From positions 62,001-126,000 of the forward strand of contig NZ_FOAB01000002.1 of the NCBI RefSeq assembly GCF_900109375.1: 64,000 nucleotides of DNA, given 5' to 3'. Position 1 is the first letter of the stretch, and each line of letters opens with the position of its first letter. The stretch comes from Aquimarina amphilecti. Lineage in GTDB: Bacteria; Bacteroidota; Bacteroidia; Flavobacteriales; Flavobacteriaceae. The position numbers were made by a program, and so were the translations under genes. Of the stretch, positions 1-64,000 are shown in pieces. A model generated the notes under the pieces. That model was not told where the DNA came from. It saw only the letters and a list, made by a program, of their open reading frames with translations, and ran no database searches.

Positions 1-116
1 TTATACAGGAGTAAGTTTTAGGTTTTAAAAACAATGAAAAAGAAAATAACTAAAATGTGTTTTAGGTTATTTTAGTTGGTTAGGTTGAATTATTGCTCTA
101 GGGAAGCAATGATGAC

Positions 117-150
117 AAAGCTGTTTCTGGGGAGAAGCAGCTTTTGTTTT
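117..150 (+). terminator. Rho-independent terminator
   Basis: A 12-bp stem (117-128 with 133-144, one G-U pair) closes a GGGG loop and is followed by a T-rich run (TGTTTTTTTT). The T run is on the + side, so it most likely ends a + strand gene lying left of the window. I see no convincing coding sequence in bases 1-116. Confidence 0.7.
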
Positions 151-152
151 TT

Positions 153-911
153 TTATAATTGATTGGATTTTAACTTATCCAAAATAACATTTCGTGCTAT
201 CATATTCAATTCTTTCTTACGCTCTTGAGTAAATCCTTCTGTCAAAATCTCTTTATGAACATAAGCTCTCATCTTACCAGGACTTCCGCTAAAGAAGGTG
301 TAGGAAAATCTTCTTTTATTATCCAGAAAAGTTAAAGGAAGTATTGGAATTTGGTGATCGATCGCTAATCTAAAAGCTCCATCTTTAAACTCATCTAATA
401 AAACCGACTCATCCTCAGGCACACCACCTTCTGGAAAAATACAGATACTTGTTCCATCTTGCAGTCTTGCTTGGGCACGATCAAAGACTTCTTTTCTACT
501 TTTTTGACTATTTCTATCTACAAGAATACAAGTCCTCTTGTAGAAAAAACCAAATATTGGGATCTTTGCTAATTCCTTTTTTCCAACAAAAACAAAAGGA
601 TTCTTTACGCAATACAACATTAGCATAATATCCGCCATAGATGTATGATTTGCAACAAACATGTAGCTTCTTTGAGGGTTTATTTTTGCTTCTTTTTTTA
701 CTCTTGGTATAAAACCACTACCATACAAAACTATTTTAGCCCAAAACCGGGCAACCACAAAAAACTGTGCATACCATTGTTCTCTTGAAGTTAGTATTAA
801 TAGAATAGGAAACAGAATAACGATGGGAATTCCCATCATTATATAAAACCAAATACGCCAAAGAAGAATCAATATATTCCTAAGGACAACCATAAGCGCA
901 AAAATACACAA
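153..911 (-). CDS. plsC: 1-acyl-sn-glycerol-3-phosphate acyltransferase (PlsC family)
   Basis: Transfers an acyl chain to lysophosphatidic acid to make phosphatidic acid at the inner face of the cytoplasmic membrane. The protein has hydrophobic segments at about residues 8-40, then the acyltransferase HX4D motif (NHTSMAD, His89 to Asp94) and the substrate-binding FPEGG motif at 159-163; 252 residues is a normal length for the family. The first Met gives the long form; Met7 (start at 893) is an equally plausible start and would leave more room for the divergent trpS promoter, whose -33 box begins at 916. Some flavobacterial members of this family act on ornithine lipids, so the exact substrate is inferred. 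Confidence 0.88.
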   Translation of the reverse strand: MCIFALMVVLRNILILLWRIWFYIMMGIPIVILFPILLILTSREQWYAQFFVVARFWAKIVLYGSGFIPRVKKEAKINPQRSYMFVANHTSMADIMLMLYCVKNPFVFVGKKELAKIPIFGFFYKRTCILVDRNSQKSRKEVFDRAQARLQDGTSICIFPEGGVPEDESVLLDEFKDGAFRLAIDHQIPILPLTFLDNKRRFSYTFFSGSPGKMRAYVHKEILTEGFTQERKKELNMIARNVILDKLKSNQL

Positions 912-915
912 TTGG

Positions 916-947
916 TTTGAGGTATCTGAACAAAAAAATTACCTTTG
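916..947 (+). promoter_or_regulatory. Bacteroidetes-type promoter of trpS
   Basis: TTTG at 916-919, 20 bases, then a perfect TAnnTTTG box (TACCTTTG) at 940-947. The start codon is at 967, which leaves a leader of about 15 nt. It matches the known flavobacterial -33/-7 consensus. Confidence 0.7.
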
Positions 948-966
948 CCGGAAACTAAAAATTACC

Positions 967-1935
967 ATGGCAAGAATTCTAACCGGAGTCCAGAGCACAG
1001 GAACGCCTCATTTAGGAAATTTATTAGGAGCAATCATTCCTGCAATTCATATGGGCAATCAACCAGAGAATGATTCTTTCTTATTTATCGCAGATATGCA
1101 TTCTCTTACTCAGATTAAAGATGCTAAAACGCTAAGAGAAAACACCTACTCTACTGCTGCTACCTGGCTGGCATTTGGTTTAGATATAGAAAAAACTGTT
1201 TTTTATCGTCAGAGCGATATACCGCAGGTAACAGAACTATCTTGGTACTTAAGTTGTTTCTTTCCATATCAGAGATTAACCTTAGCACATTCCTTTAAGG
1301 ACAAAGCGGATCGATTAGAAGATGTCAATGCTGGATTGTTCACCTATCCAATGCTTATGGCTGCGGATATTTTATTATATGATGCAGAGGTTGTGCCGGT
1401 GGGAAAAGATCAAGAACAACATATAGAAATGACCCGAAACGTTGCAGAACGCATGCATAATCAGGTTGGAGAACTTTTTGTATTACCAAAAGCACAATTT
1501 CAGGAAGAAACAATGTATGTTCCTGGAACAGATGGGTCTAAAATGAGTAAATCCAAAGGTAATACGATCAACCTGTTTTTACCTGATAAAAAGTTACGAA
1601 AGGCTATTATGAGCATTCAAACAGACAGTACTCCATTAGAAGAACCTAAAAACCCTGATACTTGTAATGCATTTGCGTTATATAAATTGGTAGCAACAGA
1701 AGAGCAATTATCAGAAATGCGTGTCAACTATTTAGGAGGAAATTACGGATACGGCCATGCAAAACAAGCTTTATACGAATTATTAATTGATAAATTCTCT
1801 GAAGAGCGTAAACGATATAATTATTATATGGAAAACCAAGAGGAAGTAGATAAAGCTTTAGCAATTGGTGCTAAAAAAGCATCAGAAGTTGCAAACAAAG
1901 TGCTTTCTAGAGTACGTGAAAAAGTTGGATATTAA
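967..1935 (+). CDS. trpS: Tryptophanyl-tRNA synthetase
   Basis: Class I aminoacyl-tRNA synthetase that charges tRNA-Trp in the cytoplasm. The protein is 322 residues, as usual for bacterial TrpRS. The HIGH-type signature reads HLGN at residues 15-18, the Trp-site segment GKDQEQHIEMTRN is at 146-158, and the KMSKS loop is at 192-196. It starts right after a clear promoter at 916-947, and the start codon lacks any obvious Shine-Dalgarno, as is normal in this phylum. It is a single gene, ended by the hairpin at 1984-2017. Identification is secure. Confidence 0.97.
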   Translation: MARILTGVQSTGTPHLGNLLGAIIPAIHMGNQPENDSFLFIADMHSLTQIKDAKTLRENTYSTAATWLAFGLDIEKTVFYRQSDIPQVTELSWYLSCFFPYQRLTLAHSFKDKADRLEDVNAGLFTYPMLMAADILLYDAEVVPVGKDQEQHIEMTRNVAERMHNQVGELFVLPKAQFQEETMYVPGTDGSKMSKSKGNTINLFLPDKKLRKAIMSIQTDSTPLEEPKNPDTCNAFALYKLVATEEQLSEMRVNYLGGNYGYGHAKQALYELLIDKFSEERKRYNYYMENQEEVDKALAIGAKKASEVANKVLSRVREKVGY

Positions 1936-1983
1936 ATATCTTTGATTCATTTTAGAATTAATAATTTCTAAAACAAAACTTAA

Positions 1984-2022
1984 AAAATGCAATCTCTTTA
2001 TAAGTAGATTGCATTTTCTTTT
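1984..2022 (+). terminator. Bidirectional terminator between trpS and the esterase gene
   Basis: Perfect 12-bp inverted repeat (1984-1995 with 2006-2017) around a 10-base loop, with A residues on the left and a T-rich tail (TTTTCTTTTT) on the right. It lies between two convergent genes, so it may serve both; the remaining spacer up to 2159 holds nothing else I can identify. Confidence 0.75.
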
Positions 2023-2159
2023 TATAGTTATTCTTTAGAGTCTCTTCTATATATCTTAATTAAGGTTTCATTTTTTCTTAATACTAGAAAGAATTTGTGT
2101 ACGATTAGTTGCAGGTTAAAGAACTAACTTAGTAAATAATCCTTTGCCAAAACAATTAG

Positions 2160-3656
2160 CTATCGCAAAATGTTAGGCAACTTTTTCCTCGTTTTTTTCG
2201 TAAGTTCAAGTTCAGGATATTTATTACTTAATTCCAATAAATCAGAGTGTTCATCTAATAAATACAAGTCAAAAAATTGTAATACTATTTTTGTAGTTAC
2301 CTCATATGTTTTCCTTGGATTTATTGTTCCTGCTTCATTTATAAATGGTAAATTAATCATTAACGGAATATCCATAAAACTAGAATGTCCAGAATTCTTG
2401 ATTTTAGCATTGTAAAAATCAGAAGAACTTCCATTATGATACGCCTGTATGTTTAAATTTGGGTGTGAATCATCCCATTCAGACGAAATTAAAGCAAATG
2501 GTTTGGTCATTATTGTATCTATCATTTTTCCCCATTGCATACCATCCACGTTAATTCCTGCTTTTATTCTGTCATTATCAAGTAATGCTTGACCTGCAGC
2601 TGCACCTCCTTGAGAATGCCCAAATACGCCAATTTTTGTTGTATCAAGATGGTGTGCTAAAAAAGATGATGTGTTCCATTTTTTTAATTCATCTATAACC
2701 AAAGAAATATCGTTGCTATATCGCTCAGTTAGTTCAGCGCCGTAATAATTTAAAATAAGACTATGAACAGTACTAAATTGTTCTTCTGGTGTTGTTGCCT
2801 TATTATAGTTTTGCATGGCATTCCAAGCCATTTCAGCCATTTCTTGATTATTCTGTTTTCTGTCGTATTCAGAATTAAAAAGCTTTATTTCTCCATCAGG
2901 AAAAAGTGTTCCCGTACTTTCATATGTATGATTTATATTTAAAATAATGTACCCATGACTTACAATTTCTTCTATTAAAGCATAGTAACCCGAAGCTTGA
3001 GAATAGCTCCCATGAGAAAAAATTAATACAGGGAATTTACCTATAGCTACAGATGGCTTAATGTATGTATGCGTTTTGACAATATCTAAATAATTAAATA
3101 TGGTTTTAGGTAATCCATGTTTTACTGCAAAGCTCACTCTGTCCCCTTCATTAAGATAAGGTTCTGCTTTCTCATTATCTAGGATTGCAGGATACCATGC
3201 CTTTATCATCAATTCTCTTTTATCTCCTATATCAGAAGTCATTATTTCATCTTGGGTTGATTTTAAGTGAATATATTGAGAGCCAATATTGTATTTTCCA
3301 GTAGGTTTTGGCAAGTTAAAAACAGGTAGAATATAGGGTAACACCCAACTAAATAACAATAGTAAAATTAATACTATTCCTCTTATAGTTTTTCTAATCC
3401 AACCTCCATTAAAAAATGGATATTCTTTATACAAACACCAACCTAAAATTAGAACTAATAAGTAAGTAGGAATCATTTGCCATCGGTATCCTTCAAAAAC
3501 AAAATGTATAACAGTGACACCTCCAATAATCAACAAGGGGATTTTTTTGTTTAATTGATAGCCTTTTATTGAAATGTAAAAAGGAAAAATTGTGCTAATG
3601 GTAAGTAGAATGATTTCTAGAATTCTCATAAAAAAAATTAAAAGATTATTTCGCAA
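2160..3656 (-). CDS. Membrane-anchored alpha/beta hydrolase, PAF-acetylhydrolase-like
   Basis: Predicted esterase or lipase of the platelet-activating-factor acetylhydrolase (isoform II) type. The N-terminal ~115 residues are hydrophobic with about four membrane segments (5-25, 40-58, 63-77, 92-112). The catalytic domain follows, with an oxyanion-side SHGSYS at 214-219, the nucleophile elbow GHSQGG (Ser348), a probable acid at Asp371 (NVDGMQWG) and a probable catalytic His424 (SGHSSF). The catalytic part probably faces the periplasm. It is monocistronic and convergent with trpS. The substrate is unknown. Met10 (start at 3629) is an alternative start. Confidence 0.8.
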   Translation of the reverse strand: MRNNLLIFFMRILEIILLTISTIFPFYISIKGYQLNKKIPLLIIGGVTVIHFVFEGYRWQMIPTYLLVLILGWCLYKEYPFFNGGWIRKTIRGIVLILLLLFSWVLPYILPVFNLPKPTGKYNIGSQYIHLKSTQDEIMTSDIGDKRELMIKAWYPAILDNEKAEPYLNEGDRVSFAVKHGLPKTIFNYLDIVKTHTYIKPSVAIGKFPVLIFSHGSYSQASGYYALIEEIVSHGYIILNINHTYESTGTLFPDGEIKLFNSEYDRKQNNQEMAEMAWNAMQNYNKATTPEEQFSTVHSLILNYYGAELTERYSNDISLVIDELKKWNTSSFLAHHLDTTKIGVFGHSQGGAAAGQALLDNDRIKAGINVDGMQWGKMIDTIMTKPFALISSEWDDSHPNLNIQAYHNGSSSDFYNAKIKNSGHSSFMDIPLMINLPFINEAGTINPRKTYEVTTKIVLQFFDLYLLDEHSDLLELSNKYPELELTKKTRKKLPNILR

Positions 3657-3770
3657 GATTCTTAATTTAATCTATTAGTAAAGTTAAAATAGACAGACTA
3701 CTCGTTTAGGGAACCTTTCTACAGAATTAACCATTTCTAGGGTATCCTATTTGTTTTAAAAAACAAAAAT

Positions 3771-3808
3771 TAAACTAAAATATTAGTTCAAACTAATATT
3801 TTAGTTTA
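3771..3808. promoter_or_regulatory. Long BlaI-type operator (18-bp arms)
   Basis: Perfect inverted repeat: 18-base arms at 3771-3788 and 3791-3808 separated by CA. The outer halves carry AAACTAA/TTAGTTT, the same half-site as the second operator at 3821. It runs into a -7-like box (TATATTAG, 3807-3814), so a bound repressor would cover the promoter of the blaI-like gene at 3861. Binding by the adjacent BlaI-family protein is inferred from position and symmetry. Confidence 0.75.
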
Positions 3809-3814
3809 TATTAG
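3807..3814 (+). promoter_or_regulatory. -7 promoter box of the BlaI/M56 operon
   Basis: TATATTAG is one base off TAnnTTTG and lies 47 bases before the start codon, sandwiched between the two operators. I see no clear TTG -33 box, in keeping with a repressed or weak promoter. Confidence 0.45.
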
Positions 3815-3820
3815 CGACTT

Positions 3821-3840
3821 CAAACTAAACTCTTAGTTTG
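3821..3840. promoter_or_regulatory. Second BlaI-type operator
   Basis: Inverted repeat CAAACTAA (3821-3828) and TTAGTTTG (3833-3840) around ACTC. It shares the half-site AAACTAA/TTAGTTT with the 38-bp operator just upstream and sits at the predicted transcription start. Confidence 0.7.
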
Positions 3841-3860
3841 GATCTGTAAAAAATAGACAA

Positions 3861-4223
3861 ATGAAACAACTAACAAAAGCTGAGGAAGATATCATGAAAA
3901 TTTTATGGGATTTGGATGAAGGTAGTGTTCTATCCATACTTGATGAACTACCTGCACCTAAACCAGCCTACAACACTGTATCTACTATTGTTAGAATATT
4001 GGAAGACAAAGGTTTTGTAAACTATCGCAAAGAAGGACGAATTCATATTTACATTCCCCTAGTTAAGAAAACAGAATACAGCAATCAAAGCATTAACAAG
4101 CTAATCGATGGTTATTTTCAAGGTTCGTTTAAGAGCATGGTGTCTTTTTTTATGAAAAAAAATGATATCAGTATTTCAGAAATGGAAGCCGCTATGAGAG
4201 AAATTAATAAAGAAAAAGAATAA
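3861..4223 (+). CDS. BlaI/MecI/CopY-family transcriptional repressor
   Basis: A 120-residue winged-helix repressor. Residues 1-70 carry the DNA-binding fold, with the recognition region around NTVSTIVRILEDKGFV (38-53), followed by a C-terminal dimerisation helix pair. It is the first gene of a two-gene operon with an M56 peptidase starting 1 base after its stop. In the known paradigm (BlaI-BlaR1, MecI-MecR1) the membrane peptidase leads to cleavage of the repressor and derepression of the operon. Two palindromes upstream fit autoregulation. No beta-lactamase gene is adjacent, so the target may be something other than beta-lactam resistance. Confidence 0.92.
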   Translation: MKQLTKAEEDIMKILWDLDEGSVLSILDELPAPKPAYNTVSTIVRILEDKGFVNYRKEGRIHIYIPLVKKTEYSNQSINKLIDGYFQGSFKSMVSFFMKKNDISISEMEAAMREINKEKE

Positions 4224-4224
4224 T

Positions 4225-5718
4225 ATGATACACTATATACTACAGATCATAGGATTTCAATTACTTTTTTTAATCACTTATGATTTATTCTTAAAAAAGG
4301 AAACATTTTTCAATTGGAATCGTGGTTATCTTTTGATAACTCCTATTCTTAGTTTTTTACTTCCACTAATTCAATTAGATGTGATAAGGCAACTTATACC
4401 TACATCATATAACATAAAGTTACCAGAGGTACTTACTACTGATTCTCCTATGCAGGTTCATCTGCTACCAGAAGTAGTAATCGGATCAGAGAATCAACTG
4501 TCCAACTATTTTTCCTTAATACCAATTATTGGGTATTTATGGTATATAGGAATTACAATTAGCGTATTTCTATTTCTTTTCAAAGTATATAAAATATCTA
4601 AACTAAAGCGTTCCGGAAACAAAGTACATACGAAAAATATTACCCTTGTTTCATTACCTGACACTGATACTGCATTTTCCTTTTTCAATACAATATACAT
4701 TGGTAATAATCTTTCTGAAATCAAAAGAAGTAATGTTATCATACATGAAAAAATACATGTAAAAGAATATCATTCTGTAGATCTTATTTTCTTTGAAGTA
4801 TTACGAATTATACTATGGTTTAATCCATTGGTATATATCTACCAAAATAGGATAGCAACGCTTCAGGAATACATAGCTGATTCAGAAGCAATAGCAGCAA
4901 CCAGTAAAAAAGATTATTATCAAGATTTATTATCTCAGGTTTTTCAGACAGAAAAAATTTCATTTATAAATACATTTTTCAATCATTCTTTAATCAAAAA
5001 AAGACTTGTTATGTTACAAAAATCAAAATCAAAAAAAGTTTATCTATTAAAGTACTTACTTCTTATCCCAATCATCAGTTCAATGCTTATCTATAGCTCT
5101 TGTTCTGAAGATCAACGTATCATAGAAAACAAAGAGGTACCAATAACCACGCTTACACAAAGAGCCGAGTCCTTATTAAGCAAAATAAACAGCGACGGCA
5201 CTTACTCAGAAGAAAGCAAAAAACTGTTTTCCATTCTTATGCAAGACATGGGAAATATCTCTGAGGATCAATTAAAATCTGAAAAGATGGAAGTTTTTCA
5301 AAACTTAATTCAGACTATTACAAAATTAACACCTGAGATTACTCAAAAAGAAGAAATAGAAGGTGTACCATTTATAAAAGCAGATGTTGTTCCTATTCAT
5401 CCTGATTGTACCCACTTAACTGGAGAAGATGCTAAAAAGTGCTTTTCGCAGAAAATATCACAACATATTGGTAAAGAGTTTGACACTAAAATTGGTAATG
5501 ATATTGGACTTAACGGACGATTAAGAATATATGCAAGATTTAAAATAAATAAAAACGGAGAGATCGTAGACATTCAGGCTAGAGGTCCACACAAAAGATT
5601 AGAAGAAGAAACTCTTCGCGTCATAAATACGTTGCCTAAAATGACACCTGGAATGAAAGATGGAAAACCAGTAAGTATTCTATATTCACTGCCTATAGTT
5701 TTTGAGCTAAAAGAATAA
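4225..5718 (+). CDS. BlaR1-like M56 family metallopeptidase with TonB C-terminal domain
   Basis: Membrane-embedded zinc protease that presumably senses an envelope signal and inactivates the preceding BlaI-like repressor. It has about four membrane segments (roughly 2-22, 36-50, 98-120, 273-291), the M56 zinc motif HEKIH (His174, Glu175, His178) and the downstream segment SLIKKRLVML (255-264). A lipobox-like IYSSC ends the last membrane span (Cys293). The periplasmic tail finishes in a TonB C-terminal-type fold (about 410-497). The fusion of M56 with a TonB-like tail is common in Bacteroidetes and differs from the penicillin-binding sensor of staphylococcal BlaR1. Confidence 0.9.
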   Translation: MIHYILQIIGFQLLFLITYDLFLKKETFFNWNRGYLLITPILSFLLPLIQLDVIRQLIPTSYNIKLPEVLTTDSPMQVHLLPEVVIGSENQLSNYFSLIPIIGYLWYIGITISVFLFLFKVYKISKLKRSGNKVHTKNITLVSLPDTDTAFSFFNTIYIGNNLSEIKRSNVIIHEKIHVKEYHSVDLIFFEVLRIILWFNPLVYIYQNRIATLQEYIADSEAIAATSKKDYYQDLLSQVFQTEKISFINTFFNHSLIKKRLVMLQKSKSKKVYLLKYLLLIPIISSMLIYSSCSEDQRIIENKEVPITTLTQRAESLLSKINSDGTYSEESKKLFSILMQDMGNISEDQLKSEKMEVFQNLIQTITKLTPEITQKEEIEGVPFIKADVVPIHPDCTHLTGEDAKKCFSQKISQHIGKEFDTKIGNDIGLNGRLRIYARFKINKNGEIVDIQARGPHKRLEEETLRVINTLPKMTPGMKDGKPVSILYSLPIVFELKE

Positions 5719-5748
5719 TTTCTTATAAATTACCTTAGTGTAATTAAG

Positions 5749-5788
5749 AATATGGCTGTTTAAAACATAATTTTAAACAGCCATATTT
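5749..5788. terminator. Bidirectional terminator
   Basis: Perfect 17-bp stem (5749-5765 with 5771-5787) around a 5-base loop, A/T-rich at both feet. It lies between the convergent M56 gene and the lipoprotein gene ending at 5815, so it can end transcription from both sides. Confidence 0.8.
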
Positions 5789-5814
5789 ATTAGCCAACAG
5801 TATCTATTGATATA

Positions 5815-6435
5815 TTAGCGTTCGAAACCTTTTTCTACCGCTAAAATAACATTGTATGTTCCATTCTCTTTATTATGAATTACAGGGTATTCACCGGCTT
5901 TTACCACATTACCTTGTAATCCCAATTCTTTGGAAGTCTCTGCATCCAAGATTAATGATTCCTTTACTGTAAACACATTATCCTTAAATAAACCTTCTTC
6001 CTGATAAAATTGTAATCCTGCTATTTCTTCATTTAATGCAAATGGCATAGCAGTTTCTCTTGGATCAATATCTAATTCTAGTTTATCTCTAAAAGAAAGA
6101 AAATCTCTTGGATCTATCTTTTCATAAATTATCCATGGATCAAAAATATCTATCCAACAAGGCACAATCCAACAAGGATCTACGATGATAGGGATACATA
6201 TTCTTTTTACACCACAAACTCCATTAAATTGTGAGTAACAATTGCCACGAAAATTAAGCCCTCTTTCGAAAATATAATAACATCTCCAAACAACACCCCA
6301 TTTACCTTGAACATCTGTTTGATTATCAATAAGATCTACTGTTACATTTTCATTTGTTTCCTCTACGTTTCCTTTTTCGCAGGAAAAGAACATGCTCGAC
6401 ATTACTATTACCGCTAAAAAAAATACTTTTTTCAT
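5815..6435 (-). CDS. Cys/Trp-rich lipoprotein of unknown function
   Basis: I do not recognise a named family. I chose the start at 6435 because it gives a clean lipoprotein signal peptide (MKKVFFLAVIVMSSMFFSC, lipid-bearing Cys19); the frame stays open upstream only because it runs through a leader hairpin. The mature protein begins with an acidic stretch, then has a segment of about 55 residues dense in Cys, Trp, Ile and Pro (around DPCWIVPCWIDIFDPW), then an acidic C-terminal half of about 110 residues that looks globular. The odd number of cysteines close together suggests disulfides or metal binding, which is inference. It is probably exported to the periplasm or cell surface. It is monocistronic with its own promoter and an unusual leader. 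Confidence 0.75.
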   Translation of the reverse strand: MKKVFFLAVIVMSSMFFSCEKGNVEETNENVTVDLIDNQTDVQGKWGVVWRCYYIFERGLNFRGNCYSQFNGVCGVKRICIPIIVDPCWIVPCWIDIFDPWIIYEKIDPRDFLSFRDKLELDIDPRETAMPFALNEEIAGLQFYQEEGLFKDNVFTVKESLILDAETSKELGLQGNVVKAGEYPVIHNKENGTYNVILAVEKGFER

Positions 6436-6460
6436 ATTATTTGGTTTTAAGATTAGAATA

Positions 6461-6505
6461 AAAACCCCACGACAATTGGATGTTGGCATTCCAATTATTG
6501 TGGGG
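6461..6505 (-). promoter_or_regulatory. Terminator-like hairpin in the leader of the Cys/Trp-rich lipoprotein
   Basis: On the minus strand, arms 6505-6490 and 6480-6465 form a 16-bp stem with one C-A mismatch and one G-U pair, closed by a 9-base loop and followed by TTTTTATT. This is the shape of an intrinsic terminator. It lies between the predicted promoter (6516-6547) and the start codon at 6435, so it is either an attenuator or a leftover terminator of the pheS operon through which the downstream gene must be read. Confidence 0.65.
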
Positions 6506-6515
6506 AAATATGACG

Positions 6516-6547
6516 CTAAAGTATTATCAATTTAGACACAACACAAA
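6516..6547 (-). promoter_or_regulatory. Promoter of the Cys/Trp-rich lipoprotein gene
   Basis: On the minus strand TTTG (6547-6544), 20 bases, then TACTTTAG (6523-6516), one base off TAnnTTTG. The predicted start of transcription is near 6511, just before the leader hairpin. Confidence 0.5.
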
Positions 6548-6548
6548 G

Positions 6549-6581
6549 GGTATTTAACTGTTTTTAAACAAGTTAAATACC
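6549..6581 (-). terminator. Inverted repeat, weak terminator after the pheS operon
   Basis: Perfect 10-bp arms (6549-6558 and 6572-6581) around 13 bases, 25 bases past the stop of the preceding gene. The following bases on the minus strand (CTTTGTG) are a poor T run, and the repeat also touches the -33 box of the next promoter, so it could instead be an operator. Confidence 0.4.
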
Positions 6582-6605
6582 TGATAATAGTATAAAATCT
6601 TAAGT

Positions 6606-7001
6606 TTATGAAACTAGCACTCCTCGTTGATCCATAACAGGAAGGTCCCGAAACGCACGTTCGTTTATAGTATTTTTTCTGAAGATGTATTTCTTATCAT
6701 ATAATTTTCCTTCTGAAAAGAAAGAAACAGTAAATTCATTATTCATAGAAAACAATTCTTCCTGAATCATTTCTATCTTTGCCGATGATTTAGATTCCAC
6801 TGTGCCGATACCGTGTCGTAATAAAGAAGTCTTTTTTTCGTTATCATAGCCTTTTGTCACCACAAACACCATCTCAATAGGCATATCCCTATTATTAATG
6901 ATATAAGAATTCCAATCATGACCACCGAACTCTTCATTCCATTCTCTAACGACGGCTATGTGAACATTTTTAACTACGGGTATTTCTATATCTTTTCTCA
7001 A
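6606..7001 (-). CDS. Conserved hypothetical protein downstream of pheS (TTG start)
   Basis: A 131-residue soluble protein with no signal peptide or membrane segment and no motif I recognise. It begins with a TTG codon one base after the TAG stop of pheS, so translation is probably coupled; the next in-frame ATG lies about 48 codons in and would remove conserved-looking beta-rich sequence. Composition (alternating hydrophobic strands such as IEMVFVVTKGY and FTVSFFSEGKLYDKKYIF) suggests a small beta fold. I recall similar short proteins next to pheS in other flavobacteria, but assign no function. Confidence 0.7.
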   Translation of the reverse strand: MRKDIEIPVVKNVHIAVVREWNEEFGGHDWNSYIINNRDMPIEMVFVVTKGYDNEKKTSLLRHGIGTVESKSSAKIEMIQEELFSMNNEFTVSFFSEGKLYDKKYIFRKNTINERAFRDLPVMDQRGVLVS

Positions 7002-7002
7002 T

Positions 7003-8022
7003 CTATAATGCAGACTTAAATTGTTCTAAGAAACGTACGTCATTTTCACTTAACATACGAATATCAGATATTCCATATAATAATAATGCAATTCGATCTA
7101 TTCCCATACCAAAAGCAAATCCGCTATATTCTTCAGGATCGATATTACAATTCTTTAACACATTAGGATCAACCATTCCACATCCCATAATCTCTAACCA
7201 ACCTGTTCCTTTGGTCATTTTATAATCCGTTTCGGTTTCCAATCCCCAATATACATCTACCTCTGCACTCGGCTCTGTAAAAGGAAAGTATGAAGGACGC
7301 AATCTAATTTTAGACTTACCGAACATTTCAGTAGTAAAATATTGTAATGTTTGCTTAAGATCTGCAAACGAAACATCCTTATCTATGTACAATCCTTCTA
7401 CCTGATGAAAGAAACAATGTGATCTAGCCGATATTGCTTCATTTCGATATACTCTTCCCGGAGAAATTGTTCTTATCGGAGGTTTATTTTCTTCCATATA
7501 TCGTACCTGTACAGAAGAAGTATGTGTACGTAATAAAATATCTGGATCTGTTTGAATAAAAAAAGTATCCTGCATATCACGAGCTGGATGATATTCAGGT
7601 AAATTAAGCGCTGTAAAGTTATGCCAGTCATCTTCAATTTCTGGACCTTCACTAACATTAAAACCGATACGTGAAAATATATCGATGATTTGATTTTTCA
7701 CCAAAGAAATTGGATGTCTAGATCCTAAAGTAATAGGCTCAGAAGGACGGGTTAAATCTCCATAGGTACCTTTTTCTTCCTCTTTGGACTCTAATTCATC
7801 TTTTAAGGATCTTACTTTATCTTCTGCTGCTACCTTTAATGCATTTATTGCTTGACCAAACTCTTTCTTCTGATCATTAGCGATATTCCTGAATTCCGCA
7901 AAAAAATCATTTACAAGTCCTTTTTTACCAGAAAACTTTATTCTAAACGTTTCAATTTCTTCTTTGGTCTTAGCAGAAAACTCCTCTACTTCTGAGATAT
8001 ATTCTTTAATCTTATCGATCAT
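7003..8022 (-). CDS. pheS: Phenylalanyl-tRNA synthetase alpha subunit
   Basis: Catalytic subunit of the class II PheRS heterotetramer that charges tRNA-Phe. The 339-residue length is normal. An N-terminal coiled coil (about 1-90) precedes the class II core, with the motif 2 region around [10 protein letters not shown] and motif 3 [11 protein letters not shown] from about residue 305. The beta subunit gene pheT is not in the window, which is usual in Bacteroidetes where pheS and pheT are often unlinked. It is co-transcribed with the small TTG-started gene downstream. Confidence 0.97.
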
Positions 8023-8044
8023 GATCTTTTTCTTATATAGGGGG

Positions 8045-8052
8045 CAAATTTA
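8045..8052 (-). promoter_or_regulatory. -7 promoter box of pheS
   Basis: Minus-strand TAAATTTG, a perfect TAnnTTTG, 23-30 bases before the pheS start codon. The nearest TTTG upstream (8080-8077) is 24 bases away, a little long for the -33 box. Confidence 0.5.
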
Positions 8053-8133
8053 AACAGAAATACAATAAATAGTGTCCAAAATACAATAGAAGTTATATTT
8101 GAGAGCTTAATTTTTGTTTTTTCATTCAATTAC

Positions 8134-8463
8134 TTATGAAACTACATCTTCTTTCAACTGATCTTTGTATATAAATCGCATTAAAAAGAAAACAGAAACT
8201 CCACCAAACAAATGCCATAACCAATGTGTCCCCATATATAAAAAATCTGTTTTCAAAAATTTATCTGCGCTTCTGAAACTAACTGCAATAGCAAAAAATA
8301 TAAAAGCCAATATAATCGCCTCTTTAGTTTCCTTCTTTATCTTTATAAGGTATAATATAATCGGGAGTAACACTCTAATTGCAGTAATTATATAACCTAA
8401 TGAAATTCGGACAGCTATTGGTATTGGTAGTAAACGAACAGCAAAAGAAACTCCAAAAATCAT
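8134..8463 (-). pseudogene. Short membrane protein resembling the C-terminal half of a ceramidase-like (CREST) family protein
   Basis: A 109-residue hydrophobic protein with about four membrane segments and the motif MGTHWLWHLFGG near residue 78. A His-rich HxxWH element followed by a last membrane helix is typical of the C-terminus of ceramidase-fold integral membrane hydrolases, which are usually about 200-270 residues and need Asp/His ligands from the N-terminal half as well. Here an in-frame TAA lies four codons before the ATG, and I find no trace of an N-terminal half in the 330 bases upstream. I therefore call it a probable truncated gene, from memory of the family rather than a search. 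It could also be an intact short protein. Confidence 0.45.
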
Positions 8464-8795
8464 ATCTTCTTTTTACTTTAAAGTTAAAAAAATGACTTCA
8501 TCCATTGCACAATAAACTTGACCAATAAAAATAGAGGTCTTGCATTCATAATCATATAACTATCAATACTCTACATTTATAATGAAACAGAAATACAACA
8601 TACGTTAAAGCTCGTTAAAAATCTTGATAAAACTTAGAATATTAATTATCTTTAAGTAAAGTTTTTAAACCTCATAGAAGTAAAACCTTCTCAGTTTAAA
8701 CTTCCCAAAAAAACTCCTTAACCAATTAATTTTGAATGAATGGTAAATGACTAAGAGTTAGTCATGATGTAATGTTTAATTTAAAATTGCCGGAT
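8464..8795. other. Intergenic stretch without recognisable gene
   Basis: About 330 AT-rich bases between the truncated membrane protein and the possible 33-residue peptide. I checked both strands for longer reading frames, tRNA-like cloverleaves and long inverted repeats and found none. It may contain decayed upstream sequence of the neighbouring minus-strand gene. Confidence 0.5.
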
Positions 8796-8897
8796 ATGAA
8801 AAAATTATTTTTTGGAATTCTTATTATAGATATAAAAGGATTAAAAGAATTGATTAGCAATCTTCCTTCGGCCTCTTGGTATGCGATGAGAAGATAA
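8796..8897 (+). CDS. Possible 33-residue peptide
   Basis: An ATG-started frame that begins MKKLFFGILII and ends WYAMRR, closed by TAA 24 bases before a strong terminator. A TAAAATTG element (8782-8789), one base off TAnnTTTG, is immediately upstream. The hydrophobic start followed by a charged, helix-like part resembles small membrane-active or leader peptides. There is no homology evidence, so it may be a chance frame in a non-coding transcript. Confidence 0.3.
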   Translation: MKKLFFGILIIDIKGLKELISNLPSASWYAMRR

Positions 8898-8921
8898 ATA
8901 CATAATTAAAAAATTAACTAT

Positions 8922-8953
8922 AAAAAAGGGAGCCTTATAAGGCTCCCTTTTTT
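8922..8953. terminator. Strong bidirectional terminator
   Basis: A perfect 20-base palindrome (8928-8947) flanked by six A on the left and six T on the right. It separates the possible peptide gene (+) from the convergent gene ending at 9008 (-). This is the most GC-rich hairpin in the region. Confidence 0.85.
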
Positions 8954-9007
8954 ATTAAATCTCATTAATAGCGGTTATTACATATTTTAAAAAGTTACAT
9001 CATCAAA

Positions 9008-9364
9008 CTAATGAATATATTGACTTACAACAAAATAATTTACAATTGCTTCTTTCATTAAAACTGATTGTTCACCAGCTTTAAGATTAGGGAGTTGTTC
9101 TTTTACCGTATAATGTGGCCATCCTTCCTCATCAAAATAATCAAACTCGTAATATCCATATGGCTCTAATAATCTACATATTGCAATATGCATCAAGTCC
9201 AATTTTTCATCTTTTTTAAATTTACGATGCACTTGACCTAATTCTTGTACTCCAATCAAATAGATTATTGCATCCAAGTCTAACACATCTCCATCTGCAA
9301 ACTGATTAGATAACTTAACTACCAATTCTTCCCATCTTTCTTTTAATTTCTCATCTCTGGTCAT
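9008..9364 (-). CDS. Conserved hypothetical protein
   Basis: A 118-residue acidic soluble protein with no signal peptide or membrane segment. It appears all-alpha in the first 80 residues (LKERWEELVVKLSNQF, LDLMHIAICRLLEPYG) followed by an aromatic, acidic segment (YYEFDYFDEEGWPHY). I recall proteins of this length and pattern widely conserved in Flavobacteriia, but no function is known to me. It is monocistronic, ending at the bidirectional terminator at 8922-8953. Confidence 0.75.
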   Translation of the reverse strand: MTRDEKLKERWEELVVKLSNQFADGDVLDLDAIIYLIGVQELGQVHRKFKKDEKLDLMHIAICRLLEPYGYYEFDYFDEEGWPHYTVKEQLPNLKAGEQSVLMKEAIVNYFVVSQYIH

Positions 9365-9580
9365 AATCCAACTTTCCTACTTGTTTATAAATACTAATTA
9401 AAAAATTGAGCGCTACAAAAGTAATGCTTAACCAAAAAACCAGCCATCATTTTTACTAGAAATCTTAAACCTCTGATAATTCATTAATAAACATATCATT
9501 ATTTAAATTTTCTAAAGTGACACTGCTTAAATAACCCGATTTTGATTTAAAACATTATATTAGTCTAAACAAAGTTATCA

Positions 9581-10093
9581 ATGAATTACATCGACATCAT
9601 TTTAGGTATATTGCTACTATGGGGATTAATCAAAGGATTTAGTAAGGGTTTATTTGTTTCTCTTGCTTCTTTAGTTGCTTTAGTAGCTGGAATTTATATA
9701 TCTGTACATTTCTCTCATTTGGTAGGAGGATATCTAGAGCAGTATGTGAATTGGGGAGATGGAGCTCTTAAATTAACAGCATTTGCAATCACGTTTATTG
9801 GTGTTGTAATTTTAATATCATTAGCCGGAAAATTACTAACAAAAATCGCCGATTTTGCTTCATTAGGTATTCTGAATAAGCTTTTGGGTGCTGTATTTGG
9901 TGTACTAAAATTCGCTTTTATCGCAAGTGTAATAATTATTTTTGTAGATGCAGCAAATCGATCTTTACATCTTATCAAACAAGAAACTTTAGATACTTCC
10001 ATTCTTTATACTCCTGTCAAAAAACTAGCACCCATGGTATTACCCAATATACTAAAAGATACGAACGAAAAAGAAACTGAAGAGACAGTTTAA
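9581..10093 (+). CDS. CvpA family membrane protein
   Basis: A 170-residue inner-membrane protein with four membrane segments and the family start MNYIDIILGILLLWGLIKGFSKG. CvpA proteins were named for colicin V production in E. coli and in general affect envelope homeostasis; the molecular role is unknown. It ends only 6 bases from the convergent SulP gene, so both genes must stop within or over each other; the stop codon is embedded in a 6-bp inverted repeat (10074-10091). Confidence 0.88.
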   Translation: MNYIDIILGILLLWGLIKGFSKGLFVSLASLVALVAGIYISVHFSHLVGGYLEQYVNWGDGALKLTAFAITFIGVVILISLAGKLLTKIADFASLGILNKLLGAVFGVLKFAFIASVIIIFVDAANRSLHLIKQETLDTSILYTPVKKLAPMVLPNILKDTNEKETEETV

Positions 10094-10099
10094 TATCTT

Positions 10100-11962
10100 T
10101 TATGCTATATCCTTCACATTGTTTTTAACATACTCCATACAAGAATCAAAATCTTTAAATATACAATCTTCAGGCACTAAATCAGGGATAATATCAATAT
10201 GCTCCATCATATATCTAGGTTGTTTTGGTAATCCTACAAATAATACTTTAATTCCTTTTTCTTGTAATCCTAAAATGATTTCTTCCATCGTGTATAAACC
10301 CGATTGATCCATATACTGCATTTTAGCCAATCGTACGATTACAACTTTAGAGGTATCCGGGATTTGTGCTGCTAAATTTTGAAAATCACTAGTAGAACCA
10401 AAAAACAATGGACCTTTAAGATGTTTGATAAACACTTCTTCCTTAAGTTGTACAGGAAAATCTTTCTCATCACTCCAAGCCTCTTCTTTCAATGGTTTTA
10501 CATCAGAACGTTCTGCAGTTAAATCTCCAATCTTTTTCATAAACATTAAACATGCGATAACCAATCCAATACCAACCGCATATACTAAATTCCAAAATGT
10601 AGACAATACTAACACTATCAACATTATCAATACTTCGGAACTTAACTTAACAGGACCCAGTTTAATATCTTTAGGCATACTTGGAACTGCTTTTAATCCT
10701 TTATAATCCATTACTCCAATACCCACTGTAATTAGAATTCCCGCGAGGACTGCTGCTGGTATTTTTGACGCAACAGGTGCTAATCCCAACATTACAACAA
10801 ACAAAATCAATCCAGCAATCATACCAGACAATTTTGTTTTTCCACCAGCATTAATATTAACCACAGTTCTTATCGTTGCTCCAGCTCCAGGAATCCCTCC
10901 AAACAAAGCAGCTATACTATTTCCAATTCCTTGACCCATTAATTCTTTGTTTGGTTTATGTCTTGTTTTGGTCATGTTATCTGCTATTACACTTGTCAAT
11001 AAAGAATCTATCGCACCAAGAAGCGCTAACGTAAACGCAGTAAAAATATAAGGTGTAATATTGCTTAAACTAAAGTTTGTAAATATCTCCCATCTGGGTA
11101 TTGGTAAACCACTAGGAATTTCTTTAATAGGGCGATAATCCAATCCAAAACCATAGGCAATTCCTGACATCACAACCAAAGCAACTAATGTACTTGGGAT
11201 GGATTTAGTAATTCTCTTAAATCCATATATTATAAAAATGGTACCTAAGGCAAGTAATAACTCTAACCAATTAATATTTTTCATAGCGCGAGGGAGTACT
11301 TTAATTGCTCCAAAGGCTCCAGATGCCTCTTTTCCAGCAAGCGTTTGAGACTCTTTTAAAACATCTTCTTCAGAAATAGTTTCTGCTTTAGAAATAGTTT
11401 CTTTAAAATCCTCTAATACCAAAACTCCTTTCCCTGACTCCTCCTTAAGAATATTTTTTAATATTAATTCTTCTGCGTTAGGTTTAAATTTTGAAACATA
11501 GTCTACATCTTCCTTAGGGTAATATCCTACAGAGGGTAATATCTGAGTAAGTAATATAATCACTCCAATCGCTGTCATAAATCCAGAAACTACTGGGTAT
11601 GGGATATACTTAATGTATTTTCCTATACCAATAGCACCTAATAACACTTGAATCAACCCACATAAAAGAAAAATTGTCAAAATAGCTGGTAGCGCTTTCT
11701 CTACACTTCCATCATTAGCCGCAATAATTCCAGCAATCACAACCATACTTACAGCTGTCATTGGAGCTGTTGGTCCAGAAATTTGAGTATTCGTTCCTCC
11801 AAATAATGCTGCAAAAAAACTTATAAAAATTGCACCGTATAATCCCGCAGTTGGGCCCAATCCCGAAGATACACCAAATGCTAATGCCAATGGCAATGCA
11901 ACAATACCTGATGTTAGGCCGCCAAACGCATCTCCTTTTAAATTACTAAAAAACCCTTTCAT
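10100..11962 (-). CDS. SulP family anion transporter with STAS domain
   Basis: A 620-residue secondary transporter of the SLC26/SulP family. A multi-span membrane domain from about residue 10 to 485 includes the family-typical SGPTAPM near 62-68 and GGIPGAGATIRT; a cytoplasmic STAS domain covers about 505-615. A charged, probably soluble insert of about 75 residues (150-228, rich in Glu and Lys) interrupts the membrane domain and is unusual. Substrates in this family include sulfate, bicarbonate and C4-dicarboxylates; the neighbouring carbonic anhydrase favours bicarbonate. It is transcribed separately from the upstream sulP-can pair, since a terminator lies between. Confidence 0.9.
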   Translation of the reverse strand: MKGFFSNLKGDAFGGLTSGIVALPLALAFGVSSGLGPTAGLYGAIFISFFAALFGGTNTQISGPTAPMTAVSMVVIAGIIAANDGSVEKALPAILTIFLLCGLIQVLLGAIGIGKYIKYIPYPVVSGFMTAIGVIILLTQILPSVGYYPKEDVDYVSKFKPNAEELILKNILKEESGKGVLVLEDFKETISKAETISEEDVLKESQTLAGKEASGAFGAIKVLPRAMKNINWLELLLALGTIFIIYGFKRITKSIPSTLVALVVMSGIAYGFGLDYRPIKEIPSGLPIPRWEIFTNFSLSNITPYIFTAFTLALLGAIDSLLTSVIADNMTKTRHKPNKELMGQGIGNSIAALFGGIPGAGATIRTVVNINAGGKTKLSGMIAGLILFVVMLGLAPVASKIPAAVLAGILITVGIGVMDYKGLKAVPSMPKDIKLGPVKLSSEVLIMLIVLVLSTFWNLVYAVGIGLVIACLMFMKKIGDLTAERSDVKPLKEEAWSDEKDFPVQLKEEVFIKHLKGPLFFGSTSDFQNLAAQIPDTSKVVIVRLAKMQYMDQSGLYTMEEIILGLQEKGIKVLFVGLPKQPRYMMEHIDIIPDLVPEDCIFKDFDSCMEYVKNNVKDIA

Positions 11963-12098
11963 ACTTTTATAATATTATTTTTCGTAGTTGATATGGAACG
12001 AACTTGTACACATTTAAGATTATGATTCAATTTCCTATAACTAAAAAAGTGGAATTGCTACTTAAATACTCTTTGTAAAGCTATCAAAAATAAAACAA

Positions 12099-12124
12099 AA
12101 AAACCGACACATACGTATCGGTTT
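12099..12124 (-). terminator. Terminator of the SulP-carbonic anhydrase operon
   Basis: Stem AAACCGA/TCGGTTT (12101-12107 with 12118-12124) and, on the minus strand, a run of seven T after it. It is 26 bases past the stop of the carbonic anhydrase gene. Confidence 0.75.
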
Positions 12125-12149
12125 CTTTGTTTTAAAATTTTAGAAGATT

Positions 12150-12782
12150 TTAGTTTTCATAAAAGGTTACACCTCCATTGTTAATATCATACATCCCCCC
12201 AATAATCATAATTTCTCCATTAGCTTCCATGTCTTTAAGCACTTCGCTCTGATTCTTGATGTTTTCAATCGTCATATTCACATTTTGCTCAGCAACCTTA
12301 TTTACAAAATCAATGTTCTTTGATGTCCTTTCTGCAGGATCTGAAGGCTCAGAAATTGCTGCTACTGCTGGTTTTATTTTACTTAACAAAGCAGTAAGGT
12401 TACCTAATTTTGCATCATCACAAGCTCCTTTTACAGCACCACATGCAGTATGCCCTAATACCAACACCAATTTAGTCCCAGCAAGTTTACAAGCAAACTC
12501 CATACTTCCAAGAATATCTTCGTTCACAAAATTACCCGCTACTCGTGCACTAAAAATATCTCCAATTCCTTGATCAAAAATCAATTCGGAAGACACTCTA
12601 GAGTCAATACAACTTAAAATTGTAGCGAATGGAAATTGACCTGATTTAGTATCATCTACTTGATTTAACAAATCTCTCTGCGCCATGTGTTTCTGTTGAA
12701 ATCTTTGATTTCCTTCTTTAAGCAACTGTAATGCTATTTGTGGTGTAATTGCTGCTTGTGTTTCTTTAGTATGTGCTTTCAT
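12150..12782 (-). CDS. Beta-class carbonic anhydrase
   Basis: Interconverts CO2 and bicarbonate in the cytoplasm. The 210-residue protein carries the zinc ligands Cys58 (in CIDSR, with the Asp60-Arg62 dyad), His111 and Cys114 (in HTACGA). It starts 20 bases after the stop of a SulP transporter and ends at a strong terminator, forming a two-gene unit; a second SulP gene follows after the terminator. Fusion or pairing of SulP transporters with carbonic anhydrases is known, which supports bicarbonate handling here. No signal peptide is seen. Confidence 0.95.
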   Translation of the reverse strand: MKAHTKETQAAITPQIALQLLKEGNQRFQQKHMAQRDLLNQVDDTKSGQFPFATILSCIDSRVSSELIFDQGIGDIFSARVAGNFVNEDILGSMEFACKLAGTKLVLVLGHTACGAVKGACDDAKLGNLTALLSKIKPAVAAISEPSDPAERTSKNIDFVNKVAEQNVNMTIENIKNQSEVLKDMEANGEIMIIGGMYDINNGGVTFYEN

Positions 12783-12802
12783 AATATGTTTCTATAATAT
12801 TT

Positions 12803-14401
12803 TTATGTAGTTTTTGGTCTCAATTTAAAAAATTGAATATAACTATCTGGATTTTCTATTTCTCCTCTTTCGGAGATTAATTTAATATCTATACTTCTAT
12901 TTTTGGCCTTTTCGGAAAAATCCTCTAATATTTCGATAATATCATTATCCAAATATCTGGTTTTTCTTACATCCAATGTTAGATACGTGTCTTCTGGTAA
13001 TCTATCTAATTCTTTAAGAATAGCCCCTTTGTTAAAAAAAGTTACTTCTTCTGCCAATGTCATTTTTATTCTATTCTTCCCATTACTTTTATCTTCAATA
13101 TGTAAAAAGTGAGAGTTCTGATAACTCTTATAAAGGATTACAACAATTCCTACAGCTAACCCTAATCCAATTCCCATCAATAAATCAGTAAATACAATTC
13201 CTAAAACTGTAACTATAAATGGCACAAACTGTTTCCATCCAGCTACCCACATCGCTTTAAATGTAGATGGTTTTGCCAACTTATAACCCACAATAAAAAG
13301 AATAGCTGCTAGAACAGAAAGTGGAATTTTATTAAGTAATGTTGGAATAAGTATAACAGAGATCAATAAGAAAAAACCGTGGATGATTGCCGACATTTTA
13401 CTTTTACCACCCGATTGAATATTAGCTGAACTTCTTACAATAACCTGTGTTATTGGTAAACCACCGATAAGACCAGAAATCATATTACCAGTTCCTTGTG
13501 CCAATAACTCTCTATTAGTGGGTGTAACTCTCTTTTCCGGATCTAATTTATCGGTTGCCTCCACACATAACAATGTTTCTAACGAAGCAACTAAGGCAAT
13601 TGTAAATCCAGTGATTAATACATCACTCCTAGTTATAACTGCAAAATTAGGAAAAGCAAATTGTCCTAAAAAGCTATCAAAATTATCTGGTACTGGAACA
13701 GACACTAAATGATCAGCTGTGATACCTATTGAACTTCCATCAGTAAATACGTAATAAAGTATCCCTGCAACTACAGCCACCAAAGGTCCTTGAATTAATT
13801 GAAAAAATCTTCCTTTATTTGATAAGACGTTACTCCAAAGAATCAAAATACCTAAACCTAAAAGAGCAATGATCGTTGCTCCTACACTAAAGTTTCCACT
13901 TAATAATGCATTAAGAGTCTTTAATAATTCGGTAAATGTATTTTCTCCATCTACTTGAAGAAAAGCGAAATCTCCTTCAGGATTTTTATCAGTTCCAAAA
14001 AAGTATGGTATCTGTTTTAAGATTATAATAATACCAATTCCGGTAAGCATTCCTTTAATAACTGAAGAAGGAAAATAATACCCAATAATACCTAGTTTTA
14101 ATACCCCAAAAATTATTTGGATTAAACCTCCTAAAACAACTGCAACTAGAAAGTTTTCATAACTTCCTAACGAAGAAATAGCTGCAAGAACAATAGCTGC
14201 TAGTCCAGCCGCAGGTCCACTTACTCCGATCTGAGACCCACTTATAATACCTACAATAATACCTCCTATAATACCGGCGATTAATCCAGCAAATAAAGGA
14301 GCACCACTGGCTAGCGCAATACCAAGACATAAAGGTAATGCTACAAAAAAGACGACAATACTTGCTGGTAGATCACTTTTTATATTTTTAAAAACACTCA
14401 T
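12803..14401 (-). CDS. SulP family anion transporter, probable bicarbonate transporter
   Basis: A 532-residue SLC26/SulP transporter with 10 or more membrane segments (SGPAAGLAAIV and GGLPITQVIVRSSANIQSGG are family-typical stretches) and a short C-terminal STAS domain (about 440-525). Its gene is directly upstream of the beta-carbonic anhydrase in the same transcript, which by guilt of association makes it a BicA-like bicarbonate importer or a bicarbonate/proton-coupled exchanger; sulfate transport cannot be excluded. A 16-base palindrome lies 20 bases before its start codon. Confidence 0.92.
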   Translation of the reverse strand: MSVFKNIKSDLPASIVVFFVALPLCLGIALASGAPLFAGLIAGIIGGIIVGIISGSQIGVSGPAAGLAAIVLAAISSLGSYENFLVAVVLGGLIQIIFGVLKLGIIGYYFPSSVIKGMLTGIGIIIILKQIPYFFGTDKNPEGDFAFLQVDGENTFTELLKTLNALLSGNFSVGATIIALLGLGILILWSNVLSNKGRFFQLIQGPLVAVVAGILYYVFTDGSSIGITADHLVSVPVPDNFDSFLGQFAFPNFAVITRSDVLITGFTIALVASLETLLCVEATDKLDPEKRVTPTNRELLAQGTGNMISGLIGGLPITQVIVRSSANIQSGGKSKMSAIIHGFFLLISVILIPTLLNKIPLSVLAAILFIVGYKLAKPSTFKAMWVAGWKQFVPFIVTVLGIVFTDLLMGIGLGLAVGIVVILYKSYQNSHFLHIEDKSNGKNRIKMTLAEEVTFFNKGAILKELDRLPEDTYLTLDVRKTRYLDNDIIEILEDFSEKAKNRSIDIKLISERGEIENPDSYIQFFKLRPKTT

Positions 14402-14421
14402 AATTTTAATAATTAAGTTTA

Positions 14422-14437
14422 TACCTGAGATCAGGTA
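14422..14437. promoter_or_regulatory. 16-base palindrome upstream of the SulP-carbonic anhydrase operon
   Basis: Perfect arms TACCTGA (14422-14428) and TCAGGTA (14431-14437) around GA, 20 bases before the start codon at 14401. Its size and symmetry fit a dimeric transcription factor site; no regulator gene is adjacent. The stem could also form in the mRNA leader. Confidence 0.5.
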
Positions 14438-14519
14438 ATAGAAATTTACAACGATAATGAATCAAAAAACATCCTTCTTATTTACATTATTTAAAAAGAA
14501 AGAATCTCTAATCTAGAAA

Positions 14520-14852
14520 TTATGAATTTTCAGGAGGAGGTGTTGTGTAATCCAAATAAACCGAAGAGTTTTGGTATATTAAATCCGGATAGTATTTAAT
14601 ACTATAATACGACAATCCCGTATGTTTATCATCAGAATATTGAGAAATCTTATCCTTTTCTTTCAGGTCTTCTTTTTCAGACCCATCTTTTTCATTGGAC
14701 TCAGACTTCTCTTCTGTATCATCTATCGCGTGGGTAATAGAAGTAAGATCTCCACTATAAAAATCTAATAGACCCAATGAGTAATTCCCGATATTCAAAA
14801 GAAAACCGGAGATAATCAAAAATCTAGCAATTTTTATTTTTATGGTAGGCAT
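14520..14852 (-). CDS. Small exported or membrane-anchored hypothetical protein
   Basis: A 110-residue protein with an N-terminal hydrophobic segment (about residues 8-29: ARFLIISGFLLNIGNYSLGL) that could be a signal anchor. It is followed by a highly charged Glu/Lys/Asp-rich linker (about 46-75) and a Tyr-rich C-terminus (YYSIKYYPDLIYQNSSVYLDY). I do not recognise the family. It is upstream of and co-directional with the SulP gene, 118 bases away, and divergent from the DUF418 gene. Confidence 0.6.
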   Translation of the reverse strand: MPTIKIKIARFLIISGFLLNIGNYSLGLLDFYSGDLTSITHAIDDTEEKSESNEKDGSEKEDLKEKDKISQYSDDKHTGLSYYSIKYYPDLIYQNSSVYLDYTTPPPENS

Positions 14853-14972
14853 AAAAGTTTTTTATGGGATGTAAAAATAATAGTATTACTTTCAAAATCT
14901 GTTAAATCAATTGTAAAATTGTTTAACCAAGTTCTTCTTTATAACCTTACAACTAATTTAACTTTTCAAGTA

Positions 14973-15003
14973 TTGCTTAAACAGCTATAATAAGGTAACT
15001 TTA
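14973..15003 (+). promoter_or_regulatory. Promoter of the DUF418 gene
   Basis: TTG at 14973-14975, 20 bases, then TAACTTTA (14996-15003), one base off TAnnTTTG. The predicted transcript start falls within a few bases of the TTG start codon at 15011, so the mRNA would be leaderless or nearly so. Confidence 0.45.
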
Positions 15004-15010
15004 ATTCATC

Positions 15011-16216
15011 TTGGAGAATACTACTTCTAATAGAATTATAATTATTGATGCTTTGCGTGGATTTGCACTAGCTGGTGTATGCTTAGTTCATATGAACGAA
15101 CAGTATATTGCTTCACCTCCATCAGAAAGTCTTATGGAAGTAACCAATACTGTTTTTGACCAAATCTTAAATGGAATTATTGGATTCTTTATCATTGGTA
15201 AATTTTTTGCTCTATTTTCTATTCTTTTTGGTCTTAGCTTTTTTATACAAATGAATGGAGCTACTAAAAGGAATGAAAACTATGGATTACGATTTCTCTG
15301 GAGAGCATTTTTACTTTTTATTATAGGATATATCCATCAATTCTTTTATAAAGGAGATATCTTAACTATTTACGCATTACTTACTCCTTTTCTTATACCT
15401 TTTTATCGTATTAAAAATAGATGGATTCTTTTAGTTGCGGGGTTATTTTTGCTAAGTGTACCAAGATTTATTTCATTTTTCATTATAGGGAATGAAAGTA
15501 TTTTTGGTTTCTCATCAATAATGGATGGAAATAGTGATATTAATACGGCGTACATAAATATTTTAAAGGAAGGTACTATTACAGAAGTATTTGCTATAAA
15601 TGGTGAACAAGGAATGTTACAAAAAATGGACTTTCAAATTGGATTATTCGCTAGGTTTTATCTAACATTTGGTTATTTTTTAGTTGGTCTATGGCTTGGG
15701 AAAATAGAGCTATTTCATAATTTAAATGAAAAAATTCCTTTGGTTAAAAAATGGCTTAAAAGAAGTTCTATATTTTTTTTAATTGCTATGGCTATAACCG
15801 CAGGATTGTTTGCAATTTCTCCCCAACCTGTTGATTTTAGTAGTTGGGTACACGTATTTGGAATGAACACTTATGATTGGTCCAATATTGCTATGACAGC
15901 AATAATCTTGTGTAGTTTCATTATTTTATATCATAAAAAAAGAGGATATCGATTCTTTACTTTTTTCGAATCTTATGGTAGAATGGCATTAACTAATTAC
16001 GTTTTACAATCAGTTATTGGTACATTTTTACTCTTTGGGTGGGGATTAGGATTTATTGGAAAATTACAAACAACATACCTTGTTATTATCGCTTTATCCC
16101 TTATTGCTATTCAAGCTTTTATAAGCAAAATATGGTTGCAAAAATTTAAATATGGTCCATTAGAATGGTTATGGCGTAGTGCAACTAAAGGTAAAGTTCA
16201 ATCTTTTAAAAGATAA
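15011..16216 (+). CDS. DUF418 family membrane protein
   Basis: A 401-residue polytopic membrane protein with about ten hydrophobic segments. The N-terminal RIIIIDALRGFALAGVCLVHM and the C-terminal FKYGPLEWLWRSATKGK are the hallmark ends of the DUF418 (YeiB-like) family, related to acyltransferase-3 type proteins. The start is a TTG; the first in-frame ATG (Met28) would cut off the conserved ALRGFALAG stretch. The family is thought to be a transporter or acyltransferase but is uncharacterised. It converges with batE, whose stop is only 3 bases away. Confidence 0.88.
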   Translation: MENTTSNRIIIIDALRGFALAGVCLVHMNEQYIASPPSESLMEVTNTVFDQILNGIIGFFIIGKFFALFSILFGLSFFIQMNGATKRNENYGLRFLWRAFLLFIIGYIHQFFYKGDILTIYALLTPFLIPFYRIKNRWILLVAGLFLLSVPRFISFFIIGNESIFGFSSIMDGNSDINTAYINILKEGTITEVFAINGEQGMLQKMDFQIGLFARFYLTFGYFLVGLWLGKIELFHNLNEKIPLVKKWLKRSSIFFLIAMAITAGLFAISPQPVDFSSWVHVFGMNTYDWSNIAMTAIILCSFIILYHKKRGYRFFTFFESYGRMALTNYVLQSVIGTFLLFGWGLGFIGKLQTTYLVIIALSLIAIQAFISKIWLQKFKYGPLEWLWRSATKGKVQSFKR

Positions 16217-16219
16217 ATT

Positions 16220-16978
16220 TTATAATTCTTTTAAATCTGTAGCTGGAATCCATCCTATTTTTCCATCAGCAAGTTTTATTTTTTTCCAATCATTTACAGT
16301 CTCGGTCACCCTAACCTTTGTTCCTTCATGAAGCTCAAACACTTCTTCACTACGCAGATTAGGTTCACTTTTTATAGTAGTTTCCTGAGCAAATACAATA
16401 GCGTATTGATTATTCTCTATAAAGTTATACTGTTTAAAAGCAAAGAAAACCGCAAACAAACTAATGACTAAAGATATCCAGGAGCCTACGAAAAATAATC
16501 TTTTTTTCGAAGAAATATGCGCGACATAATACAACATAAACAAGACTACAAAAAGGATGACACTAAATATTGAAATCCAGGCCCACGTATCAAAACCGAA
16601 CATATTAGTGAATCCGTTGATAGTTCTAGCGATAACACCTTCTGGTATTACGTCAATAGCATCGATAGTGGCATTATTAGCAAAAGCAAGGTTGTTTTTA
16701 ATGTCCTCATCATTAGGTGCTAATTCTAATGCCTTTTCGTAATAATAAATACTTGGACCAATATTACTTAATTTGTAATTAGCATTAGCTAAATTATAAT
16801 ACAATGCTGCAGACTCATGCTCACTATTTATTATAGCTGTATATGCATCAATAGCTTGCTGATATTCTTCTTGATTATAAAACGCATTGGCTTTTTCGAA
16901 TAATTCATCATTCTGGGCAAAACCCATCATATTCATTAAGACAACAACTATTACTACTAAATTCTTCACTACTTTCAA
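16220..16978 (-). CDS. batE: BatE, TPR and SH3-domain aerotolerance protein
   Basis: Last gene of the Bat operon. The 252-residue protein has a signal peptide (1-22, ending FAQ), two or three TPR units (about 23-105, e.g. EYQQAIDAYTAIINSEHESAALYYNLANANYK), two membrane segments (about 130-152 and 160-178), and a bacterial SH3-type domain at about 195-252 (VRVTETVNDWKKIKLADGKIGWI). It is 4 bases downstream of batD. In Bacteroides and Leptospira the Bat proteins form a membrane complex linked to oxygen tolerance and oxidative or envelope stress; the mechanism is unknown. Confidence 0.92.
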   Translation of the reverse strand: MKVVKNLVVIVVVLMNMMGFAQNDELFEKANAFYNQEEYQQAIDAYTAIINSEHESAALYYNLANANYKLSNIGPSIYYYEKALELAPNDEDIKNNLAFANNATIDAIDVIPEGVIARTINGFTNMFGFDTWAWISIFSVILFVVLFMLYYVAHISSKKRLFFVGSWISLVISLFAVFFAFKQYNFIENNQYAIVFAQETTIKSEPNLRSEEVFELHEGTKVRVTETVNDWKKIKLADGKIGWIPATDLKEL

Positions 16979-16982
16979 TATT

Positions 16983-18749
16983 TTATAATTGTTTATCGAT
17001 TGCCGAGATTACTCTAGACGCCTTATCATAATCCTGTTGCATAGCTGTAGTAGATGAAGGAGTATATCTAGCGAACTCACAGCTTTCTAATAATGCTATA
17101 AATTCTATAGATGTAGTATCATCTACTTCTTTTTCTTTTAATAACCGCTTAATTCGATCTTTACTCATATCACTAGTCTGGATATGTAATTTTGCTTTTA
17201 AATAATTGTGCAATGCTCGTTCCATGGCAATATAAAACTCTTTCTGATTCCCTAAGTTCTTTTTGGCTTCAGATAGATACTTTCTTGCAAGTTTATCTGC
17301 CTTACGTACTCTATTACCACTAACATCACTTAATCTTTCTTCTCTCTTCTTTCCAAAAAACAAAAATAATGGAATCGCTAATAACGGCGCGGTAAGTGCT
17401 ATCCAATATCCCGTGGATTTAAAGAAATGTTTCTTCTCCATTGGCTCTAGATTAGCATTCAATTTTAAAAATCGAAATTGACTTCCCGTTTGTGTAACCA
17501 GTTTTTTATTAGTTCCTGTATTTTCGGAATTAGCAACAATACTGCCGCTATCAGGACCATTTTTTACATTAATAACAATTTCTGGAGATGTGATTCTCTT
17601 ATATGTTTCAGTTTTTAAATCGAAATACGAAAAAGAAACAGGAGGAATCGGATACGTTCCTTTGAACTGAGGAACTAATGTATACGAATCAGAAATATTC
17701 CCAGACATTCCTGTCATATTCGTTCTCACTCTCTCATTATGCTCTGGTTCATATTGTTCTAAACCGTTTGGAACACTTAATTTAGGTAGATCAAATAGTT
17801 TAAGGTTTCCGTTACCCGAAACCAAAATCTTAGCTTCTAATGACTCTGTTGCATCTAATTCAGTTCTATTGGGAGTTATTCTAAAATCAAAAGATCCTAC
17901 AGCACCAGAAAAATCATCTGGTTTTCCTTCTATCGGAAGTGGTTTTACATTAATGGTTCTTGTACCAGCAGCTACAGTTTTATTTACTGTGGAGTACAAT
18001 TTTCCTCCAAAAATATCTCGGCGATTGGTTGGAACATCCACAGCAATAGATAAAGTAAGCGGTTCTATTTCTAGTTTTCCAGTTTTTTGTGGATATAATA
18101 CTGTTTTTCCACATACAACAAAATTATATGGTTCTCCTTTATACTCACCTCTTTCTACCTTTAACTGACCAATTTTAATTGCCTGACTCCAAAAATCACT
18201 ATATTTTGGATTGTCTATTTCTCTTAAGTTGCTAATTTGTACTCTAGGGCTTACGTATAATTTGTATACTACTGTAATTGCCTCATTTAGATAGGGGTTA
18301 GATTTAGAAACTTCTGCGACCAAATGCAAATTTTCACTGGCTACATAATCTGCATTATTTCCATCTTTTGGTTTTTGTACCGCTGCTGTAACTTGTACTT
18401 TAACCGGTAAAGTTTTATATGTCTGCCCGTCAATTTCTATTGTTGCTTGTCCTATAGTAAAGTTTCCTCTTTTTGTAGGAGATAGAAAATAACTAAATGT
18501 CTTGGCATATGACCTCTTTCCATTGATCCAAGAATTACTAATAGATTGATTAGGTCCTCCAACAACAGTAAAGCCTTTAAAACTAGGTTGTGTGAAATTA
18601 TCACCGTCTTTATTCATTTCAAAATCGACACGTAATCTTTCATTTATTCCTAATTTTTTCTTGCTCAACTTAGCCTCAAACTTTACTTGAGCAATACTAA
18701 GCTGTGTAACTGCTAAAAAAAGTGTTAGAAAAATTAATTTTATATTCAT
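16983..18749 (-). CDS. batD: BatD, periplasmic Ig-like repeat membrane protein
   Basis: A 588-residue protein with signal peptide (1-20, ending SIA), a large beta-rich periplasmic part (about 21-440) with oxygen tolerance (BatD) family sequence, one membrane span (447-466), and a cytoplasmic alpha-helical tail of about 120 residues. It is followed 4 bases later by batE. It is thought to work with the VWA proteins BatA and BatB at the inner membrane. Nothing looks broken. Confidence 0.92.
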   Translation of the reverse strand: MNIKLIFLTLFLAVTQLSIAQVKFEAKLSKKKLGINERLRVDFEMNKDGDNFTQPSFKGFTVVGGPNQSISNSWINGKRSYAKTFSYFLSPTKRGNFTIGQATIEIDGQTYKTLPVKVQVTAAVQKPKDGNNADYVASENLHLVAEVSKSNPYLNEAITVVYKLYVSPRVQISNLREIDNPKYSDFWSQAIKIGQLKVERGEYKGEPYNFVVCGKTVLYPQKTGKLEIEPLTLSIAVDVPTNRRDIFGGKLYSTVNKTVAAGTRTINVKPLPIEGKPDDFSGAVGSFDFRITPNRTELDATESLEAKILVSGNGNLKLFDLPKLSVPNGLEQYEPEHNERVRTNMTGMSGNISDSYTLVPQFKGTYPIPPVSFSYFDLKTETYKRITSPEIVINVKNGPDSGSIVANSENTGTNKKLVTQTGSQFRFLKLNANLEPMEKKHFFKSTGYWIALTAPLLAIPLFLFFGKKREERLSDVSGNRVRKADKLARKYLSEAKKNLGNQKEFYIAMERALHNYLKAKLHIQTSDMSKDRIKRLLKEKEVDDTTSIEFIALLESCEFARYTPSSTTAMQQDYDKASRVISAIDKQL

Positions 18750-18845
18750 CAGCTTATATCCTTTTTGGCATCAAATAAAATCGTTAAAAACTAAAATAAT
18801 TATTATAAAACTTAATTGGTTTTTAGTCGTATTGATTTCATCAAC

Positions 18846-19709
18846 TTACCAGTCTTTTTCGGTTTTTGTTTTTGTTCCTTTAGCTTTTTTGGCGTTTATC
18901 TTATCCTGTACTTTTCTTTCTTCATTATTCATAGCTTCAAGTAGGCTTTTTACCTGCTGAGGAGATAACTGACCTTGCGCTTGCTGAGGTTGTTTCTGTT
19001 GTTCTTCAGGCTTACCTTCTCCTTCTTTCTTATCTTTGCCTTCATCCTTAGGATCTCCTTTTTCATCTTTCTTGTCATCTCCCTTTTGATCCTCTTTATC
19101 GTCTCCCTTATCTCCTTTTTTATCCTTATCGTCCTCTCCTTCTTTCTTATCCTCTTTATTTTCTCCTTCTTTCTTATCCTTATTTTCTTTATCCTTATTA
19201 TCTTCTTTATTCTGATCTTTATTATCCTTGTCCCCGCCTTTATCTTCGTTTTGTTGCTTTTCTAGTAATTGTTTTGCCAAAGCTAAATTATATCGTGTCT
19301 CATCATCTTTAGGATTATTGCGCAAAGCGTTTTTATAAGCTGCTACCGCTTCCTTATATTTTTTTTGTTCCATATACGTATTCCCTTGATTATGGAATGC
19401 TTTATGTTTTTCTACTTTTGATGTAGCAGTTTTCACAGCTTCAGTATAACGTTGATGCGCTTCATCATACTTTTCAGTATTATAATAAGCATTTGCTAAG
19501 TTATATTTTGCAGTCGCATCTACTGGGTTTTTAGATATAGCTTTTCTATATTCTCCTTCTGCTTTTGGAAAATTACCATCTTTAACCAACACTTCATTAC
19601 CAGTCGCTACAAATCGATCTGCCTCTGCTATAGCTTCTATTCTATCTTCCTCTTGCGAAAAGCTAATCCCGAATTGAAAACATAATACTATGATCAATAA
19701 ATTTTTCAT
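18846..19709 (-). CDS. batC: BatC, TPR protein with long charged tail
   Basis: Start taken at 19709 because the resulting N-terminus is a clean signal peptide (MKNLLIIVLCFQFGISFSQ), giving 287 residues. Three or four TPR units cover about residues 25-150. Then comes a low-complexity, Lys/Asp/Glu-rich segment of about 90 residues, followed by a short conserved end (LSPQQVKSLLEAMNNEERKV). The C-terminal element is typical of Bacteroidetes BatC. The low-complexity coding stretch creates a long hydrophobic shadow frame on the other strand that is not a gene. It is the third Bat protein before batD and batE. Confidence 0.9.
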   Translation of the reverse strand: MKNLLIIVLCFQFGISFSQEEDRIEAIAEADRFVATGNEVLVKDGNFPKAEGEYRKAISKNPVDATAKYNLANAYYNTEKYDEAHQRYTEAVKTATSKVEKHKAFHNQGNTYMEQKKYKEAVAAYKNALRNNPKDDETRYNLALAKQLLEKQQNEDKGGDKDNKDQNKEDNKDKENKDKKEGENKEDKKEGEDDKDKKGDKGDDKEDQKGDDKKDEKGDPKDEGKDKKEGEGKPEEQQKQPQQAQGQLSPQQVKSLLEAMNNEERKVQDKINAKKAKGTKTKTEKDW

Positions 19710-19778
19710 AACGTTTATATTTTTGTACTGTTTAAACACTTAAAAAACTTAGTGCAACAACATCCTATTACTCACTAC

Positions 19779-20813
19779 TTATTCTTCGTTAAACAAGTTT
19801 AACCTTTTAACCCAAGATGTTTTTCTTTCTAATAAGAAAATATCTAAAAACAATAATAATAGACCTACACCCAGAAACCACTGGAACTGGTCCTTGAAAT
19901 CGGCAAACTGCTTTGCTTCAAACTCTTTCTTATCCATACCCTGTAATAATTCTGTAACATTCTCTACTACAGCATTTGTACTAGAACCATCAATGTATGT
20001 ACCATTTGCTTCATTTGCAATTTCCTGTAAAATTGTCGTATTTAATTTTGTAATAACTGTTTCTCCCTGAATATTTTTCTTGTATGATTGTACAATTCCA
20101 TTACGTTTTATCGGAATTGGGCCTCCTTTAGTTGTCCCAACTCCTATCGTAAATATTTTAATTCCCTCCTTTGCTGCCTCTTCTGCTATCGATGCTACAT
20201 TTCCTTCATGGTCTTCTCCATCACTTATGATAAATAACACTCTATTGGTTTGTTCTTCATCATCATAATACGTTTTTGCCAGTTCTATAGCTTCATTAAT
20301 TGCTGTTCCTTGTGAAGAAAGCATATCGGTATTCATTGACTGTAAAAACATTTTAGCAGACCCATAATCCGTTGTTATAGGTAGTTGCGGAAACGCACTA
20401 GCCGCATATGCAATTATACCTACACGATCACTTGCTAAATTATTGATAATTTGAGTCACTAACTGTTTAGATTTCTCTATTCGATTTGGCGCAATATCTT
20501 CTGCCAACATACTTTTTGAAACATCTATTGCAAATACTACATCTACACCTTCTCTTTTTACTGTTTCTAATTTAGTTCCCACTTTAGGATTCACTAAAGC
20601 AATTATAAAACAGGCTAATGCCAAACAAATGACCACAATTTTAAGTACGGACTTAAAGATTGATTGATTAGGACTTAATCTTTTTAATAATTCTTTTTCA
20701 GCAAATTTTTTCTGAACTGTTTTTTTCCAAATTAAAACACCTAGAAACAAAACAACTATTATTGGTATTACCAATAACAACCAAAAATATATTTTTTCTT
20801 CTAATAGGTACAT
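19779..20813 (-). CDS. batB: BatB, membrane-anchored von Willebrand factor A protein
   Basis: A 344-residue protein with two N-terminal membrane segments (about 8-29 and 55-76), a VWA domain from about residue 90 to 275 and a C-terminal membrane helix near 310-330. The metal-ion-dependent adhesion site is intact (D97-V-S-K-S101 of DVSKSMLAED, later Thr and Asp positions in TNRVLFIISDGEDHEG). The domain faces the periplasm or forms a complex with BatA. An FMN reductase-like gene separates it from batA. Confidence 0.93.
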   Translation of the reverse strand: MYLLEEKIYFWLLLVIPIIVVLFLGVLIWKKTVQKKFAEKELLKRLSPNQSIFKSVLKIVVICLALACFIIALVNPKVGTKLETVKREGVDVVFAIDVSKSMLAEDIAPNRIEKSKQLVTQIINNLASDRVGIIAYAASAFPQLPITTDYGSAKMFLQSMNTDMLSSQGTAINEAIELAKTYYDDEEQTNRVLFIISDGEDHEGNVASIAEEAAKEGIKIFTIGVGTTKGGPIPIKRNGIVQSYKKNIQGETVITKLNTTILQEIANEANGTYIDGSSTNAVVENVTELLQGMDKKEFEAKQFADFKDQFQWFLGVGLLLLFLDIFLLERKTSWVKRLNLFNEE

Positions 20814-20896
20814 TTTTATAATTCTTAGTTTACAGTAACTACTGTAATTTTAAATCTACATCAACCGAACTTGAATTAGCTTAGTATGATATTTGT

Positions 20897-21403
20897 TTAA
20901 TTTTTTATTTTTAAAGCAAAAGCATTTATTTTTTCTTTTACTTCTACCGAAATTTCATTGTCATTAACCCAAGTATGTATATCTCCTAAATATTGCATCC
21001 CTAAATATTCAGCGCTTCTCGAAAAAGGAAGAGGAAACTCCTCTACTCTATCATTATCATTACTACAACTAATCATAGCCATCTCTTTTCCCCTAAGCAT
21101 CCTACCAAAGTCTTTTTCCTTATATAAATAATCCGAAATTCTATCCAAAAACACCTTCATAATTCCGCTCATCGTATACCAATATACTGGTGTTACCAAT
21201 ACTATTGTTTGATAATTCTGAACGATATTTTTAAAGATAATCTCAAAATCATCTTTATTATTGAATTCGTAATCAAAATAGTTGATATCTCTTTGATTAA
21301 GGTCTACAACTTCGAAACCAGTCATATTCTTCAAATAAGAAACTACTGTATTTGTATCTCCATTACTTCGAGAACTTCCTTGAACTATGATTCCTTTTTT
21401 CAA
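20897..21403 (-). CDS. NADPH-dependent FMN reductase-like flavodoxin-fold protein
   Basis: A 168-residue flavodoxin-fold protein. The phosphate-binding loop GSSRSNGDTNTV (about 9-20) and the TPVYWYTMSGIMKVFLDRISDYL segment (about 75-97) are typical of NADPH:FMN oxidoreductases and azoreductase- or WrbA-like proteins, which bind FMN and reduce quinones, azo compounds or metals. Its placement inside the Bat operon, 16 bases after batA and 83 before batB, is unusual and suggests an oxidative-stress function or an insertion. The exact substrate is not predictable. Confidence 0.85.
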   Translation of the reverse strand: MKKGIIVQGSSRSNGDTNTVVSYLKNMTGFEVVDLNQRDINYFDYEFNNKDDFEIIFKNIVQNYQTIVLVTPVYWYTMSGIMKVFLDRISDYLYKEKDFGRMLRGKEMAMISCSNDNDRVEEFPLPFSRSAEYLGMQYLGDIHTWVNDNEISVEVKEKINAFALKIKN

Positions 21404-21419
21404 TTAGTATCTTTTTTAC

Positions 21420-22424
21420 TTAAATAAAACTTCTAAACACGGTGAATCTTAACAAAAATTCAACCAACAACAATAAGCCTGCTAATAACACTAATGGTCT
21501 AAATTTTTCCTCGTAATTATAAAACTTAAACTCCTCTACATCCGTTTTTTCTAACTTATCGATCTCTTCATATATCTGTTCAAGCTTCTTATTATTAGTT
21601 GCTCTAAAATATTTTCCTTTTGTCACTTTCGCAATTTCTTTCAAAAGTTCTTCATCAATTTCCACTTTTACATTTCCATATTGAAATGATCCATTAGGTC
21701 TAATTGCAACTGGTGCTAAAGCCATTCCATTAGTTCCAATACCGATTGTATATGTTTTGATACCATACTCAACGGCTAATTCAGAAGCTATTTTAGGATC
21801 TATAAAACCAGCATTATTAGAACCATCTGTTAGTAAGATAATTACCTTGCTCTTTGCTTTACTATCCTTTAATCTATTTACAGAAGTAGCAAGTCCCATA
21901 CCTATTGCTGTTCCATTTTCCAAAAGATTATTATATTCTATCTCCTTCATTGCACTAAGCACGATAGCTTTATCACTGGTAATTGGTGTCTTAGTAAAAC
22001 TTTCTGCAGCATACATAACTAATCCTATTCTATCATTGGGTCTACCTTGTATAAATTCTGCGGCTACATCCTTTAAAGCTTCTAGGCGATTTGGCCTTAA
22101 ATCTCTAGCAAGCATACTTGCAGAAACATCAATAGCCATTACTATATCGATTCCTCGAGTAGTTTTTGTTTTCGTTGACACATCAACAGTTCGAGGTCTT
22201 GCCATAGCAGTAATAATTAATCCTAAAGCAATTAATCTTATCAACAATAACAGCGGTTTTATTTTAGACAACCAACTTCCTGATACTTTAAATCCCTTAA
22301 TACTCGAAATTTTAAGTTCAGCTTGTTGTTTATTTCGCTTCCATATATACCAAGCAATTGCTAGAGGTAGTATTAAAAACAACCAAAAGAACTGCGGATT
22401 CTCAAATGTGAAATTTTCAAACAT
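21420..22424 (-). CDS. batA: BatA, membrane-anchored von Willebrand factor A protein
   Basis: A 334-residue paralogue of BatB, with N-terminal membrane segments (about 12-28 and 57-75), a VWA domain (about 90-290) with MIDAS residues D99-V-S-A-S103, and a C-terminal membrane helix near 310-326. The gene starts 2 bases after the stop of the DUF4381-like gene, so translation is probably coupled. It belongs to the MoxR-VWA class of chaperone-like systems, where the AAA+ ATPase MoxR acts on VWA proteins. Confidence 0.93.
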   Translation of the reverse strand: MFENFTFENPQFFWLFLILPLAIAWYIWKRNKQQAELKISSIKGFKVSGSWLSKIKPLLLLIRLIALGLIITAMARPRTVDVSTKTKTTRGIDIVMAIDVSASMLARDLRPNRLEALKDVAAEFIQGRPNDRIGLVMYAAESFTKTPITSDKAIVLSAMKEIEYNNLLENGTAIGMGLATSVNRLKDSKAKSKVIILLTDGSNNAGFIDPKIASELAVEYGIKTYTIGIGTNGMALAPVAIRPNGSFQYGNVKVEIDEELLKEIAKVTKGKYFRATNNKKLEQIYEEIDKLEKTDVEEFKFYNYEEKFRPLVLLAGLLLLVEFLLRFTVFRSFI

Positions 22425-22426
22425 AG

Positions 22427-24088
22427 TTATTTGGCATTTCTAAGTTCTACAGAGTTTATAATACGTTGAGCAACTTCTTTAGCGTAACGATCTTCTTTAT
22501 CATAGACCACCATTATTTGTTGAAAACCGCCATTTTCAGCAAAATTAAGCATCAAATAATCGTTTTTTTGTTCCTTTTTAGTCAACGTATTTACTACTTC
22601 TAAATTCCCAAAAACTTTTATTCCTTTTGCTCCTCCCAAGGTTTCGTACTCTTCATCTTTTACAGTAATATTTTTTGCGCCTTGAGATTCAAAATTACCA
22701 ACAACACCTTCAACAATTTTATTTAAATCTACTTCTGTCTTTTCATTGTATTGTATGGTAGAAACAGAAATAAAAAAGTTCCCAACTAAACTTCCATAAA
22801 CAAAGGTTTCATTTCCTTTTAAGATTTGTTTTTGTTCTTCAGTTAATTGAAAATTATTTCTAATCAATACTTTTGGAGTGGATACAGTAACTGGCGGCGC
22901 CCCGTAAGCACTGCTAACCCATTCTGTATCTGCTAATTCTTTTGTTGGATGACCTAAAATTGAATCCTTCACAATATCATAGCCCTTTACAAAAATGAAT
23001 ATCATTAATGTAATTGCTATCACCCCAACTCCTGCTATACTTCCGAAAATAATCCTTCTTCTTAATTTTTTCTCTGCAACAGTTTTACGATATTCTTCGT
23101 CTGCAAGTAATTCTTCTTCTGTTGGTTCAGGAATTGCTTCTTTAGTTTCATTAATTACTTTTTCAATGACATTTCTATCCGCTTTTGCTGTTCCTATATC
23201 CGGTTTGGATTTAGCAAATTTTGCCATATCCGCAGTTTTTAAAACTGATTTAAGCTCTTCAATTGTATGTTTATCTAGATTTAATGAACCCGTTTTTATT
23301 TCTTCATCAAGTCGTGCGATCAATTCATCGGTAGTACTTTCCATCGCATGATCATATACCTCTTCATCAATGTACTTACGTGCTGTCTCACTCAATTGTG
23401 AATAATACTCTTTATGAGAGTCTTGTTCTAATAATTGTGATGCATCTATTCTTTGTAATGCTAAAATTGCCCTTTCGTATGGCGGCAACTCATCTTCTTT
23501 AGCTTCTTTTCGTCTTTTCCTTCTCAAAACAAAAAATGCAATCAACACTATTAATAGTAACGGAACTAAAATCCACCATAAATACTTTTTCCAATTTAAA
23601 AAAGAAGCATCTACATCCACTAATGGTTTAATCTCAAACATTTTTTGTTTTGTAGTATCTACAACTACATCACGAACTTCTATCTCCAAGGAATCTGTTA
23701 AGAACGCAAAATCACCAACCATTACTTTTTGTCTTGGAATAGTATAATGTCCTGAATCAAATTGTGTTAAAGCATACTCTTTAATCAGATTAAATTTATT
23801 TCCATTTTTTGTAGTATCCGTCTTATAAGATTCTATAACTTCTAACGGTGAAAATGTTTGTCCCTCTGGGAAAATTACAATCTCTGTAGAATCTACTTCA
23901 ACTTGCATTTTATATCTGATTTCTTCACCAATCTTTATAGATGTCGAATCAATACTCGTAGCAACCTGTGCACTTCCATGAAACCCAGCAAAAGCAAGAA
24001 AGAATATCATAAATAATATCTTTCCACTTTTTTTCAAAAGCTGAATATCATATGTTTTATTAATAATTGGTACTTTATAATTACTCAT
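22427..24088 (-). CDS. Bat operon membrane protein with BatD-like and DUF4381-like parts
   Basis: A 553-residue protein that sits between the DUF58 gene and batA, as in many Bacteroidetes Bat operons. It has a signal peptide or anchor (22-40), a beta-rich periplasmic part (42-165), a membrane span (169-188), and a cytoplasmic helical part with LPPYERAILALQRI and LSETARKYIDEEVYDHAMES, which resembles DUF4381. A second membrane span (346-367) and a further periplasmic domain of about 185 residues follow. The two-span design with domains on both sides fits a scaffold role in the Bat complex, which is inferred. Confidence 0.8.
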   Translation of the reverse strand: MSNYKVPIINKTYDIQLLKKSGKILFMIFFLAFAGFHGSAQVATSIDSTSIKIGEEIRYKMQVEVDSTEIVIFPEGQTFSPLEVIESYKTDTTKNGNKFNLIKEYALTQFDSGHYTIPRQKVMVGDFAFLTDSLEIEVRDVVVDTTKQKMFEIKPLVDVDASFLNWKKYLWWILVPLLLIVLIAFFVLRRKRRKEAKEDELPPYERAILALQRIDASQLLEQDSHKEYYSQLSETARKYIDEEVYDHAMESTTDELIARLDEEIKTGSLNLDKHTIEELKSVLKTADMAKFAKSKPDIGTAKADRNVIEKVINETKEAIPEPTEEELLADEEYRKTVAEKKLRRRIIFGSIAGVGVIAITLMIFIFVKGYDIVKDSILGHPTKELADTEWVSSAYGAPPVTVSTPKVLIRNNFQLTEEQKQILKGNETFVYGSLVGNFFISVSTIQYNEKTEVDLNKIVEGVVGNFESQGAKNITVKDEEYETLGGAKGIKVFGNLEVVNTLTKKEQKNDYLMLNFAENGGFQQIMVVYDKEDRYAKEVAQRIINSVELRNAK

Positions 24089-24101
24089 TCTTAGTTATCG
24101 C

Positions 24102-24968
24102 CTACCCTCTTCTTTTAAAATATCCTAATAATTTCTTTACGTAACTCTCGTCAACTCGACTGCTTATCGATCCTGCACCACTTCTGGTAAAACTATCTTT
24201 AAAATAATTTACGCGATCTTGATAATATTTCCCATAATTCATTCTCATTTTCTTAGAACCAGTATTTACCAATAGTAGTTCTCCTGTTTCTTCATCTTCC
24301 ATCTGAACCATCCCTAAGTTCGGAATCTCTTCTTCGCGTTGATCATATACCCTAATACCTGTAACATCATGTTTTCCTCCAACAATTTTTAAAGTTTGCT
24401 GATAATCATCTGTAATGAAATCAGAAAGTATAAATACAATTGCTTTCTTTTTCATCACATTTGATAAAAACTTTAAGGCTTCCGTAATATTTGTTTGTTT
24501 ACTCTTTGGATTATATTCTAATAATTCTCTAATTATTCGTAGTACGTGAGATCGTCCCTTTTTAGGTGGGATAAAGAGTTCTATTTCATCGGTAAACAAT
24601 ATCAGTCCAATCTTATCATTATTTTGTGTTGCAGAAAATGCTAATGTCGCTGCAATCTCTGTAATAATCTCTTTCTTAAATTGTTGTTTTGTTCCGAATA
24701 ATTGTGACCCAGAAACATCTACCATCAACATCATTGTCAACTCTCGTTCTTCCTCAAAAACCTTAATATATGGTTCATTATAGCGAGCAGTTACATTCCA
24801 GTCAATATTACGAACATCATCTCCAAATTGATACTGTCGAACTTCGCTAAAAGTCATACCACGTCCTTTGAAAGTAGAATGATATTCTCCTCCAAATATA
24901 TGGTCACTCAAGCGTCTAGTCTTGATCTCAATTTTTCGAACTTTTTTTAGTAACTCTTTGGTATCCAT
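24102..24968 (-). CDS. DUF58 domain protein of the Bat operon
   Basis: A 288-residue soluble protein with the DUF58 signature YQFGDDVRNIDWNVTARYNEPYIKVFEEERE (residues about 47-77; note the DDVR..DWN core) and a VWA-like fold behind it (LMVDVSGSQLF). It is always found with MoxR-type AAA+ ATPases. It is the second gene of the operon, 90 bases after moxR and 13 before the DUF4381-like gene. The function is not established; it is presumed to be part of the MoxR-dependent assembly machinery. Confidence 0.92.
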   Translation of the reverse strand: MDTKELLKKVRKIEIKTRRLSDHIFGGEYHSTFKGRGMTFSEVRQYQFGDDVRNIDWNVTARYNEPYIKVFEEERELTMMLMVDVSGSQLFGTKQQFKKEIITEIAATLAFSATQNNDKIGLILFTDEIELFIPPKKGRSHVLRIIRELLEYNPKSKQTNITEALKFLSNVMKKKAIVFILSDFITDDYQQTLKIVGGKHDVTGIRVYDQREEEIPNLGMVQMEDEETGELLLVNTGSKKMRMNYGKYYQDRVNYFKDSFTRSGAGSISSRVDESYVKKLLGYFKRRG

Positions 24969-25058
24969 TATAATGATTTACGATTGATGATTAATTGATT
25001 TACGACAAACGATTCGGTTAAAACCATTCTGAAATCGCAATTCTAGAATCAAAAATCA

Positions 25059-26060
25059 CTATGGTACTTCAATTTCATTTACAATCTTGTTAATGATATC
25101 TTCAGAGGTTACATTTTCAGCTTCAGCTTCATAAGTGATACCTATACGGTGACGCAATACATCATGTACTACCGCACGAACATCTTCTGGAATTACATAT
25201 CCTCTTCTTTTTATAAAAGCAAAACATTTAGCTGCAGTCGCCAAATTAATACTTCCACGTGGAGATGCACCAAAACTGATTAGTGGCTTTAAATCTTCAA
25301 GACCATACTTCTCAGGATAACGAGTAGCAAAAATGATATCCAAAATATATTTTTCTATCTTTTCATCCATGTACACTTCTCTTACCGCTTTTTGAGCTGT
25401 AAGAATCTGTTCAATAGACACTACAGGATTTACTTTTTCAAAACTACCCTTAAGATTAGCTCTTACAATTAACTGTTCTTCTTCTAACTTAGGATAATCA
25501 ATTACTGTTTTTAGCATAAAACGGTCAACCTGGGCTTCTGGTAATGGATATGTTCCTTCCTGCTCTACCGGATTCTGAGTTGCCATTACTAAAAACGGTT
25601 TATCTAATATAAACGTTTCATCTCCAATAGTTACCTGCTTTTCTTGCATAGCTTCTAATAAAGCACTCTGCACCTTAGCTGGGGCACGGTTGATCTCATC
25701 AGCCAGCACAAAATTTGCGAAAATTGGCCCTTTCTTGATTGAGAAGTCATTCTCCTTCATATTATAAATCAATGTACCTGTAACATCTGCAGGTAATAAA
25801 TCCGGAGTAAACTGTATACGGCTAAAACTTCCGTGAACAGCTTTAGACAATGTATTAATTGCCAAAGTTTTTGCTAATCCTGGAACACCCTCTAACAAAA
25901 TATGTCCTTGTCCCAGCAATCCAATTAGCAAACGTTCCACCATGTGTTTCTGACCTACGATTACCTTATTAATCTCTAATGCAAGTAAATCTACGAATGC
26001 AGATTCTCTCTGTATTTTCTCATTGATTGAAGCAATATCAATAGAACTATTTTCTTCCAT
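25059..26060 (-). CDS. MoxR family AAA+ ATPase, first gene of the Bat operon
   Basis: A 333-residue cytoplasmic ATPase with Walker A GVPGLAKT (58-65), Walker B LADEINRAP (119-127) and a sensor region MATQNPVEQEGTYPLPEAQVDRFM. MoxR ATPases act as chaperones for VWA-domain complexes, here BatA and BatB. It opens a nine-gene minus-strand operon running to batE at 16220. A clear promoter was not found in the 260 bases upstream, which also hold a candidate structured RNA for the divergent gene. Confidence 0.95.
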   Translation of the reverse strand: MEENSSIDIASINEKIQRESAFVDLLALEINKVIVGQKHMVERLLIGLLGQGHILLEGVPGLAKTLAINTLSKAVHGSFSRIQFTPDLLPADVTGTLIYNMKENDFSIKKGPIFANFVLADEINRAPAKVQSALLEAMQEKQVTIGDETFILDKPFLVMATQNPVEQEGTYPLPEAQVDRFMLKTVIDYPKLEEEQLIVRANLKGSFEKVNPVVSIEQILTAQKAVREVYMDEKIEKYILDIIFATRYPEKYGLEDLKPLISFGASPRGSINLATAAKCFAFIKRRGYVIPEDVRAVVHDVLRHRIGITYEAEAENVTSEDIINKIVNEIEVP

Positions 26061-26197
26061 CTATTCTTTTTTTTAAAAGCGTGAATTTAACATTCATGTT
26101 TCAGCATTGCAAATTGTTAAATTATTTTTCTTCTCCTTGTTAATTATAGGTTAAATGTGTCTTCTTAAAATACGCTTACGCCCAAATTTTACAGTAT

Positions 26198-26303
26198 ATT
26201 TAGATCTTTTTACTGAAAAAGCGGACGTAACAATTTACATCGCCCTTAGCGATGATGTTTCTAAAAGACGAAAGTCTCTATGTTATGTTGCAAAAATCTA
26301 AAT
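26198..26303 (+). ncRNA. Candidate structured leader RNA (nested stems, three-way junction)
   Basis: Four pairings nest consistently on the + strand. An outer 12-bp stem with one bulged C pairs 26198-26210 with 26292-26303. A 9-bp stem (two G-U) pairs 26224-26232 with 26281-26289. Hairpin CATCGC/GCGATG is at 26238-26254, and hairpin AGAC/GTCT at 26266-26277 carries a GAAA tetraloop. The two hairpins sit side by side inside the inner stem, making a three-way junction. The element ends 17 bases before the ATG of the SDR gene. The GNRA loop favours the + strand. It could be a cis-regulatory RNA or an independent small RNA; I do not match it to a known family. Confidence 0.45.
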
Positions 26304-26320
26304 GAAAAATCATCAATTTT

Positions 26321-27073
26321 ATGAAAACAGCATTAATAACTGGAGCTACAAGTGGTATAGGAAAGTCTACGGCTTATGAATTCGCCAAAAACCATATAAA
26401 TCTAATACTTTGTGGAAGACGACAAGAACGATTAGATCAAATGAAATCTGAGTTAGGTAGCAATGTAAAAGTTCATACACTATGTTTTGATGTTCGGGAT
26501 AAAGAAAATGTTTTTAAAAACATAGAAAATTTGCCTCTAGAGTTTAGCAAAATAGACATATTGATTAATAATGCGGGAAATGCTCATGGTCTTGATCCAA
26601 TTCAGACTGGAAATTTGGATGATTGGGATGCTATGTTGGATATTAATGTGAAAGGATTATTGTATGTTTCTAAAGCAATAATTCCAAAAATGATTTCGCA
26701 AAAATCTGGTCATATCATTAATATCGGCTCTATAGCGGGTAAAGAAGTTTATCCTAACGGAAATGTATATTGTGCCAGTAAACACGCAGTTGATGCTATC
26801 AATAAAGGAATGCAAATAGATCTTAATAAACATGGGATTAAGGTTGGCGCAATTCATCCAGGATTAGTAGAAACAGAATTCAGTAATGTCAGGTTTAAAG
26901 GAGATGATCATAAAGCCGACACTGTTTATAATGGTTTTGATCCTTTGCGACCAGAAGACATTGCCGATATTATTAATTTTGTAATTACTAGACCTTATCA
27001 CGTAAATATTGCTGATCTTGTAGTTTTTCCGACTGCACAGGCAAACAGTACAATTGTAAACAAAAGTTTATAA
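26321..27073 (+). CDS. Short-chain dehydrogenase/reductase (YdfG-like)
   Basis: A 250-residue classical SDR. It has the NAD(P)-binding TGATSGIG (7-14), an Arg-rich segment CGRRQERL (31-38) that favours NADP, NNAG (83-86), and the catalytic Ser137, Tyr150 and Lys154 (YCASK). The nearest characterised relatives are YdfG/serine 3-dehydrogenase-type enzymes that oxidise 3-hydroxy acids or reduce their semialdehydes; the substrate here is inferred only. It lies directly behind the candidate structured RNA. Confidence 0.9.
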   Translation: MKTALITGATSGIGKSTAYEFAKNHINLILCGRRQERLDQMKSELGSNVKVHTLCFDVRDKENVFKNIENLPLEFSKIDILINNAGNAHGLDPIQTGNLDDWDAMLDINVKGLLYVSKAIIPKMISQKSGHIINIGSIAGKEVYPNGNVYCASKHAVDAINKGMQIDLNKHGIKVGAIHPGLVETEFSNVRFKGDDHKADTVYNGFDPLRPEDIADIINFVITRPYHVNIADLVVFPTAQANSTIVNKSL

Positions 27074-27157
27074 TTTCTTTATCCCCAAGGTATTGATTGC
27101 TCGATAAAAATACCTAAGTTTATATAGGGAAAAAGAATATTACGATATGTATGAGGG

Positions 27158-28297
27158 ATGATTAATAAACGGCTTTTAATAAAAAATCTTTTAGCGCATA
27201 ATGATGAGAATAGTTTTTACGACAAAAAACGCAAGCTCAATATTGGCGAAAAAGAAGGTAAAGCTAAATTTCTAAAGCATATCTGTGCTCTTTCCAATTC
27301 CAATCCTAAAAACAACTCATATATTGTTATTGGCGTTGAAGATGAAGATAATCAGATAATAGGAGTAGACTTTTTTGATGATAGTAAAATTCAAAATCTG
27401 GTGAATGCCTATCTTTCGAATCCTCCAATTGTAGCTTATGAAAACATTCCGTTCCCTCATTTACCTGGTGACAAAGTGGTAGGACTAGTATCGATTCGTT
27501 CACAAGAAGGAAAATTATGCTCTCTTCGTAAAAACATCTGGAAATATTATGGCGGAAGCGTGTTTTTTAGAGATGGAAGCATCAGTATGCCTAAAGTATT
27601 TGATATAGAAATCAAAGATGTCAATTCAGAAATTGTAGACTCTATAGAAAGCCATGCTCAAAACAATATTGAATTAACATTAGACGGAGTATTTGATTTT
27701 ATGAGCTCTCGAAAAGATTACAATCCAACATATAAAGTATTTAAAGAATACTTTGTAGTATGCTGGTCTGCTAAAGAAAAAAGAGTAAATGAAGAGATAT
27801 ACTACTCTAGAGTTGATATTGCATTAATTAATGAACAAGTAAAATTATTTTATTCTCAATTTGATGAGGTAAGTATTTCCATTACTGATGAAGAGTTTAA
27901 AATTATAGAATATGTCCAACTCGGACTACAGGACAACTATGATTATTATCCTTTAGAGGAAGTCACTATAAAGTTTAAGAATAATGTGAGCTACGATATT
28001 GAAAGCAGACTATTATTCAAACCTCCACAATTTGATCGCAAAACTTTACATCATCTTTATAACAGTAATAACGCCTTAATAGAGAAGTTAAAAAAGAAAA
28101 TGCCGCTAACAAAAAATGAACAAAAAGATATTCTAAACCTTCCTGTGACTTATTTATTATGTTATTTTAATGATTTTAGTGAAGCAAAAGATAAATTAGA
28201 AGAAGCTAAACCTTACCTAAAAAACTATCTTGATAATAAAGTATATTCACTATATAAAGAAAGTATGAGGATCTTGAGAAAAGTAAGGTACAATTAA
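27158..28297 (+). CDS. AlbA_2 (Schlafen-type) domain protein, putative nucleic acid or ATP binding
   Basis: A 379-residue soluble protein. The first ~140 residues match the AlbA_2/Schlafen-AAA_4-type domain: an early EGK-rich segment, FLKHICALSNSNPKNNSYIVIGVEDEDNQIIGVDF, and a later VVGLVSIRSQEGKLCSLRK. The remaining 240 residues carry no motif I recognise. Proteins with this domain are often annotated as ATP-binding or as DNA-binding regulators. It is 84 bases after the SDR gene on the same strand and probably ends at the long hairpin downstream. I know of many flavobacterial homologues but no assigned role. Confidence 0.78.
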   Translation: MINKRLLIKNLLAHNDENSFYDKKRKLNIGEKEGKAKFLKHICALSNSNPKNNSYIVIGVEDEDNQIIGVDFFDDSKIQNLVNAYLSNPPIVAYENIPFPHLPGDKVVGLVSIRSQEGKLCSLRKNIWKYYGGSVFFRDGSISMPKVFDIEIKDVNSEIVDSIESHAQNNIELTLDGVFDFMSSRKDYNPTYKVFKEYFVVCWSAKEKRVNEEIYYSRVDIALINEQVKLFYSQFDEVSISITDEEFKIIEYVQLGLQDNYDYYPLEEVTIKFKNNVSYDIESRLLFKPPQFDRKTLHHLYNSNNALIEKLKKKMPLTKNEQKDILNLPVTYLLCYFNDFSEAKDKLEEAKPYLKNYLDNKVYSLYKESMRILRKVRYN

Positions 28298-28313
28298 AAT
28301 ATAAGTCATGCAT

Positions 28314-28362
28314 TTTAAAATAAATAAGAGGAGATAAAATGTCTCCTCTTATTTATTTTAAA
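28314..28362. terminator. Long bidirectional terminator
   Basis: Perfect 21-bp inverted repeat (28314-28334 with 28342-28362) around a 7-base loop, with a GC-containing core (GAGGAGA/TCTCCTC) and A/T-only feet. It lies between two convergent genes. Confidence 0.85.
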
Positions 28363-28369
28363 GTTTTAA

Positions 28370-29275
28370 TTATTGTTGCAATAAGTCAAAAATTTGTTGT
28401 GGATAAGGACTATTAAACATGGCTCCGTGACCACCCGTATCAATTTCTATCACCTTAGCCATTCTATTACTAAGAAATGTTTTTTCCTCAGTCAACAATC
28501 CTCCTGTTTGAAAATCGTCCTTAGCAAACACATAAATTACATTGGACAAATTCCCTGATGTAATCTTTGAAGAAAAACGTTCACCACCGATAGCCCCTAA
28601 AAACGAAAAAATAGATGGACACGATTGTTTTATGTCGTTATATTCTTCCAAAAGATCTGTCCTATCTTCTTCTTTAGGTGTCGTTCCATTTAAAAAATAA
28701 TAAGGATTCCCTTGCAAAAAATTATCAGGTACTTCTGGCTGCATTTCTAAGCGAGCTGCCATAATTACAAATTTATCCGCTGTAGTATTTCCTTTCTCCG
28801 CGATATACTTTGTTACTAAAAACCCACCAAACGAATGTCCCATTACATATACTTTCTTTCCTTTAGCTTTAAAATTCTTAATAACTCTATCTAACATCTC
28901 TATACTAACTTTGTTTTCTAAATCAGCTTGTTCCTTTTTCAATGCTTCGTTCATACATAAATCATTATTAAGTGTAAGCGCTTGATGCATATATACTCTG
29001 TAATAATTTTTAAATAAATCATTATAATCTGTATTAAAGGTTCCGTTAAGCTCAAAATATTCATCATCTAATTCCTTATCCGGCCCTCCTTGTTCGTAGA
29101 TAAGAACTGTATCGGCACTCTCACTTCCTTTAGCACTAAATAATTTTGTAATATCATCTGGTATTTTGGTAAGCGCATTTTGTATGTCTGATTCTTCTAA
29201 CTGCACTGCATCGTCATCGCTACTACAATTGACTAATAACAAAGCAATAGTAAACACATAAATTATTTTTTTCAT
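28370..29275 (-). CDS. Alpha/beta hydrolase lipoprotein
   Basis: Start chosen at 29275, which gives a lipoprotein signal peptide with lipobox LLVNC (Cys17) followed by SSDDD; the acidic residues after the Cys match the Bacteroidetes surface lipoprotein export signal. The 301-residue protein has a nucleophile elbow GHSFGG and a late His in GGHGAMFNSP, as expected for a Ser-His catalytic pair. Substrate unknown; predicted to be on the outer membrane surface. It is monocistronic and convergent with the AlbA_2 gene. Confidence 0.78.
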   Translation of the reverse strand: MKKIIYVFTIALLLVNCSSDDDAVQLEESDIQNALTKIPDDITKLFSAKGSESADTVLIYEQGGPDKELDDEYFELNGTFNTDYNDLFKNYYRVYMHQALTLNNDLCMNEALKKEQADLENKVSIEMLDRVIKNFKAKGKKVYVMGHSFGGFLVTKYIAEKGNTTADKFVIMAARLEMQPEVPDNFLQGNPYYFLNGTTPKEEDRTDLLEEYNDIKQSCPSIFSFLGAIGGERFSSKITSGNLSNVIYVFAKDDFQTGGLLTEEKTFLSNRMAKVIEIDTGGHGAMFNSPYPQQIFDLLQQ

Positions 29276-29519
29276 TTTGGATAAATTTTTACAAAAGTCA
29301 TCTTGACTTTTTTGATTTATATTATGTTCCCAAAACACATAACCTTCAAAATACCCTAAAGAAATTTTCAAATATTTTATTCTTTCTTAATTCTAATATT
29401 ATTTACATCTGAACTCTTATAAATAATATTCAAAAAAAATAACATTTAACTACTCTGTAATACCTTTAAAAATGTTGTAAAATAGTATCTTCAAGTCCTC
29501 TTAAAATCAAAAATATAAA

Positions 29520-30248
29520 ATGAGCAGAAATCTTGTTATTGGAGATATGCATGGAGCATTAAAAGCTCTAAAACAATTAATTAAAAAAGCTAGTATAGAT
29601 ACTGATGACACCATAATTTTTCTTGGTGATTATGTTGATGGATGGACCGATAGCGCTTCGCTAGTTTCGTTTCTTATAGAATTGCAAAAAACACATAACT
29701 GCATATTTATAAGAGGCAATCATGATGAACTCTGTTATACTTGGTTAAAGGAAAAAAAATACAATCCTGAATGGATAAAACATGGAGGTCAAGCAACCAT
29801 TGATTCTTATATGGAATTGACAAAACATGAGATAGAAACCCATCTTCATTTTTATGAAAATCTCATAAATTACCATATAGATGATCATAATCGATTATAC
29901 CTGCACGCAGGTTTTACCAATATTCATGGACCTCATCGAGAATATTTTAGTAAATTATTCTACTGGGATCGAACTTTATGGGAAACCGCTCTGTCTATTG
30001 ACCCAAAACTTACAAAAACAGATCTCACTTACCCAAAAAGACTTTTACTTTTTGAAGAAATTTATATTGGCCACACACCTGTAACCAGAATAAACAAAAC
30101 AACGCCTGTAAATGCAACCTGTATTTGGAATATGGATACCGGAGCAGCTTTTAAAGGTCCCCTTACCGTGATGGATATAGATACTAAAGAATTTTGGCAA
30201 AGCGACCCTGTTTATAATCTTTATCCTGATGAAAGTGGAAGGAATTAA
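29520..30248 (+). CDS. Metallophosphoesterase, PP2A-like serine/threonine phosphatase family
   Basis: A 242-residue cytoplasmic enzyme with the metal-binding motifs in order: GDMHG (Asp9, His11), GDYVDG (Asp37), RGNHDE (Asn67, His68), then His in YLHAGF and in YIGHTP. This is the bacterial PrpA/ApaH-like phosphatase arrangement; substrates may be phosphoproteins or dinucleoside tetraphosphates. It ends at the terminator at 30278-30305. No operon partner is obvious. Confidence 0.9.
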   Translation: MSRNLVIGDMHGALKALKQLIKKASIDTDDTIIFLGDYVDGWTDSASLVSFLIELQKTHNCIFIRGNHDELCYTWLKEKKYNPEWIKHGGQATIDSYMELTKHEIETHLHFYENLINYHIDDHNRLYLHAGFTNIHGPHREYFSKLFYWDRTLWETALSIDPKLTKTDLTYPKRLLLFEEIYIGHTPVTRINKTTPVNATCIWNMDTGAAFKGPLTVMDIDTKEFWQSDPVYNLYPDESGRN

Positions 30249-30277
30249 AAATCGTACTTTATAAAAAAGTCAACTTT

Positions 30278-30305
30278 AAATCGCTTTAACGAGCGATTTT
30301 TTTAT
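30278..30305 (+). terminator. Rho-independent terminator
   Basis: Stem AAATCGCT/AGCGATTT (30278-30285 with 30292-30299) and a following T run, 29 bases after the metallophosphoesterase stop. Confidence 0.75.
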
Positions 30306-30359
30306 GCATTATGTTTACCTAATCAAGTGTTATAACACTAAATAGAAAAACTATCAAAA

Positions 30360-31046
30360 ATGAAAATGCATATACCAAATCTCTTTATTTACGTGATTCC
30401 GTGTATACTGCTTAATTCCTGCACATCTGCATATGTCCCTAACACTATAAATACACCTCTATTTAATGAAAAAGGAGAAATTCAAGTAGCAATTCATTCA
30501 GGTACTTCTGGACTTGATCCTCAATTATCGTATGCAATTACAAATCACATTGGATTACAGTTGAATGGAAATTATTTTATGAATGCTTCTAATGTTAGCG
30601 GTAAAATATTTGATCATTATTATGCAGAAATCGCACCTGGATATTACTCAAAAATAAACAGCATTTTTAGGTTTGAAACCTATGGCGGGTTTGGTTTAGG
30701 GAAAATGGAAGTAGAAAGAGAAAACGAGCTTTGGGATGTAAACACAGATATTAACCTCAATAGAATTTTTATACAATCATCAATTGGTTTAACAAATGAT
30801 ATTGTAGACACCAGCTTTACAACACGATTTGCTGTAGTAAATCTTAATCAAAATTCAGTTAAAAGAACTGGATTATTTATAGAACCTGTATTAACTACTA
30901 AAGTGGGATATAAATACGTAAAAGCTGTCTTTCAATTTGGTTTCTCCTTTGATTTAGATACTAATAATATCTATTTCAGAAACAGTCAACCACTTCTTTT
31001 ATCAATCGGAATTCAAATAAATCCTCATAAAATTTTTAATCTTTAA
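30360..31046 (+). CDS. Outer-membrane beta-barrel-like lipoprotein
   Basis: A 228-residue protein with a lipobox LLNSC (Cys21) and a mature part made of alternating beta strands ending in a hydrophobic, aromatic strand (LLLSIGIQI). The pattern resembles small outer-membrane barrel proteins such as the OmpW/porin-like hypothetical proteins of Bacteroidetes; the lipobox would make it a lipoprotein. It is followed 13 bases later by a secreted protein, so the two probably form an operon of unknown envelope role. Confidence 0.6.
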   Translation: MKMHIPNLFIYVIPCILLNSCTSAYVPNTINTPLFNEKGEIQVAIHSGTSGLDPQLSYAITNHIGLQLNGNYFMNASNVSGKIFDHYYAEIAPGYYSKINSIFRFETYGGFGLGKMEVERENELWDVNTDINLNRIFIQSSIGLTNDIVDTSFTTRFAVVNLNQNSVKRTGLFIEPVLTTKVGYKYVKAVFQFGFSFDLDTNNIYFRNSQPLLLSIGIQINPHKIFNL

Positions 31047-31059
31047 ATTCTCCAATATC

Positions 31060-31746
31060 ATGAAAAATATATTTTATCTGATCGTACTAATCACAATAAC
31101 TATTAATGCTCAAAATAATTGTAGCCAATTTTATCCTTCTAAAGAAGGTACTAAAATTACAATCCAACATTTCAACAAGAAAAACAAACTCACATCAGAA
31201 ACAAATTATGAGGTTTTAGAAGTCAATTCCTCAGGGTCTGATTCTAAAATTAAAATGAATATGTCAGTAAATGATTCTAAAAAACAAAAAATCATTGCTG
31301 AAACACAATTTACCGCAATCTGTAATGGAGGCACCACAACATTAGACCCTGAATCTATAATTTCCCCAGGATTATTTAAACAATACAAAGACATGGAATA
31401 TAGTATTGAAGGAATAGGCATTGACATCCCAAACTCAATCAGCGTGGGACAACAATTACCTGACGGACAAGTAACTATGTCGGTTGATGCCGGTATAATG
31501 AGTATTGATATGACAGTAGACTTAAAAAAACGAAAAGTCGAATCTAAAGAAAGGGTTACTACATCTGCTGGGTCATTTGATTGTTATGTAATCACTTATA
31601 TTAATGAAACCAACATGAGTATGGGTATGAAACAAATTTTTCATGTAAAACAATGGGTTTCTAAAGGTGTTGGTCTAGTCCAGCAAGAAACTACGAAGGC
31701 CAATGGAAAGTTATTAAGCAAATCTGTTCTTTCTAGAATACAATAG
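31060..31746 (+). CDS. Secreted TapB/DUF3108-like protein
   Basis: A 228-residue protein with a signal peptide (MKNIFYLIVLITITINAQN) and a beta-rich mature part. The segments FYPSKEGTKITIQHFNKKNKLTSETNYEV and CYVITYINETNMSM...VKQWVSKGVGLVQQE follow the pattern of Bacteroidetes DUF3108-like (TapB) proteins, which are predicted periplasmic lipocalin-like folds of unknown role. It is the second gene of a two-gene unit ended by the terminator at 31770-31795. Confidence 0.65.
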   Translation: MKNIFYLIVLITITINAQNNCSQFYPSKEGTKITIQHFNKKNKLTSETNYEVLEVNSSGSDSKIKMNMSVNDSKKQKIIAETQFTAICNGGTTTLDPESIISPGLFKQYKDMEYSIEGIGIDIPNSISVGQQLPDGQVTMSVDAGIMSIDMTVDLKKRKVESKERVTTSAGSFDCYVITYINETNMSMGMKQIFHVKQWVSKGVGLVQQETTKANGKLLSKSVLSRIQ

Positions 31747-31769
31747 TTTAACTTAAAATCTTGGTTTAG

Positions 31770-31795
31770 GAGAGCCTATAATTAGGTTCTCTTTT
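31770..31795 (+). terminator. Rho-independent terminator
   Basis: Stem of 9 bp with one G-U pair (31770-31778 with 31783-31791), loop TAAT, and a TTTT tail on the + strand, 24 bases after the TapB-like gene stop. Confidence 0.7.
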
Positions 31796-31817
31796 CTGCA
31801 CATAGAACAGAAGGGTT

Positions 31818-32531
31818 TTATACTGATACAACCTCATCGTCATGCAATAACTCTTCTTGTCGTAAACGTAATAAAATCTGAGCAACTGCAACTGTATCTT
31901 TTTCACAATAAATTACAATTCGGTCTATATCGTTTTCTTCATAATAAACCTGTCGTACCTGACTACCATCGATATCATCTTTAGGAGAAGGAATTCCTAA
32001 AACATTGGTAAGTAATTTTAATGAAGTATAATGTTTATAATCCCCAAATTTCCATAGATCCAAGGTATCCAGATGTGGAACTTCCCAAGGTTTTTTACCA
32101 AACAGATTTAGCTTAAATGGTAAGCTGATATTATGAATAATCATTCTTCTAGCTATATATGGAAAATCAAATTCTTTACCATTATGTGCACAAAGTAAAT
32201 GATGTGGATGATTAAAATGTGTTTCTAATAAATTTTTGAAATCTACCAACAGTTGTTTCTCTTCTCCGTAAAAGGAGGTTGTTCTAAAAGATCTTGTTTC
32301 TCCTTTAAAAGTAAAATACCCAACAGAAATACATACAATTTTTCCGAACTCTGCCCAAATTCCTGCTCGATCATAAAATTCTTCTGGAGAAAATTCTTCT
32401 TTACGTTGATATTTAGTTTTATCAGCCCACAGATACTTCATATCATCAGTAAGTCCTTCAAAATTCTCTTGTTCCGGAACCGTTTCTATATCTAAAAATA
32501 GAATATGTTCTAAATTAATCTTATGAAGCAT
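31818..32531 (-). CDS. 3'-5' exonuclease of the PolB-like (DNA_pol_B_exo2) family
   Basis: A 237-residue DEDD-type exonuclease domain. Motif Exo I is LFLDIETVP (Asp14, Glu16), Exo II is HNGKEFDFPYIARR (Asp122) and Exo III is YCEKDTVAVAQ (Asp212), which match the predicted 3'-5' exonuclease family related to PolB proofreading domains (PF10108). Stand-alone versions are common in Bacteroidetes and may act in DNA or RNA trimming. It overlaps the preceding serine hydrolase gene by 11 bases. Confidence 0.88.
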   Translation of the reverse strand: MLHKINLEHILFLDIETVPEQENFEGLTDDMKYLWADKTKYQRKEEFSPEEFYDRAGIWAEFGKIVCISVGYFTFKGETRSFRTTSFYGEEKQLLVDFKNLLETHFNHPHHLLCAHNGKEFDFPYIARRMIIHNISLPFKLNLFGKKPWEVPHLDTLDLWKFGDYKHYTSLKLLTNVLGIPSPKDDIDGSQVRQVYYEENDIDRIVIYCEKDTVAVAQILLRLRQEELLHDDEVVSV

Positions 32532-33675
32532 TCTCTAACATTTTATAAGCTTCTTCGATATAAATGAAAAAGTCTTCGCTAAAAGATCCTTGTGGTCCTC
32601 CTCTATGATGTCCAAGGCGCACAATAATCACGTTATCCTCAGGAATAGTAATTACATATTGTCCTAAAATTCCACGCATCACAAAAATATCCTTACTTAA
32701 ATGATCGGATAACCAAAATCCATATCCGTACATATCATCGTTTTCAAAACGTTTTTGGGTTGCTATTTTAGTAAACTCTTTTGGTAGTATTTGCTTTCCG
32801 TTAAACTCTCCATCATTTTTAAACAGCACTCCAAAACGAGCAAAATCCCTCGCATTACTAGCAATACAACAATAGGTTTTCTCCATACCACTATCTTCAC
32901 TATCAACTTGCCATAAAGCATCTTGTTCCATACCCATAGGTTTCCAAAAACTTTCGCTTAAATATTGTGATAAAGTCTTGCCTGTTGCTTTTTCTATCAC
33001 CATTCCTAGTAGTTGTGTACTCCCACTTAAATATTCAAACTCCTTACCAGGCTCGTTCACTACTTCCAACCCATTCATTACATCTCTTAATTCTGGGTCA
33101 TAATATGCTCTTGCGGTTATAGAAAAAGGGCTTGTATAATGCTCTGTCCAATTTAACCCAGATGACATAGATGAAAGATCTCCTACAGTTGTTTTAGCAG
33201 CTAATCCTTCAGAGAATTTTGGCAAAAAATCTCCAATTGGTTGATCCAGATTTTTGATATAACCATCCATAATTGCTTTTCCTAGCAAGGCCGTTGTAAT
33301 ACTTTTTGCCATAGAAAAAGAATTTGTCTTAGACTCCGTACCATAACCTTCTGCATAATCTTCATACCATATCTCTTCATTTTTAATAATCATAAATGCT
33401 ACTGTTCCCATTGCATCATTAGTGGTCTTTAATCTTTCTGTTGGAGTCATGGTATTGTAATTTGCATGTAATTTCCATGGAATTGGTTTATCTCCTTTTT
33501 CTACTACGTGATTATCAAAATATGTGTAATCATCTATATATGCTGTGGTATGCCCTGTCATATATACAACACGAACTCCTTTTAAAATATAATCATAATC
33601 AAAAATGTATAGCAAAACCACACAAAGTAGCACAATAGCCAGAAGACCTTTTAAAAGTTTTTTGATAATTTTCAT
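32521..33675 (-). CDS. Serine hydrolase of the beta-lactamase/penicillin-binding family
   Basis: A 384-residue protein with an N-terminal membrane anchor (about 8-26) and a class C beta-lactamase-type fold. The catalytic SxxK is SMAKS (Ser121, Lys124) and a YGYGFW region follows later. Such proteins are peptidases or esterases (EstB, D-aminopeptidase types) more often than true beta-lactamases. It probably faces the periplasm. It is followed by the exonuclease with an 11-base overlap; the functional link, if any, is unclear. Confidence 0.85.
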   Translation of the reverse strand: MKIIKKLLKGLLAIVLLCVVLLYIFDYDYILKGVRVVYMTGHTTAYIDDYTYFDNHVVEKGDKPIPWKLHANYNTMTPTERLKTTNDAMGTVAFMIIKNEEIWYEDYAEGYGTESKTNSFSMAKSITTALLGKAIMDGYIKNLDQPIGDFLPKFSEGLAAKTTVGDLSSMSSGLNWTEHYTSPFSITARAYYDPELRDVMNGLEVVNEPGKEFEYLSGSTQLLGMVIEKATGKTLSQYLSESFWKPMGMEQDALWQVDSEDSGMEKTYCCIASNARDFARFGVLFKNDGEFNGKQILPKEFTKIATQKRFENDDMYGYGFWLSDHLSKDIFVMRGILGQYVITIPEDNVIIVRLGHHRGGPQGSFSEDFFIYIEEAYKMLENAS

Positions 33676-34092
33676 CTACATTAAAAATTTTAATCCTCTA
33701 AGGTATGAAAAATTAAATCCCTGCTCAGAACAAAAAAAAATGCCCGTTAAAACGGGCATTTTAATTAAAGATAAACAATTATTATGACGATAATTTAATT
33801 CGATTAGGTTATAATAGTGTAGATATATAACTTATAAGAATGCTTGTTGAGTTTGTGTTATTTTTTTGAAATATCAGTTTAATATTTCACATCTTTTATT
33901 TATAAGCTACATCTAAAAACAGAAATCTATAATTAGGGCATATGTATTACAAAATAAAGTCTCACTAAAAGCTAATCCAAGTAAACTAAAGACTATTAAT
34001 CGCTATTTCAAATTTAGGAGTTATTTGTTTCAATTCTTTTCAGGAATATTTTTTTGGTATGATTGAATGTATAAAACGCAGATTTTAATGTA
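33676..34092. other. Long intergenic region without gene
   Basis: About 420 AT-rich bases between two co-directional minus-strand genes. It holds one strong terminator (33737-33762). I found no open reading frame longer than a dozen codons with a credible start on either strand, no tRNA and no repeat. It may carry a small RNA ending at the terminator, which cannot be shown by eye. Confidence 0.5.
33731..33762 (-). terminator. Strong terminator, about 380 bases past the LytTR operon
   Basis: Perfect 12-bp stem AAAATGCCCGTT/AACGGGCATTTT (33737-33748 with 33751-33762) followed on the minus strand by nine T in total. It points toward minus-strand transcription, yet the nearest upstream stop codon is 380 bases away at 34142. 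Confidence 0.85.
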
Positions 34093-34120
34093 TGAGCAGA
34101 CAATCTTTGTATCGTGCTCA
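34093..34120. repeat. Inverted repeat after the response regulator gene
   Basis: Arms TGAGCA/TGCTCA (34093-34098 with 34115-34120) enclose a second hairpin ACAA/TTGT (34100-34103 with 34107-34110). It lies 22 bases past the LytTR gene stop. There is no T run, so it would be a weak terminator or an RNA stability element. Confidence 0.4.
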
Positions 34121-34141
34121 AAAAATAGTATTCTAAAAAAC

Positions 34142-34900
34142 CTAAATTACATTCAATTTCCGATATAGTTCTTTTTTAGAATCTCTTGCTATCGGCAAAG
34201 ATTTCTCATTGGACATAACTACATAGCCACCTTGTTCTTTAACCAAGGTATTTACGTGATCCAAATTGATTAAATATGATCTGTGAATTCTAAAAAAACC
34301 AAAAGGTTGTAACTTAGATTCAATATATTTTAGATTCTTAGATATTACTATTTCTTTCTCATTTTTTCTGATAAAAGTAGTATAGTTACCATTGCTAATA
34401 CAATAGAGTACGCTGGGTATTTTTATAACATGTGTGCCTTTAGAATCCGTTATAGAAATTTTAGGGACTTCATGGATTTTTGCATAAAGTTGATTAAAAC
34501 TTGCTATGGGATCCTCTTTATCTTCATCTTTTTCTTGTAAAGGAATCGCTTTATTTATTACTTCTACTAACAACTTGGGATCAATAGGTTTTAGTAAATA
34601 ACCTAATGCATTATATTTATATCCATCTACAGCATATTGATTAAAAGCTGACACAAAAATAATTTTAAAATTAATCTCTTCAAGTTCATCCAGAATATCA
34701 AAAATTGTAATGGATCCTAATTGTACATCTAAAAAAACTACATCGGGGTTTAGGTTAGATAAACCTTCTAGTATAGTTTTCTTATCACCTGCTTCACCTA
34801 TGATTTCAACCTGAGGACAGTATGTATTTAGTAAAAGACTAATGTTCTCTCTAGCCTTTTTTTCATCATCAATGATAAAACATTTTAATATTTGATCCAT
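34142..34900 (-). CDS. LytTR family response regulator
   Basis: A 252-residue two-component regulator. The receiver domain spans about 6-125 with acidic pocket Asp11-Asp12 and phosphoacceptor Asp58 (FLDVQ). The LytTR DNA-binding domain covers about 150-250 (IPSVLYCISNGNYTTFIRK ... IHRSYLINLDHVNTL). It overlaps the stop of the histidine kinase gene by one base and is surely its partner. The target is unknown; LytTR regulators often control envelope or cell-surface genes. Confidence 0.95.
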   Translation of the reverse strand: MDQILKCFIIDDEKKARENISLLLNTYCPQVEIIGEAGDKKTILEGLSNLNPDVVFLDVQLGSITIFDILDELEEINFKIIFVSAFNQYAVDGYKYNALGYLLKPIDPKLLVEVINKAIPLQEKDEDKEDPIASFNQLYAKIHEVPKISITDSKGTHVIKIPSVLYCISNGNYTTFIRKNEKEIVISKNLKYIESKLQPFGFFRIHRSYLINLDHVNTLVKEQGGYVVMSNEKSLPIARDSKKELYRKLNVI

Positions 34901-36867
34901 TATTTCTTGATCTCTTTAACTATCGGCAATGTAATAATTACTTCTGTTCCTAGTGATTTATGATTGGTATCATATAAATCATTAATAACAATATTTGATT
35001 GCCCTTTGACTATTTTATTCAAAATATCTAATCTTTCATTCGTGTTTTCTGTTGCGATAGACAAATGGGATACATCTGTAGCTTTCTTCTTGAGCTGCTC
35101 CGATGCTTCTCTACCTATTCCATTATCTACAACTTTACAAATAACCATGTCCTGTTCTTTGTGCAATGTTATATTTAATTGCCCTTTAATAGAGGAATGC
35201 GAAAAACCGTGAATTATTGCATTTTCAATAAAAGGCTGTAAAATCATTGAAGGTATTCTAGGGTTGCTAGCTAAAAGAACAGGATCTACATCAAAACTAG
35301 CCTCAAATTCCTCCTGAAACCTTCCTTTTTGCAGATTTACATATGATCGAATAATCTCTAACTCTTTTTTAAAACTAATATATACACTATCCGAACTATT
35401 CAGTACATTTCTGATTAATCCAGAAAGCTCTGTCATATATTCGTTGGCTTTAATATTATCATTTTTTAAAATATAATTCTGTAAAGTATTAAAGCTATTA
35501 AATAGGAAATGTGGATTCATTGAAGATCTTAATGAAGTTAACCGCGTATGAGTCAATTTCTCATTTATTTTATAATATTTAATTCGATTTATATATCCTC
35601 TATACACCAATACCGATACAGTAACCACTAATAACAGTCCCAAAAAATAACTTTGCCATTTCGTCTTACTAACTTCTTTTTCTATTTTTAGGTTTTTCTC
35701 TTCTAGTCCAGAAATAACCTCTTCCTTTGCTAATAATAAGTTTTTACTTTCGCTTTTTGCTAACTCCTTACTCACCTTAACCTTAAGCTGTCTAGACTCT
35801 AACACCCTTATATCACGCAAAGCTTTAACACTTGCCTTTAAATCTCCTCTTGTCTCATACAACCTTGACAAATCTTCTTTTACTGTAATTAAATCAGAAA
35901 TATCATTTTTCTTTTCGAAATTATTTTTAGAAATTAAAAAATACTCAAGTGCTTTATCATAATCACCCAACTCATATTGTATAGCCCCCATTGTATGCAT
36001 TAATCCTGGATACAAATCATCTCCATCTTTATAAGTCAAATTATCGTTATCCCATTCTATGTTAGTTCGTATTACCTCTAATGCCTCTTTGGGCATTTTT
36101 TTTAAATAATATGACCAAGCAATATTATTATATACCATAATACAATGTCTTGTAGACAAGGAGTTCTTTTCGCAACCTACAGAAGCTAATCGAGAATAGT
36201 ACAATATAGAATCAGCTTGTTTATCATTAAAGGAAGCCGAAAGATTTAAGTAAGTAGCCCCTTTTCTTTTCTTGGTATCTTCAGAATCAATATGGGTTAA
36301 AGCTTTTTTGAAATCAATTTTAGCCTGATCCTGATCACCTATATCCAAGAACAATACACCTCTATTTAATAAAATCTCCCATTGATAATCAAAATTATTA
36401 TCCTTAGCAGCCAGATCTAATGCATCTCCATAATACTCCATGGCTTTTATATATTCCCCTATTCTATTATGTAATAACCCTAATCTGTTTTTTACATACA
36501 TCAAACATTTCTTATCACCTTGATCAGCACAATATTCACTTAAAAAATTAAGAACATTCATTGCTCTAAGATATTCTCTTGTAGAATCCGTAAAAAAGCG
36601 TTCAATTTTATAAACTACCGTTTTTACACTGTCAATATTTGAACTATTCTGAATAAGATTGAAAGCATTATCATACTCTTTTTTTGCGTTTGTAATATCT
36701 TTAGCCTTAAACAAACTATCTCCTCTGCGCAATAATTTATGCAGAGACTCTTTTTGTAAGGTTATTGGTTTGTTTAATTCTTTATCAAGTGCTTCTTGAG
36801 ATACCACACTTGATGACCCCAAAAAAAGAATGCTAATACAAATTATAAAAAATCTAAAAAAAGTCAT
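34900..36867 (-). CDS. LytS-type sensor histidine kinase with TPR sensor domain
   Basis: A 655-residue membrane kinase. After a signal peptide or anchor (1-24, ending VSQ) come about six TPR units in the periplasm (about 45-350), a coiled coil (355-400), one membrane span (405-423), and a His_kinase domain with the phosphoacceptor in SMNPHFLFNSFN (His453) plus a HATPase_c N box (PFIENAIIHG). The TPR sensor in front of a YehU/LytS kinase is common in Bacteroidetes. It overlaps the ogt gene upstream and the response regulator downstream by one base each. Confidence 0.93.
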   Translation of the reverse strand: MTFFRFFIICISILFLGSSSVVSQEALDKELNKPITLQKESLHKLLRRGDSLFKAKDITNAKKEYDNAFNLIQNSSNIDSVKTVVYKIERFFTDSTREYLRAMNVLNFLSEYCADQGDKKCLMYVKNRLGLLHNRIGEYIKAMEYYGDALDLAAKDNNFDYQWEILLNRGVLFLDIGDQDQAKIDFKKALTHIDSEDTKKRKGATYLNLSASFNDKQADSILYYSRLASVGCEKNSLSTRHCIMVYNNIAWSYYLKKMPKEALEVIRTNIEWDNDNLTYKDGDDLYPGLMHTMGAIQYELGDYDKALEYFLISKNNFEKKNDISDLITVKEDLSRLYETRGDLKASVKALRDIRVLESRQLKVKVSKELAKSESKNLLLAKEEVISGLEEKNLKIEKEVSKTKWQSYFLGLLLVVTVSVLVYRGYINRIKYYKINEKLTHTRLTSLRSSMNPHFLFNSFNTLQNYILKNDNIKANEYMTELSGLIRNVLNSSDSVYISFKKELEIIRSYVNLQKGRFQEEFEASFDVDPVLLASNPRIPSMILQPFIENAIIHGFSHSSIKGQLNITLHKEQDMVICKVVDNGIGREASEQLKKKATDVSHLSIATENTNERLDILNKIVKGQSNIVINDLYDTNHKSLGTEVIITLPIVKEIKK

Positions 36868-37346
36868 TAAAAAAGGGATTGTTGCTTAACAGGGTTTTCG
36901 TGCTCTAATAGCCATTTTTTGCGCCATAATCCACCTGCATAACCTGTGAGAGAACCATCACTACCTATAACGCGATGACAAGGAACAACCACCCAAAGTG
37001 GATTTTTTCCATTTGCTGTTGCAGCAGCTCTAATACATTTTGGATCACCCAGTCGTTTTGCTATATCTAAATAACTTACGGTTTTTCCAAAAGGAATCTT
37101 AGACAGTTCTTTCCAAACTTTTTTCTGAAAATCTGTTCCAGATGGATTTAAATCAATGTTGAAATCGGTTCGATTCCCTTCGAAATAATCTTCTAGTTGA
37201 GTAACTACATTTTTTAGTTCGTCTGGAATTTTATCGGAAGGTACCTGTTCTTTATCTGCTATTATAGAAATCTTAGAAACACCATTTTCATCACCTGTAA
37301 TAGAAGCAATACCTATAGGAGTTTCTATGAAAACAGTAGAAATCAC
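36867..37346 (-). CDS. ogt: Methylated-DNA-protein-cysteine methyltransferase (Ogt)
   Basis: A 159-residue DNA repair protein that removes alkyl groups from O6-alkylguanine onto its own Cys123 (VVPCHRVIG, 120-128). The helix-turn-helix region PFGKTVSYLDIAKRLGDPKCIRA precedes it, as in all members. It overlaps the CorC-type gene by 4 bases and the kinase gene by 1 base, so it is embedded in an operon. The single-domain form is typical of Ogt rather than of the fused Ada. Confidence 0.95.
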   Translation of the reverse strand: MISTVFIETPIGIASITGDENGVSKISIIADKEQVPSDKIPDELKNVVTQLEDYFEGNRTDFNIDLNPSGTDFQKKVWKELSKIPFGKTVSYLDIAKRLGDPKCIRAAATANGKNPLWVVVPCHRVIGSDGSLTGYAGGLWRKKWLLEHENPVKQQSLF

Positions 37347-38461
37347 TCTTCTTTTTTATCATTCAGAATACCTAAACGTCTTGCTCTTGCTTCCCAATTT
37401 TTTCGGGCAAGAATTTGCATATCTGTTTCCGTATCACTTTCATCCACAATCTCTAGACCAAGTAGCGTTTCTATCAAATCTTCCATAGTTACTAATCCAC
37501 TAACGGAACCATACTCGTCTACCACTAATGCAATGTGATTCTTAGTCTGAATCAAATCATTAAGTAAATCTGGAATAGGTAAATTTCTATTGGTAAATAT
37601 GATTGGTCTTTTTATTTCTCCAAGAAGTTTATGACCGTTCTGGTTGGCCATTTCTTTAAAAATTTCATCTTTTAATACTTGTCCCGTTATATTATCCGCT
37701 TTATCTTTATAAACAGGTACTCTAGAAAATCTAAGATTTTGATTCTCTTTAAAAAACTCTTCTACTGTTGTATCTTCTGATGCAGTTTTAATAACGGTTC
37801 TCGGTGTCATTACATCTTTAGTGAAAATCGTTTTAAAATTTAAGAGATTTCTAATCACTGTAGACTCCGATTCTTCAAAAACACCTTCTTCCTCCGCAAT
37901 GTCTGCCATGGCTGTAAAATCTTCTCTACTCAATACCGATCCATGATGTCCTTTTCCTCCTATCAGTTTTGTCGTTAACTGTAATAACCATAAAATACCT
38001 GTCCATTTAAGTGGCCAGATCAATACGTTTAATGCTTTGGAAGTGAAATTAGAAAGCTGTTTCCAATATGTCGCTCCAATAGTTTTTGGTATAATTTCTG
38101 AAGCAACTAATATAAATATCGTCATAATAGAAGAAACTACTCCTACCATCAAGTCTTCTGTCATTTCTATTCCAAAAATCTTTTGAATTTCGGATCCATA
38201 CATTTCGGCATATGCTACTTTTGCTTGCACACCGACCAAAATAGCACCTACTGTATGCGCAATTGTATTTAATGTTAAAATAGCAATCAGTGGTCGATCA
38301 ACATCTTTCTTTAGTTTTTCTAATGCTGTTGCATATGCTTTTCCTTCTTTTTTCTTAACATTAATAAAAGTGGGAGTGATACTCAATAACACTGCTTCTA
38401 ATATTGAACATAAAAAAGAAAAGAAAATAGATACGACTCCGTATACAAGTAATAATGCCAT
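37343..38461 (-). CDS. CNNM/CorC-type transporter (hemolysin-family protein)
   Basis: A 372-residue protein with a DUF21/CNNM membrane domain of four spans (about 1-160), then two CBS domains (about 205-340) and no CorC_HlyC C-terminal domain visible beyond a short tail. Family members transport or regulate magnesium or cobalt. It is preceded 75 bases away by the dinB-like gene and overlaps ogt by 4 bases. Confidence 0.9.
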   Translation of the reverse strand: MALLLVYGVVSIFFSFLCSILEAVLLSITPTFINVKKKEGKAYATALEKLKKDVDRPLIAILTLNTIAHTVGAILVGVQAKVAYAEMYGSEIQKIFGIEMTEDLMVGVVSSIMTIFILVASEIIPKTIGATYWKQLSNFTSKALNVLIWPLKWTGILWLLQLTTKLIGGKGHHGSVLSREDFTAMADIAEEEGVFEESESTVIRNLLNFKTIFTKDVMTPRTVIKTASEDTTVEEFFKENQNLRFSRVPVYKDKADNITGQVLKDEIFKEMANQNGHKLLGEIKRPIIFTNRNLPIPDLLNDLIQTKNHIALVVDEYGSVSGLVTMEDLIETLLGLEIVDESDTETDMQILARKNWEARARRLGILNDKKEE

Positions 38462-38535
38462 AATAATTAATTAGTTGGTTTTGCTAAAGTACGGATTTGG
38501 TATCCATTTGTAAAAATAAAAATTCAGAATACTTA

Positions 38536-39051
38536 TCACCAACCCACATACTTTGGTGGTTTTATCTCGTTGAGATTGAGATATACAATTAATTGACCTC
38601 TATGATGTGTTACATGATCCTGTAATAAGTTTAAAATCTGAAGTTTAGATTTTGGCCCAGCGAAAAAGTCTACTTTAGTGATCAATGATTCCTCTGATGT
38701 TTCAGTCACCCGCTTATATACTTCATCAAATGATTTTTTCAAGAATTTAATGATTTCACTTTTAGAATCCGGAGCATTATCAGCAAGTTTCTTCCTATCG
38801 AATTCTTCTTCAGAAAAATATGTCGTGCTTAACCACAACATATTACCACAAATGTGTAATAATTGATTCTTAAAATCCATTTCTCTTTCTGTGGGTGCAA
38901 ACGTATATTTTTCTTCTGGCATAACTTCCGCCATCTCTAATAAATATGCTTCAGAGTTTTTCCATTTTTCTAAAAATGCAGACTTAGGTGTTATTTCTTG
39001 AGACATTGCTGTATATGATATAAGAAAAAGAAGTAAATATATATTTTTCAT
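38536..39051 (-). CDS. DinB family protein, exported
   Basis: A 171-residue four-helix protein with a signal peptide-like start (MKNIYLLLFLISYTAMSQ). The metal-ligand histidines are expected in LLHICGNMLW and in LQDHVTHHRGQLIVYL, as in DinB/DfrA-type metal-dependent hydrolases and thiol transferases. The signal peptide suggests a periplasmic location. Its start shares one base with the cytochrome c stop codon. Confidence 0.85.
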   Translation of the reverse strand: MKNIYLLLFLISYTAMSQEITPKSAFLEKWKNSEAYLLEMAEVMPEEKYTFAPTEREMDFKNQLLHICGNMLWLSTTYFSEEEFDRKKLADNAPDSKSEIIKFLKKSFDEVYKRVTETSEESLITKVDFFAGPKSKLQILNLLQDHVTHHRGQLIVYLNLNEIKPPKYVGW

Positions 39052-39446
39052 TACTTGGTTACTTCGTTCATATACAACTCTATCGCCTTTAACTCATCAT
39101 CACTGAATTTTTCTAAACGCACAAAGTTTGTTTTCATAACTGCATAGTTATCCGGATCTACAATTGGATCTTTTTTCTGTCTAAGAAAACCTATAATATC
39201 ACCATTCTGTTCTTTGTATATTTTCATGATATCGTTAACACTCGGACCAACAGATTTTTTATCCAATCTATGACAAGAATAACAATTACCTTTTCCTTTA
39301 AATAGTTTTTCGCCCAATACAAACTCTGGAGATTTTTCTTTTTTCTTTCCTCCAATAACTATTTTTTCTTTTTCAGGTTTTTTTTCTGATTGACAGCTAG
39401 TTGCTAAAAATGCAATGCTTAAGAACGCAATAAAAATGTTTTTCAT
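39051..39446 (-). CDS. Class I cytochrome c lipoprotein
   Basis: Start chosen at 39446 for a proper lipoprotein signal peptide (MKNIFIAFLSIAFLATSC, lipid Cys18); the mature part carries Lys-rich sequence, then the haem c site CYSCH and a likely axial Met (YAVMKTNFV). The 131-residue size fits a small periplasmic, membrane-tethered electron carrier. It is followed by the dinB-like gene and preceded by the terB-like gene, with hemB upstream. Confidence 0.9.
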   Translation of the reverse strand: MKNIFIAFLSIAFLATSCQSEKKPEKEKIVIGGKKKEKSPEFVLGEKLFKGKGNCYSCHRLDKKSVGPSVNDIMKIYKEQNGDIIGFLRQKKDPIVDPDNYAVMKTNFVRLEKFSDDELKAIELYMNEVTK

Positions 39447-39456
39447 ATGTGTGATC

Positions 39457-39837
39457 TTATGAATTAAATAAATTATCAATATCCTTCTTAAATCTTTCTA
39501 ATAGGTCTTTAGAAAAACTATTAATTACTTTTTCTTCTTTGGATCCAATACCATCCTTTGCTTCTGCAATTTTAGTCAAAGCATATATCATAAAGTCATA
39601 CTCTTCATCAGGACCATTATCGGAAAATACCTCAATTACTCTTTTATAAAGTGTTTCGATATCACTATCATTAGCATTTTCATAATCAAAAGACCATTTA
39701 ATCTCTTGTCCTTTTGGATGTGCCTTCAATATTTCTTCCAGCGTATGAACTTCTTCTTTTTCAATCACACCATCACTCGTTGCAATTACATACAATAATT
39801 CTCCAAATGTTTGATATAATCGATCCCTGCTTACCAT
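39457..39837 (-). CDS. TerB-like protein
   Basis: A 126-residue acidic all-helical cytoplasmic protein. The start ELLYVIATSDGVIEKEEVHTLEEILKAHP and the metal-binding pattern of acidic residues resemble TerB/DjlA N-terminal domains (tellurite resistance family). Function in this family is not established. It is 18 bases after hemB and 10 bases before the cytochrome c gene, so co-transcribed. Confidence 0.75.
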   Translation of the reverse strand: MVSRDRLYQTFGELLYVIATSDGVIEKEEVHTLEEILKAHPKGQEIKWSFDYENANDSDIETLYKRVIEVFSDNGPDEEYDFMIYALTKIAEAKDGIGSKEEKVINSFSKDLLERFKKDIDNLFNS

Positions 39838-39855
39838 ACCTTTCTCTATTTAAAT

Positions 39856-40830
39856 TTATCCCAAAAGTTTAACTACATCTTTTGCAAAATAACTTGCAAT
39901 GATATTTGCTCCAGCTCTTTTAAAAGCAATTAATTGTTCCATCATAATTGCATTATGATCTAGCCAACCTTTTTCTGCTGCTGCTTTTAACATTGCATAT
40001 TCCCCACTTACCTGATATACTGCTACAGGCACATCTACAGCATCACTAACATCTCTTAAAATATCCAAATACGCCAATCCAGGTTTTACCATCACAATAT
40101 CAGCTCCTTCATCAATATCCGCTAGGGTCTCTTTAATAGCTTCATCTCTATTAGAGAAATCCATTTGATATGTTTTTTTATCTCCAAAACCAGGCGCAGA
40201 ATCTAATGCGTCTCTAAAAGGTCCGTAAAACGCTGATGCATATTTTGCACTATAACTCATAATGCCTGTGTTCTTATAATTCTCAGTTTCTAGCAATTCT
40301 CTTATTGCCAAAATCCTACCATCCATCATATCACTTGGTGCCACAAAATCTGCTCCCGCTTGCGCATGAGACAACGACATTTTAGCTAACACCTCACAAG
40401 TTGGGTCATTTACTATGTATCCTTCTTCTACAATACCATCATGTCCGTACGAAGAATATGGATCAAGCGCTACATCCGTCATTACTAACATCTCAGGAGC
40501 CACATCTTTTATGATTTTAATTGCTCGTTGCATTAATCCATCCGGATTCAACGCTTCAGTACCTTTATTATCTTTAAGATTATCAGGAACTTTAACAAAA
40601 AGCAATACCGCTTTCAATCCCATAGCCCATAATTCCTTGACTTCATCCTTTAATAAATCAAGACTGTACCTATAATATCCGGGCATAGAAGCTATTTCCT
40701 GCTTTACATTATTGCCTTCTACCACAAAAAGTGGAACTAAAAAATCATTAGGAGTTATTAAATGTTCTCTAACCAAAGATCTAATAGATTCTGTGGTTCG
40801 TAATCTTCTATTTCTACGTAATTGATGCAT
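39856..40830 (-). CDS. hemB: Porphobilinogen synthase (delta-aminolevulinic acid dehydratase)
   Basis: Condenses two molecules of 5-aminolevulinate to porphobilinogen. The 324-residue protein has both Schiff-base lysine contexts (SYSAKYASAFYGPFRDA and VMVKPGLAYLD). The metal site reads DVALDPYSSYGHDG, with Asp in place of the Cys triad of the zinc enzymes, so it is the Mg2+-dependent type. It is the first gene of a minus-strand series and about 14 kb from the start of the main hem operon. Confidence 0.97.
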   Translation of the reverse strand: MHQLRRNRRLRTTESIRSLVREHLITPNDFLVPLFVVEGNNVKQEIASMPGYYRYSLDLLKDEVKELWAMGLKAVLLFVKVPDNLKDNKGTEALNPDGLMQRAIKIIKDVAPEMLVMTDVALDPYSSYGHDGIVEEGYIVNDPTCEVLAKMSLSHAQAGADFVAPSDMMDGRILAIRELLETENYKNTGIMSYSAKYASAFYGPFRDALDSAPGFGDKKTYQMDFSNRDEAIKETLADIDEGADIVMVKPGLAYLDILRDVSDAVDVPVAVYQVSGEYAMLKAAAEKGWLDHNAIMMEQLIAFKRAGANIIASYFAKDVVKLLG

Positions 40831-40902
40831 TAATTTTGATAGTAATTTGTAAGAATTGTAAATATACCAACTTATAACGTAATTTCTACTCGATCATTTT
40901 CA

Positions 40903-40910
40903 CAAAATTA
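40903..40910 (-). promoter_or_regulatory. -7 promoter box of hemB
   Basis: Minus-strand TAATTTTG, a perfect TAnnTTTG, 73-80 bases before the hemB start. No convincing TTG lies at the right distance upstream. Confidence 0.35.
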
Positions 40911-40985
40911 AACCAATTGTGTAACAAACTCTTAACAACACCTACTAACTATTTAATAGATAAAAATTGCTAAAACATATTTCGT

Positions 40986-41867
40986 ATGCTCACAATAAAA
41001 AATTTAAACAAAACATATCCCAATGGAACCAAGGCTCTAAATAATGTTAATCTAACATTAGAAAAAGGGATGTTTGGTTTATTAGGTCCTAACGGTGCTG
41101 GAAAATCTACATTAATGAGAACGATTGCTACACTGCAGTTGGCTGATACTGGATCTATTGATTTTGATGGCATTGACGTTTTTAAACAACCAGAAGAGTT
41201 ACGAAAAGTATTAGGATATTTACCACAAGACTTTGGAGTTTATCCTAAGGTTTCTGCAGAGATGATGCTTAATCACATTGCTAAAGTAAAAGGAATTACC
41301 AATAGCACAGAACGAAAAGGATATGTTGCTGATTTATTAAACAAAGTAAACTTATATAAATTTAGAGATCGTAATCTTGGTGACTACTCTGGAGGGATGC
41401 GACAACGTTTTGGAATCGCACAAGCATTATTAGGGAATCCAAAATTAATTATTGTTGATGAGCCTACTGCTGGTTTAGATCCATTAGAACGTAATCGTTT
41501 CCATAATCTACTGAGCGAATTGGGAGAAAATGCAGTTGTCATACTATCTACGCATATTGTTGATGATGTTACAAATCTATGTGAGCATATGGCAGTATTT
41601 AATGAAGGAACCATATTAGCACAAGGAAACCCACAAGAACTTTCTGCCACTTTAGATGGCAAAATATTTAAGAAGCAAATAGAAAAATCACAATTAGAAC
41701 AGTATCAAAATGAATATACTGTACTCTCCAATTATCTTCGGGGAGGTCAGTTTTTTGTTAACATATATAGCGAAAACACTCCTGAAGAAGGTTTCGAAAA
41801 AATGAATAATGGTTTAGAAGAATTCTATTTCTATAGTATCAACCAAAATCAAGAACAGGAGGCATAA
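40986..41867 (+). CDS. ABC transporter ATP-binding protein
   Basis: A 293-residue ATPase with Walker A GPNGAGKST (34-42), signature YSGGMRQR, Walker B LIIVDEPTAGLDP and a switch His (STHIVDD). The C-terminal ~70 residues are specific to the group that pairs with large Bacteroidetes permeases. It starts with ATG at 40986, 2 bases before the permease-M1 fusion begins after its stop at 41867. Confidence 0.93.
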   Translation: MLTIKNLNKTYPNGTKALNNVNLTLEKGMFGLLGPNGAGKSTLMRTIATLQLADTGSIDFDGIDVFKQPEELRKVLGYLPQDFGVYPKVSAEMMLNHIAKVKGITNSTERKGYVADLLNKVNLYKFRDRNLGDYSGGMRQRFGIAQALLGNPKLIIVDEPTAGLDPLERNRFHNLLSELGENAVVILSTHIVDDVTNLCEHMAVFNEGTILAQGNPQELSATLDGKIFKKQIEKSQLEQYQNEYTVLSNYLRGGQFFVNIYSENTPEEGFEKMNNGLEEFYFYSINQNQEQEA

Positions 41868-41869
41868 TT

Positions 41870-44800
41870 ATGAAAGAAATATTCTTATTCGAACTACAAT
41901 ATCGGTTTCGCCGACCTGCTACCTGGATTTATGCTGGATTAGGCCTTTTGATGGCCGGTCTATGGGCTTATTTCCAAGAATCCTCTAATGCTCAGTTTGT
42001 AAATAGTCCTAATAATATTGCTGAAATTATAGGCCCTATTTCTGTTATTTCTATTTTCTTTTATGCGGCTATTATGGGTGTCCCTATATTTAGAGATCAA
42101 GATCATAAAACAGCACAAACGTATTTCACTTTTCCAATTACTCAAAAATCTTATGTTTTAGGAAGATTTTTTGGAAGTTTTACTATTGTTTCGTTACTAA
42201 ATATCTTTATTGTTCTTGGTACCATAATAGGATTTACTATGGGACTTTTTGCAGAAAGACCTGATTATGGAGAGTATGATGTTTTTAATATGTCGTCTTA
42301 CCTTCTGCCGTTTCTATTTATTTTAGAAATTAATGCGTTTCTGATTGGTTCCCTCTTCTTTTGCTTAATGGCCTTTTTCAAAAAAATGCCTATTATATAT
42401 TTAGGAGGAATATTTCTGTTTTTATTATATAGTATTTCAGGAAATTTTCTGTCCAGTCTGGATAATCAATGGTTGACAATATATCTTGATCCATTTGGTG
42501 GTCGAGCTTTTTCTTTTGTGAAAAAATACTGGTCTATAAATGAACTAAACACCAATCAATTACCTATTTATGGTAAATTTCTACTAAATAGAATGATATG
42601 GCTAGTTTTAGGATTTGTGTTATTTCTGATAACTTTATTCAAATTTGACTACAAAAAGTTTTTGGTTTCAGGAAAAAAGGAAGGAAAAGTTAAAAATGAC
42701 AAATTCATACCTTCTATAATAAATCCGATTAATCAAATTTTCAATAAAAAAACAGAAAGAGCTAATCTATTCTCTCTTAGTAAAATTGAATTTCTATCAA
42801 TCGTAAAGGATCCTGTTTTTATAGTGTTAATTATTATTGGAGTTATTTTATCCTTGATTACTATTTTCAATGCTAATGAGATCTACGGAACTCCAAATTT
42901 ACCACTTACACGATTCGTAACGACTTATATATCTGGAGGTATTTCTCTATTATCAATTGTTATTCTAATCATTTATTCTGGGGAAGCGGTCCATAGAACT
43001 CGTAAAAACAAAACTTTTGTTTTTTATGATGCTTTACCAATTAACAACACAAGTCTCTATTTTTCTAAAGTAATATCTTTAATTGGAGTAGCTATTATTT
43101 TAGCATTCGTAAATATTATAATTGGTATATTATTTCAAACATTCAATGGATATTTTGGATACGAATTAGGCATGTCAGTGATTTATAATTTCGCATTAAT
43201 AATACCCAGTTTTATAACGACAATTTTCTTGTGCTTCTTCATTCACGTATTACTTAACAATAAGTTTTTAGGGCATTTTATAATTATACTAATATATATT
43301 GGGCTCCCATTACTAGTTACACTAGGTTTTAAAAGTAGTAATCCTCTTTTGATTTTTACAGGTAGTACTCCTATTTTCCTAAGTGACCTTAATGGTTTTG
43401 GACATTATATGTTTGGTAACTTTATGCTAAGTTTATATTGGGCTTTGATGATGGCAATATTATTAGTAATTGGAACCCTATTATGGAATCGCGGATTCTT
43501 TTCTTCTGCCAAGGAAAGGTTAACTCTTGCTAAAAGAAGATTAAACTTTAAGATGGTTGGAGCACTAATGATGGTTATTATTGCCTTTATATCAGTAGCT
43601 GGTTACAGTTATTACAACTTAAAAGTGTTAAACACTATTGAAGATGGTGATTTCTTTAATGAAATAGCAGCAAATGCCGAAAAGAAATACGCTAGATTAA
43701 TCAATCAAGCACATCCACAGGTTACTGATCTCAAAGCTTATATTGATGTGTTTCCCGAAACAAGAGGATTAAAAGCTAAAGGGGAATTTAAAATTATTAA
43801 TAATTATAATAATCCTATTGACACTTTATTATTAAATGTTCAATATCCTTCGGAACACGCAAAGTTAGGAGAGATTACTTATAATGGCGTTACACTAAAA
43901 GCTGTTGTTTCTGACACTGTTAATAGAATGTATTTCTATAAGCTGCCGCAAACACTACAACCAGAAGGTACTGCATCATTATCAATTTCTATGTCTTCGG
44001 AGACAAAAGGATTTGCGAATAGTATGGAAACACAAGTTTTAAACAATGGTACATTTTTAAACAGTTCTATTTTTCCAAGTTTCCATTATGACCGAAGTCT
44101 AAGTGACAATGGAATTAGAAAGAAGTACGGATTAGAGAAATTAGATTATTTATTTCCTCCGAGAACAGATTCTACTGCATTAAAGAAAAATTTATTCAAT
44201 GAGGATGCAAACTATATTAATTTTGAAGCTGTGGTCAGTACCTCATCAGATCAGATTGCTATTGCACCTGGTAAATTAGTAAAAGAATGGAAGGAAAATG
44301 ACAGATCATATTTTCATTATGACTTAGAGTCTCAGACTGATTTATTCTTTAATGTTGTCTCTGCCAGATATGATATAGAACGATCCAGTTGGACAGCTCC
44401 TAGTGGCAAAAAAGTGGATATAGAAATCTACCATTCTCCTAAACATAAAAGGAATTTAGAACATTTTATCAATGGAGTAAAAGTCGCTTTAGAATATTGT
44501 TCTAAGAATTTCTATGAATATCCCAATTCCGTAATAAGAGTAGTAGAATTTCCTGCGCACTCAACATTTGCACAATCATTTGTTACCACGATTCCTTACT
44601 CAGAAGATTTTGGGTTTGCTGCAGATTTTGATAAAGCAGAAGATTTTAACTATGCTTTTCGTGTAACCGCTCACGAAGTAGCACATCAATGGTGGGGGCA
44701 TATCGTAACTCCTAGTAAAACATCTGGAGCCAATATTATTTCTGAAACTCTAGCCGAATACTCCTCGTTAATGACTATGAAAAAACAGTATGGAGAAAAT

Positions 44801-45469
44801 GGTATCAAAAATTTCCTTAAATATTCCTTGGACACCTATTTACGAGGTCGTGCCTTTAGTTTTAAACCCGAACGTTCTTTAATAAATGTAGAAACAGGTG
44901 GTTACATATGGTATCGAAAAGGATCTATGATTATGTACGAATTACAAGATATTATTGGCGAAGAAAAAATCAATACTGCTTTAAAAGGATTCTTAGATGA
45001 GTACAAAAATTTCGAAAAGGGAGTCTATCCTACTTCAGAAAATTTATATGATGCAATTTATCGTGTAACCCCAGATTCTCTTAAGTATGCTGTAGAAGAT
45101 GGTTTTAAGGAGATTGTTCTTTATGAAAATAGAATCAGAAAGGCCAAAACCAAGAAATTAGATAATGGCACATACGAAACTACATTTACTGTAGATTCTA
45201 AAAAAATCTATTATGATGATGAAGGGAAAGAAGAACGCACGGACGATAAAACAAATTATATAGAAATTGGACTATTTGGTGAAGACATTGTAGACGATCA
45301 AGAAGTGCCTCTTAAAAATCCTTATTATCTAGAGCGAAAATGGTTACAACCAGGTGAGAATACATTTACCATTATAACGGATAAAAAACCTGAAAAGGCA
45401 GGAATTGACCCGTACAACAAATTAATAGATAGAAATTCTAATGATAACTTAGGAGGAATTGAAGAATAA
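41870..45469 (+). CDS. ABC transporter permease fused to M1 family aminopeptidase
   Basis: A 1199-residue fusion. Residues about 1-590 hold around 12 membrane segments of an ABC-2-type permease; the C-terminal half, from about 610, is an M1 metallopeptidase with zinc motif HEVAHQWWGH (His935, Glu936, His939) and a downstream Glu in SETLAEYSS. With the ATPase before it, this is an ABC-transporter/peptidase pair known in Bacteroidetes and some Proteobacteria. The peptidase probably acts in the periplasm on peptides that are being exported or imported; the substrate is unknown. Confidence 0.93.
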   Translation: MKEIFLFELQYRFRRPATWIYAGLGLLMAGLWAYFQESSNAQFVNSPNNIAEIIGPISVISIFFYAAIMGVPIFRDQDHKTAQTYFTFPITQKSYVLGRFFGSFTIVSLLNIFIVLGTIIGFTMGLFAERPDYGEYDVFNMSSYLLPFLFILEINAFLIGSLFFCLMAFFKKMPIIYLGGIFLFLLYSISGNFLSSLDNQWLTIYLDPFGGRAFSFVKKYWSINELNTNQLPIYGKFLLNRMIWLVLGFVLFLITLFKFDYKKFLVSGKKEGKVKNDKFIPSIINPINQIFNKKTERANLFSLSKIEFLSIVKDPVFIVLIIIGVILSLITIFNANEIYGTPNLPLTRFVTTYISGGISLLSIVILIIYSGEAVHRTRKNKTFVFYDALPINNTSLYFSKVISLIGVAIILAFVNIIIGILFQTFNGYFGYELGMSVIYNFALIIPSFITTIFLCFFIHVLLNNKFLGHFIIILIYIGLPLLVTLGFKSSNPLLIFTGSTPIFLSDLNGFGHYMFGNFMLSLYWALMMAILLVIGTLLWNRGFFSSAKERLTLAKRRLNFKMVGALMMVIIAFISVAGYSYYNLKVLNTIEDGDFFNEIAANAEKKYARLINQAHPQVTDLKAYIDVFPETRGLKAKGEFKIINNYNNPIDTLLLNVQYPSEHAKLGEITYNGVTLKAVVSDTVNRMYFYKLPQTLQPEGTASLSISMSSETKGFANSMETQVLNNGTFLNSSIFPSFHYDRSLSDNGIRKKYGLEKLDYLFPPRTDSTALKKNLFNEDANYINFEAVVSTSSDQIAIAPGKLVKEWKENDRSYFHYDLESQTDLFFNVVSARYDIERSSWTAPSGKKVDIEIYHSPKHKRNLEHFINGVKVALEYCSKNFYEYPNSVIRVVEFPAHSTFAQSFVTTIPYSEDFGFAADFDKAEDFNYAFRVTAHEVAHQWWGHIVTPSKTSGANIISETLAEYSSLMTMKKQYGENGIKNFLKYSLDTYLRGRAFSFKPERSLINVETGGYIWYRKGSMIMYELQDIIGEEKINTALKGFLDEYKNFEKGVYPTSENLYDAIYRVTPDSLKYAVEDGFKEIVLYENRIRKAKTKKLDNGTYETTFTVDSKKIYYDDEGKEERTDDKTNYIEIGLFGEDIVDDQEVPLKNPYYLERKWLQPGENTFTIITDKKPEKAGIDPYNKLIDRNSNDNLGGIEE

Positions 45470-45539
45470 GACATTCTAATATCTTATTCTTCAAAATAAT
45501 TAGGATATTTCTAGCAAAAATTTAGTTAGTTAAATGCCG

Positions 45540-45586
45540 AAAATCACGATATGAAACACTAGTTTCGATCGTGATTTTCTTTTTTT
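45540..45586 (+). terminator. Terminator after the ABC-M1 operon
   Basis: Long stem AAAATCACGAT/ATCGTGATTTT (45540-45550 with 45568-45578) plus an inner GAAAC/GTTTC hairpin, followed by CTTTTTTT. It ends the ABC-M1 transcript. Confidence 0.8.
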
Positions 45587-45707
45587 AGCACTTTGTAACA
45601 ATTTATTCTACCATCCGTCTTCTTGGTATATTTATTGATCAGGCAACCATTATAGATTTATTTGCGTCTATATAAATACATACATCAAAAAACGAAATCA
45701 TCAAATC

Positions 45708-47216
45708 ATGAATATCAAAAAACTTACAGTAGTATCAACAATTCTTTTATCAAGCTTAGCTTTATCAGCACAAACTATTAGCTCTACGATAATTGACAAA
45801 AAAACCAACGAACCAATTCCTTATGCTACCATACAACTATCAGAGCATAAAGGAATCATTACTAATGAAGAAGGAAAATTTAGCATAGCTCTGGATGAGC
45901 AACTAAAACAAATAGATTCTATTTATATTTCTTCTATGGGATATCAAAAAATTGGTATTGCATTAAACACTATTACAGATAGCATCATCTATATTGAACC
46001 CAAAGCCATAGAATTAAGTGGTGTTTTTATTTCCAATAAGAACCTAAGCATTGATGAGATTATAGACAATGTAAAAGAGAGTGTAAATCAAAATTACAGT
46101 AAAGATTTATCTCATAAAAAACTTTTTTACCGACAGTCTGATTTTAGTGATCTTAATAGAATGAATATCAAATTCAAGAAATCAACTATAAAAGAATTTA
46201 ACAAGAAGTTTATAGATAGTGTAATTTCTATAATTCCAAGAAAATCGGCTTATTACACAGAAGCATTATGTGATCTATACGGTAATTTTGACAAACAAAA
46301 GCTTAACATAATAAAAGGTGCAGAATTATATGACAAAAGCAATGATGGATCTATGGAAGCATTATCTGAAAAATTAGAAGATATTTTAAAGAAGAATGTA
46401 AAACCAAATTCTTATTTAAAAATTAAATCTGGATGGATATTAGGCACTAAAGTACAAATGGATTCTATTTTTGATGCTAACGAAGAAGCCGCCGAAGTAA
46501 AAAGTGAGGTAGAAAAACCTAATAAAAATCAAGAAAACTATTTTCTTAACTATAGAAAATCATCTCTAAAGGACCTTTTATCAAGCATGTTCTTCCAAGA
46601 AGACTCTAAATTAAACTTTATTGATAAATCCGGGCGATATAAATTTGAATTAATAGATTATACTACTATAGATGACAGCAGTGTATACATTATTAATTTT
46701 GAACCTAAGAGAGGTGCTGATTTTAAAGGAACTATCTATGTAAACACTCAAGATTTTGCAATTATGAGAGTTGATTATGAAAATGTAAAAAACCTAAAGA
46801 ACTTCGGTTTACTTGGGATTAGCTTTCACGATACAATGTATAAAGGAAAAACAATCTTTACGAAAGGTGCTGATGGAAAATATAGCGTTCGATACATCGA
46901 AAAAACAAGAGGAAATGTTTTTGGTATTGACAGACCTCTTAAAATCATTGAAAAAAACAAATTCGTAAAAGGTAGACGAAAACAAAATGAACTATCTCTA
47001 GGGTTGGATATTGGCGCTGGTGAAATCAGCAAATATGAAGTAGTAATTTTTGATTCTCAACCAATTACTGAAGGTGAGTATCAAAGCAGTAAAGAAAACA
47101 AAAGTATCAAACCACAATACCTGTCCAAATACGATCCAGAATTTTGGAAAGGACATAACATTATTGAACCAAATACTGCTATTAAGCAATTCACTGCAAT
47201 AGAAGGGGAATCATAG
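45708..47216 (+). CDS. Carboxypeptidase-regulatory-like domain protein (paralogue 1)
   Basis: A 502-residue exported protein with a signal peptide (1-22, ending SAQ) and an N-terminal CarboxypepD_reg-like (Ig-like) domain (about 23-105; TISSTIIDKKTNEPIPYATIQL). The C-terminal ~390 residues form a uniform beta-rich domain without a named match. It is a clear paralogue of the next gene, of exactly the same length, with long near-identical stretches such as FWKGHNIIEPNTAIKQF. Possible role in the outer membrane or surface; unknown. Confidence 0.75.
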   Translation: MNIKKLTVVSTILLSSLALSAQTISSTIIDKKTNEPIPYATIQLSEHKGIITNEEGKFSIALDEQLKQIDSIYISSMGYQKIGIALNTITDSIIYIEPKAIELSGVFISNKNLSIDEIIDNVKESVNQNYSKDLSHKKLFYRQSDFSDLNRMNIKFKKSTIKEFNKKFIDSVISIIPRKSAYYTEALCDLYGNFDKQKLNIIKGAELYDKSNDGSMEALSEKLEDILKKNVKPNSYLKIKSGWILGTKVQMDSIFDANEEAAEVKSEVEKPNKNQENYFLNYRKSSLKDLLSSMFFQEDSKLNFIDKSGRYKFELIDYTTIDDSSVYIINFEPKRGADFKGTIYVNTQDFAIMRVDYENVKNLKNFGLLGISFHDTMYKGKTIFTKGADGKYSVRYIEKTRGNVFGIDRPLKIIEKNKFVKGRRKQNELSLGLDIGAGEISKYEVVIFDSQPITEGEYQSSKENKSIKPQYLSKYDPEFWKGHNIIEPNTAIKQFTAIEGES

Positions 47217-47356
47217 AGCAATTGGGACTAGATCGCGATTAAGAGTTCTAGTTAGTATTATTATAAATAAAAAGATTCTTATTAATTTTAAGTAATTCAT
47301 CTCTTTTGTTGTTATAAATCAGTAAGTATATCGTCTTATTTTAAGAATATATTACC

Positions 47357-47416
47357 ATAATAGTATAGTTTTTCGTCGTAACTATGTAATACATATGATG
47401 AAAACTATACTATTAT
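47357..47416. repeat. Long inverted repeat upstream of paralogue 2
   Basis: Perfect 16-bp arms (47357-47372 with 47401-47416) enclose a 28-base loop that itself contains TATGT/ACATA (47383-47387 with 47391-47395). It ends 28 bases before the start codon at 47445. It could be a leader hairpin or an operator; it is absent in front of paralogue 1. Confidence 0.55.
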
Positions 47417-47444
47417 CGTGTAATTTTACCAATCTACTGATCCT

Positions 47445-48953
47445 ATGAAAATGAATAAGATTGTATTATTAACCCTTGGTATATGGATGATTGCCGTCTC
47501 GATAAAAGCTCAAACTATAAGCTCTAAGGTATTTGATAAGAAAACGAATCAGCCAATTCCCTATGCTACCATTCAGATTGGAGAAAATCAAGGCGTAGTT
47601 ACAAATGAAGAAGGAAGTTTTAATATTACCTTAGACGAAATTCAATCAAAAATTGACTCTATCTATATTTCTTCAATGGGATATTCTACAGTAGGAGTTG
47701 CAGTACAAAATATTACCGATAGTATTATCTACATTGAACCAAAAGCAATAGAATTAAAAAGCGTTTTTATCTCCAATAAGGATCTGGACATTGATGATAT
47801 TATTGATAATGTAGACGATAATATGGAAGATAATTATAGATCAGATCTTTCCAAAAACAGATTGTTTTTTAGAGAAACCAATACCAATTATATAAAAAAA
47901 ATGGATATTGAGTTTAAAAAATCTACCATAGAAGAGATTGATGAAAAACTTGTCGATAGCATATCCAGAGTGATTCCTAGAAATTCCGTTTTTTATGCTG
48001 AAGCATTATGTGACTTTTATGGTAATACAGATAAACAAAAACTTAATGTAATTAAAGGAGCTAGATTATACGACAAAAACAACAACGGATCTATAGAAGG
48101 AGTCTTTAAGAAGATGGAGAAAATCTTTAAGGACAATGTAAAGCCTAATTCTTACATAAAGATAAGATCAGGACTCTTTAGCCAAAAAGTACAGGTAGAC
48201 TCTATCCTAAAGGCTAATCAGGATGCCAAAGATATAGCAGATGGAATCGAAAACCCTAAGGAAAATTTCTTCTTCAAATCCAGAAAAATGAACCTTAAGA
48301 ACCTCTTTAACGAAACATTTTATCAATCAGATACTAAATTGAATGTGATTAAAAATTCGGGTAGATATATTTTTGAACGAGTAGATTATACCATTTTAGG
48401 TGATGTTGGAGTATATGTGATCAAATTCACCCCTAAACGAAGAGGAGATTTTAAAGGAACCATCTATGTAAATACCGAAGATTTTGCAATTGTAAGAATC
48501 GATTATAAAAATGTTAAACGATTACGCAGTTTTAATTTATTAGGTGTTAGTTTTGAAGAAAATGGATATAGTGGTACCACTATTTTCAAGAAAGGTTCTG
48601 ATGGCAAATATGGTGTAAAGTTTATCGAAAAAGTTACTGAAAACAAATTTGGAGTTGATAGGCCATTAAGCATCATTGAAAAAAACAAATATGTTAAAGG
48701 AAGGAACAAGCAAAATCAACTTTCGCTAAATCTCGATGTGATTAGTTATGCTAAAAATAAGTATGAAATAATTGTTTTTGATTCTAAAAGTATTACCGAA
48801 ACTGAATATAGGAATAGTAAGGAAAATAAGAATGTACAATCTACTTATTTGTCTAAATATGATCCAAATTTCTGGAAAGGATATAACATTATAGAACCTA
48901 ATACTGCAATCAAGCAATTTAAGGCGATAGAAGAAGCAATAGAAGATGAGTAA
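47445..48953 (+). CDS. Carboxypeptidase-regulatory-like domain protein (paralogue 2)
   Basis: A 502-residue exported protein, tandem duplicate of the preceding gene, with signal peptide (ending SIKAQ) and the same Ig-like domain (TISSKVFDKKTNQPIPYATIQ). The two proteins stay collinear from end to end. Four bases separate its stop from the stop of the convergent lipoprotein gene. Confidence 0.75.
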   Translation: MKMNKIVLLTLGIWMIAVSIKAQTISSKVFDKKTNQPIPYATIQIGENQGVVTNEEGSFNITLDEIQSKIDSIYISSMGYSTVGVAVQNITDSIIYIEPKAIELKSVFISNKDLDIDDIIDNVDDNMEDNYRSDLSKNRLFFRETNTNYIKKMDIEFKKSTIEEIDEKLVDSISRVIPRNSVFYAEALCDFYGNTDKQKLNVIKGARLYDKNNNGSIEGVFKKMEKIFKDNVKPNSYIKIRSGLFSQKVQVDSILKANQDAKDIADGIENPKENFFFKSRKMNLKNLFNETFYQSDTKLNVIKNSGRYIFERVDYTILGDVGVYVIKFTPKRRGDFKGTIYVNTEDFAIVRIDYKNVKRLRSFNLLGVSFEENGYSGTTIFKKGSDGKYGVKFIEKVTENKFGVDRPLSIIEKNKYVKGRNKQNQLSLNLDVISYAKNKYEIIVFDSKSITETEYRNSKENKNVQSTYLSKYDPNFWKGYNIIEPNTAIKQFKAIEEAIEDE

Positions 48954-48957
48954 AATG

Positions 48958-49356
48958 TTATTCTATTAATTTTAATGTCTTTAACAGTGCTTCAAAATAA
49001 AAGTCTTCTTGTTCTGAAATAATCACAGTCTTATAAGCAGTATTTTTAAGAACATAATAAGATGAGGATTCTATATCCAGACCCTTTTGATGTGAATCTA
49101 CAATTTCTTGAATGAAATCATTGATTAACAATACCTCATCATACGTAATCTCTCGTCTCAATGTTGGTTGATCACTTTTATACACTAAATAATCATCTCT
49201 AAAGCTAATAGATTTCTTTATACTACCGAATTCGTTAAACTCGAAAGTAAAATCCTGAGAAGCAAATATCTTATTAACATTTTCCACGCTAGGTTCTACA
49301 TTACGAGCACATCCAATACTAATCAGATAACATATTATCAATAAAGCTTTTTTCAT
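48958..49356 (-). CDS. Small lipoprotein of unknown function
   Basis: Start chosen at 49356, giving a lipoprotein signal peptide MKKALLIICYLISIGC (Cys16) and a 132-residue protein. The remainder alternates beta strands and short helices with no motif I recognise. It is the last gene before the convergent paralogue 2. Confidence 0.65.
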   Translation of the reverse strand: MKKALLIICYLISIGCARNVEPSVENVNKIFASQDFTFEFNEFGSIKKSISFRDDYLVYKSDQPTLRREITYDEVLLINDFIQEIVDSHQKGLDIESSSYYVLKNTAYKTVIISEQEDFYFEALLKTLKLIE

Positions 49357-49402
49357 AAATCTATATTGTAATTCTAAAATACAAAAGAGTTTACTGTAAG
49401 AC

Positions 49403-49438
49403 AATAAAAAAGGTATTGATCAGAACATCAATACCTTT
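49403..49438 (-). terminator. Rho-independent terminator
   Basis: Stem AAAGGTATTGAT/ATCAATACCTTT (49409-49420 with 49427-49438) around six bases; on the minus strand it is followed by TTTTTATT. It ends the transcript of the gene at 49482-50093. Confidence 0.8.
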
Positions 49439-49481
49439 ATAGTTTTATATAAAACCAATTAACATTATTGGAATTATTATG

Positions 49482-50093
49482 TTATTTCGAAGCTAATCTT
49501 TTAATAGAATTTTCGAAATCTACATTTTCAAGATTACTTATCAGTAGTCCTATACCTCCAGATCTAGAAGCGACAATATATTCCGCTTGATATTTCTTTT
49601 CTAGTTTATATCCTTTTAGATATTTTAACTTTACAATTTTTGAGGTTGGAGTAAAGAAAAATCTTCCGTGGATTCTTTTATAACGAACTTCTTGGCTAAG
49701 TGCTTCGTCCTTTAGTTGTCTACTTAAAGCCTCTACCACTGTAGCAGCTCTATGCTCATCTAATTGAAAATAATCGCAAGCATAAATAAACACATAATTC
49801 TCCACATTTTTCTCATCAACAAAAAGTTGGAAATCAACATTTTTGTCCTCAATTTTTTTCAATTCCTCTAATGCAATCTTTTTAAATTTAGGGCTATCCT
49901 TAAGAGAATCCAGTCTAGTTTTAAATTGACCTGGACTTGTTTTTTCATACCCCTTCGTAAGCATTATTGTATTCTTACGAAATTCGATTGTGTTTTTTGA
50001 GAAACTTGAAAATTTGGTTTTCTGCTTACCTCCCTCGAAATATTGACATCCGGTCAGAAGGATTACAGTTAATAATAGTAGAATTTTTTTCAT
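49482..50093 (-). CDS. Lipoprotein of unknown function
   Basis: A 203-residue lipoprotein with lipobox LLTGC (Cys16, followed by QYFEGG). The mature part is Lys-rich and shows alpha/beta pattern (FQLFVDEKNVENYVFIYACDYF) without a motif I recognise. It is downstream of hemF by about 160 bases, which include a -7-like box (minus-strand TATTTTTG at 50227-50220), so it has probably its own promoter. Confidence 0.7.
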   Translation of the reverse strand: MKKILLLLTVILLTGCQYFEGGKQKTKFSSFSKNTIEFRKNTIMLTKGYEKTSPGQFKTRLDSLKDSPKFKKIALEELKKIEDKNVDFQLFVDEKNVENYVFIYACDYFQLDEHRAATVVEALSRQLKDEALSQEVRYKRIHGRFFFTPTSKIVKLKYLKGYKLEKKYQAEYIVASRSGGIGLLISNLENVDFENSIKRLASK

Positions 50094-50219
50094 AGGGTTC
50101 TGGGTGTTAATTGGTTAAAAATTTATTACTAAGCCCCATAAGTGCGTGCAATATAATAAAAAAAACCTTATTATCAACACTTTATCCTAATTTTTATGCA
50201 TTTTAACGAACTAAAATTT

Positions 50220-50227
50220 CAAAAATA
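50220..50227 (-). promoter_or_regulatory. -7-like box before the lipoprotein gene at 49482
   Basis: Minus-strand TATTTTTG, a perfect TAnnTTTG, about 127 bases before the start codon at 50093. No matching TTG was found upstream, which lies inside hemF. Confidence 0.3.
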
Positions 50228-50254
50228 CCGGTTTTTAACTTCTTTTTCGTAGGA

Positions 50255-51157
50255 TTACACCCACTCTATTGGATTCTTTAAAATTTCTAGTAACCGTGAT
50301 TCTTCGGTACCTGATTCTGGTTGATGGTCATATTTCCATTGAACCTGCGGAGGTAAACTCATCAATATACTTTCAATTCTACCATTTGTTTTTAATCCAA
50401 AAAGTGTACCCTTATCGTGTACCAAATTAAACTCTACATATCGTCCACGTCGAATTTCTTGCCAATCTTTTTGAAGATCTGAATAGTCCATTTCTTTTCT
50501 TCTTTCCACAATAGGAATGTAGGCTTCCAAAAAGCTATTGCCTACTTCAGTAACAAAATTATACCAATTTTGCATAGTCATTTTCTCTGTTTTTTTACAA
50601 TAATCAAAAAACAGACCTCCTACTCCACGACCTTCGTTTCTATGTGCATTATAAAAATACTCATCACATTTTTTCTTATACAAAGGATAAAATTCAGGAT
50701 TGTGTTTATCACACGCTATTTTAGATACTTGATGAAAATGTTTCGCATCCTCATCAAACAAATAATAAGGAGTAAGATCTTGACCACCACCAAACCAACT
50801 ATCTACAATAGGGCCATCAGAATCATACATTTCGAAATATCGCCAATTAGCGTGCACTGTTGGTACCATAGGGTTTTTCGGATGTAAAACTAAAGATAGT
50901 CCACAAGCAAAAAAATCTACATCACCGACATTAAAATAACTTTGCATCGCTTTAGGCAATTTCCCATGAACTCCAGAAATATTAACTCCTCCTTTTTCAA
51001 AAACTTCCCCATTTTCTATCACTCGTGTTCGACCTCCTCCTCCTTCTGGTCGTTTCCAAATATCCTCCTTAAATTGAGCATGGCCATCTATGTTTTCTAT
51101 ACCTGCAGTAATAGTATCTTGTAATTCTTGTATATATTGATAAAATTTTTCTTTCAT
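50255..51157 (-). CDS. hemF: Oxygen-dependent coproporphyrinogen III oxidase
   Basis: Oxidatively decarboxylates coproporphyrinogen III to protoporphyrinogen IX using oxygen. The 300-residue protein has the conserved stretches GGVNISGVHGKLP, VHANWRYFEM, WFGGGQDLTPYY and GRYVEFNLVHDKGT(L)FGL typical of HemF. It is the last hem gene of the operon and 3 bases after the EI24-type gene. Presence of HemF indicates aerobic haem synthesis. Confidence 0.97.
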   Translation of the reverse strand: MKEKFYQYIQELQDTITAGIENIDGHAQFKEDIWKRPEGGGGRTRVIENGEVFEKGGVNISGVHGKLPKAMQSYFNVGDVDFFACGLSLVLHPKNPMVPTVHANWRYFEMYDSDGPIVDSWFGGGQDLTPYYLFDEDAKHFHQVSKIACDKHNPEFYPLYKKKCDEYFYNAHRNEGRGVGGLFFDYCKKTEKMTMQNWYNFVTEVGNSFLEAYIPIVERRKEMDYSDLQKDWQEIRRGRYVEFNLVHDKGTLFGLKTNGRIESILMSLPPQVQWKYDHQPESGTEESRLLEILKNPIEWV

Positions 51158-51160
51158 CTC

Positions 51161-51952
51161 TTATGCTTCAATTTTAGAAACTTTTTGTTTAGTATCTACC
51201 CTGATAAGACCCTCTCTATCTAATATTTTAACTGTTTCTGAAGATGCAGCAACTACAGAGATTGGTAACGTTATTATAAATCCTATTATAGGTATAAATA
51301 GCATTAACATAAATACGATACCATTACCAATAGCCATCCCTCTATTCTTTCTAACAAATTCAATACTATCCTTATACTTAAAATGACGTTCCATAGTGTA
51401 ATCTATATTACCAAAACCAACATAGTAAGCCTGTACCGCAAAGATTAATATAGTAGCCAATATTCCTATCACAGGAATAATACTCAGAATAAGTAATGGA
51501 ATAATAAACAGTAATTCTCTAAATAAATTTCTAACATTGATACGAATACCTCTCATCAATTGCTGTCTAAACGAAGTATTTCTATGTTCATGATTAGCGT
51601 GTTTATCTCCTAAAAGATGTGCCTCTACTTTTTCTGAAACTGGGCTCATAAAAGGAGCGGATAACGCCATAACTATATGCTTATACAATACCAATCCTAA
51701 CGCCAATATTAATAAAATACTAAAATATTTACTGATCACCGCAAATGTCTCTGAGCCCCAATCCCAAACCCAGGCTTTTGCTATCACACTTCCTAAAGGA
51801 TCAGATAAAAACCAAGCTAAAGTCATAAATAGAATTCCCGTTAAAACACTAATAAGGATGGGAATAGCGAAGTATTTCCATAAACCTAATTTTGATATTA
51901 ATGCAAAACCTCCAAAATACGCTTTGATACCGCTAATTATATTTTTGATCAT
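51161..51952 (-). CDS. EI24/CysZ-like membrane protein
   Basis: A 263-residue membrane protein with about four to six hydrophobic segments and the family-typical stretch IPVIGILATILIFAVQAYYVGFGNIDYTMERH, which matches the EI24/CysZ superfamily (Etoposide-induced 2.4). CysZ is a sulfate transporter in E. coli, but other members are of unknown role. It is placed inside the haem operon, 3 bases before hemF. Confidence 0.8.
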   Translation of the reverse strand: MIKNIISGIKAYFGGFALISKLGLWKYFAIPILISVLTGILFMTLAWFLSDPLGSVIAKAWVWDWGSETFAVISKYFSILLILALGLVLYKHIVMALSAPFMSPVSEKVEAHLLGDKHANHEHRNTSFRQQLMRGIRINVRNLFRELLFIIPLLILSIIPVIGILATILIFAVQAYYVGFGNIDYTMERHFKYKDSIEFVRKNRGMAIGNGIVFMLMLFIPIIGFIITLPISVVAASSETVKILDREGLIRVDTKQKVSKIEA

Positions 51953-52033
51953 AATATGATAATTTGATTAACTCCTAATAAGTAGTAGTTTTAACAGTTT
52001 TGTTTCAAAATTCTTGTATATTTTCTAATGTTA

Positions 52034-52522
52034 TTACTCTAAGAGATATACTAAATCATTAGAAAAACGGACTGTATCTTCAATTTTTATTACCAATTTG
52101 GCTTGCGTTACTTTGTCTTCTATAAAAGCAATTACTTCGGGTTCTATAACATCTTTAAGTTCTTTAAAATATTCTCTCCCTAATTGATTGTTATGTAAAT
52201 CCATTGCTTTAGGAATATCTTCATTAGGCGCTAATTTCTCATGTAATGTAGTCACCTTATCCGACCATGTAATAGCCTTAATTTCATCTTTAGAAATATC
52301 AAATACTTTCTGACAAATCAACACATTCCATATTGCATGTCTAAATGCATTTGCTTTTCCATTTTTATGATGGCTTTTTCCATATAAAGAATCGCATATA
52401 ACTAATGTTCTTTTAGTAGCTCTCAATGTCGGGAATATATACCGTGGCTTTTTAAACATCAAGCCCGCAATCTTAAATAATTGCCAGAAATTAAACTTCC
52501 TAATCAGGCTTCTAATTTTCAT
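52034..52522 (-). CDS. DUF6973 domain protein in the haem operon
   Basis: A 162-residue soluble protein. The [14 protein letters not shown] stretch, the acidic TLHEKLAPN segment and [12 protein letters not shown] match the DUF6973 pattern, whose conserved His/Glu/Asp residues suggest a metal site; no activity is known. It overlaps the hemE stop by 11 bases and is followed after 81 bases by the EI24-type gene. Confidence 0.75.
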
Positions 52523-53549
52523 TTTTTACCTGATACTCTTTTACCGCATCTACAAAAGCTCTGGCATTTTCTACAGGAATATTAGGCAAAATCCCATGCC
52601 CTAAATTTGCTATATATCGATCTTTACCAAATTCGTCAATCATTTGTTTTACCATCTTTTTTATGTCTGATGGAGGAGACAATAATCGAGACGGATCAAA
52701 ATTTCCTTGTAATGTTATATTTCCTCCGGTGAGGTATCTAGCATTTCTTGCCGAACAAGTCCAATCTACTCCAAGTGCTGCAGCTCCAGAATTTGCCATT
52801 TCGTTTAATGCGAACCAACAACCTTTACCAAATACAATTACTTCTGTTTCATCTTTTAGCGCATCTACAATCTGCTGAATATATTTCCAAGAAAACTCTT
52901 GATAATCTACAGGAGAGAGCATTCCTCCCCAACTATCAAATACCTGAACAGCATTTACTCCAGTCGCTACTTTTTTCTTTAAATATGCAATTGTAGTATC
53001 TGTAATCTTTTGTAACAACTGATGTGCAGCTTTTGGTTGTGTAAAACAAAAAGCTTTTGCTTTATCAAAATTCTTAGAACCTTGTCCTTGCACCGCATAA
53101 CACAATATAGTCCAGGGTGATCCTGCAAAGCCAATAAGAGGGACTCTATTATCGAGTTTTTCTTTTGTCAAAGAGATCGCATCCATAACATATCCAAGTT
53201 CTTCATCAATGTTAGGAACGATCACCTGATCTACATCTGCTTGAGATCGAATTGGATTTGGCAACCAAGGACCTATACCATCTTTCATCTCCACCTCGAT
53301 ATTCATAGCCTGTGGAATTACAAGAATGTCACTAAATAAAATTGCCGCATCAGGCCCAATAATATCGATAGGTTGTACCGTAATTTCCGATGCCAATTCT
53401 GGTGTTCTACATCTTGTAAAGAAATCATACTTCTTCTTTAACGCCATGAATTCTGGTAAATATCTTCCTGCTTGACGCATCATCCAAACTGGAGGTCGAT
53501 CTACAGTTTCTCCTTTTAAAGCTTTAAGAAATAAATCGTTTTTTATCAT
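52512..53549 (-). CDS. hemE: Uroporphyrinogen decarboxylase
   Basis: Decarboxylates uroporphyrinogen III to coproporphyrinogen III. The 345-residue protein carries the N-terminal [15 protein letters not shown], the mid-section GFAGSPWTI(L) and the substrate-site motif NLGHGILPN. It overlaps hemD by 4 bases. No irregularity. Confidence 0.98.
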
Positions 53550-54208
53550 ATCCGTTTATAAAAGTATTTTACCGCTTGAACAAGAACATTCTCTACGGTT
53601 GGTTTGTTAGCAACAATACTATTTTTAGTATATTTTCTAGCTTCAGAAGCTGTTGTATTTCCTATGCAGAAAGCTACGCTTTCCTCCATTGAATTATTCA
53701 TCATATAACTTTGCACTCCAGATGGACTAAAAAATAATATCCCATCAAACATACGATCGAACTTCTTAGATTTCATACTTGTTTTGTACACTATTATCTC
53801 CTCTAATTCAATAGTATTATTCTTTAATATTAAAGGTAATTCTTCTCTCCTCATATTTCCACAAAAAAAACAGAACTGTTCATTTTTATAGTTTTTTACT
53901 ATAATTTCAGCTAAATCCGAAGCATTTTGGGCAATTTCGATCACTTTTAGTCCATTCTCCTCCAAAAGTTTTTTAGTATTCTCCCCTACACAAAAGCAAT
54001 TTTCTATGCTATATTCTGATGTAAGAACTGCTCTTACTGCATTTTTGCTAGTAAATATTGCGTTTCGGATTTTTGGATTATTATCAATTTCCAACAATTC
54101 AATTTCTATAGCGTCATATTCTACGTATCCAATACCTGAATTTAGCAATAATTCTTTTTGAGATAAAGAGAGTTTTCTTGTGGATAATATGGAGGCGCTA
54201 GCATTCAA
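53546..54208 (-). CDS. hemD: Uroporphyrinogen-III synthase
   Basis: Cyclises hydroxymethylbilane to uroporphyrinogen III. The 220-residue protein is poorly conserved, as is usual for HemD, but the position between hemC and hemE, the end-to-end spacing (1 base from hemC, 4-base overlap with hemE), and the pattern [13 protein letters not shown]...[19 protein letters not shown] are decisive. Confidence 0.92.
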
Positions 54209-55123
54209 TTATTTTAGATCTGCTTTAATTTTCTTCATTAATTCTTTTCCTCCCTTACTCAAGACTTCCTGAGCACAACTCTTTCCAAAATTCTTGATAT
54301 CCTTTAATCCAATGGTTTTGGATATTTCGATTTTATCTTTCCCATCCAAGCTAAATAAAACTCCAGTAAAATGAACTTGATCCTCTTTTATTTTTGCCAG
54401 AGCTCCAATAGGAGCAGTACAACCTCCTTCTAATTCTCTTAAAAATTCTCTTTCAATACGTACACACGTATTAGAATCGATATGATCAAGATTAGAAAGC
54501 GCTTCTAAACAATACGTGTCTTCTTCTTTTGCCACAACCAACATAGCACCTTGAGCCGGAGCAGGAACCATCCAATCAAGATCTAGATAATCCTTCGGTT
54601 TTAGATTAATTCTTTCTAATCCGGCGGCTGCAAAAATAGCTCCGTTCCAATCATTATTTTGTAATTTTTGCATTCTAGTATTTACATTACCTCTTAAATC
54701 AACTACGGAGTGCTCAGGATATTTATGTAACCACTGAGCTTGTCTTCTTAAACTACCAGTTGCTATAATTCCTTGGGTTTGTAAAAAATCAAGTCCTTTA
54801 TGTATCAAAATATCTTGTACATTGGCTCTTTCCAAAACAGCTGCTTCTACAATTCCTTTTGGTAATGCAGTGGGAACATCTTTCATGGAGTGAACAGCGA
54901 TATCAATATCATTGTTAATCATAGCAATATCAAGAGTCTTAGTAAAAATCCCTATTATTCCTAATTCATACAGTGGCTTGTCCAAAACAATATCTCCTGT
55001 AGATTTTACAGGCACTAAAGTTGTAGAATATCCAAGGTTATTTAACTTGTCTTGTACAGTATGAGCTTGCCACAGTGCTAACTCGCTATCTCTTGTACCA
55101 ATACGGATTGTCTTATTTTGCAC
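54209..55123 (-). CDS. hemC: Porphobilinogen deaminase (hydroxymethylbilane synthase)
   Basis: Polymerises four porphobilinogens into hydroxymethylbilane. The 304-residue protein has the substrate motif AVHSMKDVP (catalytic Asp82), TGSLRRQAQ, and the cofactor Cys235 (ELEGGCTAP) that carries the dipyrromethane. It overlaps the hemA stop by 1 base. Confidence 0.98.
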   Translation of the reverse strand: MQNKTIRIGTRDSELALWQAHTVQDKLNNLGYSTTLVPVKSTGDIVLDKPLYELGIIGIFTKTLDIAMINNDIDIAVHSMKDVPTALPKGIVEAAVLERANVQDILIHKGLDFLQTQGIIATGSLRRQAQWLHKYPEHSVVDLRGNVNTRMQKLQNNDWNGAIFAAAGLERINLKPKDYLDLDWMVPAPAQGAMLVVAKEEDTYCLEALSNLDHIDSNTCVRIEREFLRELEGGCTAPIGALAKIKEDQVHFTGVLFSLDGKDKIEISKTIGLKDIKNFGKSCAQEVLSKGGKELMKKIKADLK

Positions 55124-56373
55124 TACTTATTGTGTATTTGAAATACTTTCTGAATCAGTTCTATACTTTCATCAGAAGAGGTGTTTTCATCTTTAAGATG
55201 GCTAGCGAAGTGATTTGTAATTTTTTGAATAATACGATCACTAATAATCGTAGCTTGTTCTTCATTAAAATCAGATATCTTTTTACGTTGCAAATTAATT
55301 TCTGCATCCTTAAAAGAAGCTAATTTATTTTTTAATGCCTTTATTGTTGGAGCAAATTTTCTAGTCTCTAACCAACTATCAAATTCCGACTTAACTTCAT
55401 CAATAATACCTTCTGCTTTAGGAATATGGACTCTTCTTCGTTGCAATGTATCATCTGTAATTTTAGACAAATGGTCCATATGGACTAAAGTAACATTTGG
55501 TAATTCTGTGACATTGGTATCCACATTTTTTGGAACAGACAAATCCAAAATAAGTAATGGCTTATCCGTACTAATACTATCTTTGGTAATTGTAGGTTTT
55601 TGACCCCCAGTAGCCACAATTAATACATCAGAATGATCAACTTCTTGTTTAAGATTATCATAATCTTTAACTATCAGGTTAAATTTTCCTGCTACTTTTT
55701 CAGCCTTATCTCGAGTACGATTAATTAAAACAATATGATCATTTTTAGTATGCTTTACTAGATTTTCGCAAGTATTCCTTCCTATTTTTCCAGTACCAAA
55801 TAACAATATATTTTTATCAGATACATAAGGAACACGTGCCAAAATGTATTGAACCGCAGCAAAACTAACCGATGTTGCACCGCTAGAAATCTCAGTTTCA
55901 TTTTTGATACGTTTACTAGCTTGGATAACCGCATTTGTCAATCGTTCTAAAAACGGATTGATCATTTGAATTTTCTTAGAAGCTCGAAAACCGGCTTTTA
56001 TTTGTCCTATAATTTCGAAATCACCCAAAATCTGACTATCCAACCCAGTTCCTACTCTAAATAAATGCGAAACTGCCTTGCTGTTTTTATGAACATATGC
56101 AACTTTCTCGAATTCCTCCACAGTCCCGTGCGTATGCTCACATAAAAGTTTAATCAATTGAAACGGGTGTTGCGCAAAACCGTATAGTTCAGTACGATTA
56201 CAAGTAGACATTACTAATAATCCTTCTACTCCTTCTTCCTTCGCCTGATTTAGAATTGATGTCTTTGCTTCCTCATTTATACTAAAATGACCACGTATCT
56301 CAGCATCAGCTTTTTTATAGCTGAGACCAATTGTATAAAAATTAGCTCCTTTCGTACGTAGGTGAGGTTCCAT
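55123..56373 (-). CDS. hemA: Glutamyl-tRNA reductase
   Basis: First enzyme of the C5 haem route: reduces Glu-tRNA to glutamate-1-semialdehyde. The 416-residue protein has the active Cys58 in MSTCNRTELYG, the NADPH-binding FGTGKIGRNTCENL, and a C-terminal dimerisation helix region. It is the first gene of the minus-strand hem operon (hemA-C-D-E, DUF6973, EI24, hemF) and diverges from an AraC-type regulator. Confidence 0.97.
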   Translation of the reverse strand: MEPHLRTKGANFYTIGLSYKKADAEIRGHFSINEEAKTSILNQAKEEGVEGLLVMSTCNRTELYGFAQHPFQLIKLLCEHTHGTVEEFEKVAYVHKNSKAVSHLFRVGTGLDSQILGDFEIIGQIKAGFRASKKIQMINPFLERLTNAVIQASKRIKNETEISSGATSVSFAAVQYILARVPYVSDKNILLFGTGKIGRNTCENLVKHTKNDHIVLINRTRDKAEKVAGKFNLIVKDYDNLKQEVDHSDVLIVATGGQKPTITKDSISTDKPLLILDLSVPKNVDTNVTELPNVTLVHMDHLSKITDDTLQRRRVHIPKAEGIIDEVKSEFDSWLETRKFAPTIKALKNKLASFKDAEINLQRKKISDFNEEQATIISDRIIQKITNHFASHLKDENTSSDESIELIQKVFQIHNK

Positions 56374-56397
56374 TGGGTTGTCTCAATTTTTCCGTAG

Positions 56398-56405
56398 CAA
56401 AAATA
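56398..56405 (-). promoter_or_regulatory. -7 promoter box of the hemA operon
   Basis: Minus-strand TATTTTTG, a perfect TAnnTTTG, 25-32 bases before the hemA start. No TTG at about 20 bases upstream was found, so an activator might replace a proper -33 box; the divergent AraC gene is a candidate. Confidence 0.45.
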
Positions 56406-56480
56406 TCCTACATCTGGTTTAAAAAATAACGCTAGAAGTTTTTTAAGTATCGAAAAGCGTTGTTTACACCTTCAAAAACA

Positions 56481-56508
56481 CAAAATCAGGTAAAAACACC
56501 TATTTTTG
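56481..56508. promoter_or_regulatory. Imperfect inverted repeat with -7 box between hemA and the AraC gene
   Basis: Arms CAAAATCAGGT (56481-56491) and ACCTATTTTTG (56498-56508) pair at 9 of 11 positions around six bases. The right arm contains a perfect TAnnTTTG (TATTTTTG, 56501-56508) pointing toward the AraC gene. Size and place fit a regulator site in the shared hemA/AraC control region. Confidence 0.4.
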
Positions 56509-56535
56509 TAGAAGTACCAAAGATTGTTAATAGAA

Positions 56536-56567
56536 TTGTTTAGATTTATTCTAAATAAATATTTTTG
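56536..56567 (+). promoter_or_regulatory. Second candidate promoter of the AraC gene
   Basis: TTG at 56536-56538, 21 bases, then a perfect TATTTTTG (56560-56567), ending only 5 bases before the ATG at 56573. Transcripts from here would be leaderless; those from the box at 56501 would have a leader of about 60 nt. Confidence 0.4.
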
Positions 56568-56572
56568 TAAAC

Positions 56573-57463
56573 ATGGAAATACAACTAAAAAATAACGCTC
56601 CAGGAATTCTTGAAGAAACCATTATAGAAGACGGTTTCTATATTCTAAAGTTTCAAAATGAAACAAATGATAATCAACGAATTATACGAGATATCAATAG
56701 TAGCTACATCCAGTTTCATTTCTGTGTAAAAGGTAGTATGAAGTTTAATTTTAACAACGGAAGTTACGCAATACCCCTACCAGAAAAAAAATCCCTTCTA
56801 CTTTATAATCCTCAGCGAGACCTTCCAATGAATCTAGAAATGGAAAAAGATTCTTGTCTGGTATCTCTTTTAATTTCTATCAAAAAATTTCATTCATTGT
56901 TTTCAAAAGAAGCAGATTACATTCCTTTTCTAGGAGAAGGAAATCGAGATAAAAAATATTATACTGATGCAGATATTTCTCCTTCTATGATGGTGGTGTT
57001 AAACCAAATATTGAATTATAATTTACACAACTCTATTAAATTATTATACTTTAAAGGTAAATCCTATGAATTGTTAAGTTTATACTTTAATAAACCGGAA
57101 GATGCTGATATAGACCAATGTCCTTTTCTAGTCGATGAAGAAAATGTTCTTAAAATTAAGCAAGCGAAAGAAATCATTATTTCCAGAATGGCGGAACCTC
57201 CTACTCTTCAAGAATTATCAAAAGAAATAGGTTTACCACTAAGTAAACTCAAAGATGGTTTTAAACAGATCTATGGAGAACCTGTATATGCTTTTTTATT
57301 TGATTACAAAATGGAAGTTGCTCGACAACTATTAGCCTCTGGAGGTCACAATGTGAACGAAGTAGGATTAAAAGTAGGGTATAGTACTGCAAGCCATTTT
57401 ATAGCTGCTTTTAAAAAGAAATTTGGAACTACACCTAAAAAATACGTTATGAATCTTAGCTAA
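56573..57463 (+). CDS. AraC family transcriptional regulator
   Basis: A 296-residue regulator. The N-terminal ~190 residues form a cupin-like sensing part (IQFHFCVKGSMKFNFNNGSYAIPLPEKKSLLLYNP). Two helix-turn-helix motifs at the C-terminus follow the AraC pattern (PTLQELSKEIGLPLSKLKDGFKQIYGEPVYAFLFDYKMEVARQLL, then VGYSTASHFIAAFKKKFGTTPKKY). Lying between hemA (divergent) and hemH, it is a good candidate regulator of haem synthesis, possibly iron- or haem-responsive; that is inferred from position. It nearly abuts the convergent 60-residue gene (1 base). Confidence 0.92.
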   Translation: MEIQLKNNAPGILEETIIEDGFYILKFQNETNDNQRIIRDINSSYIQFHFCVKGSMKFNFNNGSYAIPLPEKKSLLLYNPQRDLPMNLEMEKDSCLVSLLISIKKFHSLFSKEADYIPFLGEGNRDKKYYTDADISPSMMVVLNQILNYNLHNSIKLLYFKGKSYELLSLYFNKPEDADIDQCPFLVDEENVLKIKQAKEIIISRMAEPPTLQELSKEIGLPLSKLKDGFKQIYGEPVYAFLFDYKMEVARQLLASGGHNVNEVGLKVGYSTASHFIAAFKKKFGTTPKKYVMNLS

Positions 57464-57464
57464 T

Positions 57465-57647
57465 TTATTGGTCTAAAGGTTCTTTAACAGGAATTCCTTC
57501 TCCTTTCTGTAAAGAAACTATCGAGTCATACATTCCCCTATCATCCTCATCTGTATCTCCTAACACGGATACAAATTCGAAATGTTCTAATAATTCTAGG
57601 ATAAAAGGCAATTTATCATTTTCTACGTCTACAATAATACGTTTCAT
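57465..57647 (-). CDS. Acidic 60-residue protein of unknown function
   Basis: The 60-residue protein starts MKRIIVDVENDKLPFILELLEHFEF, a beta-alpha pattern often seen in small antitoxin-like or DUF2683-type proteins, and ends in an acidic segment (TDEDDRGMYDS). No toxin gene is next to it. It is convergent with the AraC gene. A real gene is likely, judging from its regular pattern and recollection of similar proteins in flavobacteria, but no function is assigned. Confidence 0.6.
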   Translation of the reverse strand: MKRIIVDVENDKLPFILELLEHFEFVSVLGDTDEDDRGMYDSIVSLQKGEGIPVKEPLDQ

Positions 57648-57884
57648 TTCAATGCTTTTTTGATCTTATAAAAATAAGAAAATATTATCTGGGACTTCCT
57701 AGTTTATAATATTTTAACTTGTAAATAAAATTATTAAGAGACTAAAAACACAGGTTACATTCACATTATTTTGATATTTTATTTAATCACTTTGTATACA
57801 ATAATACTATAAATAAGTCTTATTATAATTTTATGATCTATCCATGGAATAGTTTGTATTTTTACCTCTCGAAAAAGAAAAACT

Positions 57885-58925
57885 ATGAGTAAAGGAGTAC
57901 TTCTTGTCAATTTAGGATCCCCTGATAGTACAGATCCAAAAGATGTAAAGAAATATCTTGGTGAATTTTTAATGGATCCACGAGTTATCGATGTCCCACT
58001 ATGGGCCCGAACTTTATTAGTTAAAGGAATTATCCTAAATACTCGTCCAAAAAAATCTGCTGCAGCTTATAAAAAAATATGGTGGGATGAAGGTTCTCCA
58101 CTAATTGTTCTTTCCGAAAGGCTACAGAAAAAAGTAGCTGAACGAACTTCTGTTCCAGTTGGATTAGCAATGAGATATGGTTCTTTAAGTATAAAAAAAG
58201 GATTGCAAGAATTACACGATAAAGGAGTTAGTGAAGTTTTAATTATTCCATTATATCCGCAATTTGCAATGGCAACTACCGAAACTATTTTGGTACTTGC
58301 AGAAGAACTACGAAAAGAACATTTTCCAAACATGAAATTTACAGATATTCCTGCATTCTATAATAAGGAGGAATATATACAGGTATTGTCCAATAGTATT
58401 GCTGAAAAAATTAAAGATTTAGATTATGAACATCTTTTATTTAGCTATCACGGAGTACCTGAAAGACACATTAGAAAAAGTGATGTTAGTAATGGAAATT
58501 GTAAAATGGATGGGAAATGTTGCTTTAAAAAAGGATCTGTACAACATGAATTTTGTTATCGTCATCAATGTGAGATAACAACTGTACAAGTAGCTAAAAA
58601 GTTAGGCCTTAAAAATGGAACCTATTCTACTTCATTTCAATCTAGATTAGGATTCGATCCCTGGTTACAACCTTATACCGATAGGACTATTGAAAGAATG
58701 GGTAAAGAAGGAATCAAAAAAATGGCTATTGTTACACCAGCATTCGTATCTGATTGTCTAGAAACACTTGAAGAAATAGCCATGGAAGGAGAAGAAATTT
58801 TTCATGAAGTTGGTGGAAAAGAGTTTACTACGATTCCTTGTCTTAATGATCGTGATGATTGGTCTGATATATTAGGTAATTGGGTAAATAATTGGGTTGA
58901 AGCTAAAACCCCTGTTCTGAAATGA
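57885..58925 (+). CDS. hemH: Ferrochelatase
   Basis: Inserts ferrous iron into protoporphyrin (or coproporphyrin). The 346-residue protein has the catalytic His189 in FSYHGVPERH and the conserved CLETLEEI late in the sequence. A cysteine-rich internal insert (Cys206, 212, 213, 224, 229) follows the catalytic His and fits the internal [2Fe-2S] site known from some bacterial ferrochelatases. The MATE exporter gene overlaps its stop (ATGA), so they are co-transcribed. Confidence 0.97.
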   Translation: MSKGVLLVNLGSPDSTDPKDVKKYLGEFLMDPRVIDVPLWARTLLVKGIILNTRPKKSAAAYKKIWWDEGSPLIVLSERLQKKVAERTSVPVGLAMRYGSLSIKKGLQELHDKGVSEVLIIPLYPQFAMATTETILVLAEELRKEHFPNMKFTDIPAFYNKEEYIQVLSNSIAEKIKDLDYEHLLFSYHGVPERHIRKSDVSNGNCKMDGKCCFKKGSVQHEFCYRHQCEITTVQVAKKLGLKNGTYSTSFQSRLGFDPWLQPYTDRTIERMGKEGIKKMAIVTPAFVSDCLETLEEIAMEGEEIFHEVGGKEFTTIPCLNDRDDWSDILGNWVNNWVEAKTPVLK

Positions 58926-60310
58926 CAAAAATAAGTTCTGAAACTTTAGGAACACAACCCATTGGCAAACTTTTAATCCAACAGGCTGTTCCAGCTTCTA
59001 TAGGAATATTAGTCATGTCTTTAAACATGATTGTTGATACTGCTTTCTTAGGAAATTGGATTGGTGGATTAGCAATTTCAGCCGTACAGGTTGTACTTCC
59101 ATTCACCTTTTTTATTGGAGCTATTGGTCTAGCGATAGGTATTGGAGGTAGTTCTGTTTTATCAAGAGCCTTAGGTTCTGGTGATCACGATAAAGCATTA
59201 AGAGTTTTTGGAAATCAGACAACACTTACTTTTCTAATTTCTGGTTCACTAGCATTAGTGGGCTTATTATTTCAAGATTTTTTTATTGGTTTTCTAGGAG
59301 CTGAAGATTCTTTTAAAGAGTATGCCTTAGTTTACTATAAAATCGTTCTTTATGGTATTGTGATGTTATCTATGGCAATGATGGGTAACAATGTAATACG
59401 CGCAGAAGGCAAACCAAAATTTGCAATGGTTGCAATGATATTGCCAGCCATTGGAAATATTTTTCTAGACTACCTACTAATCAATGTAATGGGGTATGGA
59501 ATGGAAGGAGCTGCTTGGGCAACCTTTATTAGTTATGCTATTTGCTTTGGGTTTATTCTATGGTTTTTTATTGTCAAAAGTGAACTACAATTAAATCTCG
59601 AATGCATAAAACTAAAAAAGAAAATTGTTAATGAAATAAGCGGTTTAAGCTTTGTTACTTTAGCAAGACAAGGAACCATTGCTGTATTAGGAATATTATT
59701 AAATAATGTTCTTGGTAATTATGGTGATGAACTGGATATCGCTTCTTATGGAATTATAAGAACAGTACTTATGTTTGCTTTATTTCCTGTAATTGGTGTT
59801 AATCAAGGGTTTATGCCGATCGCTGGATATAATTATGGTGCAGAAAAATTTCAAAGAGTACGAGAATCTATTAATACTTCTATCACTTATGGCGGGATAC
59901 TAGCGATTTTAATATTTATTATCATCATGGTTTTTCCTCAAGAATTTATTTCCATTTTCGTAAGTACCAAAGAATCATTGGATCCGGAAACACTGGCTGA
60001 TAATAGAGAAATTCTGAAACGAACACCTTCGGCGTTACGTATTGTATTTCTTGCAACTCCTGTAATCATAGTGCAACTTATAGGATCTGCATATTTTCAA
60101 TCTATAGGAAAAGTAATACCCGCATTATTACTAAGTTTAACAAAACAAGGTTTCTTTTTAATTCCACTTATCCTATTATTACCTCCTTTTTTAGGAGTTT
60201 TAGGAGTTTGGATTGCTTTTCCGATTGCTGATGTACTCTCTACAATTCTTACTGGATATTATTTAAATAGAGAAGTAAGAAAAACATTAGCGCTTCCAAA
60301 AACTGCCTAG
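58922..60310 (+). CDS. MATE family efflux transporter
   Basis: A 462-residue multidrug and toxin extrusion (MATE) protein with 12 predicted membrane segments in two homologous halves. Family features include MSLNMIVDTAFLGNWIGGLAISAV early and GVNQGFMPIAGYNYGAEKFQRVRES in the second half. It starts within the hemH stop codon (ATGA overlap). The link with ferrochelatase may mean export of porphyrin or haem-related compounds, which is speculative; drug export is the default assumption. Confidence 0.93.
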   Translation: MTKISSETLGTQPIGKLLIQQAVPASIGILVMSLNMIVDTAFLGNWIGGLAISAVQVVLPFTFFIGAIGLAIGIGGSSVLSRALGSGDHDKALRVFGNQTTLTFLISGSLALVGLLFQDFFIGFLGAEDSFKEYALVYYKIVLYGIVMLSMAMMGNNVIRAEGKPKFAMVAMILPAIGNIFLDYLLINVMGYGMEGAAWATFISYAICFGFILWFFIVKSELQLNLECIKLKKKIVNEISGLSFVTLARQGTIAVLGILLNNVLGNYGDELDIASYGIIRTVLMFALFPVIGVNQGFMPIAGYNYGAEKFQRVRESINTSITYGGILAILIFIIIMVFPQEFISIFVSTKESLDPETLADNREILKRTPSALRIVFLATPVIIVQLIGSAYFQSIGKVIPALLLSLTKQGFFLIPLILLLPPFLGVLGVWIAFPIADVLSTILTGYYLNREVRKTLALPKTA

Positions 60311-60477
60311 TTCGCTTTCTTTGGAAATATACCTCAGAAACAGAGTAATCGAATCAACTAAGGTTAAAATTACGTGAAAATCTTTCTCAATAGCCATTTA
60401 TTCCAGATTTTAGTGGACCATCAAATCTACTAACTATGAATTTTACGTGCTACGGCGTAATCTCTAAACTCAACTAA

Positions 60478-63400
60478 ATGTACTCAAGAATTTTTAAACT
60501 TACTCTGGTTGCCATTCTTTTGATTGGCAATTTTTCATCATTAAAAGCACAAACATATAACGAGGAGCTATACGATGCACTTGAATATCGATTAGTTGGT
60601 CCCTTTAGAGGTGGAAGAAGTGCTGCTGTAACAGGTGTTCCTGGAAAACCTAATCTTTTCTACTTTGGAGCTACCGGTGGTGGGGTTTGGAAAACAACTG
60701 ATGGTGGACGTACTTGGGAAAACATTTCTGATGGGTTCTTTGGTGGATCGGTTGGTTCTATTTCCGTTTCTAAAAGTGATCCAAATGTAATTTATGTTGG
60801 TGGTGGTGAAAAAACACTTCGAGGTAATGTGTCTTCTGGTTATGGAGTTTGGAAAAGTATTGATGCAGGAAAAACTTGGGTGCAATCTGGTTTGCCAAAA
60901 AGTAGGCATATACCAAGAATTGCCATACATCCTACCAACCCTGATATTGTATATGCTGGAGTTTTAGGAAACATATATAAACCTACTCAAGATCGCGGTG
61001 TTTACAAAAGTATTGATGGTGGAAAAAACTGGAATAAAGTGTTATTTGCTAATCAGGATGCCGGAGCAGTTGATCTTACATTAGATCCGAATAACCCGAG
61101 AATTTTATACGCTTCTACCTGGAATGCCAGAAGAACACCATATAGTTTAAGCTCTGGTGGAAATGGTTCTGCTCTATGGAAAAGTTCTGACAGTGGAAAA
61201 ACCTGGAAAGAAATCTCAAAGAACAAAGGTTTTGCAAAAGATACATTAGGAATTATGGGAATAACTGTTTCTCCTGTTGATAGTGAAAGAGTTTGGGCGA
61301 TTGTGGAGAACAAAGAAAAAGGTGGTGTTTATCGAAGTGATGATGGAGGAGAAACTTGGAATCTCTTAAATAGTGATCGTAGTCTTCGTCAACGTGCCTG
61401 GTATTACACTCGTATCTATGCGGATCCAAGTGATAAAGATGTTCTGTACGTAGTAAATGTATCTTATCATAAAAGTAAGGATGGCGGGAAAAACTTTAGT
61501 AGCTTCAGAGCACCACATGGAGATCATCATGATCTTTGGATTGCTCCAGAAAATCCAAAACGTATGATTATGGGCGATGATGGAGGCGCACAAATTACCT
61601 ATGATGGTGGAGAAACCTGGAGTACTTATCACAATCAACCTACTTCTCAATTCTATCGTGTAACCACAGATAATAGTTTCCCTTATAGAATTTATGCTGC
61701 GCAACAAGATAATTCTACTATTAGAATCAATCACAGAAGTACTGGATGGTCTATATCCGAAGATGACTGGGAATCTACTGCTGGAGGAGAATCAGCACAT
61801 ATTGCGATAGATCCTAAAAATAATGACATCGTATATGGAGGTAGTTATGATGGTTTTTTAACTAGAGTAAATCACAAGACAGAAACTGTGAGGTCAATTA
61901 GCGTTTGGCCCGATAATCCAATGGGACATGGTGCTGAAGACATGAAGTATCGTTTTCAATGGAATTTCCCTATTATGTTTTCAAAACATAACCCTAATAA
62001 ACTATATACCTTTTCCAATCAAGTTCATGTAACTGAAAACGAAGGTCAAAGTTGGGAGATAATTAGCCCAGATCTAACTCGAAATGATCCTAACAAGTTA
62101 AAATCTTCAGGAGGTCCAATCACTCAGGATAATACTTCTGTAGAATATTACTGTACAATTTTTGCTGCTGCAGAAAGCCCTATAAAAGAAGGATTACTAT
62201 GGACAGGAAGTGATGATGGACTGGTTCATGTAAGTCAGGATGGCGGAAAAAACTGGAACAACGTAACTCCTAAAGGCATGCCGGAATGGATGATGATTAA
62301 TAGCATAGAGCCAAGTAGTTTTGATGAGGGTACTTGCTATATAGCAGGAACTCGTTATAAGTCTGGTGATTTTGCTCCCTATTTATACAAAACTACTAAT
62401 TATGGCCAGTCTTGGACAAAAATAACCTCAGGAATAAACAATGAGCATTTTACTCGTGTGCTTCGTGCTGATCCTAAACGAAAAGGGTTACTATATGCTG
62501 GTACCGAAACAGGAATGTATATTTCGTTTGACGATGGTTCTAATTGGAAAGCTTTTCAATTAAACCTTCCGATTGTACCTATTACTGATCTAACTATTAA
62601 AGAAAATAATTTAGTAGTAGCGACTCAAGGGAGAAGTCTTTGGATCATTGATGATCTTACTGTATTGCATCAACTTAATAGTGATTCCAAAACCAAAGAA
62701 AATATTCTCTTTAAACCCAAAGACACATATAGAATGCGCGGTGGTGGCAGAAAAGGTTCTAAAACTGAAGGAACTAATCATCCAAGCGGAGTGATTACTT
62801 ATTTTAACCTTAAAAACTTTGACAAGAAAAAAGATACTATATCACTTACCTATTTTAATACAAAAGGTGACACTATTAAGTCTTTTAGCACTAAAGCAAA
62901 AGAGAAAAAAGACAAGTTAAATGATCTAAAAAAAGGAGCTAACCAATTTAACTGGAATATGCGAGGTGATGGTGCAGAAAAATTAAAAGGAATGATATTA
63001 TGGTGGGCAAATCTTGATGGTCCAAAGGCAGTGCCCGGTACTTACAAGGTTAGTTTAAATGTAAACGGAAAAGAAGTTTCTCAACCGTTTACTATACTTG
63101 CTGATCCACGAGCAGAAGCTACTTTACAACAAATGCATCAACAATTTGATTTTATTACTAGTGTAAATAAAACAGTAGATCAAGCGCATCAATCCATCAA
63201 AAAAATCAAAAAAATAAATACACAATTAAAATCTTTTTCAACGCAATATAAAGACAATGAAAAAACAAAAGATTTAGTTACTAAAGCTAAAGATCTTCAG
63301 AAAAAATTTGGTGAAATTGAAAAGGCATTATATCAAACTAAAAATCGAAGCGGTCAGGATCCCTTGAACTTCCCGATAAAATTAACCAATAAGTTAGGAC

Positions 63401-63588
63401 ATTTAAATTCTTTAGTCGGAATGGGAGATTTTGGACCTACAACACAAGACATCGCTGTAAAAAATCAATTAACCAAACAGATCGATGATCAACTAAATTC
63501 CTTTAATAAATTAATTTCTGAAGAAATAAAAAGCTTTAACTCAGAATTCAATACCTTGCAACTTAATTATCTTTTCGTAGAAGAATAA
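60478..63588 (+). CDS. Large secreted BNR-repeat (sortilin/VPS10-like) protein
   Basis: A 1036-residue exported protein with a signal peptide (1-25, ending LKAQ). At least ten Asp-box repeats are visible (TDGGRTWENIS, SIDAGKTWVQS, SIDGGKNWNKV, SSDSGKTWKEI, SDDGGETWNLL, TYDGGETWSTY, SQDGGKNWNNV and others), which build two beta-propellers as in sortilin (VPS10) or xyloglucanase/sialidase folds. A C-terminal part (about 745-1036) has an FlgD-like Ig stretch and a coiled coil. No type IX secretion tail is visible. Function unknown; often annotated as glycosyl hydrolase without proof. Confidence 0.85.
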   Translation: MYSRIFKLTLVAILLIGNFSSLKAQTYNEELYDALEYRLVGPFRGGRSAAVTGVPGKPNLFYFGATGGGVWKTTDGGRTWENISDGFFGGSVGSISVSKSDPNVIYVGGGEKTLRGNVSSGYGVWKSIDAGKTWVQSGLPKSRHIPRIAIHPTNPDIVYAGVLGNIYKPTQDRGVYKSIDGGKNWNKVLFANQDAGAVDLTLDPNNPRILYASTWNARRTPYSLSSGGNGSALWKSSDSGKTWKEISKNKGFAKDTLGIMGITVSPVDSERVWAIVENKEKGGVYRSDDGGETWNLLNSDRSLRQRAWYYTRIYADPSDKDVLYVVNVSYHKSKDGGKNFSSFRAPHGDHHDLWIAPENPKRMIMGDDGGAQITYDGGETWSTYHNQPTSQFYRVTTDNSFPYRIYAAQQDNSTIRINHRSTGWSISEDDWESTAGGESAHIAIDPKNNDIVYGGSYDGFLTRVNHKTETVRSISVWPDNPMGHGAEDMKYRFQWNFPIMFSKHNPNKLYTFSNQVHVTENEGQSWEIISPDLTRNDPNKLKSSGGPITQDNTSVEYYCTIFAAAESPIKEGLLWTGSDDGLVHVSQDGGKNWNNVTPKGMPEWMMINSIEPSSFDEGTCYIAGTRYKSGDFAPYLYKTTNYGQSWTKITSGINNEHFTRVLRADPKRKGLLYAGTETGMYISFDDGSNWKAFQLNLPIVPITDLTIKENNLVVATQGRSLWIIDDLTVLHQLNSDSKTKENILFKPKDTYRMRGGGRKGSKTEGTNHPSGVITYFNLKNFDKKKDTISLTYFNTKGDTIKSFSTKAKEKKDKLNDLKKGANQFNWNMRGDGAEKLKGMILWWANLDGPKAVPGTYKVSLNVNGKEVSQPFTILADPRAEATLQQMHQQFDFITSVNKTVDQAHQSIKKIKKINTQLKSFSTQYKDNEKTKDLVTKAKDLQKKFGEIEKALYQTKNRSGQDPLNFPIKLTNKLGHLNSLVGMGDFGPTTQDIAVKNQLTKQIDDQLNSFNKLISEEIKSFNSEFNTLQLNYLFVEE

Positions 63589-64000
63589 ATGCAAGAATAC
63601 TATAACTATATAAAAGCTCTGCACCTGATCTTTGTTATTACATGGTTTGCAGGGCTTTTTTATATCCCTCGGTTATTTATTTATCAGATCGAAGCCTTTC
63701 AAAAACCTTCTCCTGATAGAGAAATATTAGGCGATCAACTTAAGCTAATGGCTAAGCGACTTTGGTATATTATTACATGGCCCTCAGCGATATTAGCAAC
63801 AACATTTGCTATTTGTTTATTAATTTTAAGACCAGGAATATTAAATGATTCATGGATGCACGTGAAATTAGGCTTTGTAGTACTTCTTTTCGTATACCAC
63901 CTTAAAAGTCATCAGATATTCAAGCAGCTTCAGGAAGGGATCATTAAATGGACTTCTAACCAAATGAGATTATGGAATGAAGGAGCAACTATCATCCTTT
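63589..64000 (+). CDS. hemJ: Protoporphyrinogen oxidase HemJ (truncated by window end)
   Basis: ATG immediately follows the stop of the preceding gene. The 137 residues visible include the HemJ hallmarks: an early conserved His in ALHLIFVITWFAGLFYIPRLFIY, a Trp/His-rich middle (WMHVKLGFVVLLFVYH) and the end RLWNEGATII. HemJ is a membrane-bound protoporphyrinogen IX oxidase that replaces HemG/HemY. The reading frame is open to the last base. With hemA, B, C, D, E, F and H in this window, this completes the last steps. Confidence 0.92.
   Translation, partial: MQEYYNYIKALHLIFVITWFAGLFYIPRLFIYQIEAFQKPSPDREILGDQLKLMAKRLWYIITWPSAILATTFAICLLILRPGILNDSWMHVKLGFVVLLFVYHLKSHQIFKQLQEGIIKWTSNQMRLWNEGATIIL

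Follow-up and report, generated by a model that had tools for sequence, protein, structure and literature searches.

A candidate ECF-type promoter and a conserved stem-loop upstream of the moxR-bat operon in Aquimarina

The conserved feature between moxR and the SDR gene in Aquimarina amphilecti is probably a distal promoter on the minus strand, served by an ECF sigma factor and driving the moxR-bat operon, with an RNA that begins with a short stem-loop. An ECF-family sigma factor would recognise TGCAACA-N15-CGTC (26292-26267), and minus-strand transcription would start near 26260, about 7-8 bases past the -10 box. The RNA would thus open with the stem-loop at 26254-26238, and its leader of approximately 200 bases would pass a PhoP-type box and a housekeeping promoter before reaching moxR. 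Most likely, the stem-loop would shield the mRNA at its 5′ end or tune its fate. The features of the locus are listed in the table, with positions given in the window, the stretch of 64 kb of A. amphilecti DNA that was analysed.

Features of the moxR-SDR region. Positions are those of the window; basis: evidence for the assignment.
Feature	Position	Strand	Basis
moxR, AAA ATPase, first gene of a bat-type operon	25059..26060	-	PF07726, E 4e-65
Probable housekeeping promoter of moxR, TTTGC ... TAAATTCA	26082..26113	-	motif conservation
TTAACC-N5-TTAAC direct repeat, putative PhoP-type response-regulator box	26139..26154	-	motif match
TATATTTA, likely -7 element of a promoter for the SDR/AlbA_2 genes	26195..26202	+	function inferred
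Outer stem	26198-26210/26292-26303	+	proposed earlier, position confirmed
Inner stem, 9 bp	26224-26232/26281-26289	+	proposed earlier, position confirmed
CATCG hairpin	26238-26243/26249-26254		proposed earlier, position confirmed
Stem-loop CAUCGC-UAAGG-GCGAUG, likely close to the 5′ terminus of the moxR transcript from the ECF-type promoter	26238..26254	-	compensatory changes
GAAA hairpin	26266-26269/26274-26277	+	proposed earlier, position confirmed
-10 box CGTC, ECF-type promoter	26267..26270	-	15 bases from the -35 box in 42/42
-35 box TGCAACA, ECF-type promoter	26286..26292	-	42/42 alignable relatives (plus-strand TGTTGCA, one single-base variant)
SDR gene	26321-27073	+	PF00106
SLFN/AlbA_2 protein gene, 3′ of SDR	27158-28297		PF04326

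ECF promoters have a -35 element of the AAC type and a -10 element of the CGTC type, separated by a spacer of 15-17 bp. Named relatives retrieved with MoxR point to Aquimarina as the genus, and among 66 species the moxR-SDR intergenic region could be aligned in roughly two of every three. Both boxes, an AAC-core -35 and a CGTC-type -10, are kept in all 42 aligned sequences, single-base variants included, and the spacer is exactly 15 bases long in every one of them while its letters vary. The pattern TGYAAC-N16-CGTY precedes moxR in 61/64 genomes of the genus, including some whose intergenic region could not be aligned by BLAST, versus 3 of 3200 shuffled regions. The distance from the end of the -10 box to the moxR ATG ranges from 121 to 277 bp and is most commonly 204-207 bp. 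In a deeper clade CGTT replaces CGTC with the spacing unchanged. Among 78 further moxR loci the site was found once, in a MAG titled Aquimarina; it therefore seems to have been added, at the level of the genus, to a control region that is older. From its sequence, 26292-26267 is a candidate ECF sigma-factor promoter driving moxR/bat that is lineage-specific and in itself of an ordinary kind. A literature search for ECF control of moxR or for Aquimarina start sites returned nothing relevant.

A closely similar motif recurs throughout the genus. Most genomes of the genus typically have 8-15 sites of the form TGTAACA-N15-CGTC, compared with usually 0-3 of the reversed pattern, and an N13 spacing of the same two boxes stays at the control level. 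In the A. amphilecti genome the spacings of TGYAACA-N8-22-CGTC peak at 15 (13/37, P 4e-7). The 15-base sites are intergenic and located mostly 17-120 bp 5′ of start codons; one of them precedes an ECF sigma gene (PF08281, PF04542). TGTAACA-N15-CGTC is a candidate ECF motif with a likely autoregulated sigma gene. The TGCAACA-N15-CGTC form was not enriched genome-wide over its control; since the TGTAACA form is, the moxR site may use a different ECF factor than the TGTAACA set. About a dozen deep-clade or incomplete genomes are without the TGTAACA set, and several of these keep the moxR site with CGTT. A regulon with TGTAACA-N15-CGTT in the CGTT clade was rejected, as this pattern was not enriched over its control. 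In L172-L178, relatives from a deeper clade, the site upstream of moxR has the form TGCAACA-N15-CGTT, and their genomes lack the set of TGTAACA-N15-CGTC sites. The ECF sigma gene and the small ORF that follows it are located at L074:1578-2586 (+), with TGTAACA-N15-CGTC 51 bases upstream; this gene is a candidate for the autoregulated ECF factor of the motif. The small ORF, which has no match in Pfam, could encode an anti-sigma factor.

An experimental precedent within the family comes from Flavobacterium psychrophilum. According to the main text of the study, the SM6 motif there accompanies start sites that were mapped by experiment and carry a CGT -10 box of the ECF type; an ECF sigma/anti-sigma pair and envelope functions are found among the SM6 genes, and one SM6 promoter drives the putative regulatory RNA Rfp11 (PMC9723704). 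The conserved CGT -10 box is common to SM6 and the moxR site; that main text gives no -35 consensus and makes no mention of moxR (PMC9723704).

Further candidate control elements lie closer to moxR. The TTAAC repeat has an 11-bp period and, with few exceptions among the Flavobacteriaceae loci examined, precedes moxR by approximately 60-145 bp. In Riemerella anatipestifer, EMSA showed that PhoP binds DNA upstream of moxR, and the PhoP motif has the core TTTAACA (PMC9603813), which the repeat at 26139-26154 matches. The R. anatipestifer system thus shares with the present locus a TTAAC-type box upstream of moxR and the bat operon as target (PMC9603813). The difference is the additional ECF promoter proposed here, which lies further upstream and, among the loci examined here, was found only in Aquimarina-type genomes. 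The predicted housekeeping promoter is represented by TTTGC-N17-23-TTAAATTCA in 44/64 genomes and by TTAAATTCA or GTAAATTCA in 62/64; it would fit the Bacteroidetes consensus TTTG/TAnnTTTG with mismatches.

The sequence-only reading had proposed a structured leader RNA with a three-way junction at 26198-26303 on the plus strand, and compensatory base changes were therefore sought in each of its stems. They were found in the CATCG hairpin and are lacking in the outer stem, in the GAAA hairpin and in the inner half of the 9-bp stem, which argues against a conserved three-way junction. Across the 42 distinct orthologous sequences from the genus Aquimarina, which are related by descent so that counts do not equal independent events, 95% of cells are paired in the CATCG/CGATG hairpin, compared with 63% in the outer stem, 65% in the inner stem and 46% in the GAAA hairpin. 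RNAalifold retains the CATCG hairpin alone, on either strand. Changes on both sides of the surviving hairpin convert G-C to A-U in 17/40 sequences and C-G to U-A in 2.

The stem-loop starts about 12 bases after CGTC, which probably makes it the 5′ end of the moxR leader. The 44 bases after the box have a mean z of -2.1 at 49 moxR sites with CGTC; the value is -0.3 at 15 further ECF-like sites in this genome, and it is -0.1 in the CGTT clade, where some lineages lack a clear hairpin. This contrast points to a hairpin that is specific to the moxR leader and not a general property of ECF promoters; the idea of one hairpin shared by every ECF site of the genome was rejected on the mean z of -0.3. 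Accordingly, the CGTC clade has a hairpin in a constant position behind the -10 box, with arms that change in compensation, and this is not general in the CGTT clade. Stem-loops at the 5′ terminus stabilise mRNAs of the E. coli ompA type. The hairpin predicted for the moxR leader is likewise short and should lie a few bases from where transcription begins; its sequence is unrelated to that of ompA.

The same CATCG..CGATG dyad might instead act as DNA, as an operator that overlaps the ECF start site and binds a dimeric repressor, with no RNA hairpin formed. Symmetric changes preserve a DNA dyad as well, and the place near the start site would suit a repressor. Yet the loop length is variable, and unrelated hairpin sequences occupy the same offset in L162 (CATTGC/GCGATG), L165 (TAGTGCA/TGCGCTA) and L166 (TTAGTGCC/GGCACTAG), a replacement that a sequence-specific protein would not tolerate. 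GAAA loops are frequent when the hairpin is read on the minus strand. Together, the variable loops, the replacement hairpins and the minus-strand GAAA loops favour an RNA hairpin and make the operator unlikely. The hairpin itself pairs on both strands; we assign it to the minus strand because of the promoter direction and the GAAA loop.

A second alternative places the RNA on the plus strand. The site of TATATTTA reads TAT[AC]TTTA and is near-invariant in the 42 relatives, and TAAA[TG]ATA is present in 56/64 moxR upstream regions. TATATTTA is probably a promoter element of the plus-strand genes, and no clear -33 box was found to accompany it. With TATATTTA as a promoter element, the plus and minus transcripts would overlap by about 55 bases. 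A leader or small RNA might start from this promoter near 26207; its core would be the hairpin, and part of the genus would add a terminator in which a T-run follows the RTGTTGC arm. Besides the conserved promoter element, this is consistent with the outer five pairs of the inner stem (GACAU/GUGUU), which can be formed via G-U in nearly all aligned sequences, with a TGTTGCA followed by a T-run in many relatives, and with spacers that fold slightly better than shuffles on both strands when relatedness is left uncorrected. However, the T-run is missing from the clade of the window, the 5′ arm facing TGTTGC is not conserved, the outer stem and the GAAA hairpin are not kept, and a terminator would not predict a spacing of exactly 15 bases, so that we regard a plus-strand RNA of this kind as quite improbable. 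The pairing of plus-strand GACAU (26224-26228) with GUGUU/AUGUU at the -35 box via G-U is unexplained by the promoter model. Seen over the relatives, 26224-26228 and 26285-26289 read GACRY/RYGUU and can pair on the plus strand in nearly all of them, with changes that are almost only transitions.

The larger fold can indeed be drawn with all four stems in the window, and they largely reappear in the minimum-energy fold predicted for the plus strand (MFE -22.6 kcal/mol, z -3.3). The minus strand is equally foldable (MFE -22.9, z -2.9). Among 1598 stretches of 106 bases sampled along the window, 2.3% have a z of -3.3 or lower and 4% reach an MFE of -22.6. The earlier statement that such nesting is hard to get by chance was thus overstated, as picking the best 106 bases regularly yields such folds. 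The sequence is present as a single copy according to a genome-wide repeat search. Flavo-1 and 6S-Flavo (RF01685) are flavobacterial RNA families of the kind proposed; a search of the element against Rfam, these two included, gave no match at gathering or relaxed thresholds, which rules out both identities. The best sub-threshold match in the window scored 20 bits against a cut-off of 81, and the 6S-Flavo gene of this genome is located elsewhere.

The GAAA hairpin coincides with the -10 box and spacer of the candidate minus-strand ECF-type promoter, and the -35 box, again with spacer bases, is shared with one arm of the inner stem. The larger plus-strand fold is mostly a by-product of the promoter sequence. 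A conserved three-way-junction leader of the SDR/AlbA_2 genes is highly improbable and largely refuted by the pair counts and by the single hairpin that RNAalifold retains, even though the fold exists in this genome and its closest relatives, L010 and L011, show folds of similar quality. A plausible riboswitch-like call is thereby corrected: a promoter with a fixed spacer can, once folded, mimic RNA helices.

If the ECF promoter model is right, the MoxR/Bat system, which is widespread but little understood, would gain a concrete link to an ECF stress response in marine flavobacteria, and the bat (aerotolerance) operon would offer a clean case of an ECF input specific to one lineage. We tentatively consider a more detailed version, which is possible but rather doubtful as a whole: the Aquimarina moxR leader would combine a lineage-specific ECF promoter with a 5′ stem-loop (or a released short RNA) that is selected for structure and replaced in sequence, coupling envelope stress to the bat operon, with SDR/AlbA_2 transcription overlapping face-to-face.

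The genes on both sides are as follows. Genes for a DUF58 protein and for BatA/VWA proteins are located 3′ of moxR. On the other side, the SDR gene followed by the AlbA_2 gene was correctly described by the sequence-only reading, and its suggestion that the element is a cis-regulator of these two genes fares less well, as the conserved sequence better fits a promoter on the opposite strand that drives moxR. A small ORF parts the element from SDR in some relatives. In L012 (1703-1861, +) it encodes a probable membrane protein of 52 residues (MKKLSLFSYIIAGFFFIAAF...) with no match in Pfam; comparable ORFs between element and SDR were seen in several further relatives, for example L036 and L037, and are absent from the window. 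The SLFN/AlbA_2 protein carries a C-terminal DUF5929. In L177 and L178 the divergent neighbour of moxR resembles the AlbA_2 gene, without SDR.
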